33,376 nt of DNA from a virus. Position 1 is the first letter of the stretch. Each line of letters begins with the position of its first letter. A program made the translations under genes and the position numbers. The DNA lies in IMG/VR virus record IMGVR_UViG_3300037042_002495, positions 1 through 33,376 of that record; one strand, given 5' to 3'. Positions 1 to 33,376 of the stretch are shown piece after piece. The notes beneath the pieces were generated by a model. The model was not told where the DNA came from. It searched no databases and saw nothing but the letters and a program-made list of their open reading frames with translations.

Positions 1-919
1 CTTTAGACCTTGGTGGGTAGACAAATATACATCTACTATCTGTGACAAGTTTATTACAACACGCACAAGTACTCAAACCTGTTAATGGTGTTGTAACTCT
101 TGTATAACCTGTAAAACAATCAGGTGTTCCATCGGCATGGTGATAAAATTTATTTTCTGCTCTGGTACCAAAATAAAAGAAAGTATTTTTATTATTTGGG
201 TATAACTCATTAAGTGTTGTTTCGCCAGAACTTGGAAAATATTCATTGATTAATCTTGGTTTTAGAATCATCTCAACAGACCACCCCTTATTCATTCTTT
301 CAGGGAAAATATCGTAATCGTATTCAAATAACTTATAAAAACCTTGATAAAAACCACCATACAATTCATGGTATCTTCCTTCAAATGGACTGTACTTACT
401 AACTACCTCATATAATACAGTGTCATTAAATCCTGAAAATCTAATATTAGGATTAGATGTGTTACCTGTTACTTGAAATAATTTTAATCTTCTATCGAAA
501 CTTAGTCTATCAAATTTTAACGAATTAGATAACAATCCATTTGTAAATGTGATTGTTTCTCCTGTCATTTTTGTAACTAATCCATTATCAACCCCTGTTA
601 ATCCTATGTCACAAGAGGTTTGGCCTGTAATACAAGTTAAATCTAAATTGTTTGGGTTGTAATAATTTTGTGACACAAAAACATTACCTCGGTTATAGTT
701 TTTGTAAATTAAATTTAAATTTGGTACGGTATCACTATTATTGATGTCAAAATAAAAAGGAAGTCTGTCACCATAGGTTTGTGCTATCAAATAAGGTGAG
801 AACACCACTTCTTGATTGAACCCTGTTTCATCCGATGTTAATGACATATCGTATGAGTCCAAAGAAAGTTTTGGAAACAAATTAGGATACACGTATTGAT
901 TTATATTCTGACTCGACAT
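1..919 (-). CDS. Virion protein with LamG-like segment, 5' part only
   Basis: The reading frame is open from the ATG at 919 to the window edge, about 306 codons with no stop, so the C-terminus is missing. The protein starts MSSQNINQYVYPNLFPK and is rich in Asn, Thr, Tyr and Phe, as tail and fibre proteins often are. Around residues 210-265 there is WSVEMILKP followed by NTFFYFGTRAENKF, which resembles the start of laminin-G/concanavalin-like jelly rolls (typically F-T-I-E-F-W-V-K-P). Cys residues cluster before the edge (TCACC, then DSRC). The gene is divergent from the one at 970 and has an RTATTTAT motif 10 bases upstream, which suggests late expression. Structural role is likely; the LamG call is inference from a short match. 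Confidence 0.75.
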   Translation of the reverse strand, partial: MSSQNINQYVYPNLFPKLSLDSYDMSLTSDETGFNQEVVFSPYLIAQTYGDRLPFYFDINNSDTVPNLNLIYKNYNRGNVFVSQNYYNPNNLDLTCITGQTSCDIGLTGVDNGLVTKMTGETITFTNGLLSNSLKFDRLSFDRRLKLFQVTGNTSNPNIRFSGFNDTVLYEVVSKYSPFEGRYHELYGGFYQGFYKLFEYDYDIFPERMNKGWSVEMILKPRLINEYFPSSGETTLNELYPNNKNTFFYFGTRAENKFYHHADGTPDCFTGYTRVTTPLTGLSTCACCNKLVTDSRCIFVYPPRSK

Positions 920-929
920 CTTTTTTATG

Positions 930-937
930 ATAAATAC
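930..937 (-). promoter_or_regulatory. RTATTTAT late-promoter candidate for the gene at 919
   Basis: GTATTTAT on the minus strand, 10 bases before the ATG at 919. It forms a perfect 8-bp inverted repeat with the plus-strand copy at 949-956. Confidence 0.5.
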
Positions 938-948
938 ATTAAAACGAA

Positions 949-956
949 GTATTTAT
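949..956 (+). promoter_or_regulatory. RTATTTAT late-promoter candidate for the gene at 970
   Basis: GTATTTAT on the plus strand, followed by TG and an A-rich leader, 13 bases before the ATG at 970. Same 8-mer as at ten other gene starts in this window. Confidence 0.5.
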
Positions 957-969
957 TGATAAAAAAGAC

Positions 970-1809
970 ATGATTAATTTTAATGAAGAATACTTTAGTA
1001 ACAATTGTTATTTTTTTCTTAAGGAGAGAGAGGATAAAATATCTTTATACTATTCTGTCGCAGATACTTTAACGGAATCAAGAAAGAAAGACGATAAAAA
1101 AGATTTTAAAAAGAAGGATTTAAAAAAAGTTAAAAATATTGTGAATAAATTTTTATCATCGAAAGAAAAAGTAACTAAAAAAGATATTGATAAGGAATTA
1201 TCTAACGTATCCTCGTCAGGCGAAATTGAGGAGTTAATTGATTCTGAGGGGGGTCTTTTAAACACAAGAACACCGTATTTAAACATGACGTTACATCCTA
1301 GAAAAACAATGGACCAAACGGTAACAATGACAAGAACATCTAATGACCCTATAACAAGAGGTTATCGAGTTTATTATGGTGAAAACAAAGAAAACAAAGG
1401 TAATGTTGTGTCTGAAATAGATTATTCTGACGCATTTGGATTTGAAGAGACTGAAGATATGGACTTTAAAAATACTGTTAATACACTTAAAAAAATGGGT
1501 GTTGAGAATCCTGTACATAGAGCAAAAGAATTGGGTAAATTACCTAAAGCAAAAAAACGAAACGGTAAATTAAGACAACGACTATCTGAAAAAGATAGTA
1601 TTGAAGAACAAGAAAGAAAAAAAATGGTTAAAATGGTTGAGGATATTTTAACAAAAAAATCCAATAAAGATTCTGACATTTTAAAAAAGGATAACAATAG
1701 TAGTGTTAGTAAATTTTTAATCAAAAACCTACAATCAATAAAAAAATTAGCGGATAAAGAAGGAATAAGTATCTCTAAATTAATTAATATTTTAAAGACA
1801 AGTGAATAA
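970..1809 (+). CDS. Unknown lysine-rich phage protein
   Basis: A 279-residue protein without a family I recognise. It starts MINFNEEYFSNNCYFFLKE, then has a strongly basic and acidic stretch at residues 38-70 dominated by Lys and Asp. A Thr-rich middle follows (NTRTPYLNMTLHP, TMTRTSNDPITRGYRVYYG), then a Lys-rich C-terminal half that looks helical. No membrane segment or signal peptide is visible. It leads a five-gene plus-strand block to 3549, overlaps the next gene by 8 bases and has a late-type motif upstream, so a virion or assembly role is the best guess. Confidence 0.8.
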   Translation: MINFNEEYFSNNCYFFLKEREDKISLYYSVADTLTESRKKDDKKDFKKKDLKKVKNIVNKFLSSKEKVTKKDIDKELSNVSSSGEIEELIDSEGGLLNTRTPYLNMTLHPRKTMDQTVTMTRTSNDPITRGYRVYYGENKENKGNVVSEIDYSDAFGFEETEDMDFKNTVNTLKKMGVENPVHRAKELGKLPKAKKRNGKLRQRLSEKDSIEEQERKKMVKMVEDILTKKSNKDSDILKKDNNSSVSKFLIKNLQSIKKLADKEGISISKLINILKTSE

Positions 1810-2272
1810 AGATTTATACGGACATAAGGTTTCCTTACCTGAGGATGTTATCAATTATTTGGGTCAATGTTTTGACGCGGCTAAAGATGCCAACGAAAAT
1901 ACCGAAGGGTATAAAAGAAACAAAGACCTGAGAGATAGTAAAGAAGTGACCTATCAACAACTTAAACGAATGAAAAATTGGTTTGATGATTTTAATGGAC
2001 ATGAGAATGAACTTTCTCATATATTGAATGGTGGTCATTATGTTAAAGGTTGGGTTAACACCACCTTAGATTCTATGAGAGATAGTGTTCATAACACAAA
2101 ACAAAATAAATCGGTAGTGTTACCCAATCAATTTATCCAACCACATGAAAAGAATGGTATAAATGATATGAACAGACCTACTAAAAGTCATAAAACAAGT
2201 ATTGGTGACTATGATTTACAAGTCACTGAAAGCCTAAAAAGAATAAACAACCTAATAAAAAAAATAATGTAA
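1802..2272 (+). CDS. Unknown phage protein, GTG start
   Basis: A 156-residue protein. The frame opens with GTG at 1802, inside the last codons of the previous gene, and the next in-frame Met is about 57 residues in, so GTG is the probable start and translation is probably coupled. Visible landmarks are MKNWFDDFNGHENE and GGHYVKGWVNTTLDSMRDSV in the middle, and a basic C-terminus (LKRINNLIKKIM). It is soluble and probably helical. I do not recognise the family. Its position in a block with a late-type promoter motif suggests a structural or assembly protein. Confidence 0.75.
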   Translation: MNKDLYGHKVSLPEDVINYLGQCFDAAKDANENTEGYKRNKDLRDSKEVTYQQLKRMKNWFDDFNGHENELSHILNGGHYVKGWVNTTLDSMRDSVHNTKQNKSVVLPNQFIQPHEKNGINDMNRPTKSHKTSIGDYDLQVTESLKRINNLIKKIM

Positions 2273-2273
2273 T

Positions 2274-2570
2274 ATGGCAACAACAGAACCTTTAAATTTT
2301 TCTCAACCGAAAAATGACTTAACGTCAATCGCTGAAATGGAAAGAGCGAAACTTATTCCTAAAAATGATTATAAACAAAAGGCTTTCGAGTACTCTTCAG
2401 TTAATCCTGACGCAATTGCTGATGGTGACGCTCAAGGTAAAGGTACTGGAGGTGATTTAGATGTGTATAATCAAAATGCGGGAGCAATCCAAGATATTCT
2501 TGAGAGAAAAGCGGAAACCGTAATTAATGAATATCAACCTAACAAACCGTACACAACACCAAGTGCATAA
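2274..2570 (+). CDS. Small unknown protein, likely disordered
   Basis: A 98-residue protein beginning MATTEPLNFSQPKNDLTSI. It is hydrophilic and rich in Asn, Asp, Gly and Pro, with a Gly-rich centre (DAQGKGTGGDLDVYNQ), so it is probably partly disordered. It begins one base after the previous stop and its stop overlaps the ATG of the WYL-domain gene, so the genes form one operon. No family recognised. Confidence 0.7.
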   Translation: MATTEPLNFSQPKNDLTSIAEMERAKLIPKNDYKQKAFEYSSVNPDAIADGDAQGKGTGGDLDVYNQNAGAIQDILERKAETVINEYQPNKPYTTPSA

Positions 2571-2974
2571 TGAAACTTTACAACATAACAAAATCCCTTA
2601 TTTTAGAAGTAGCATCAATTGAATCTATCGTTGACGCTATTAAAAAAAGACACAAAATAGTGATTTATTATGATGGTGATGAACCAGGGGGTAGAGGTTT
2701 GAGAGAAATTGAACCCGTTTGTCTTGGTTACAGTAAATCAGATAATCCTGTTTTACGAGCATGGGATATCGAAGGGTCTTCCCATACTTCATATAAAGGG
2801 GAACAACCTCTTCCTGGATGGAGATTATTTAGGGTAGACAAAATTCTATCATTTAAACCTTCTGGAGAACAATTCAACGAACCAAAACCTAACTATAACC
2901 CAAATGGGGATAGAAGTATGAATAGGGTAATAATTAATGTTACTTTTGATAATAGACAAGAACAAAACGTTTAA
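2570..2974 (+). CDS. Stand-alone WYL-domain protein with short leader
   Basis: The 134-residue protein carries a single WYL-like domain. After MKLYNITKSLILE, residues 18-105 give the typical pattern: RHKIVIYYDG (first strand), LREIEPVCLGYS, then VLRAWDIEG and WRLFRVDKILSF, where the WYL fold has a conserved aromatic/Arg core and the closing F-R-x-D-K/R-I motif. WYL domains usually sit behind a helix-turn-helix in ligand-sensing regulators or in defence and CRISPR accessory proteins. No DNA-binding domain is attached here. The leader ends I-L-E, which fits a prohead protease site, so packaging in the head is conceivable. The domain call is sequence recognition; function is open. Confidence 0.65.
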   Translation: MKLYNITKSLILEVASIESIVDAIKKRHKIVIYYDGDEPGGRGLREIEPVCLGYSKSDNPVLRAWDIEGSSHTSYKGEQPLPGWRLFRVDKILSFKPSGEQFNEPKPNYNPNGDRSMNRVIINVTFDNRQEQNV

Positions 2975-2976
2975 AT

Positions 2977-3549
2977 ATGACAAATGAAAATGAATTAATA
3001 CAAAAACTAATGGCCTCCAAAAAAATAATGGAGCTACATGGACAAATGCCAAGAAATGGTACTCAAGGTAGTGTACTTACCTCACCTATGGTAGAAGACT
3101 ATTCTGCTCCCGCAGCAAAATATAATTTACCTTCTGATATGTTACAGGAAAGTAATATACCAATGAATAACCCAAGTCCTCAGATGGCGACTAAGGACAG
3201 AATCATGTCCTCAAAATTACCTGACGAGATTAAAATGTTAATGATTGAACACCCAATCCAACAACCTGATTCAATGTCAGGACCCTCATTATCAAAGGAA
3301 TTAGTTGAGAGGGCTTCTAGGTTAATGAATAAAGGTAATAGTGAGCCAACAAGACAACAAACAAGTCAACCTCAACCATCCGTAAACAATGATTCATTAA
3401 GACAAATGATGAGAGAAGTCGTTTCGGAAGTTTTATCTGAAAATGGATTATTAGTTGAATCGGTAAGTAAAACAAATGATATTTTTTCTTTCAGAGTTGG
3501 AAAACATATTTTTGAAGGAAAAGTGACAAAAATTAAAAAAGTTCAATAA
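2977..3549 (+). CDS. Unknown virion-type protein
   Basis: A 190-residue protein. The N-terminal two thirds is Met-, Pro- and Gln-rich and probably flexible (SNIPMNNPSPQMATKDR, QQTSQPQPSVNNDS). A helix near residue 140 (LRQMMREVVSEVLSENG) leads into a short beta-rich C-terminus (FSFRVGKHIFEGKVTKIKK). L-S-E and L-V-E tripeptides at the junction resemble prohead-protease sites, but such tripeptides are common. It is the last gene of the 970-3549 operon and is followed at once by a strong terminator. No family recognised. Confidence 0.75.
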   Translation: MTNENELIQKLMASKKIMELHGQMPRNGTQGSVLTSPMVEDYSAPAAKYNLPSDMLQESNIPMNNPSPQMATKDRIMSSKLPDEIKMLMIEHPIQQPDSMSGPSLSKELVERASRLMNKGNSEPTRQQTSQPQPSVNNDSLRQMMREVVSEVLSENGLLVESVSKTNDIFSFRVGKHIFEGKVTKIKKVQ

Positions 3550-3566
3550 CTAAAATTATAATATTT

Positions 3567-3597
3567 AAATCCTCACCTAACAGTGGGGATTTTTTAT
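3567..3597 (+). terminator. Rho-independent terminator after the 970-3549 operon
   Basis: A ten-pair stem (AAATCCTCAC with GTGGGGATTT, one G-T pair), six-base loop CTAACA, then a T-rich run. It separates the first operon from the glycosyltransferase at 3656. Confidence 0.85.
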
Positions 3598-3606
3598 TTT
3601 AGTAGA

Positions 3607-3638
3607 GTTGATAATACTCGTTTTTCATGTTATACTTC
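3607..3638 (+). promoter_or_regulatory. Weak host-type promoter candidate before 3656
   Basis: GTTG at 3607-3610, 20 bases, then TATACTTC at 3631-3638. This is a partial match to the Bacteroidota pattern TTTG/TAnnTTTG. The location just after a terminator is where a promoter is needed. Confidence 0.3.
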
Positions 3639-3655
3639 CTTATTAAAAGAAAATT

Positions 3656-4876
3656 ATGTCAGAAAAAATTAAAGTATTAGTTCTCCCCAGTGACAAAACT
3701 GGCTGCGGAAAATTTCGTTCTGTTGAACCTCATGTAATGTTACAAAACATGTATAATGATGACTTCCATGTCGATATTGATTACGAACCAAGAATAAATG
3801 ACCAAAATTATTGGAAACAATATCAGATAGTTCATGTTCACAGAAATATTGGACAAATATATGAACATACTCCACAGATAATTAAAGACTTAAAATCTAT
3901 GGGGATTATTGTTATTATGGATATTGACGATTATTGGTTACCAACAATGGAACACCCAATTCACAGTATTATTGTCCAAGATAAAATAAATGAAAAAATT
4001 GTTGCAAATTTAAAGGAGGCTAGTTATGTTACAACAACAACTAATTTATTCGCTAACGAAATTCGTAAGGTAAATAAAAATGTAATTGTTTTACCAAACG
4101 CAATTGACCCTAACGAAGGACAATTTAATCAAAAATCAGAAGAATCTGATAAAATTAGAATAGGTTGGTTAGGAGGTTCTTCTCACTTACACGATTTAAA
4201 ATTATTAGATGGTTTTGTGTCTAAAGTCGGTAGAGAACTTAATGAGAAAATCCAATACGTTTTATGTGGATTTGATACAAGAGGGACTGTAACAGAGGTT
4301 AATAGACAAACGGGAGAAAAGACTCAAAGACCTATTAAACCTGAAGAAACTGTTTGGATGAGATATGAGGAGATTTTCACCGATAACTATAAAATAGTTG
4401 ATGAAAATCACAAAAAATTCCTAATGGAATTTAAAGAGGGAACATACCCTTCTAACATCCAATTACCATACCAACGAGTTTGGACAAAACCTGTCACATC
4501 ATATGCAATGAATTATTCTAAATTTGATATTTCATTAGCACCAATTAAGAATCACATCTTTAATAGAATGAAATCACAACTTAAAGTTATCGAAGCAGGA
4601 TTCTATAAAAAAGCTATTATTGCTTCGGAAGTTGGTCCATATACTATTGACCTTAAACATTGTTTAAAGGACGGTGTGTTTGTCGATGGTAACGCAATGT
4701 TAGTTCAAGAAAATAGAAATCATGGAGATTGGTCTAAGTTTATTAAGAAGTTAGTGACTAACCCCAATTTAATTACTGATATGGGAGAACGTCTTTATGA
4801 GACAGTAAAAGATACGTACGACCTTAGGGTGGTGACGAAAACCAGATGCGAATTTTATAAATCTTTAATTAAATAA
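3656..4876 (+). CDS. GT-B glycosyltransferase (GT4-like)
   Basis: A 406-residue protein of the usual length for a GT-B enzyme. The N-terminal half has VLVLPSDKTGCGKFRSVEP, YQIVHVHRN and MDIDDYW, a pattern frequent in phage family-1/GT4-like glycosyltransferases. NVIVLPNAIDP marks the linker, and IRIGWLGGSSHLHDL opens the second Rossmann domain. FDISLAPIKNHIFNRMKSQLKVIEAG near residue 300 corresponds to the donor-binding region, with the Glu of the E-x7-E type site. It probably moves a sugar from a nucleotide sugar to an unknown acceptor (virion protein, DNA or host glycan). It leads a plus-strand run. Confidence 0.8.
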   Translation: MSEKIKVLVLPSDKTGCGKFRSVEPHVMLQNMYNDDFHVDIDYEPRINDQNYWKQYQIVHVHRNIGQIYEHTPQIIKDLKSMGIIVIMDIDDYWLPTMEHPIHSIIVQDKINEKIVANLKEASYVTTTTNLFANEIRKVNKNVIVLPNAIDPNEGQFNQKSEESDKIRIGWLGGSSHLHDLKLLDGFVSKVGRELNEKIQYVLCGFDTRGTVTEVNRQTGEKTQRPIKPEETVWMRYEEIFTDNYKIVDENHKKFLMEFKEGTYPSNIQLPYQRVWTKPVTSYAMNYSKFDISLAPIKNHIFNRMKSQLKVIEAGFYKKAIIASEVGPYTIDLKHCLKDGVFVDGNAMLVQENRNHGDWSKFIKKLVTNPNLITDMGERLYETVKDTYDLRVVTKTRCEFYKSLIK

Positions 4877-4880
4877 AAAC

Positions 4881-5609
4881 ATGATTAAAATACCTATTAC
4901 CAAAATTTTATTTTTAGACATTGAGACCGTTGGTATCTGTAAAGATTGGTCATCATGTCAAGAATCACACCCTAAAGTTGCCGAACAATTTATTAAATAT
5001 TTTGATTGGTTCTTAAAAAGATTTCCAGAAGACAATGTTCCTACTGAAGGTCTTCAGGAAGAACTTGATAAAATTAATAATGTTTATAAGAAAAGAACTG
5101 CATTAGTTCCTGAATTTGCTAAAATAGTTTGTGTTAGTGTTGCGTTTGTAACTGATAATGGTGAAACCAAATCACAAACATTCTCAGGAGACGATGAAAA
5201 AGAACTTTTAAAAGGAGTTCAAAAACTACTCGATAGATGTGGTAAGTTAGATTTCTTTTTATGTGGTCATAACTTAAAAAACTTCGACATTCCTATGTTG
5301 GCAAAACGTATGATTGTTAATGGTTTATTACCACCATCAATACTTCCGTCATATGACACCAAACCATGGGAGATTAAAGCAATTGACACAAAAGAAATTT
5401 GGCAATACGGTTCATATACCTCTATTGGGTCGTTGGATTTAATGTGTACTTGTATGGATGTTCCTTCACCAAAAAATGGGGAAGTGACTGGTGATAAAGT
5501 ACATGATTCATATTGGAATAAAAATATGTTAAAAGAAATATCGGAATACTGTGAAAAAGATGTTCAAGTATTAATCGATGTAATAAAAAAATTAAAAGAA
5601 TTAGAATAA
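4881..5609 (+). CDS. PolB-type 3'-5' exonuclease (DnaQ fold)
   Basis: A 242-residue protein with the three exonuclease motifs of the DEDD superfamily: Exo I at residues 13-16 (DIET), Exo II at 130-136 (HNLKNFD) and Exo III at 223-227 (YCEKD, the DEDDy form). No polymerase domain follows, so this is a free-standing exonuclease of the group related to the PolB exonuclease domain. It likely acts on DNA ends during replication or recombination. The ATG of the dUTPase overlaps its stop, so the two nucleotide-metabolism genes are coupled. Confidence 0.85.
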   Translation: MIKIPITKILFLDIETVGICKDWSSCQESHPKVAEQFIKYFDWFLKRFPEDNVPTEGLQEELDKINNVYKKRTALVPEFAKIVCVSVAFVTDNGETKSQTFSGDDEKELLKGVQKLLDRCGKLDFFLCGHNLKNFDIPMLAKRMIVNGLLPPSILPSYDTKPWEIKAIDTKEIWQYGSYTSIGSLDLMCTCMDVPSPKNGEVTGDKVHDSYWNKNMLKEISEYCEKDVQVLIDVIKKLKELE

Positions 5610-6199
5610 TGGATTTAAATTCACTAAAAGAACAGGCCGATAAATTACAAGAGTATTTAAATCAGCATGATGACAACGAAATAGATTATGATATGATTTT
5701 ACAAGAGTATGGTCTTGATGTTAAATCTTTGGAAACGGAAATGAAGAATTATTCCCCTAAGTTAGATTTAGGGTATGTTAAATTACATCCTGACGCTTTT
5801 GACCCAAAATATAATTATGAAACAGATTCGGGGTTTGATTTACATGCAGTAGAGGAGGTTGAGATACCTGCGTTTGGTAGAGCATTGGTCCCAACAGGGA
5901 TATCTTTTGATATTAAAGATGGATACGAAATTCAAGTTAGGTCAAAAAGTGGTTTGGCATTTAATCAGGGTTTAATGATTCTTAACTCTCCAGGAACTGT
6001 TGACAATGGATATTCGGGGGAAGTTAAAGGAATCCTTTTTAATACCAATAACCATCCTGTAACAATTACCAAAGGTATGAAAATAGGCCAAGCGGTCCTT
6101 TGTCCTGTTGTTAACGGTAAGTGGGTAAATTTGGTTCAAAAAAATAAAGTAACAGAAAAAGACCGAGGGAGTAATGGTTTTGGTTCTACAGGAATATAA
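5609..6199 (+). CDS. dut: dUTP diphosphatase with N-terminal extension
   Basis: Hydrolyses dUTP to dUMP and pyrophosphate, which keeps uracil out of phage DNA and feeds dTMP synthesis. All five trimeric dUTPase motifs are present: I at residues 72-80 (TDSGFDLHA), II at 111-117 (RSKSGLA), III at 129-139 (GTVDNGYSGEV, with the catalytic Asp132 and Tyr135), IV at 159-164 (IGQAVL) and V at 186-194 (RGSNGFGST). About 50 extra residues precede the domain; they are acidic and helical (LKEQADKLQEYLNQHDD) and of unknown role. The gene sits between the exonuclease and the AT-rich glycan island. Confidence 0.95.
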   Translation: MDLNSLKEQADKLQEYLNQHDDNEIDYDMILQEYGLDVKSLETEMKNYSPKLDLGYVKLHPDAFDPKYNYETDSGFDLHAVEEVEIPAFGRALVPTGISFDIKDGYEIQVRSKSGLAFNQGLMILNSPGTVDNGYSGEVKGILFNTNNHPVTITKGMKIGQAVLCPVVNGKWVNLVQKNKVTEKDRGSNGFGSTGI

Positions 6200-6205
6200 T
6201 TATAA

Positions 6206-6958
6206 ATGATGAAAACGGTATCTACCTTTATTTTTGTTCACGACCAATCAATTATTTTAGATTTTATAAAATGCCAAAAATTTAAACAATTAGATAATGT
6301 AAAATACGTATTTGTGGGAGGTAAAGACACTTCAATGATTGAATCTAACCCTGACGTGATTATTTGTAATAAATTACCATTTAATCTTGAACAATACCCT
6401 AAATTAACATCGTACACAGGATGGTATGCTATATGGAAAAACGGTTTATACGATTCTTCAGATTATTTAAATTTATTAGAATACGATGTTAACTTAACGG
6501 ATAATTTTGATAAAATAGTTAAAGAAAGTTTAAATTTTGACGTTATTGGATATATACCATTTAATGTTCATAACAATAATTTTGCGAAACATAAACCTTG
6601 GTCCGAAGATTTAATAACATCGATTCATAAAAATTATAATATTAATGTTCATGAATTTATACATACTTTACCATTTAATAAAGAATGTAGCGTTACGTCA
6701 AATCATACATTTAGTAAGAAAAGTTTTGAGGATTACATGAAATGGGTTGACCCATTGATTGATGATATAAAACACTCTGAATTATCGGGACATCAGGTTG
6801 AAAGGTCAATTAGTTTATTTTATTTGATTAATAAATTAAATTACAATGTGATTGATAATATATTAACACATTTCCAATTTGATAGTCATAGGACTCAAAA
6901 TATTAGTCAAGATAAATTTAAAAATAAATATAATAAATTAATTAATAATCAAATATGA
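6206..6958 (+). CDS. Glycosyltransferase-like protein (surface glycan type)
   Basis: A 250-residue protein, first gene of the AT-rich island. STFIFVHDQSIILDFIKC and VKYVFVGG look like the first strands of a nucleotide-sugar-binding fold. LNLLEYDVNLTDNF near residue 92 sits where GT-A enzymes carry an acidic metal-binding motif (here EYD rather than DxD). KKSFEDYMKWV and SGHQVERSISLFYLINK resemble parts of capsular or LPS glycosyltransferase-like proteins. The assignment to a glycosyltransferase is inference from these patterns and from the neighbours. It overlaps the next gene by four bases. Confidence 0.5.
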   Translation: MMKTVSTFIFVHDQSIILDFIKCQKFKQLDNVKYVFVGGKDTSMIESNPDVIICNKLPFNLEQYPKLTSYTGWYAIWKNGLYDSSDYLNLLEYDVNLTDNFDKIVKESLNFDVIGYIPFNVHNNNFAKHKPWSEDLITSIHKNYNINVHEFIHTLPFNKECSVTSNHTFSKKSFEDYMKWVDPLIDDIKHSELSGHQVERSISLFYLINKLNYNVIDNILTHFQFDSHRTQNISQDKFKNKYNKLINNQI

Positions 6959-7614
6959 AATATATTAGTTTTAGTTTATGGGGGGATAAACCAATTTATA
7001 ATGTTGGGACTATCAGAAACGCGGAATTATGTAGAGAAATTTACCCTGATTGGAAAATGATTGTCTACTATAATGAAAGCGTCCCAAATAAAACAATAGT
7101 TGGTTTAAAAAATTTAAACTGTGAGTTGGTTGATATGAGTAATTCAAAAATGTACCCTTGTTTTTGGAGATTTTTACCTTCTGATTTAAGTGATTGTGAA
7201 TATATAATAATTAGAGATTCCGACTCAAGAATTTCCGAACGTGAAAAATTGGCGGTTTACGAATGGATTAATAGTGGTAAGACCTTACATGTAATGAGAG
7301 ACCATCCCGCACATAGAATACCTTATGGGTCTAAAGAACTTGGGATTTTGGCCGGTATGTGGGGAATTAAAGGAAATAAATTTGAATTTGAAAAATCAAT
7401 TCTTGAGTTTCAAAACTCTAATGTGAATTTATATGGGGTGGACCAAACTTTTTTGGGAAAAATATATGAATTGTTTTCAGATGATAAAATAACCCATGAC
7501 GAATTTTTTGATAAAACACCATTCCCTATAAAAAGGGACGGGAGTTTTTTTGTTGGTGGTAGAATTGATGAAGACGATAATCCTGTTGGTAAAGACCATT
7601 TAAAAATAACATGA
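6955..7614 (+). CDS. GT-A type glycosyltransferase
   Basis: A 219-residue protein. It opens KYISFSLWGDKPIYNVGTIRN, a form seen in short sugar-transferase-like proteins of phages and capsule loci. IIIRDSDSRISERE near residue 82 supplies the acidic D-x-D metal-binding motif, and a GVDQTFLGKIYE segment near 160 resembles the D-Q region that follows the acceptor loop in small GT-A enzymes. Both ends overlap neighbours by four bases, so translation is probably coupled. Donor and acceptor cannot be read from the sequence. Confidence 0.6.
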   Translation: MKYISFSLWGDKPIYNVGTIRNAELCREIYPDWKMIVYYNESVPNKTIVGLKNLNCELVDMSNSKMYPCFWRFLPSDLSDCEYIIIRDSDSRISEREKLAVYEWINSGKTLHVMRDHPAHRIPYGSKELGILAGMWGIKGNKFEFEKSILEFQNSNVNLYGVDQTFLGKIYELFSDDKITHDEFFDKTPFPIKRDGSFFVGGRIDEDDNPVGKDHLKIT

Positions 7615-8321
7615 AAATTACGTATGCTTTGATGGGGTCTAACAATGACCCAACTTATTTAGATTTTTGGCCTATAGTGTCAAAAGTTTGGAAAATTTTT
7701 TTTAATATTACACCTGTTTTAGGTTTAATTACTAATGAAAAAGAAGAAATTATTTATGATGAGTATGGTATCATAATAAAACTTAATCCCATACCAAATT
7801 ATAGTGAAGGACTATTATCTCAACTTGTAAGATTTTATTTACCAAAATATCTAAAAGGTAATTGTGTAATATCTGACATAGATATGATACCGCTTTCTAA
7901 AAAATATTTTATTGATGATTTGTTAAAATATAATAATAATGATTTTATTATAATGTCCTCACATCATCCACAAACTAAAGACATAAAACAATATCCTATG
8001 TGTTATGTCGCAGGTAATTCGGAAGATTTTATTCAGTTGTTTAATTTAGAAGATGATTGGATTACTTTTATAAGTAAAATACCTAATATGGGTTGGTATA
8101 CTGACCAGATTCATTTGCATAACATAATCACAAATAATAAAAAAATAGAATTTAAATTCCCAAAAAGAGAAGGAGGATTTTATGAAAATAGGATTGATAG
8201 AGTTAATTGGACGTACGATGTTGAAAAGTTAAAAAACGGGTACTATATCGATTGTCACTCATTACGACCATATAAAAAAAATGAATCTGAAATTAATAAA
8301 CTAATAAATTATATATTATAA
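7611..8321 (+). CDS. GT-A type glycosyltransferase
   Basis: A 236-residue protein. ITYALMGSNNDPTYLDFWP and VLGLIT form the N-terminal fold. CVISDIDMIPLSKKYF near residue 85 is a textbook D-x-D motif followed by the small hydrophobic patch typical of GT-A enzymes. GWYTDQIHLHNIIT near residue 163 is a further D-Q element, and a C-terminal YYIDCHSLRPY supplies a possible metal-binding His. It is close in layout to the previous gene, so the pair may be old duplicates with separate acceptors. Confidence 0.65.
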   Translation: MKITYALMGSNNDPTYLDFWPIVSKVWKIFFNITPVLGLITNEKEEIIYDEYGIIIKLNPIPNYSEGLLSQLVRFYLPKYLKGNCVISDIDMIPLSKKYFIDDLLKYNNNDFIIMSSHHPQTKDIKQYPMCYVAGNSEDFIQLFNLEDDWITFISKIPNMGWYTDQIHLHNIITNNKKIEFKFPKREGGFYENRIDRVNWTYDVEKLKNGYYIDCHSLRPYKKNESEINKLINYIL

Positions 8322-8322
8322 A

Positions 8323-8961
8323 ATGAAAAATTACTATAACGTTGTTCTGAATAAAACAAATATTAAAGTTAAAAAAATTCTCGAGATAGGTTCTAGAGAT
8401 GGTAATGACGCGAATTTTTTAAAAAAATTATTTAACCTAAATGATGAAGATGTTTGGGTTGTGGAACCCAATCCAATTAAAATAAAGGAAATAAAAGAAA
8501 AATATCCTAAAATAAACTTAGTAGAATTTGCAATTTCTAATACAGAAGGGGAACACACATTCAACCAAGTAGTTGGGGATGATATTAGTGCCGGAACTAG
8601 TTCTTTAATAGATAGGGCGGACGATTGGTATGAAAAAACAAAAACAAATAAAATTATCGTTAATACTATTAGAGGTGAAAAATTATTAGAAATTATAAAA
8701 GAAGAAATTGATGTTTGTAAAATAGATGTTGAAGGTTTTACATATGAAGTTTTAGAAAGTTTTGATAAAAAATTATCTAATATTAAATCATTACATGTTG
8801 AGTGTGAACATAAAGAAGTTTGGAAGACTCAAAAATTATATGAAGAAATTAAAGATTTTTTAAATAAAAAAAATTTTGTCGAAGTTTATTTTTCATTTAC
8901 ATCTGAACATAAATTACAATCAGATAGTATTTGGGTTTATAAAGATTATTTAAAAATATAA
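8323..8961 (+). CDS. FkbM-family SAM-dependent methyltransferase
   Basis: A 212-residue protein of usual size. The SAM-binding motif I is at residues 19-29 (ILEIGSRDGND), followed by VWVVEPNP, the acidic end of the second strand. The family hallmark CKIDVEGFTYEVL lies at about 132-143. FkbM enzymes usually O-methylate sugars or polyketides, so in this island it probably caps or decorates a glycan made by the neighbouring transferases. It begins one base after the previous stop. Confidence 0.85.
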   Translation: MKNYYNVVLNKTNIKVKKILEIGSRDGNDANFLKKLFNLNDEDVWVVEPNPIKIKEIKEKYPKINLVEFAISNTEGEHTFNQVVGDDISAGTSSLIDRADDWYEKTKTNKIIVNTIRGEKLLEIIKEEIDVCKIDVEGFTYEVLESFDKKLSNIKSLHVECEHKEVWKTQKLYEEIKDFLNKKNFVEVYFSFTSEHKLQSDSIWVYKDYLKI

Positions 8962-8963
8962 TT

Positions 8964-9647
8964 ATGAAAATCTTAATTTTAGTAATGTCTCATGACACTG
9001 ACGATATAAATTTTACAACATATAAAAAAATTTGGAATAAAATTCTTGGAGATGTCAAAGTTAAAAAACTACCTATAGATATTCGATTTCTTTATTGTGA
9101 TTCAAATATTTCTGAAGAATATATACTTGATGGGAATAAAATTATATCAAAATGTGAAGAAAACTATTGGCATTCATTACTGGTTAAAGTTTTGAACGGT
9201 TTAAATTATTCAAACGTAAATAATTATGATTTAACTTTTAAAACAAATCTATCCACAATAATAAATTTAGATAGATTTTATGATTATTGTAACCAAGTTA
9301 AAAATAAGAAATACGTTTACGATGGTATATTTGGTAAATATAAAGATTTTTACTTTTGTTCTGGTGCCGGCTATTTATTGGATAATGAGAGTGTAAAAAT
9401 AATTTTAAAGAATAAACACTTGTCAAATAATGAATGGACTGACGATATTTTTATCGGGCATATTTTAAATAAATTAAACAATATTACCCCTAATATTGGT
9501 AATATGTCTAGATATGACATAATTAAACAAAATCAAAATATTGATGAAAATAAAGTATTAAACTCGACACATATTAGAATAAAAATTAGAGTTTTAGACT
9601 ATGATTCGGTTATGACTGAAAAAGTTTATAAAATATTAACAAAATAA
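8964..9647 (+). CDS. Glycosyltransferase, fringe/GT31-like pattern
   Basis: A 227-residue protein. MKILILVMSHDTDD opens the fold, and NYDLTFKTNLSTIINLDRFYDYC is like the strand and helix around the acidic site of beta-3-glycosyltransferase-type enzymes, although a clear D-x-D is not visible. FCSGAGYLLDNESVKIIL and WTDDIFIGHILNKL match the order sGagYllS... then (E/D)D-x-x-x-G that is typical of fringe-like families, with the catalytic-base Asp in the latter. Assignment is by pattern and context. Confidence 0.6.
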   Translation: MKILILVMSHDTDDINFTTYKKIWNKILGDVKVKKLPIDIRFLYCDSNISEEYILDGNKIISKCEENYWHSLLVKVLNGLNYSNVNNYDLTFKTNLSTIINLDRFYDYCNQVKNKKYVYDGIFGKYKDFYFCSGAGYLLDNESVKIILKNKHLSNNEWTDDIFIGHILNKLNNITPNIGNMSRYDIIKQNQNIDENKVLNSTHIRIKIRVLDYDSVMTEKVYKILTK

Positions 9648-9653
9648 ATTTAT

Positions 9654-10637
9654 ATGAAAATTGCGATAGTTGGAGCGGGTTGGGTTGGATGTCATTTAGC
9701 GTATAAATTTAAAGATTCCCACAACATAAAATTATATGAAAAAAATAGTGAAATTTTTTTAGGGTCTTCATTATTTAATCAAAATAGGCTTCATTTAGGG
9801 TTTCATTATCCAAGAAATTCTGAAACTAGGGATTTATGTAAAAACACTTTTGAAAATTTTTTGATTGATTATAAGTTTTTAACAAAAAAAATAGATAAGA
9901 ACATTTACTGTATCCCTAAATTAAAATCTTATTTAGATTTTAATACTTTTTTAAAAATATATTCAGATTATGAAATTGAATTATCCGACACCAATCTTAA
10001 AAATATATCTGGTTGTATTAATACCAAAGAACGTTTTATAGATGCTAATAAAGCAAAAAATTTTTTTGAGGGTGTATTAAACGGATTAATAATATATGAA
10101 AAAATTAATAAAACAAAATTAAAAAAATTATCCAAAAATTTTGATATTGTTGTAGATTGTACTAATAACGAAAACGAAATAATTAAAAAAAATGTATTCT
10201 ATGAATTAACAATATCTTTAATTTATGAAAAAAATAACGAAACTGATTTTGATTCTTTAACCTTAGTTGATGGAAAATTATTTTCGTTATTTCCGTATAA
10301 AAATAATCAATATACGTTAACTGATGTTGAATTTACACCTATTAAAAAATTTAAAACTTTTAAAGAAGTTCATACTCATCAAAAAAAAATAACCCCTAAA
10401 TATATAAAAAAAATAAGGGGATTGATTGAAGGCAAGGTATTTGAATATTATCCCTCATTTAGTAAAGATTTTACATATAAAGACTATTTTTTTTCGACTA
10501 AAACAAAAACTGACAATTTATCTGATTCAAGATATCCAATAATTAAAAAACAAGGTAATGTTATTTCTTGTTTTACAGGTAAAATACAAGGTATCTACAT
10601 AATAGAAGAATTTTTAAAAAAAATAATATCTCAATGA
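9654..10637 (+). CDS. FAD-dependent oxidoreductase of sugar/capsule loci type
   Basis: A 327-residue protein. The dinucleotide-binding motif GAGWVG is at residues 7-12, followed by the acidic end of the second strand at KLYEKN. FNQNRLHLGFHYPRN near residue 38 is characteristic of a group of FAD-linked oxidoreductases encoded in LPS and capsule loci. DIVVDCTNNE near residue 165 is the second nucleotide-contact strand. It may oxidise or rearrange a sugar before transfer; UDP-galactopyranose mutase shares this fold, but the substrate is not evident. Its stop overlaps the next start by four bases. Confidence 0.65.
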   Translation: MKIAIVGAGWVGCHLAYKFKDSHNIKLYEKNSEIFLGSSLFNQNRLHLGFHYPRNSETRDLCKNTFENFLIDYKFLTKKIDKNIYCIPKLKSYLDFNTFLKIYSDYEIELSDTNLKNISGCINTKERFIDANKAKNFFEGVLNGLIIYEKINKTKLKKLSKNFDIVVDCTNNENEIIKKNVFYELTISLIYEKNNETDFDSLTLVDGKLFSLFPYKNNQYTLTDVEFTPIKKFKTFKEVHTHQKKITPKYIKKIRGLIEGKVFEYYPSFSKDFTYKDYFFSTKTKTDNLSDSRYPIIKKQGNVISCFTGKIQGIYIIEEFLKKIISQ

Positions 10638-11401
10638 ATATTTTAATTGGACACACAGGATTAATTGGAGAAACTTTAAAAGAAAAAATAAATTTTGATT
10701 TTGTATATAATTCAAAAAATATAAGTAATTTTGACAAACAAGTGTCAAACGGAAATAATTTATGGTTATCTTGTTTACCCGCAACTAAATGGTTAGTGAA
10801 TAAAAATTTACAAGAGGATATTCAAAATATTAATTTTTTAATTAATATTTTAACTAAAAAAAACTACAACAATGTTTTTTTATTTTCCACAATTGACGTT
10901 TATAATGATTCTCCGTCATTAGTTAATGAAAATTACTTCCCAAATATAAAAGAGTTAAGTTACGGAAGTAATAGATATTTTTTTGAAAAATTGGTTGATA
11001 AATTTTTAGAATATAATAATTTAAAAATTTTTAGATTACCAGCGGTTTTTGGGAAAAAAATAAAAAAAAATATTTTATATGATTTAATAAACGGAAATGA
11101 AATTAATAAAATAAAAAGTAACTCGTCATACCAATGGTATAATTTAGAAAATCTTTATGATGATGTTTTATTTTATAATTCAAATTATCGTGATGATAAA
11201 ATTTTTAATTTTTTTAATGAACCTATACCAACAATTGAAATTTTAAATTTTTTTCCCGATTATATAAATCAAGTCGAGAAAAATAATATTCCTATAGAGT
11301 ACAATTACACTACAAAATTTAAAAAAAATGGTTACTTTAAAAGTAAAGAAGGAACTTTAACAGAAATTAAAAAATTTATTAATGAATTTAGCGTTAAGTA
11401 A
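10634..11401 (+). CDS. NAD(P)-dependent SDR, sugar epimerase/reductase-like
   Basis: A 255-residue extended-SDR-like protein. The nucleotide-binding glycine motif G-x-x-G-x-x-G is at residues 6-12 (GHTGLIG). LFSTIDVYND at 83-92 gives the catalytic Ser or Thr. The usual Y-x-x-x-K is replaced by Y110-GSN-R114, and KIFRLPAVFGKK follows as the RlpxvyG element of sugar-nucleotide epimerases and reductases. It probably makes or modifies a nucleotide sugar or sugar precursor. The Lys to Arg change may lower or alter activity. Confidence 0.65.
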   Translation: MNILIGHTGLIGETLKEKINFDFVYNSKNISNFDKQVSNGNNLWLSCLPATKWLVNKNLQEDIQNINFLINILTKKNYNNVFLFSTIDVYNDSPSLVNENYFPNIKELSYGSNRYFFEKLVDKFLEYNNLKIFRLPAVFGKKIKKNILYDLINGNEINKIKSNSSYQWYNLENLYDDVLFYNSNYRDDKIFNFFNEPIPTIEILNFFPDYINQVEKNNIPIEYNYTTKFKKNGYFKSKEGTLTEIKKFINEFSVK

Positions 11402-12143
11402 TTTAGCTTGGGATTACGGGGATGATTCTATTTTTGAAAATTTAAAAAGTAATGATATCGAGTTAATTGAATTTGTTTTTACAAAACTTTGTAATTGGGA
11501 TTCTTTAAACGATAATTTAATTTACGATTTTTTAAAAAAAATTAATTCCCATAATTTAAAAATAAAATCTGTACAATCATTATTCCATAATATTAATTGT
11601 AATACTATTTGTGATTATTCTGTCGTTATACCTCATTTTGAAAAATTAATACATTACTGTAAAATTTTATCTTGCGAGATTTTGGTATTGGGTTCCCCAA
11701 ATTTAAGAAATCTGAATAATTCATCACAAAATGATTTAAATAAAGTTTTTTTGCAATTAGATAGAATGTTAAGAAATACTAATATCCAAATTTCAATAGA
11801 ACCTAATTCTAAATTATATGGTGGTAATTTTTTCTTTAATGTTTTAGAAATAATTAATTTTATTGAGGGAAACAAGTTAAAAAATGTAAAAACTATGATT
11901 GATACTCACAATTTAATAAATGAAGGGTTTTTACCTGAAATAGAATTAATTAATAATTTTAAATTTATAAATCATATACACATATCAGAAAATAATTTGG
12001 ATGTTCTAAATGATATTAAATTCCACCAAAAATTTTCAAAAACCTTAAAAAAAATAGGATATGAAAAAATAATAACGTATGAAGTAAAGAAACAAAATAA
12101 TGTTTGGGATAGTGTAAAATTATTTACCGAAATCTACAAATAA
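11382..12143 (+). CDS. Sugar-phosphate isomerase/epimerase-like TIM barrel
   Basis: A 253-residue protein of the xylose-isomerase-like barrel family (AP endonuclease 2 superfamily). MNLALSNLAWDYG opens the first strand. The metal-binding shell is visible as SIEPN (Glu140), MIDTHN (Asp174, His176), HIHIS (His198/His200) and TYEVK near 230. It overlaps the SDR gene by 20 bases, the largest overlap in the island. Likely role is sugar interconversion for the same glycan pathway; an endonuclease role is possible but less likely given the neighbours. Confidence 0.7.
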   Translation: MNLALSNLAWDYGDDSIFENLKSNDIELIEFVFTKLCNWDSLNDNLIYDFLKKINSHNLKIKSVQSLFHNINCNTICDYSVVIPHFEKLIHYCKILSCEILVLGSPNLRNLNNSSQNDLNKVFLQLDRMLRNTNIQISIEPNSKLYGGNFFFNVLEIINFIEGNKLKNVKTMIDTHNLINEGFLPEIELINNFKFINHIHISENNLDVLNDIKFHQKFSKTLKKIGYEKIITYEVKKQNNVWDSVKLFTEIYK

Positions 12144-12167
12144 TTAAAAAAATTACCTGTTTATACT

Positions 12168-12406
12168 ATGATATTTGAAGACAAAATAATTAATTCCCCC
12201 CAACCGGACCTCAAACAACAGGAGAGAACTCTTTCTCCCCAGTTAACTCCAATGGTAACGAGAGGAAAGATAAATTATATGAACTATTAACTAACAATGA
12301 ATTTATTAAAGTTGTTGAGGATGCTTTATGTTTAGATAAAAATCATTTATTTTATAATAAACCTTATGAAGATTGGTATATAAATAGTAATTTATTAATG
12401 GTTTAA
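12168..12406 (+). pseudogene. Small gene split by an apparent -1 frameshift at a C6 run
   Basis: This lies in the only gene-free gap near 300 bases (12144-12422). An ATG frame (MIFEDKIINSPQ) starts at 12168 and ends at 12290 after 40 codons. A second frame, one base back, is open from 12193 to a stop at 12404-12406 and reads like real protein (KLYELLTNNEFIKVVEDAL, then KPYEDWYINSNLLMV). Adding one C to the run at 12196-12201 fuses both into a protein of about 79 residues with no internal stop. A hairpin (GGAGAGA with TTTCTCC, 12221-12238) lies downstream. Either a mutation or sequencing error in the C run, or programmed frameshifting. No family recognised. Confidence 0.55.
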
Positions 12407-12422
12407 TTATAAAATATAATAT

Positions 12423-13931
12423 ATGATAACAATAGTTTACTCAACACATAAAGATTCCGAATATAATAACAAATTTAGACAACATTTGTTACAAACTGTT
12501 GGGTTTAAAGATGTGCAAATATTAGAATATGTTAACCATAATGAACATTCGTTATCGGAGCTCTACAACAAAGGTATCTCAGAGTCAATATACAATATTG
12601 TTGTATGTTGCCATAATGACATTAAGTTAGAGAAAGATTGGGGTAAAAAATTATTATTAGATTTTATTTCCAATGACGACTATGGAATTATTGGTAAGGC
12701 AGGTTCTTGTTATTTCCCCGAATCAGGTGTATATTGGGAAAGGATGGGTCAAACAATGGTTGGTCAGGTATACCATCATCCTGAAGGAAGTAAAAAATGG
12801 GTGAATAACTATTCGGCAAAACTACCTCACTTAATACCTGTTGTAACAATCGATGGGCTTTTTATTTCATTTGATAAAACTAAGATAAAACATAACTTTG
12901 ACGAAACAATTGGTATGTTTCATTTTTATGACCATTCATTTTGTTTACCAAATTATTTAGACGGTGTTAAAATTGGTGTAACATCTTCTTTTGAAATTAC
13001 TCACCAATCAGTTGGTCAACCAAATCAAGAATTTTTTGATAGTAAAATTAAGTTCTTAGAAAAATGGAAACATAAACTACCATTAGATTTAAAACCTACC
13101 AAGGTATATGTTCCTGAGATTAAAGAAAAACCATTAAAAAATATTGGTAAAGTCGCCATTATTATTCCAACAAAAGGAAAAGTTAATCTTTTATTTGATT
13201 GTGTATCTTCGTTCTATGAACATTGTAACAAAGACCTATTTGATATTTTTATTGCCGATACTGGGTCATCAGACTCTGAAAAAGAGTGGATTAAAAATAA
13301 AGTATTACCCTTTGGTAATATTAAATTATTAGAATACGATTATTATAATTTTGCTAAGATAAATAATGATGTGGTAAAAAACCATATTACCAAAGATTAC
13401 GAGTTTGTTTTATTCTGTAATAATGACATTAAAATATTAAATAATGTTGTTTATGGGATGTTAAAAATATTTAAAGACAATCCTAGAACAGGTACTGTTG
13501 GTTGTAGACTTCACTTTGAAGATAATACAGTACAACATGACGGTATTGTCACATTTGTAGATAAAAATCAATCCTTCAGAATTTCTCATTTAAACTTACG
13601 AAGTTACTACTCATATACCTTACACACTAAAAAACTTGTTGGTAGTACAGGAGCGTTGTTAATGATTCGAAAATCGGTATTTGAAAAATGTGACTTTTTT
13701 AATGAAAACTACGCTGGTTGTTTTGAGGATGTTGAGTTAAATTTAAAATGTATTTTATTAGGTTACGATAATTATTATGACGGTAGTTTGGTCTCTTATC
13801 ACTATGAAAGTCAAACGAGAAATGAAGACCCTGAGATAAGAAATAAGCAGACTCAGGACTATCAAAAAAATTTACTCCCATTTGTTGTAAAACATTTAGA
13901 CAAACTAAAAAACTACATTATCGTAAGATAA
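12423..13931 (+). CDS. Two-domain glycosyltransferase (GT2 C-terminal domain)
   Basis: A 502-residue protein with two transferase-like halves. Residues 1-230 start ITIVYSTHKDSEYNN and contain NIVVCCHNDIKLEKDWG, a GT2-like unit with H-N-D in place of D-x-D. Residues 240-500 form a standard GT2 domain: VAIIIPTKGKVNLLFDCVSS, IFIADTGSSDSEKEW, FVLFCNNDIKIL (acidic metal site), LVGSTGALLMIRKSVFE and FNENYAGCFEDVELNLKC, where the E-D is the usual catalytic base region. It may add two sugars in sequence. Its base composition is less extreme than that of the island upstream. Confidence 0.85.
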   Translation: MITIVYSTHKDSEYNNKFRQHLLQTVGFKDVQILEYVNHNEHSLSELYNKGISESIYNIVVCCHNDIKLEKDWGKKLLLDFISNDDYGIIGKAGSCYFPESGVYWERMGQTMVGQVYHHPEGSKKWVNNYSAKLPHLIPVVTIDGLFISFDKTKIKHNFDETIGMFHFYDHSFCLPNYLDGVKIGVTSSFEITHQSVGQPNQEFFDSKIKFLEKWKHKLPLDLKPTKVYVPEIKEKPLKNIGKVAIIIPTKGKVNLLFDCVSSFYEHCNKDLFDIFIADTGSSDSEKEWIKNKVLPFGNIKLLEYDYYNFAKINNDVVKNHITKDYEFVLFCNNDIKILNNVVYGMLKIFKDNPRTGTVGCRLHFEDNTVQHDGIVTFVDKNQSFRISHLNLRSYYSYTLHTKKLVGSTGALLMIRKSVFEKCDFFNENYAGCFEDVELNLKCILLGYDNYYDGSLVSYHYESQTRNEDPEIRNKQTQDYQKNLLPFVVKHLDKLKNYIIVR

Positions 13932-13944
13932 AAAATCAAATTAG

Positions 13945-13974
13945 TTTACATTATAGTAATTTGGAATACCTTTA
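13945..13974 (+). promoter_or_regulatory. Host-type promoter candidate before phoH
   Basis: TTTA at 13945-13948, 18 bases, then TACCTTTA at 13967-13974. Each box is one base off the Bacteroidota consensus TTTG/TAnnTTTG. It sits in the short gap before the ATG at 13991. Confidence 0.35.
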
Positions 13975-13990
13975 AATTAAAAAATTTATA

Positions 13991-14722
13991 ATGCAAAAAA
14001 ACAAACCGAATAAAACTCACCCTCCTGATGAGTTTAAAAAGACGTTAAATAGGAAGGAATTAATTTCGGAAGTCATTAAGAAAAAAACCAAAGACAAATT
14101 TTTAACTGTTAACCAAAAAAAATATTACGACACATTAATTTCAAGTGAAATAACTGTTTGTTCAGGACCTGCGGGTGTTGGTAAAAGTTATATAACTATG
14201 AAAGCCGCGATTGACTTGATTGCCAACCCATCAACTCCATATGAAAAAATTATTATTGTTAGACCTGCCGTTGAAGCAGAAGAAAAATTAGGTTCTTTAC
14301 CAGGAAACGTTGAGGAGAAATTAGACCCATATATTTTCCCGTCATATTATTTGATGAATAAAATTATCGGTAAAGAAACCAGAGAAAAACTAAAAGAACT
14401 TGACATTATTGAGGTCTTCGCATTGGCTTATATGAGAGGAATGAATATTGATAATTCAATTCTTATTTTTGAAGAAGGTCAAAACGCATCACCAAGTCAA
14501 ATGAAATTATTATTAACTCGAATAGGGTTTAATAGTAAATTTTTCATATCAGGAGATGTTGAACAATCTGATAAATATAAAAATAAAACTCAGAGTGGTT
14601 TATGGGACGCAATCGAAAAATTTAGGGATAGTGGAGACATATCCGTTTTTGAATTCAAAGATAAAAACGATATTGTCAGAAATAAGTTGATAACTAAAAT
14701 TTTAGAAAAATACGAAGAATAA
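13991..14722 (+). CDS. phoH: PhoH-like ATPase
   Basis: A 243-residue PhoH-type P-loop protein. Walker A is at residues 59-66 (GPAGVGKS). IIIVRPAVEAEEKLGSLPG near 86 is the family-specific stretch (V-R-P, then G-x-L-P-G). Walker B and the following motif are at 156-164 (ILIFEEGQN), where most members have DEAQN, so the Walker B Asp is Glu here. LLTRIGFNSKFFISGD supplies the sensor region with the R and G-D. PhoH proteins are common in phages; an RNA-related helicase or ATPase role is assumed for the family, not proven. It overlaps the next gene by one base. Confidence 0.92.
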   Translation: MQKNKPNKTHPPDEFKKTLNRKELISEVIKKKTKDKFLTVNQKKYYDTLISSEITVCSGPAGVGKSYITMKAAIDLIANPSTPYEKIIIVRPAVEAEEKLGSLPGNVEEKLDPYIFPSYYLMNKIIGKETREKLKELDIIEVFALAYMRGMNIDNSILIFEEGQNASPSQMKLLLTRIGFNSKFFISGDVEQSDKYKNKTQSGLWDAIEKFRDSGDISVFEFKDKNDIVRNKLITKILEKYEE

Positions 14723-15324
14723 TGAGAATTGGTATTGAAATAAATGGGGTTTTGAGGAATACAATTGGGAAGATTGAACAAACATACCAAAAATATTTAA
14801 TCGATAAAACTGACGGTATTGAGAACGAGAAATCGTTTGAATATGGTATGATATTACCCGTTGATAGTTTAATGTTAAAGGACCATTTTAAATTCCAAAA
14901 CGATGAGGAGTTATTTTCTTTTTTATACGAAGAATTCCCAATGGAAATTTTTGGTCATTCACAATCATCAGAATACTCAACATTCAACGATTTAAATGAG
15001 GTATACGTTAATTTACGAGATAACCATGATTTAATTATTGTTTCGGACGAAATTGGTAAATCTAAACCCGCATCTTTATTTTTTATATCTAAGTTTGGGT
15101 GTCAGTTAGAAAAAATAAAATTTTATAGTAATTACACAATTAATTCCATGTGGAATGAAATTGACCTTTTACTTACGGCAAATCCCGCATTATTATTAGA
15201 ACATCCGTCAGATAAAATATTAATTAAATATGAAACTGATTATAATAAAAACATAAATACTTCCCATACTATTAAGTCTCTTAAAGAATTGGAAGACAAA
15301 TTAAAAAAAATTATATCATGTTAA
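14722..15324 (+). CDS. HAD-like protein without the catalytic Asp pair
   Basis: A 200-residue protein. MRIGIEINGVLRNT aligns with HAD motif I (hhhhD-x-D-G-x-L), but both Asp positions are changed, to Glu6 and Asn8. NHDLIIVSDEIGKSKPAS near residue 105 looks like motif II (Ser) and the start of the cap-linker. IKFYSNYTINSMWNEIDLLLTANPALL could cover the region of motifs III and IV. If the fold is right the protein should not form the normal aspartyl-phosphate, so it may bind a phosphorylated ligand or a partner instead. It overlaps phoH by one base and the next gene by seven. Confidence 0.55.
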   Translation: MRIGIEINGVLRNTIGKIEQTYQKYLIDKTDGIENEKSFEYGMILPVDSLMLKDHFKFQNDEELFSFLYEEFPMEIFGHSQSSEYSTFNDLNEVYVNLRDNHDLIIVSDEIGKSKPASLFFISKFGCQLEKIKFYSNYTINSMWNEIDLLLTANPALLLEHPSDKILIKYETDYNKNINTSHTIKSLKELEDKLKKIISC

Positions 15325-15587
15325 AAATATTAGGAGAACACTATTACTTAGATTTAGACAAAATAGAGTCGTTTACAAACGCAGCCCCATTAGAAAACTT
15401 TACAGGTGTTTCTGAAAACCATATAAGTGTGGTTAAATATGATATGGTTAAACTACTCATTGAGATTTTAATGACCGAAAATGAACAGATTGATGAAACA
15501 TTGGGTATGAAAAGTAATGAGATATCTATACCATTTAAACTGGCGTTTAACAGTTTGATAAATAAAAAATTAATAAACAAATACTAA
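15318..15587 (+). CDS. Small unknown protein
   Basis: An 89-residue protein (starts MLKILGEHYYLDLDKIESF, ends NSLINKKLINKY). It is acidic with probable helices in the second half (VKLLIEILMTENEQIDETLG). Its ATG lies inside the last codons of the HAD-like gene and the next gene starts four bases after its stop, so it is in the same operon. No family recognised. Confidence 0.7.
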   Translation: MLKILGEHYYLDLDKIESFTNAAPLENFTGVSENHISVVKYDMVKLLIEILMTENEQIDETLGMKSNEISIPFKLAFNSLINKKLINKY

Positions 15588-15591
15588 AAAT

Positions 15592-16650
15592 ATGAATCAA
15601 GAACAAATTAAAAAAGTAGAAAAATCAATTCAGAACATGAAAGATAAGAAATCAAAAATCTATCTTTTAGTTCAAGACACTAAAGGCAACGCTAAAGCAT
15701 CAATCGCTTATAGTTACCGTTTAGGTGTGACCTTATCAAAACAAGGATATAATATGATTATGTTACATGAAAAATCAGATTATACAGGTGTTTCGGAATG
15801 GTTAGGTAGTGAATATATGGAATTACCTCATCAATCAATTGAAGGTCAAAACTTAGAAGTTTCTCCTGAGGATTTTATAATTGTTCCTGAACTTTATGGG
15901 TTTGTTATGAGTCAAATCACAAAATTACCTTGTGGTAAAATTGTATTATGTCAATCATATGACCATATGTTAGAAACATTACAACCAGGTCAAACTTGGG
16001 CTCAATTAGGGTTCTACAAATGTATAACAACTTCTGAGACACAAAAAGAATACATATCAAATGTTATGAGAGGGGTATCTATCGATATTATTCCACCATA
16101 CATTTCGGAAAATTTTAGATTACAACCATTACCACCAAAACCAATGATTGCAATTCACACTAGAGAACAAAGAGATACTGCGAACATCATTAAAAATTTC
16201 TACATTAAATTCCCTCAATATAGATGGATTACATTCAGAGATATGAGAAGGTTAACCGAAAAACAATTTGCGGACGCTTTACAAGACTGTTTTCTTTCTG
16301 TATGGGTAGACGAGACAAGTTCTTTTGGTACCTTCCCTCTTGAGTCAATGAAGTCAAATGTACCTGTATTAGGATTGGTACCTAATCTTGCACCATCATG
16401 GATGAACGAAGATAATGGTCTTTGGATTAATAATAAAAATCAAATAGTAGATTTTGTCGCAGACTTTTTACAAAATTGGTTAGAAGACAATGTTAATGAA
16501 AAAATGTACGAATCAATGTTAATAACTGTAAATGAATCAAGCACAAAAACTGATTTTGAAAAAAATGTGATTTCTCTTTTTGACGGATTCCTTCAAACAA
16601 GATTAAACTCTTTTGAAGAACAATTAAATAAACTAACCCCAACAGAATAA
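15592..16650 (+). CDS. GT-B glycosyltransferase
   Basis: A 352-residue protein. IYLLVQDTKGNAKASIAYSY and GYNMIMLHEKSDY form the first Rossmann domain, and FIIVPELYGFVMSQ gives the inter-strand region. PKPMIAIHTREQRD opens the second domain. LSVWVDETSSFGTFPLESMKSNVPVLGL near residue 240 contains the acidic/Gly-rich donor-binding site (FGTFPLESM is the GT4-like E-x-x-x-x-x-P/E element), and VPNLAPSWMNEDNGLW continues it. It is soluble, with no signal peptide. It is followed by a GT2 enzyme, so the two probably act in one pathway. Confidence 0.75.
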   Translation: MNQEQIKKVEKSIQNMKDKKSKIYLLVQDTKGNAKASIAYSYRLGVTLSKQGYNMIMLHEKSDYTGVSEWLGSEYMELPHQSIEGQNLEVSPEDFIIVPELYGFVMSQITKLPCGKIVLCQSYDHMLETLQPGQTWAQLGFYKCITTSETQKEYISNVMRGVSIDIIPPYISENFRLQPLPPKPMIAIHTREQRDTANIIKNFYIKFPQYRWITFRDMRRLTEKQFADALQDCFLSVWVDETSSFGTFPLESMKSNVPVLGLVPNLAPSWMNEDNGLWINNKNQIVDFVADFLQNWLEDNVNEKMYESMLITVNESSTKTDFEKNVISLFDGFLQTRLNSFEEQLNKLTPTE

Positions 16651-16670
16651 AAAAAATAAAAATATATACT

Positions 16671-17474
16671 ATGGAAAAATTTGATGTATCGGTAATACTA
16701 CCAATTAAATCGTCTAAAGCAAATGGATTTGCCGAATATTTTGAAAAAGCAATCACATCTCTTAAAAACCAAACAAAAAAAATTAATGAACTAATAATTG
16801 TTCATACTGATGAAACATCTTTAGTTGAGTTTTTAGGTAGTTTTGATTTTGGGGATTTAAAAGTAAATAAAATTGTTTGGACTAAGGACCCTAATTTCTC
16901 AGAACAAGTGAATCACGGTGTTAGGTTGTCAGAATCTAAATGGATTTCATTATTTGAATTTGATGATGAGTATTCAAACATTTGGTTTAAAAATGTTGAG
17001 AAGTACACAATTGCACATCCTGAAGTTGACGCGTTCTTACCTATCGTTATTGATACGGATGAAAAAGGTCAATTTGCTGGATTTACAAATGAGGCGACTT
17101 TCGCATTAAATATTGCTGCGGAAATGGGAATCTTAAGTAATGAAACCCTTCAAACATATCAAAACTTTCAAATTTCAGGAATGGTTATTAAAAAATCATC
17201 ATTTGTTGATTTTGGGTTATTAAAACCGTCTTTTAAATTAACCTTTGGTTATGAGTTCTTTTTAAGAATGACAAATAATTCGGTAAAAATTATGTCAATT
17301 CCTAAAATTGGTTATAAACATATTAATTTACGTGAAGGGTCAATTTTTTGGAACTATAAAAATGGTGATAATAATCTAACCGATGAAGAAATTAGATTTT
17401 GGGTGGAGTCAGCGAAAAAAGAATATTTCTTTATCAATGATAGAGCCATAAAGTATGAACCCCAAACAATTTAA
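16671..17474 (+). CDS. GT2-type glycosyltransferase
   Basis: A 267-residue protein. FDVSVILPIKSSKANGF is the GT2 first strand, with a helix (AITSLKNQTKKINELIIV) that is standard for the family. WISLFEFDDEYSNIWF near residue 91 carries the acidic metal-binding motif as FDDE. GMVIKKSSFVDFGLLKP and FGYEFFLRMTN near residue 195 stand where GT2 enzymes place the E/D-D base. Its stop overlaps the ATG of the late sigma factor by one base, which ties glycosylation to the timing of late functions. Confidence 0.8.
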   Translation: MEKFDVSVILPIKSSKANGFAEYFEKAITSLKNQTKKINELIIVHTDETSLVEFLGSFDFGDLKVNKIVWTKDPNFSEQVNHGVRLSESKWISLFEFDDEYSNIWFKNVEKYTIAHPEVDAFLPIVIDTDEKGQFAGFTNEATFALNIAAEMGILSNETLQTYQNFQISGMVIKKSSFVDFGLLKPSFKLTFGYEFFLRMTNNSVKIMSIPKIGYKHINLREGSIFWNYKNGDNNLTDEEIRFWVESAKKEYFFINDRAIKYEPQTI

Positions 17475-18223
17475 TGAGCGAAATATTAATTTTATCAGGT
17501 ACGACAGATACAAACTTAAAAAAGAAAGGTAGAAAACCAAAACAAGCAAATTATTTTGATGTCAGAGAAGAAACGGCCGTGGTAAAATTTTTATTAACCG
17601 AATCCTCAGAAGAAAAAAATAAAATTTACAATGAGTTTTTGAGAAACCCTTTAGACAAGATGATTTCCTCAATTATTAGGAGATATAAATTGTATCGTAA
17701 AGATATGGACTTCATAGAAATCCACACTGACACACATTCTTTTCTAATGACAAAAATAGATAAGTTTAAACCCGAAAAGGGAAAAAAGGCTTACTCATAC
17801 TTTGGAACTATTTGTAAGAATTATCTAATGGGTCAGATAATAAAAGACCAAAAAGAAACTAATCGAAAAATTTCATACGAAGATATATCATCTAGTCTTG
17901 AAAACAATCCTGAATTTTCGTACCTAATAGATGGAGATTCCGTTGACTCGGAACAAATAATTAAAAATTTCTTAAAGGAATTAGATAAATTTTTAAATGA
18001 GGAAACTTTAAACGAAAATGAAATTAAGTTAGGTCACGCATTATACGATTTATTCAATGATTACGAAAACATTTTTATTGGGGCATCAAATAACAAATTC
18101 AATAAAAACATAATACTCTTGTCCCTAAGAGAAATGACAAATTTATCAACAAAAGAAATACGTAGTTCTATGAAGAAATATAGAATAATTTATCTTAACC
18201 TAGTTGAGAAGATGGCTCAGTAA
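17474..18223 (+). CDS. 55: gp55-like late-transcription sigma factor
   Basis: A 249-residue protein resembling T4 gp55, the small sigma that directs host RNA polymerase to late promoters with the clamp and gp33. LDKMISSIIRRYKLY and THSFLMTKIDKFKPEKGKKA then YSYFGTICKNYLMGQIIKD give the region-2-like helices seen in T4-type gp55 (K-F-x-P, then A-Y-S-Y-F and N-x-L). A C-terminal SLREMTNLSTKEIRSSMKKY looks like a helix-turn-helix. It is placed directly before the virion gene run, where short RTATTTAT motifs occur. Family assignment is by pattern. Confidence 0.75.
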   Translation: MSEILILSGTTDTNLKKKGRKPKQANYFDVREETAVVKFLLTESSEEKNKIYNEFLRNPLDKMISSIIRRYKLYRKDMDFIEIHTDTHSFLMTKIDKFKPEKGKKAYSYFGTICKNYLMGQIIKDQKETNRKISYEDISSSLENNPEFSYLIDGDSVDSEQIIKNFLKELDKFLNEETLNENEIKLGHALYDLFNDYENIFIGASNNKFNKNIILLSLREMTNLSTKEIRSSMKKYRIIYLNLVEKMAQ

Positions 18224-18238
18224 AAAAACAAGGGTCAA

Positions 18239-18246
18239 ATATTTAT
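18239..18246 (+). promoter_or_regulatory. RTATTTAT late-promoter candidate for the gene at 18251
   Basis: ATATTTAT, then TGTT, then ATG at 18251. The four-base leader would make the transcript almost leaderless. Confidence 0.4.
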
Positions 18247-18250
18247 TGTT

Positions 18251-18622
18251 ATGGGAAGACCACAAAAAAAAGAGATTAATTTAACGAAAGAATCAATTCT
18301 TTCTTTATTACAAGAAATTTACAATGAACTTGTAGAACAACGTAATACTGCGATAAGAATCCAAAATAAAATGTTGGCGATGATGAAAGAACCTGAAGAC
18401 ATGACTCTTATTGGTCCTGTAATCGAAAAACAACAAAAAATAATTAACGACTGCGTTGAGAAAAAACTATCCTTATCTAAATTACAATCATCAATTTGGG
18501 AAAAATCAAACTCAACAGTAGAATCATTCTCAATATCAGACTTAAATATTGATGATGATGTCATTCAAAATTTAATTGAGAAGGATATCGCTAAAGGAGA
18601 TACATATAAAATGAAAAAATAA
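18251..18622 (+). CDS. Unknown coiled-coil protein, AT-hook-like start
   Basis: A 123-residue, highly charged and probably helical protein. It starts MGRPQKKEINLTKES, where GRPxKK resembles a minor-groove AT-hook. Heptad-like leucines run through ESILSLLQEIYNELVEQ and KKLSLSKLQSSIWEK, so dimerisation is likely. Small terminase subunits and DNA-binding accessory factors can look like this, but no specific match is supported. It begins 27 bases after the sigma stop and is followed by the large virion gene. Confidence 0.7.
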   Translation: MGRPQKKEINLTKESILSLLQEIYNELVEQRNTAIRIQNKMLAMMKEPEDMTLIGPVIEKQQKIINDCVEKKLSLSKLQSSIWEKSNSTVESFSISDLNIDDDVIQNLIEKDIAKGDTYKMKK

Positions 18623-18624
18623 TC

Positions 18625-20556
18625 ATGAGTTTAGACCTTAACGCCGATTATAAAAAGGTACAAGATAAAGTTTCCGCAACTAAATCGTACACTAACGCAA
18701 AAGCACAATACAGTGCGGCAAAAAAAAAGGCGGGGGAAACTTTTGATGAAAAAAAATCGGATGTTACTCAAAGTCTTAATAGTGTAAAAGAACAAACTAA
18801 GCGTTTTGAAAAACAAATTAAAAACCAATTTGAACAATTATTAGATATTAACAATATCACTGGAGGCAAGGGGAGTAATTCAATTAAATACATTAAAAAA
18901 CTATTACTTCAAACTCTAAAAAATATTGAACCAAAAATTTTAGAAATTCTTAATGAGGAATCATTAAATGCCGTTGGTTGTGACCAACAACAAATGTTTA
19001 ACGGACAAACTCTGTACATAAAGGTATCATCAATTGACCTTGGGGGTCTTCTGAAAAAAGACCCAACGGAACCTATTGGTAAGGTGTTATACGAAAAAGA
19101 CCCAATACAAGTCCAACAATACCCTTTTTCCTTAAATAAAGAACTTTATACACGAATCGAAAGTGGTCAACCATATTCGGTGGATAACGGTCAATTATAT
19201 ATAGGTCAATCAGGTCAAGACCTTTTTGATATACAATATGTTGAGACAGATAACTTAGGTCAAACGGGTCCTTGGTATAAAGTTACCTTAGTTAATAGAG
19301 TTAATAATGTTAATAAAGTTGGAGAATTTATGATTGACTATTATAAGACAATAAAAATAGTTGACTATCATAATATAATGGCATCGATAATGGACGCCTT
19401 GTCAGGAGCAATCTCCATTCAAGCAAATATTGGTTTAGTTCAAGCGGAGGACGCGACAAAATTTGAACTAATTCTACAAAGGATATTAGGTCTTTGTTTT
19501 GACAGTAAAACTGAAATTGATGTTAGTGGTGTTGCAAAAGTTGCAGAATTAGACGGTGTAGACGATTCGTTTTTTGAATTTACTGAGATTGATTTAAGAA
19601 ATATCGATTTAAAAGTTAATAATATTAAAAATGGTGTTGTTGAATATGAAAATTGTGATAACGTTAAGTTACCTGTAAATTCTGAGGCAGTGTTAGATTC
19701 GTTAGAGAATTTATTACATATTCCAGATAGTGATTTAGTAAACGCCTCTGACGCGTTAACACAGTCACTTACGGATAATCCTGATTGGTCAGGATTCGCG
19801 ATTTCAGGTAATATTAACGCCGCGGTTAATTTAAATTTTGTAAAATTAATTGCTCAAGGATTGATAACCGCAATTCTATCCCCAAAAATTCTTCTACCAA
19901 TTTTTACTATGTTGAAGTCTTTGGGAAATACTATTACCGACCAAATTAATTCTTTTATGGATTTTGCCAAAAACTTTAAAAGTTTTGTTATCAATTTAGT
20001 TTCTAAAATAGGGTCGTTATTTGTTAAGGAAATATTTGAGTTAATTAAAAAAGATATTAAAAATTTAATTCAACAAGTAATCATGGATGTTGCTAAAGAA
20101 ACAAAGGATAAAAGAATTATAATGATTTTAAAGTTAATTCAGTTATTATTAGTTATCGTTCAATTTGTTAAGGATTGGAGGAGGTGTAAAAGCGTTGTTG
20201 ATGAGTTACTGTGGTTATTAAAAATTGCCACCTCAGGACTTGGGGGTGGTGGCGTAGGGGCGTTTTCAAGAAGAGACCTACCTTTACCTTTATTATTTGC
20301 ATCACAATTAATGGAAGGGTATTCCGAATCAAGAGCATTTCTTGGAGCTATTGAGGAAATGCAGAAGTTAGGTATTCCAACAGGACCTATGCCAGATGGT
20401 AGCCCTAATTTAGATATTCTTAGCAGATTCGCAATGATGAAGGCCATGGCGAATGAAGATGCGGAAAATAATAAAGTGCAAATTGCCGTTGGTCCATTAA
20501 GTATAACACCTGCAGGTTTAACAGTACCCGCAAGTGCTTATGGTAAAAAATTATAA
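18625..20556 (+). CDS. Large structural protein, tail/baseplate region
   Basis: A 643-residue protein. Residues 1-90 are a Lys/Ala-rich coiled coil (AKAQYSAAKKKAGETFDEKK). A long beta-rich part follows (VKLPVNSEAVLDSLENL and similar). Residues 405-535 hold several hydrophobic, amphipathic stretches (LIAQGLITAILSPKILLPI, IIMILKLIQLLLVIVQFV) that could be membrane-active or buried. The C-terminus has a Gly run (SGLGGGGVGAF) and ends PAGLTVPASAYGKKL. Its place between the late sigma and the gp5-like hub suggests a baseplate or tail component; I do not recognise the family. Confidence 0.75.
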   Translation: MSLDLNADYKKVQDKVSATKSYTNAKAQYSAAKKKAGETFDEKKSDVTQSLNSVKEQTKRFEKQIKNQFEQLLDINNITGGKGSNSIKYIKKLLLQTLKNIEPKILEILNEESLNAVGCDQQQMFNGQTLYIKVSSIDLGGLLKKDPTEPIGKVLYEKDPIQVQQYPFSLNKELYTRIESGQPYSVDNGQLYIGQSGQDLFDIQYVETDNLGQTGPWYKVTLVNRVNNVNKVGEFMIDYYKTIKIVDYHNIMASIMDALSGAISIQANIGLVQAEDATKFELILQRILGLCFDSKTEIDVSGVAKVAELDGVDDSFFEFTEIDLRNIDLKVNNIKNGVVEYENCDNVKLPVNSEAVLDSLENLLHIPDSDLVNASDALTQSLTDNPDWSGFAISGNINAAVNLNFVKLIAQGLITAILSPKILLPIFTMLKSLGNTITDQINSFMDFAKNFKSFVINLVSKIGSLFVKEIFELIKKDIKNLIQQVIMDVAKETKDKRIIMILKLIQLLLVIVQFVKDWRRCKSVVDELLWLLKIATSGLGGGGVGAFSRRDLPLPLLFASQLMEGYSESRAFLGAIEEMQKLGIPTGPMPDGSPNLDILSRFAMMKAMANEDAENNKVQIAVGPLSITPAGLTVPASAYGKKL

Positions 20557-20558
20557 CT

Positions 20559-20780
20559 ATGACAAAGAAAGAAACTTCCGAAAAAGCTTTAAACATTATT
20601 AAAGAATATAAAACACAATCAAACAAAGATTTAATCTTTGCTATGGACATTATTCAAAAAGACTTTAATGTAACTAAAGAAACATTACTTAAGTTAACTC
20701 ATCATATTGATAAGTTAGAATCAACTTACGACCTAATATTAAAAGAATTCGAATCAAGAACTAAGAATGGACGCAATTAA
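20559..20780 (+). CDS. Small unknown protein
   Basis: A 73-residue basic, helical protein ([20 protein letters not shown]; ends ESRTKNGRN). Its stop overlaps the start of the hub gene by 14 bases, so translation is probably coupled. A chaperone-like or minor baseplate role is possible, but no family is recognised. Confidence 0.65.
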
Positions 20781-22392
20781 TAGAGACCAAATAATATTTC
20801 CTGGTATTGTTTATGACGACCAAGACCCAATGATGTTGGGTAGACTTCGTGTTATACCCGAAACAAAAGACTACTCATCAATTATTAAGGCAGTGACTGA
20901 TTGGAATGAAGAAAAGGACATATGGTCTAGTAAAGACCCTATAGTGTTTTTACCATTATTACCATTCTATGTCAGCCAAGTCCCAAAAAAAAATGAGTAT
21001 GTTCATATAATTTATCAAGATAAAAATTTTCCTTTTCAAAATCAATTCTATATACAAGGGCCGTTTTCGTCCCCTATGACCACCCCTTTTGAAAATTACC
21101 AAGGAGCCAAGAAATTTCTTTCCGCAGGTGATAGAATTAAACAAGGTATAAGTATTAAAAATCTTGATGGTACTTATCGAGACATAAATAGTTATGGTAT
21201 TTTTCCTGAACCTGGAGATAATTCTTTATTAGGAAGAGGTACCGCAGATGTTATTGTTAAAGAAAATGAAGTTTTAATAAGGGCGGGGAAAACTAAAAAG
21301 TTATCAAAAGATGGGTTTCCTATTGAAAATCAATTTAGGTCGTTTTTACAACTATCTAATTTTACTCAAACAGAAGTTTTAGGAGCATCACAAACTGAAA
21401 CTAAATTAGAAGAAATTGTTGTCAAGGTTAAGAAAATGATTATGTGGAATATTGATAATCTTGAGAACACACAAAATGTTTTTAATGGGTCAGTAGGATT
21501 ATATACAATATTACCGACATCAAATATTATAAATACACAAAACTTTAAACCTAGTACTATAACTAAATTGTCCATAGGAACTAATTATTCAGGACCTTTG
21601 GAAGAAATTATATTTACCTCATTATCTTTTGATGATGCGGTTTATTTAATTAATAATTTTATTTCAGGATTATTTAAGGGGAGTTTAGATTTACCCATGG
21701 AGATGATTAATAATTTGAATTTGAGTCCATCAATATCTCATGTTAACCTTTCAGGTATAACTCAACAAAATTTTTCTAATGAAGGGTCTAAATCGTTTCC
21801 TTTTATTGTTACACCATCAAAATTAACATATGAAACCGGTACAATTTTGAGGCCAAACTCAACGGTTATGGAAATATCTGAATTTAATAATTATGTTAAT
21901 TTTTATACCAAAATAAAAGTAACACCAGGATTAACTGAAAGTGGATGGTTTTTAGTTTCGGAAAATAAAAATGACAAAGCGATACTTGGTCCTCAATCCA
22001 AAATTAAAACCGAGACCTTTACTCCCGCAGAGTTTATTGCGAAATCAATTACTTATGGGGTATTAGGGGCTGAACAAGTTTATTTATTATCACAAGACTC
22101 ACGGGGGCCTAAAGGAAAAATTAGTTTACAACAAACTTTATATGGTATTCCTCAGGACAAATTTATTGGTACTAAGGGTATTTTATCCAAAACACATCCG
22201 TTAGTAAGAGGAGATGAGTTATTGATTTTGCTTAGAAAAATATTTTCATTTGTTAAAGGACATGTTCACTCAATTTCGACAGAAAACCCAATTCCTATTA
22301 CAAAAGGTAATGGTCAGACCACAACAGAAATTGACGCAATATTAAATGGCGCTGAAAATACAATGTTAAATAAAAATATCCGAATTAATTGA
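20767..22392 (+). CDS. gp5-like baseplate hub protein with OB-fold
   Basis: A 541-residue protein. The N-terminus [31 protein letters not shown] has the OB-fold signature of T4 gp5/VgrG-type hubs (G-x-V-x-x-x-D-P-x-x-L-G-R-V-x-V). [25 protein letters not shown] continues that domain. [26 protein letters not shown] is like the beta-repeats of spike proteins. The C-terminal part includes [19 protein letters not shown] and GHVHSIS. I see no lysozyme domain such as T4 gp5 carries, so peptidoglycan cutting must lie elsewhere. Confidence is good for hub type, low for exact gp number. Confidence 0.7.
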
Positions 22393-22399
22393 TATTTAT
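22392..22399 (+). promoter_or_regulatory. RTATTTAT late-promoter candidate for the gene at 22415
   Basis: ATATTTAT followed by TG, 15 bases before the ATG at 22415 and starting at the last base of the previous stop codon. Confidence 0.45.
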
Positions 22400-22414
22400 T
22401 GAATAAAGTATTCA

Positions 22415-23890
22415 ATGTCAATTAACAATTCGTATTTCAGTAAAAATAACACGATAGTATCTAATAGTTTTACCAACACGGGGAGAAACCCTGTGACAGA
22501 ACTATTTTATGGCTCTTTGGCAACATCTCAGTTTCCAAATGGGTATAGTCGTTTTATTTTTGACTTAGACCTTTCATTATTAATGGAAAAGGTTTTTGAT
22601 GGTACTATCAGTACTACTTGTCCCGACACAACTAACCATATATTAAGAATGACTAACACGTCATGGTTTAATGTTGATTTGTTGAACACTAAAACTTCTC
22701 AGGCAAGGATGAGGGCAACTTCATTTGACCTAATCTTATTTAGAATCCCGTACATTGATGACGACCCAGCAACACCACAAGTGTGGGATGAAGGGGTTGG
22801 TTACGACTTTGCGGACTTAATCTATGATTATAGTAACTTTGATAAGAACTTCTCTGACAGACCGTCTAATTGGGTCCAAACGACCACTATTGGAGTGTGG
22901 ACTGAACCAGGAATATATAACAACATGAATACGGGAACTGTTCCGTTTAGCGCAATAACTATTGTTGACACACAACATTTTGAGTTTGGTAATGAGAATG
23001 TTAGTTTTGATATGACTGACGAAATTAATAATATACTGAATGGTAGTTTAACTAATGTTTCAGGATGGGGAATTGCTTATAAACCTCAGGTTGAAAACTT
23101 AATTGGATTAACTGACGCGTATGAAGTACAATTCTTTACAAGACATACTCAAACATTCTACGAACCATTTTTAGAAACTAACTATGATGACTTAATTGAT
23201 GACGATAGAAATCTATTCACATTAGGACATGTTAACAAACTTTACCTTTATCTATATGACAATGGTCAACCTGTTAATTTGGATTACTTACCAAGTGTTG
23301 ATATATTGGACGCATCAGGTAGTGAAATACCTGGATTAACAGGATTAACAACTTGTCAAAAAACTAAAGGGGTTTACGAAGTTGTAATACCTCCATTATC
23401 AGGATATAAAACACCTTGCACTTTTTCAGATAAATGGTATAACCTAAGTCTAAACGGATTTCCAATTCCACCAATAACTAATGACTTTACATTATACCCA
23501 TATAAAAACTCAATCCAAATAGGAACGACTTCGGTTGACCCTAAATTATATGGATTTAATTTTTACGGTATTAAACAAGATGAGAAAATTTTAAACACCG
23601 ACATTAGAAAAGTTGGTGTAATAATCAAACAAGCTTACTCAACTCAAAAATTATTACAGAAAGTCGATTCTTATTATCGAATTTATGTTAGAGAAGGTCA
23701 AACTGAAGTACAAGTTCAAGATTGGACAAAGATAAACAGAACACCAAATGAATACTATTTTATGTTTGATACAAGAGATAAAATACCGAACGAATATTAT
23801 GTAGATATAAAGGTCATTAGCGGTGGGGAAATAAATACTTACAAAAAACAAATCAAATTTCAGATTGTTAATGTGAAGTATTCAGAATAA
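22415..23890 (+). CDS. Virion protein, DNRLRE-like N-terminal domain
   Basis: A 491-residue protein. NGYSRFIFDLDLSLLMEKVF near residue 46 then LRMTNTSW and a cluster of beta strands recall DNRLRE-type adhesion modules (S-R-x-L-x-x-F-D-L-S). The rest is beta-rich with many Asn, Asp, Thr and Tyr, and ends SGGEINTYKKQIKFQIVNVKYSE. Two Cys pairs (STTCPD; TTCQKT and KTPCTF) are present. Tail fibre, collar or head decoration are all possible. It has its own late-type motif and is followed by a small Cys-rich protein. Confidence 0.65.
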   Translation: MSINNSYFSKNNTIVSNSFTNTGRNPVTELFYGSLATSQFPNGYSRFIFDLDLSLLMEKVFDGTISTTCPDTTNHILRMTNTSWFNVDLLNTKTSQARMRATSFDLILFRIPYIDDDPATPQVWDEGVGYDFADLIYDYSNFDKNFSDRPSNWVQTTTIGVWTEPGIYNNMNTGTVPFSAITIVDTQHFEFGNENVSFDMTDEINNILNGSLTNVSGWGIAYKPQVENLIGLTDAYEVQFFTRHTQTFYEPFLETNYDDLIDDDRNLFTLGHVNKLYLYLYDNGQPVNLDYLPSVDILDASGSEIPGLTGLTTCQKTKGVYEVVIPPLSGYKTPCTFSDKWYNLSLNGFPIPPITNDFTLYPYKNSIQIGTTSVDPKLYGFNFYGIKQDEKILNTDIRKVGVIIKQAYSTQKLLQKVDSYYRIYVREGQTEVQVQDWTKINRTPNEYYFMFDTRDKIPNEYYVDIKVISGGEINTYKKQIKFQIVNVKYSE

Positions 23891-23894
23891 ATAG

Positions 23895-23902
23895 ATATTT
23901 AT
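23895..23902 (+). promoter_or_regulatory. RTATTTAT late-promoter candidate for the gene at 23915
   Basis: ATATTTAT 12 bases before the ATG at 23915. The sequence continues AAATA, so a T4-type TATAAATA also overlaps it at 23900-23907. Confidence 0.5.
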
Positions 23903-23914
23903 AAATAAAAAATT

Positions 23915-24280
23915 ATGGCAAATATATATTACTCAGGAACATCTTGCTTTGATGGTTCACCAATTGAAATTATTTCGGTTGAGGGTCTGTTAACCGGAAA
24001 AACATATCAAGATTTTGATTTAAATTGTCTTTCATTGGCCTATAGCGCGTCTACAACTGGAGATACTAACACAATATTTTTATATGGTCCGTTTGACAAT
24101 TGTTCCGAATGTAACGCTCCATTATCAGCAGGAACCAAATATAATGTATGTATAATAGATTGTAGTGGCGACACTATAACTATAATACCTCCACATCCAA
24201 CATGGACAAATGAATACGGTAAAGCAGTTGTTCTTTTAGACGCAGTTGTATTAGGAGGAATAAACGGATTAAACTCGTAA
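23915..24280 (+). CDS. Small Cys-rich virion-type protein
   Basis: A 121-residue, beta-rich protein with seven Cys (GTSCFDG, LNCLSL, DNCSEC, NVCIIDCSG). The spacing allows disulfides or a metal site. It ends VLLDAVVLGGINGLNS, a hydrophobic beta pair. Late-type motif upstream and virion genes before it suggest a decoration or fibre accessory protein. No family recognised. Confidence 0.65.
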   Translation: MANIYYSGTSCFDGSPIEIISVEGLLTGKTYQDFDLNCLSLAYSASTTGDTNTIFLYGPFDNCSECNAPLSAGTKYNVCIIDCSGDTITIIPPHPTWTNEYGKAVVLLDAVVLGGINGLNS

Positions 24281-24285
24281 CCAAT

Positions 24286-24597
24286 ATGAAAAAAATTGTT
24301 AAACTAACTGAATCTGATTTAAACAGACTTGTTAAAAGAATCATTAACGAACAAGAATTCGATGATGAAATAGGCAAACCTAAGTTTACCGTAGAACCAC
24401 ATATAAAAATGACCCCAAGAGAAAAAGATATCGAAGGGTTATTCGGAAAATATAGCGAACAAATCCCTGCGGACATCTTACGTTATATGAGAAAAAATCC
24501 TCAATTGGTCATGAACAGACTGTCCATAATCTATGGTAAAGATTTTTTAAAGTATGCCGATAACGCATACATAAAAAACACTAGGTTTGATGTTTAA
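24286..24597 (+). CDS. Small protein with LTES-type leader, possible head-targeted
   Basis: A 103-residue protein. It begins MKKIVKLTESDLNRLVKRII, a basic amphipathic helix that ends I-N-E before Gln23. That is a fitting L/I-x-E prohead-protease site. The rest (FDDEIGKPKFTVEPHIKMTP, then DILRYMRKNPQLVMNRLSII) is soluble and helical, with no known domain. It follows the Cys-rich gene by five bases and so probably shares its late promoter. Targeting to the head is inference from the leader. Confidence 0.65.
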   Translation: MKKIVKLTESDLNRLVKRIINEQEFDDEIGKPKFTVEPHIKMTPREKDIEGLFGKYSEQIPADILRYMRKNPQLVMNRLSIIYGKDFLKYADNAYIKNTRFDV

Positions 24598-24605
24598 TAA
24601 TAACC

Positions 24606-24636
24606 TTTTATAATTAATATTTTTTGCGTATCTTTG
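24606..24636 (+). promoter_or_regulatory. Host-type promoter before the gene at 24655
   Basis: TTTT at 24606-24609 (one off TTTG), 19 bases, then TATCTTTG at 24629-24636, an exact TAnnTTTG box. The predicted start site is about 24643, leaving a 12-base leader. Confidence 0.6.
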
Positions 24637-24654
24637 TTGATAGTAAAATGAACT

Positions 24655-25128
24655 ATGAAAAAAATATTTAAACAGTTATATGTTAAATGGTCGAAAATAT
24701 TTAAACGGTTATATGTTAGATGGGCGATTTGGACTCGATATACAGGTCTAAAACCTATGGAACAAACAACCGATAACCAAAGAATTTGTTTGGGAATTTG
24801 TCGGTCTTTAATAAACCACCCAAATTCAAAATTCCTTATTGCCCCATTATCTAGAGAACGTTATATTAAAAACTCTGAATTAGGATTATTTGTTATTCTT
24901 GACGATAGACGTATTAGTGTTACAAATCATGTGTACCATTATGACGTTTCATTGTATGACAGAGAATGGGATAGATTAACAAGGATGTACGATAATAAGA
25001 CAGAAGTTATACGTCAACAATATAAAGAGGAGGTTAAATCTCAAATCAAACACTCTTTACGTACCATTTTAGATAAAATAGAATCTTTAGAGAGATTCCC
25101 TCAAGACCCCCTTGATAAAACTCCTTAA
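24655..25128 (+). CDS. Unknown early-type protein with duplicated N-terminal helix
   Basis: A 157-residue basic protein. The N-terminus repeats KIFKQLYVKW / KIFKRLYVRW, encoded by a 30-base direct repeat (24661-24690 and 24694-24723, two mismatches, period 33). It looks amphipathic. The body (GICRSLINHPNSKFLIAPLS, then LFVILDDRRISVTNHVYHYD) has no recognised domain, and the C-terminus is a long charged helix. It has a host-type promoter, unlike its late-type neighbours, so it may be expressed early and act on the host. Its last 42 bases overlap the opposite-strand gene ending at 25087. Confidence 0.75.
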   Translation: MKKIFKQLYVKWSKIFKRLYVRWAIWTRYTGLKPMEQTTDNQRICLGICRSLINHPNSKFLIAPLSRERYIKNSELGLFVILDDRRISVTNHVYHYDVSLYDREWDRLTRMYDNKTEVIRQQYKEEVKSQIKHSLRTILDKIESLERFPQDPLDKTP

Positions 25129-25749
25129 CGGATTTTCTTCCACAGGTAGTATTTCAATCCACTCATTAACAGTATGAACATCGTGTTCAGGAGTATTGTA
25201 AGACCCATCAGAATTTTTTTCCCAAACACCAACAACTTTTCTAATATTGTTTTTTAATGTTTTTTGTTTTTTCTTATGGTTAAATTCAGTATCAACAAAC
25301 TCTTGGAATGGCCCTAAATGTTCTTTCCTCCATTTTTTTAGTCCAAGCTCTATAGGACCATTATACACTCCTGACGTGATTGTTGTACCCGCTTCTTTAA
25401 TTGGAACTATTTTAACACCTTTACCAGGAGTTTGATTAATATTATTACCATCATCATCACTCAATGTTAAGTTAGGATGTTTCTTAAGATAGTCAGATTC
25501 TTTCTTAGCTTTACGTTCAATCTTAGAGGTTTGTTTTTTAGGTAAACTCATCTTACCATCGTAACTATCATATGACAACATTGCGTCATTATACTTCGAT
25601 ACAGGGACATTAAAAGGTTGTAAGGCAGTTTTATCAAACTCCTTTATTCCAGGTCGCATAGGACCAACGTATGACCCTCTACCACCACTATCACTTGTCG
25701 CCTCTTTGATGAGTTCTTGCTTTACCTTGTTTAAAATATCTCTTAACAT
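25087..25749 (-). CDS. Internally duplicated protein with two IKE/A sites, possible head precursor
   Basis: A 220-residue protein. The leader MLRDILNKVKQELIKE is followed by ATSDSGG, very like the capsid protein site (LINE/ATSEGSS). A second IKEA is at residues 117-120. Each is followed by the same pattern: G-x-Y-x-G-P-x3-G-x-K, then L-x-P-F and V-x3-(Y/F)-N (residues 25-54 and 127-157). This suggests a tandem duplication, and perhaps processing into two similar mature pieces. Between them is a Lys-rich linker. Its own RTATTTAT motif is 23 bases upstream. It is convergent with and overlaps the gene at 24655. Confidence 0.7.
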   Translation of the reverse strand: MLRDILNKVKQELIKEATSDSGGRGSYVGPMRPGIKEFDKTALQPFNVPVSKYNDAMLSYDSYDGKMSLPKKQTSKIERKAKKESDYLKKHPNLTLSDDDGNNINQTPGKGVKIVPIKEAGTTITSGVYNGPIELGLKKWRKEHLGPFQEFVDTEFNHKKKQKTLKNNIRKVVGVWEKNSDGSYNTPEHDVHTVNEWIEILPVEENPLRSFIKGVLRESL

Positions 25750-25772
25750 TCTGAAAATTATTACTTATACTT

Positions 25773-25780
25773 ATAAATAT
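25773..25780 (-). promoter_or_regulatory. RTATTTAT late-promoter candidate for the gene at 25749
   Basis: ATATTTAT on the minus strand, 23 bases before the ATG at 25749, in the 45-base divergent gap. On the plus strand the same bases contain TATAAATA, 15 bases before the ATG at 25795, so it could serve either gene. Confidence 0.45.
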
Positions 25781-25794
25781 CTTATACAATTAAA

Positions 25795-26028
25795 ATGGAA
25801 GAACAAAAACTATTTGGAAAATTATTTAACACAATACCACTCCTAAATGAAAACCATTTAGATGTCCTACTACAAACAATGGATAAAGACACCTCAATAT
25901 ACGTTCTAATTCAGGCAGTTAAATACGCACATGAATCGGGAACATACTCTTTGGGTGAAACGGAAGTAATCTCAAAATGTGTTAGAACCTTATCAAAAAC
26001 AGAAGAACCCACCGAAGATGAAAACTAA
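25795..26028 (+). CDS. Small acidic unknown protein
   Basis: A 77-residue acidic, helical protein (MEEQKLFGKLFNTIPLLNEN; ends TEEPTEDEN). Divergent from the duplicated precursor gene and closed by a strong terminator 26028-26063, so it may be a single-gene transcript. No family recognised. Confidence 0.7.
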   Translation: MEEQKLFGKLFNTIPLLNENHLDVLLQTMDKDTSIYVLIQAVKYAHESGTYSLGETEVISKCVRTLSKTEEPTEDEN

Positions 26029-26063
26029 AAAAGTCGATGAGGTTTTATCTTCATCGACTTTTT
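26028..26063. terminator. Bidirectional terminator between convergent genes
   Basis: A 13-pair stem (AAAAAGTCGATGA with TCATCGACTTTTT) and a 10-base loop. T runs occur on both strands. It serves the gene ending at 26028 and probably also the minus-strand gene ending at 26092. Confidence 0.85.
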
Positions 26064-26091
26064 GGTTATTCGTTTTAATTATCTACGTAAT

Positions 26092-26685
26092 TTAATCTTC
26101 TGGATTGACCTCTTTTGTTGCAACTGATACGACAGGTGTTGTAGTTGCTGCTGGCGCCGCTGCCGCCGCTGCTGCCGCTGCCGCCGCTGCCGTTTCCTCA
26201 GTTCCTGACGGAGTTGTTGTGGCGATATTTGCTCCACCTAAAAGACTTATAATACCATTAAGAGTTAGTTTACCCATAACGCCATCAACACCATCTCCAC
26301 CCTTTCCTGTGTTACCTATATTAATCTTTTTTTCTTTTAACTTTTTTTGGATATCCATTACAAGTGGATTAGGCGCAGACTGAACAGGTTTTTGTACCTC
26401 AGGATTTGTGGAGGAGGGACAAGTATAAGGTTCTGTGACGGTTGAACCTTCCTTGGTCTTTTTACCATTACTATAATAGACATTGCCCTTAATTATGTAC
26501 ACGGTAGTCCCGTCTTCTAGTTTTTGTTTTTCTGCCCCCTGGAAATCTCTTATACATGGGTATTTTTCCCATTTTGCCTTATCGGCGTCTTCTTCTTCTT
26601 TAAGATATTGTCTTTTGGTCGCATCTTTATGAAGATTTAAAATTCTATTTGATTCTTCTTCATTTAAAAAATATAATTTTTTCAT
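26092..26685 (-). CDS. Peptidoglycan-binding-like protein with leader and poly-Ala tail
   Basis: A 197-residue protein. A leader of about 30 residues (MKKLYFLNEEESNRILNLHK, then QYLKEE) ends near L-K-E sites. YTCPSS marks the end of a short Cys-containing part (PCIRDF upstream). Residues 106-148 (NPLVMDIQKKLKEKKINIG, then GVDGVMGKLTLNGIISLL) fit the PG_binding_1 pattern of L-Q-x-x-L, D-G-x-x-G and T-x-x-A/G-I. A run of about 12 Ala and Thr/Pro follows, in GC-rich codons unlike the rest of the genome. It may bind cell wall at entry or lysis. Its late-type motif is 19 bases upstream. Confidence 0.7.
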   Translation of the reverse strand: MKKLYFLNEEESNRILNLHKDATKRQYLKEEEDADKAKWEKYPCIRDFQGAEKQKLEDGTTVYIIKGNVYYSNGKKTKEGSTVTEPYTCPSSTNPEVQKPVQSAPNPLVMDIQKKLKEKKINIGNTGKGGDGVDGVMGKLTLNGIISLLGGANIATTTPSGTEETAAAAAAAAAAAAPAATTTPVVSVATKEVNPED

Positions 26686-26704
26686 ACTTATTTCTGTTTA
26701 ATAT

Positions 26705-26712
26705 ATAAATAT
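26705..26712 (-). promoter_or_regulatory. RTATTTAT late-promoter candidate for the gene at 26685
   Basis: ATATTTAT on the minus strand, 19 bases before the ATG at 26685. Confidence 0.5.
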
Positions 26713-26731
26713 CTGTTTTTTAAAAAAAAAA

Positions 26732-26762
26732 TTTGTGGAATCAATATATTTGCTTATCTTTG
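26732..26762 (+). promoter_or_regulatory. Exact Bacteroidota-type promoter for the ncRNA
   Basis: TTTG at 26732-26735, a 19-base spacer, then TATCTTTG at 26755-26762. Both boxes match TTTG/TAnnTTTG fully. The start site is expected about 26767, exactly where the first hairpin of the RNA begins. Confidence 0.75.
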
Positions 26763-26766
26763 TAAT

Positions 26767-26880
26767 GTGATTAAGGGAAACAATTAAGATACAGTTAATC
26801 ACAACGGGTTAGAACGAAACAATCCTAACTTATCGGGTGGAATGGAAGACGATTCAGATACAACGTCCACCCCTTTTTTA
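26767..26880 (+). ncRNA. Putative structured small RNA with three hairpins
   Basis: There is no plausible gene on this strand, but an exact host-type promoter sits just upstream. The predicted RNA of about 113 bases has three stems. P1 is GTGATTAA (26767-26774) with TTAATCAC (26795-26802), eight pairs, loop 20. P2 is GGGTTAG (26806-26812) with CTAACTT (26825-26831), including two G-T pairs. P3 is GGGTGGA (26835-26841) with TCCACCC (26866-26872), followed by six T, so P3 is also the terminator. The T run overlaps the stop of the minus-strand gene at 26878, so a short antisense contact is possible. It is not tRNA-like. Function unknown. Confidence 0.65.
26835..26879 (+). terminator. Terminator of the small RNA
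   Basis: Seven-pair GC-rich stem (GGGTGGA with TCCACCC) with a 24-base loop, then six T at 26874-26879. Confidence 0.7.
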
Positions 26881-27294
26881 TCTCCACAAAACCAATTGAT
26901 TTTTACCAACTCTAAACGGATTACTTTCAGACTCTCTAAAGGCAGTACTAAATAATAATGTCCAACTTGAACCCCCATTATGTGTTGGTATAATTGGTAA
27001 AGCCAACTCCCACTTATTTGATTTAATCACAAAAGCGTCACCATCATTAATTTCACGGTAAACAATTCTTTCCGCAATCTCTCTAACAAATAAGGCAACA
27101 AATTCTTTTACCTCTAAATTAGTAATTTCTCGTTGGTTATACGTATCGTTTAATTCAGGTCTTGTTGACCTATCAGAAGAATGTGCCGTTCTAGAAACTT
27201 CAAAATTGAACTGAGTTTGTATCTCATGCACAATTTGAGCAATTCTCTTTTCTAATAATAGATTCTCCTTAATTAATTCTCTTAAATCATTCAT
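26878..27294 (-). CDS. Unknown protein with IKE-type leader
   Basis: A 138-residue protein. The start MNDLRELIKENLLLEKR resembles the processed leaders of neighbours (L-I-K-E). The body has HSSDRSTRPELNDTYN, EVKEFVALFVREIAER and DAFVIKSNKWELALPI, then FRVGKNQLVLW at the end. The H-x3-R-x3-R opening and closing strand recall small RelE-like or phage-specific folds, but I cannot assign a family. The late-type motif is only five bases upstream. It is convergent with the small RNA. Confidence 0.65.
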   Translation of the reverse strand: MNDLRELIKENLLLEKRIAQIVHEIQTQFNFEVSRTAHSSDRSTRPELNDTYNQREITNLEVKEFVALFVREIAERIVYREINDGDAFVIKSNKWELALPIIPTHNGGSSWTLLFSTAFRESESNPFRVGKNQLVLWR

Positions 27295-27299
27295 ATACT

Positions 27300-27307
27300 A
27301 TAAATAC
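27300..27307 (-). promoter_or_regulatory. RTATTTAT late-promoter candidate for the gene at 27294
   Basis: GTATTTAT on the minus strand, five bases before the ATG at 27294, implying a very short leader. Confidence 0.4.
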
Positions 27308-27393
27308 TTTTATCTAATGATTTAGAACTTTATTGGTGAAAATTTTAGAATATTGTCAAAATAAACCACAACAAAACCACACACAGTTACTAT

Positions 27394-28074
27394 TTATAGA
27401 ATCTTATTAGACTTTCGTATGTTTTCTTCCCCCCACATAGGTTGAAGATTATCCAATGACCAACATTTCATAAACTCCTCATCACCCATCTCCCGTATAT
27501 CAAATGATGTTATAGGTAACATATGGTCGACATGCCAAACCCCATAGTTATCCCAACTCATATCATCCTTAAATTGTAATTCTAAATGTGTTATTAGTTC
27601 TTCAGGTGTGTATTGTAATACGTCAAAGTAATGACCATATTTGTCCACATTACTTTCTTTTAATACGGTGTAGATTGCAGTCCTGAAATTACTGATTAAT
27701 TTATAGATGGGGTCTCTCGCTTTACGATTTCTTTCGTAATCACGTTTGGTTTTTCTAATCTTATCAATATTGTTTTTATGGTATTCTTTAATGTATTCTT
27801 TACGATGTTCTTTGTTTTGTTCGTACCAACTTTTAACATATTCTTTTACTGATTCTTTATTTTTTTCTCTCCATTTTTTATCAGAAACTTTTTTACCACC
27901 AATATTTCGTCTACCGGATGGCCCAAGAATAATACCATTACTTCTTAATGTGTTTAAAACAATTGTTTTATGTATTTTTAATTTTTCGCTAATAGTGGGG
28001 GAACCCAATAAATCTTCAGTATATAATTTTATAATTTCACTTATTTGTGACTCTGTTAATTCTATTTTTTTCAT
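27394..28074 (-). CDS. HNH endonuclease, probable homing type
   Basis: The frame is open to 28143, but the start at 28074 (MKKIELTESQISEIIKLY) is better: it follows the motif at 28081-28088, and a start at 28143 would lie in the capsid-gene terminator. The 226-residue product has a helix-turn-helix-like N-terminus (SPTISEKLKIHKTIVLNTL), a Lys/Tyr-rich repeat region (WYEQNKEHRKEYIKEY) and a C-terminal HNH site: WHVDHMLPITSF, then SLDNLQPMWGEENIRKSNK. It lies directly downstream of the capsid gene in the same direction, a common place for phage homing endonucleases. Confidence 0.85.
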   Translation of the reverse strand: MKKIELTESQISEIIKLYTEDLLGSPTISEKLKIHKTIVLNTLRSNGIILGPSGRRNIGGKKVSDKKWREKNKESVKEYVKSWYEQNKEHRKEYIKEYHKNNIDKIRKTKRDYERNRKARDPIYKLISNFRTAIYTVLKESNVDKYGHYFDVLQYTPEELITHLELQFKDDMSWDNYGVWHVDHMLPITSFDIREMGDEEFMKCWSLDNLQPMWGEENIRKSNKIL

Positions 28075-28080
28075 ACACAT

Positions 28081-28088
28081 ATAAATAT
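28081..28088 (-). promoter_or_regulatory. RTATTTAT late-promoter candidate for the HNH gene
   Basis: ATATTTAT on the minus strand, six bases before the ATG at 28074. Confidence 0.4.
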
Positions 28089-28130
28089 AACCAATTTGAC
28101 CAAAAAACATATAGTTAATGTAGTTACATA

Positions 28131-28158
28131 AAAAAAGGGACAATAAATTGTCCCTTTT
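28131..28158 (-). terminator. Terminator of the capsid operon
   Basis: A stem of up to 12 pairs (AAAAGGGACAAT with ATTGTCCCTTTT), followed on the minus strand by a run of seven T. It lies 23 bases after the capsid stop and before the HNH gene. Confidence 0.85.
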
Positions 28159-28181
28159 AGTGTTATTCTTTAAGATTTTGA

Positions 28182-30074
28182 TTATCTCAATTCTCTTAAA
28201 TCGAATGTTCTAACACCATCTACAGTAATTCTTCCGTAAAACCGGTTATTTACCATTTTTTTCGCGTATCTCGTCATTATTCCTTTAATCGGAGTAAAGT
28301 TGAACGGATTGTACATTGTAGGTGTTAATTGTAATGGTACGTATGGTGCGTAGATGTAACCTGTGTCTAACAATGATGTTCCTTTGTGTCCAATCAAAAC
28401 TTGGTTTGGTGGAAAGTAAGGGTCACGGTAAACTTGGTAACGACCAGCTAATGTACCAACTCTTTCAATACCCATGTTGTATTGGTCTTGTTCAGGAGAC
28501 GCGTTAGATACGTGGAAGTATTCTAAATCATCAAAAATCGCAGAAACTTCAGAAGAAACAACAATCCAGTTAGCTCCACCTCTTAAAGTAGATTTGTGAA
28601 TTTGTGCTGACAACTGATTAATCGCAGTGATTAATGTTTGGTTCCAGTCTTTTTGAGTGTAGTTAGTTGTAGCAGAAATTCTTCTCCAACCGTTGTAATC
28701 CCAACGTAAGTTCCATGCTGCACCTTTACGTAAATCTCTAAGGATTTCACGGTCGATTTCAGCCGCAACTTGTTCAGACAATAAAGCCGTTAATTCAGCT
28801 TCAGCGTCGATGTTGTGGAAAGCTGCAACGTCTTGAGCTAGCTCAGGAGACCATTGTGCTCTTAATTTTCTTTCAGTAACAGAAACTGTAACAGAATCTA
28901 ATTCAAAAGAAACTTCTCCGATTTTGTCTTCAAATTCCATTTCTTTGTAACGTCTGAATACCGCAGTAAATGCTTCAGGGTCAACGTTAGCTCCAAGAGT
29001 AGTTCCTGTGTAACCATCTAAAGTATCAGAACCGCAAGTAGGACATGCTGGACATGATAAGTCAACTTCTAAATAGATACAACCTGTTGGTGAACAGATG
29101 TCATTGTATCGACCACCATTACCATCAGATGGCCAAGTAGTTTGTGCCATATTGTTTAATCCTGATACAATTCCTTGACCGTATTGTTGAGTAACAACTC
29201 TGAACAATAATGATTTAGGGTCATGAGCAGAATCAAAAGCGTTTTGACATTGTGTTGATGCAGTACTTGCAGACCATGTAGAGTCAGTATAAGTACCGTT
29301 AGCAAAAATTCTTAAATCAGATAAAAAAGTTTCAGAATCATATTCGTTACCATCAGGTCCGATTAATTTTCCTGTGCCAACATTTGCAAATCCGCACATA
29401 GAGATAATTACTTTTCTAACATTTTGACTATCAAAATCACTTCCGTTAGAATTTGTTAATGCTCCGTTACTCCAAACTTGCATAGTTGTACCAACAGTAA
29501 CTGCTGACCATTGTCCTTTAGAGTAATCGAATAAACCTGGAGGGTCTAATTGTCCTTCATTTCCTTCGTAAAATAAATCGTAAAGATTTTTCTTACCGTA
29601 AGTTGATGCAGTACCATAACCTTCACCTGCTTGTGCCTCAGCCGCAGTTAAACCACCAACCGCTCCAACTGGACCGTAGTGTGCACCTGATTCACCATCG
29701 TAAGCGTTAGCTGGTGTTTGAGCAGTTCCTCCATCATACCCTTGAATTTTAGGTACGAAGTAGAACAATTTACCGATTGGTAAGTTCATAGCTTGTACAG
29801 AAACGATATCATTCGCTAATAATTTAGAGAATACACGTCTAACGATAGGGAATACAACAGTTTCAAATGAACCTGAAGAACCTTCTGAAGTAGCTTCGTT
29901 TATTAAGTGAGACGCTTGATTCTCATATAACTGAGCTACGTTCTCTTTTAGGTGACCTCTAAGGCCTTCTAGGAATCCTAATCTATCCCATTTGTTTATT
30001 GTGTCTTCTTTGATAACTTTAAGGTGTTTTAACCCGATGTTACCGACAAGACCTGATTCTAATAATGCTCCCAT
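28182..30074 (-). CDS. 23: Major capsid protein, T4 gp23-like
   Basis: A 630-residue protein; T4 gp23 has 521. Three stretches match gp23: residues 73-106 (VVFPIVRRVFSKL, then VQAMNLPIGKLFYF); 403-445 (KLRAQWSPELAQDVAAFHNI, then DAEAELTALLSEQ and IDREIL); and 575-600 (YAPYVPLQLTP and the following GIMTRYAKK). The maturation site is probably after Glu60 (HLINE/ATSEGSS), close to T4 Glu65 (LTE/A). The region between about 110 and 375 is some 120 residues longer than in T4 and holds a Cys cluster (CSPTGC at 327-332, CPACPTC at 341-347). It forms the hexamers of the head shell. Terminator follows at 28131. Confidence 0.95.
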   Translation of the reverse strand: MGALLESGLVGNIGLKHLKVIKEDTINKWDRLGFLEGLRGHLKENVAQLYENQASHLINEATSEGSSGSFETVVFPIVRRVFSKLLANDIVSVQAMNLPIGKLFYFVPKIQGYDGGTAQTPANAYDGESGAHYGPVGAVGGLTAAEAQAGEGYGTASTYGKKNLYDLFYEGNEGQLDPPGLFDYSKGQWSAVTVGTTMQVWSNGALTNSNGSDFDSQNVRKVIISMCGFANVGTGKLIGPDGNEYDSETFLSDLRIFANGTYTDSTWSASTASTQCQNAFDSAHDPKSLLFRVVTQQYGQGIVSGLNNMAQTTWPSDGNGGRYNDICSPTGCIYLEVDLSCPACPTCGSDTLDGYTGTTLGANVDPEAFTAVFRRYKEMEFEDKIGEVSFELDSVTVSVTERKLRAQWSPELAQDVAAFHNIDAEAELTALLSEQVAAEIDREILRDLRKGAAWNLRWDYNGWRRISATTNYTQKDWNQTLITAINQLSAQIHKSTLRGGANWIVVSSEVSAIFDDLEYFHVSNASPEQDQYNMGIERVGTLAGRYQVYRDPYFPPNQVLIGHKGTSLLDTGYIYAPYVPLQLTPTMYNPFNFTPIKGIMTRYAKKMVNNRFYGRITVDGVRTFDLRELR

Positions 30075-30119
30075 TTTAGTATTTGTTTTTGTTTTTTTTG
30101 TTTAGTTTATTTTTATTTT

Positions 30120-31655
30120 TTATTTCATTTTAGACATTAAGTCTTTCATTCTAAGGAATTGAGGATTTTCATAAGTTTTGTTCTCAATTAAGTTAATCGC
30201 TGAACCTGTCGTTGGAGTGTTTTCAATTTTACGCTCAAATGATTCATTCATTGATTGACTTGTTGTAGGTGAAAGTTCGTCTTTAATTGTTTTGTACAAT
30301 CCTTTAGATTCTTTGATTGATTCTACACCATCAAATCTTCTTAATATATTGATTTTTTCTTGTTTTGATGTTGAGTGTTCGGTAAACAAACGTGTAGCGT
30401 ATGCTAAGTTTGAATTAAATACTGCAACCTCAGTCAATTTATTTCTGAAGATGTTTAATGCTTTTCTGTATTCTTCATTTTTTTCTCTAAGAACTTGTAC
30501 TTCTCTTGTGTCGTTTTCTTTAAGTGCCATGTTGAAAGCTGAATGAGCTCTTGGTTTTGGTAAACCGCCTTTTCTACCTGCTCTACTACCTGCACCTAAT
30601 GTACGTACACCTTCTTTGGTTTCTGCTTTTTTGACCATCTTGTTTTTTCCAAGTTTGTCACCTAAGTTTTCACCTGCCTTATATTCAAATTTTGCTTTAC
30701 CCGTACCAACTGCTCTAGGACCTTGTTTCATTTTTGTTTTGAAACCTGTTCCTTGATTTGGATTTTTAGAGTAAACTTTTACGTTAGGTTTTCCCATTCC
30801 GACTCCTTTTGGTTTGATAGTTTTCTTACCTGATTTAGATTCGTACATGTTGTTTTCCATGAATTCATCATCTTCCATGTCTTCTTCGTCCTCATCAAAT
30901 TCGATTTCGTAAACGATATCATCTTCAGAAGTTAAGTCAGTATTAACATCACCAGTGGTCATGTCACCTTCCATGTCATCTTCCATGTCATCTTCTTCCA
31001 TGAATTCATCTTCCATGTCATCTTCCATGTCATCCTCACCAAAAACTTTTTCAACGATGTCATCGATATTAGAATGAGATTCGGAAAACTCATCGTATTC
31101 TTCTTCTTCATCTTCATCATCGCCATACATGTCGTCCATTCCTTCTCCAACAATCATATATTCTTTGTTTGATTGAGTATCCTTAAGATTAATATTACCG
31201 CCAGCGTCTTTCGTTACTACGATATTATCATCAGGTCCCATCAATTGGAATACACGAAGAACTTCTTCGTCTGATTTTTTTGTTAAGTCAATAGGTTCTT
31301 CCATGTCATCATCTGCCATATCGTCTTCCATGTCATCATCTGCCATATCGTCTTCCATGTCATCATCTGCCATATCGTCTTCCATGTCATCGTCTGCCAT
31401 ATCATCTTCCATGTCATCATCTTCCATGTCTGTATCTTGGTTATCAGCACCTATATCCATGTTATCCATGTCTACAACTGCATCGTCTTCAACCTCGTCA
31501 TCTGATTCTTGTTCAAATAGAGATTCTTTTACCAATTCTTTGATTTCTTGCGACATTGTTGAAGCAAGTATTCCTTTTGCGTTTTCAGCAACCGCTTCTT
31601 CCAAATTTTTCATTTGAATGATTGCCTCTTCTACTAATGATTTTTCTTTTGCCAT
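30120..31655 (-). CDS. 22: Prohead core scaffold protein, gp22-like
   Basis: A 511-residue, very acidic protein between protease and capsid genes, as in T4. N-terminus MAKEKSLVEEAIIQMKNLEE is helical, with L-F-E/Q near residue 49 as a possible protease site. Residues 75-120 are tandem nine-residue acidic repeats (DDMEDDMAD). Residues 205-270 are more Asp/Glu/Met-rich sequence, and 275-375 is basic. The C-terminal domain NKLTEVAVFNSNLAYATRLF, then KINILRRFDGVES fits gp22 (A-V-F-N-x-N-L-A and the following F-D). It should build the prohead core and be cut up by the gene 21 protease. Confidence 0.85.
   Translation of the reverse strand: MAKEKSLVEEAIIQMKNLEEAVAENAKGILASTMSQEIKELVKESLFEQESDDEVEDDAVVDMDNMDIGADNQDTDMEDDDMEDDMADDDMEDDMADDDMEDDMADDDMEDDMADDDMEEPIDLTKKSDEEVLRVFQLMGPDDNIVVTKDAGGNINLKDTQSNKEYMIVGEGMDDMYGDDEDEEEEYDEFSESHSNIDDIVEKVFGEDDMEDDMEDEFMEEDDMEDDMEGDMTTGDVNTDLTSEDDIVYEIEFDEDEEDMEDDEFMENNMYESKSGKKTIKPKGVGMGKPNVKVYSKNPNQGTGFKTKMKQGPRAVGTGKAKFEYKAGENLGDKLGKNKMVKKAETKEGVRTLGAGSRAGRKGGLPKPRAHSAFNMALKENDTREVQVLREKNEEYRKALNIFRNKLTEVAVFNSNLAYATRLFTEHSTSKQEKINILRRFDGVESIKESKGLYKTIKDELSPTTSQSMNESFERKIENTPTTGSAINLIENKTYENPQFLRMKDLMSKMK
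30970..31033 (-). repeat. 12-base acidic repeats in the scaffold gene
   Basis: Copies of TTCCATGTCATC (plus-strand reading), coding D-D-M-E, with small interruptions. Same unit as the core of the 27-base repeat at 31299-31421. Confidence 0.7.
31299..31421 (-). repeat. 27-base tandem repeat in the scaffold gene
   Basis: Four full copies (31299-31325, 31326-31352, 31353-31379, 31380-31406) and a partial fifth, coding the nine-residue acidic unit DDMEDDMAD. The first three copies are identical; the fourth has two changes. The in-frame period means slippage changes only length. Confidence 0.9.
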
Positions 31656-31676
31656 TGTGAGTTTTATATTTTTAAT

Positions 31677-31684
31677 ATAAATAT
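31677..31684 (-). promoter_or_regulatory. RTATTTAT late-promoter candidate for the scaffold/capsid operon
   Basis: ATATTTAT on the minus strand, 21 bases before the ATG at 31655. Confidence 0.5.
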
Positions 31685-31741
31685 ACCCAACTGTGAAAAA
31701 AGTTTACTTTACTTCAATAACAATTAGTTTATTTATCCCTA

Positions 31742-31749
31742 ATAAATAT
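31742..31749 (-). promoter_or_regulatory. Second RTATTTAT motif before the scaffold gene
   Basis: ATATTTAT on the minus strand, 86 bases before the ATG at 31655 and just after the terminator at 31771-31797. It may give a second start for the scaffold/capsid transcript. Confidence 0.4.
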
Positions 31750-31770
31750 CTCCCATTTAACAAAAAATAA

Positions 31771-31797
31771 AAAAGGAGGCCTTTTGGGTCTCCTTTT
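31771..31797 (-). terminator. Terminator between the protease group and the scaffold gene
   Basis: Stem AAAAGGAG (31771-31778) with CTCCTTTT (31790-31797), extended by inner G-C pairs, and a long T-rich run on the minus strand. It separates the protease transcript from the scaffold/capsid transcript. Confidence 0.8.
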
Positions 31798-31818
31798 AAT
31801 TTATTATTGAAATTTAAT

Positions 31819-32034
31819 TTACTCTATCACTTCATTAATTTTACTTTCAACAATTGCCGTAATTCTCCAATCTTGGGTATACGTCTCGAAAATCTTAGTT
31901 ATTTTTGCCTCAACATCAGTTGGTGTGAATCCTTTTACTAATTTTTCTTCTTTTACTTTTTTTACTTTCCCTGATTCTGAATCAACTGAATCGGTTGTAA
32001 TTTTTGCTACGAAATAAATTTCTCCTTGTTCCAT
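31819..32034 (-). CDS. Small DUF4494-like protein
   Basis: A 71-residue protein. EQGEIYFVAKITTDSVDSES, then KVKKVKEEKLVKGFTPTDVEAKI follows the pattern of the Bacteroidota DUF4494 family (x-K-I-x-Y, K-K-V-x-E-x-Y-L-V-x-A-x-S-F-T-E-A-E). It ends IVESKINEVIE. DUF4494 has no known function. It lies 14 bases after the protease stop in the same operon, so it may help head assembly or simply ride along. Confidence 0.6.
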   Translation of the reverse strand: MEQGEIYFVAKITTDSVDSESGKVKKVKEEKLVKGFTPTDVEAKITKIFETYTQDWRITAIVESKINEVIE

Positions 32035-32048
32035 GTTTAATAATTTTT

Positions 32049-32777
32049 TTATCTGTTTCCTAAATAATCGTTCAATTTCTTCATTAAGTCAAGCGATTTG
32101 TTTCCTGATTCTCCGACATGTCTTTCTACAGACATCTTTTTTTCTTCTCCAATGTTCTCATCAAAATTACCTTTATCTTCTTTATTTAAGAAAAGATAAG
32201 CTCCTGGTGTTGATGGAGAAGAAACTAAATCAAAACAAATTAATTCATAATCATTTTGTACTTCATTCTGTTCACCAATCTTTTTTAGAGACCCAACACC
32301 TCTTGATGAGATACCAAGGGTAACACCTTGTCTTAAATAGTTTGCTGCCATATCTCCTTTAGTCGATACAATTCCTCTTTCGTGGAATCCTGGACTTGTA
32401 AGTAATTTTAATTTTCCCATTAAAGTATCCCCTTCCCACCAAACATCTGTAATTAAATGTGCTACTCGGTCTAAATCAATTAATGAAGATTCGGGGTGAT
32501 TTAACTCAGATAAAGAGGTTCCTTTTTGAATTAACTTTTTATAATTTTCGGCTTCTCTTTTAAGAATTTGTTCTGGGTATACTCTTCCGTTTCTATTAGG
32601 TGTATTATATTTTTGTAAAACCGCATAAAACTCAAATGGTTTAGAATGGTCTAACATATTTGTTGATTCTAATATGTAAGAATTTTGTTCACTTTTTGGT
32701 GAAATGTATCCTGCGTCATACTCAACAAGAATTAACTTTTTATTTAGTTCATTTTTAGTATTAATATACATTGTCAT
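32049..32777 (-). CDS. 21: Prohead core protease, gp21-like
   Basis: T4 gp21-type serine protease that cuts scaffold, capsid and internal head proteins after L/I-x-E. Visible motifs are NGRVYPEQILKREAENYKKL, then LSELNHPESSLIDLDRVAHL (catalytic His in N-H-P-E-S) and TLGISSRGVG (catalytic Ser in S-S-R-G). The frame extends to a GTG at 32810, but the ATG at 32777 (MTMYINTKNELNKKLILVE) is the likelier start, giving 242 residues. The leader itself ends L-V-E, suggesting self-processing. The promoter motif is at 32859-32866. Confidence 0.9.
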   Translation of the reverse strand: MTMYINTKNELNKKLILVEYDAGYISPKSEQNSYILESTNMLDHSKPFEFYAVLQKYNTPNRNGRVYPEQILKREAENYKKLIQKGTSLSELNHPESSLIDLDRVAHLITDVWWEGDTLMGKLKLLTSPGFHERGIVSTKGDMAANYLRQGVTLGISSRGVGSLKKIGEQNEVQNDYELICFDLVSSPSTPGAYLFLNKEDKGNFDENIGEEKKMSVERHVGESGNKSLDLMKKLNDYLGNR

Positions 32778-32858
32778 TTTATTTAAATTTCCATTTATAA
32801 CCTTCAACACTTTTTCTTTTATTATTACAAACCATTCTGATTGTGTTTTGATTTATTA

Positions 32859-32866
32859 ATAAATAT
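32859..32866 (-). promoter_or_regulatory. RTATTTAT late-promoter candidate for the protease gene
   Basis: ATATTTAT on the minus strand, 81 bases before the ATG at 32777, touching the stop of the previous gene. Confidence 0.4.
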
Positions 32867-33336
32867 TAAAGATTGTCTATTTGTGTCACTAATTCTTTTC
32901 TTTTACCATTTTTAGTTGGGTAAAACTTAAAGTATTCGTGTTCATAAAAACTTTGTTGTAGAATATCTTTTGTCATTTTTTTCAGAGAATCTCGTAATTT
33001 AATTGATTTGAAGTCTGTTTCTTGTTCTTTTAGGTAAATGTTAATTTCTAAATTTAAGAACGATTTTTTTCCTGTTGATAATCCACTTGACCGTAAATCT
33101 AAATCAACAATAAAGTTATCGTCAAATAAGTGTCTATCAATACTATTGTGTACAATGTGTTTTATTTCCCGACTTAGATTTAAAACAACCCTGTTCCAAT
33201 TCTCTGTGTTTTTTATTGGTTCTACCCATGTTTGAAGATTTAAATAAATTGATTTAAAGTTTATTGAGTCTACCGTGCCATATACGACTTTTGTAGACTT
33301 GAATCCTTGGATTTGCGAGGTTTTCCCCTTTTTCAT
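32866..33336 (-). CDS. Unknown protein upstream of the protease gene
   Basis: A 156-residue basic protein (MKKGKTSQIQGFKSTKVVYG; middle NWNRVVLNLSREIKHIVHNS and FIVDLDLRSSGL). It has alternating strands and helices and no membrane segment. In T4 the genes just upstream of 21 are the small core proteins 67 and 68 and the portal gene 20; this one does not clearly match them. Another structural or assembly role is likely from position. No family recognised. Confidence 0.7.
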   Translation of the reverse strand: MKKGKTSQIQGFKSTKVVYGTVDSINFKSIYLNLQTWVEPIKNTENWNRVVLNLSREIKHIVHNSIDRHLFDDNFIVDLDLRSSGLSTGKKSFLNLEINIYLKEQETDFKSIKLRDSLKKMTKDILQQSFYEHEYFKFYPTKNGKRKELVTQIDNL

Positions 33337-33376
33337 TAATTTCCATATTTTTATAGTTTATTTTCCAAAAAAATAG

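Follow-up and report, generated by a model that had tools for sequence, protein, structure and literature searches.

A stand-alone WYL-domain protein with a predicted head-targeting leader in large T4-like viruses of lake bacteria

Background

WYL domains have been studied as host sensors of single-stranded DNA (ssDNA) or nucleotides that act in DNA repair and phage defence (PMC11804915, PMC9122601). Four basic residues and a frequent cysteine have been described for the domain (PMC4012209), ssDNA is bound by the WYL grooves of PafBC, DriD and CapW (PMC11804915; PDB titles), the R211/R214 pair of PafB is required for ssDNA binding (PMC11804915), and binding of ssRNA has been reported for WYL1 (PMC11804915, PMC9122601). 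Stand-alone WYL proteins are annotated in other phages, for example ORF40 of Limnohabitans phage DC31 (PMC12195039) and BFVD entry A0A6J5RNM4, the latter of which also resembles the predicted fold of the protein described here; the text read on them describes no head leader, and their membership in the same family is at most putative. The literature gave no report in which a WYL-domain protein is packaged in the head and matured by a protease.

The second system that bears on this locus is the head of T4, where IPI, IPII, IPIII and Alt carry a short N-terminal leader ending [LI]xE. Capsid-targeting sequences in T4 are typically 10-20 residues long (PMC5694885), the cleavage site of gp21-type proteases is L/I-X-E (PMC9026906), and the internal proteins of T4 are described as highly diverse (PMC3012670).

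The window analysed here is a 33-kb IMG/VR record (33,376 nt), and it encodes a WYL protein that combines features of both systems. In keeping with PafBC, BrxR, CapW and DriD it has a WYL fold, invariant basic residues, a conserved cysteine and the RxxR spacing seen in PafB; unlike them it is phage-encoded, lacks a winged helix-turn-helix (wHTH) and has no detected WCX-type domain, its leader is of a cleavable type and its tail reads YN..GDK.M. As in T4, a predicted leader ending [LI]xE occurs in a phage that has both a gp21-type protease and a gp23-type capsid protein bearing such a site. Whilst the T4 proteins are known as internal proteins, packaging is predicted here, and the body behind the leader is a conserved WYL barrel showing high conservation rather than high diversity.

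Table 1. Features of the WYL locus and of the capsid region in the window (a slash marks a candidate cleavage site)
Feature	Position	Strand	Basis or remark
Face-to-face ATAAATA / TATTTAT pair upstream of block	930..956	.	37/37 distinct relatives; like paired T4 late boxes
279-aa co-operonic protein	970..1809	+	Candidate site TLTE36/S; Glu and P3 94% conserved, P2 variable
156-aa co-operonic protein	1802..2272	+	Candidate site QVTE143/S, conserved
98-aa co-operonic protein	2274..2570	+	Stop overlaps WYL start (TAATG)
Stand-alone WYL-domain protein, 134 aa	2570..2974	+	PF13280 above cut-off, Foldseek WYL matches, 79 distinct orthologues
Leader MKLYNITKSLILE, predicted to target the capsid; expected cut after E13	2570..2608	+	Conservation in 79 orthologues; leader swaps on other proteins
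WYL domain, aa 17-96	2618..2857	+	PF13280 profile match
R85-x-x-R88 invariant arginine pair	2822..2833	+	Spacing of PafBC pair; putative equivalence
Conserved tail motif PNYNPNGDRSM after WYL domain	2888..2920	+	YN..DKGM form common to huge-phage homologues
190-aa co-operonic protein	2977..3549	+	Conserved candidate site LLVE161/S near C-terminus
Terminator-like stem-loop, end of block	3567..3592	+	
gp23-type major capsid protein	28182..30074	-	phrog_138, alignments; conserved LINE60/A site at 29895-29906
gp21-type head maturation protease	32049..32810	-	phrog_207, E 2.4e-42

The WYL protein and its fold

The initial annotation had read this ORF as a stand-alone WYL-domain protein, and this is confirmed. 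In a Pfam profile search PF13280 matched the domain, scoring 22.8 bits where the cut-off is 21.8; the assignment appears firmer than this narrow margin, as 25 of 28 aligned family members match PF13280 singly (E <= 0.01), two PADLOC models for CRISPR-associated WYL match the protein at 1e-7, and Foldseek with an AlphaFold2 model (mean pLDDT 78.2) returned WYL proteins in all of places 1-25 among PDB entries (best E 6.5e-4). Solved structures searched by sequence, using the family profile, P0001 and YfjR, gave 0 matches and a fold search was therefore needed; its best matches are PafBC, BrxR, CapW with ssDNA and DriD with ssDNA, and the predicted structure has the Sm/SH3-like WYL fold. Searches of PHROGs and NCBIfam found no family matching the protein. 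PF13280 is the sole domain match and is preceded by just 16 residues, so that a wHTH is absent, and a C-terminal WCX-type domain was not detected.

R45, R63, R85, R88 and C51 are invariant in the family alignment, which is in keeping with the groove residues described for WYL domains, the mapping of R85/R88 and of the C51 position being putative. When aligned to BrxR with hhalign, R45 and R63 fall on BrxR arginines, at low probability and in an alignment that covers just the domain's first half. From their shared spacing we infer that R85 and R88 are the equivalent of PafB R211/R214; E. coli YfjR is without RxxR and for that reason did not serve as a reference for the motif. Given the ssDNA bound by PafBC, DriD and CapW and the ssRNA reported for WYL1, the likely ligand by analogy is either a nucleotide or a nucleic acid in single-stranded form. 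The earlier suggestion that the protein could bind nucleic acids gains backing from the predicted fold and the invariant arginines. The orthologues at L073, L078 and L236 have an additional C-terminal region of 60-90 aa beyond the WYL tail.

A predicted head-targeting leader

The ORF begins MKLYNITKSLILE, and continues VAS... beyond the predicted cut, which lies three residues ahead of the Pfam domain. Across 79 distinct orthologues residue 13 is Glu in every case, residue 11 (P3) is I or L and residue 10 (P4) L, I or V, whilst residue 12 (P2) varies between L, C, V, N, Y, T and S; in some orthologues the leader reads LINE or IINE. At 13 residues, with an L/I-x-E end, the leader is of the length and form known from T4, and its interpretation as a T4 gp21-type propeptide is well supported. 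The possible head leader in the initial annotation, noticed because the first 13 residues end I-L-E, rests on more than could then have been known, namely the orthologues, the capsid site and leader swaps.

The window and its relatives also have the machinery that such a leader would require. Each of 10 large relatives encodes the gp21-type protease, and the capsid protein reads NQASHLINE60/A shortly ahead of a conserved VRR segment. This site is in the same region as the LTE65 site of T4 gp23, with the Glu residues in different alignment columns, and the capsid proteins of cultured relatives read NQAKQIVSE/A and NQAKQLISE/A; protease and capsid protein therefore offer a cognate pair with a site of matching type. 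The WYL gene itself lies at a distance from the capsid genes, which counts against its being a head protein. Close to the capsid gene, three unannotated proteins, at 25087-25749, 26092-26685 and 26878-27294 (all on the minus strand), have the leader-like N-termini MLRDILNKVKQELIKE, MKKLYFLNEEE and MNDLRELIKENLLLE.

When 1273 ORFs, drawn from four large relatives as well as the window, were scanned for the leader motif, it occurred at E7 75 times against 9.3 expected (P=2.6e-42) and at E13 29 times against 9.3 expected (P=1.5e-7), with orthologues among these ORFs not independent; the E7 class spans 39 body clusters and the E13 class 16. Furthermore leaders are swapped on homologous bodies, the junction falling just after the Glu: in one cluster MKLIGTIKSILVE and MNLQTTIRRILRE are each followed by ES, and a second cluster carries MKLINTIIRIVNE, MNLQESIRRILRE and MKIIITELQYKLLQE. 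By this comparison leaders of this class behave as transferable modules, on other proteins of the clade rather than on the WYL body. The N-terminal rate of the motif is 11-22% in the large relatives against 6.5-8% internally and 11.9% against 6.6% in T4, with no N-terminal enrichment in the negative control crAss001 (5.2% against 7.0% internally). In T4, the positive control, the scan recovers ipII, ipIII, gp22, gp24, gp68, gp21 and alt; it also picks genes not known as head proteins, hence the precision of the motif by itself is modest and the argument depends on the conservation of the leader, on its modular exchange and on the corresponding site in the capsid protein.

In the four large relatives (L173-L231) interchangeable N-terminal leaders ending [LI]xE, for example MKIIITES, MKLxxxxKSLIxE, MNLQESIRRILREE and MKELIKKILREE, are found on dozens of unrelated and mostly unknown proteins, which constitute a candidate list of head-packaged proteins. 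Leaders of the WYL type, MKFTSLLKSIIVE and MKITKVLSNLITE, are found on proteins of 446-464 aa (L186:9751-11091 and L195:16056-17450, both minus strand) that have a C-terminal leucine-rich-repeat match below cut-off.

The operon and its neighbours

The WYL gene is one of five in a block (970-3549) flanked by the ATAAATA/TATTTAT pair and the terminator-like stem. The pair is present in 37 of 37 distinct relatives, where approximately 4.3 and 3.2 would be expected from shuffles, and its spacing is near-constant in all of them. It may represent a palindromic operator or else two late promoters that face each other, and its resemblance to the T4 late box agrees with the late-type promoter and operon initially proposed. 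Three of the four other block proteins have conserved candidate cleavage sites. Downstream, a glycosyltransferase and a dUTPase have no candidate site and an exonuclease has LVPE alone, nearly invariant. The divergent gene gives a weak match to a virion structural family, and there is a weak late-sigma match at 17474-18223. An HMM search found no counterpart of the four neighbour proteins in T4 or in huge-phage loci.

Distribution and relatives

The carrier is T4-like and large, with lake bacteria as hosts, and hundreds of its relatives have the protein too. A first scan gave 89 relatives, all phage, of which 80 were kept with identities of 66-97%, a range biased upward by selection of the loci through the WYL protein itself; a profile search of IMG/VR gave 510 matches on contigs of up to 326 kb. 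None of 181 pattern matches in bacterial genome contigs was confirmed as a cellular homologue, and the family looks to be phage-only. There was no convincing match among the cultured phage records of the phage collection, and in a search run without a control of its own the gene was not found in Flavobacterium immuto and Microcystis Mel-JY01, which are close relatives by capsid protein.

The gene is single-copy in 10 of 10 large relatives tested, and the gene order around it is identical in 160 of 160 loci, wherever the contig extends. At these loci, selected through the WYL protein, none of the other four block proteins is as conserved (median identity 72%, against 48-63% for those four). The high conservation, strict synteny and single copy suggest, for loci chosen in this way, that the gene has a core role in the phage and is not a variable gene of counter-defence.

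Divergent homologues with the WYL domain and a YN..DKGM tail are found in uncultured phages of 634-735 kb (LR745206, LR756501-LR756504). Unlike the protein described here, those read lie inside proteins of 300-418 aa, are without a leader and have a different gene context, and thus the domain can work leaderless. A leader candidate in them, VVKE near residue 20, was rejected as its Glu is not strictly conserved. In the huge-phage loci L268, L082 and L083 genes adjoining the homologue start MKHIKLFESF, MKYLKLYENF or MKYILSKKIFEN, perhaps a further class of leader, with LxE or IxE at its end.

Proposed function and alternatives

The reading that we favour, and consider probable, is that of an internal protein of the head, conserved and cut at E13, with a nucleic-acid-binding WYL barrel that probably leaves the head together with the DNA; we infer its packaging and cleavage as well as its ligand and its ejection. 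The first 13 residues would act as a capsid-targeting propeptide and direct the protein to the prohead core, where the gp21-type protease would cut after E13 and leave an intact barrel in the head. The barrel, whose groove is lined with arginines (R45, R63, R85, R88), would use them to bind a nucleotide or single-stranded nucleic acid, stay with the packaged DNA and probably enter the cell alongside it.

It is unlikely that the protein is instead a non-packaged regulator that acts late in the infected cell, for example in transcription or on replication ssDNA, with an N-terminus that is merely an additional helix of the fold. The AlphaFold2 model does, with lower confidence there, run the leader on into the first helix of the WYL domain, the huge-phage homologues manage without a leader and the majority of WYL proteins are regulators (PMC4012209). 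However, an invariant Glu with a free P2 fits a protease site, leaders of this class also sit on unrelated proteins and are exchanged at the Glu, the capsid protein has a site of the same kind, and the protein has no HTH.

Also unlikely is an assembly role, in which the protein enters the prohead and helps to build the core as do T4 gp67, gp68 and IPIII, its barrel having lost ligand binding. High conservation and a single copy would suit assembly, as would the candidate sites in its co-operonic proteins, but putative groove arginines that are invariant family-wide would be needless in a purely structural protein.

A packaged anti-defence protein, as raised by the initial annotation, would soak up or mimic the ssDNA or nucleotide ligand that activates host WYL regulators such as CapW/BrxR, or block a host enzyme like T4 IPI*, and could draw on the same leader, protease, capsid site and swaps, on IPI* as a precedent of an injected inhibitor (PMC3012670), on host WYL proteins that regulate defence systems (PMC9122601) and on the match to the CRISPR-associated PADLOC models; it is nevertheless unlikely, as no specific link to any defence system was found, the gene is single-copy, syntenic throughout and the slowest-evolving of its block, and the high diversity expected from T4 internal proteins (PMC3012670) is not seen at 66-97% identity, even if selection through the WYL protein biases that range upward. 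Such a role is possible, not indicated, and the conservation of the gene suggests a core function.

Returning to the favoured internal head protein, if packaging holds true the phage delivers a sensor-type barrel along with its genome. We give a low probability to a further extension, that the WYL protein is a conserved core member of the dozens of leader-bearing proteins and serves as a packaged single-strand sensor which intercepts, at DNA entry, the ssDNA or nucleotide signal by which host WYL regulators such as CapW switch on defence. More generally, the interchangeable leader set would give a sequence-based listing of candidate injected proteins in uncultured large phages, proteins that are otherwise accessible only via proteomics of cultured phages.
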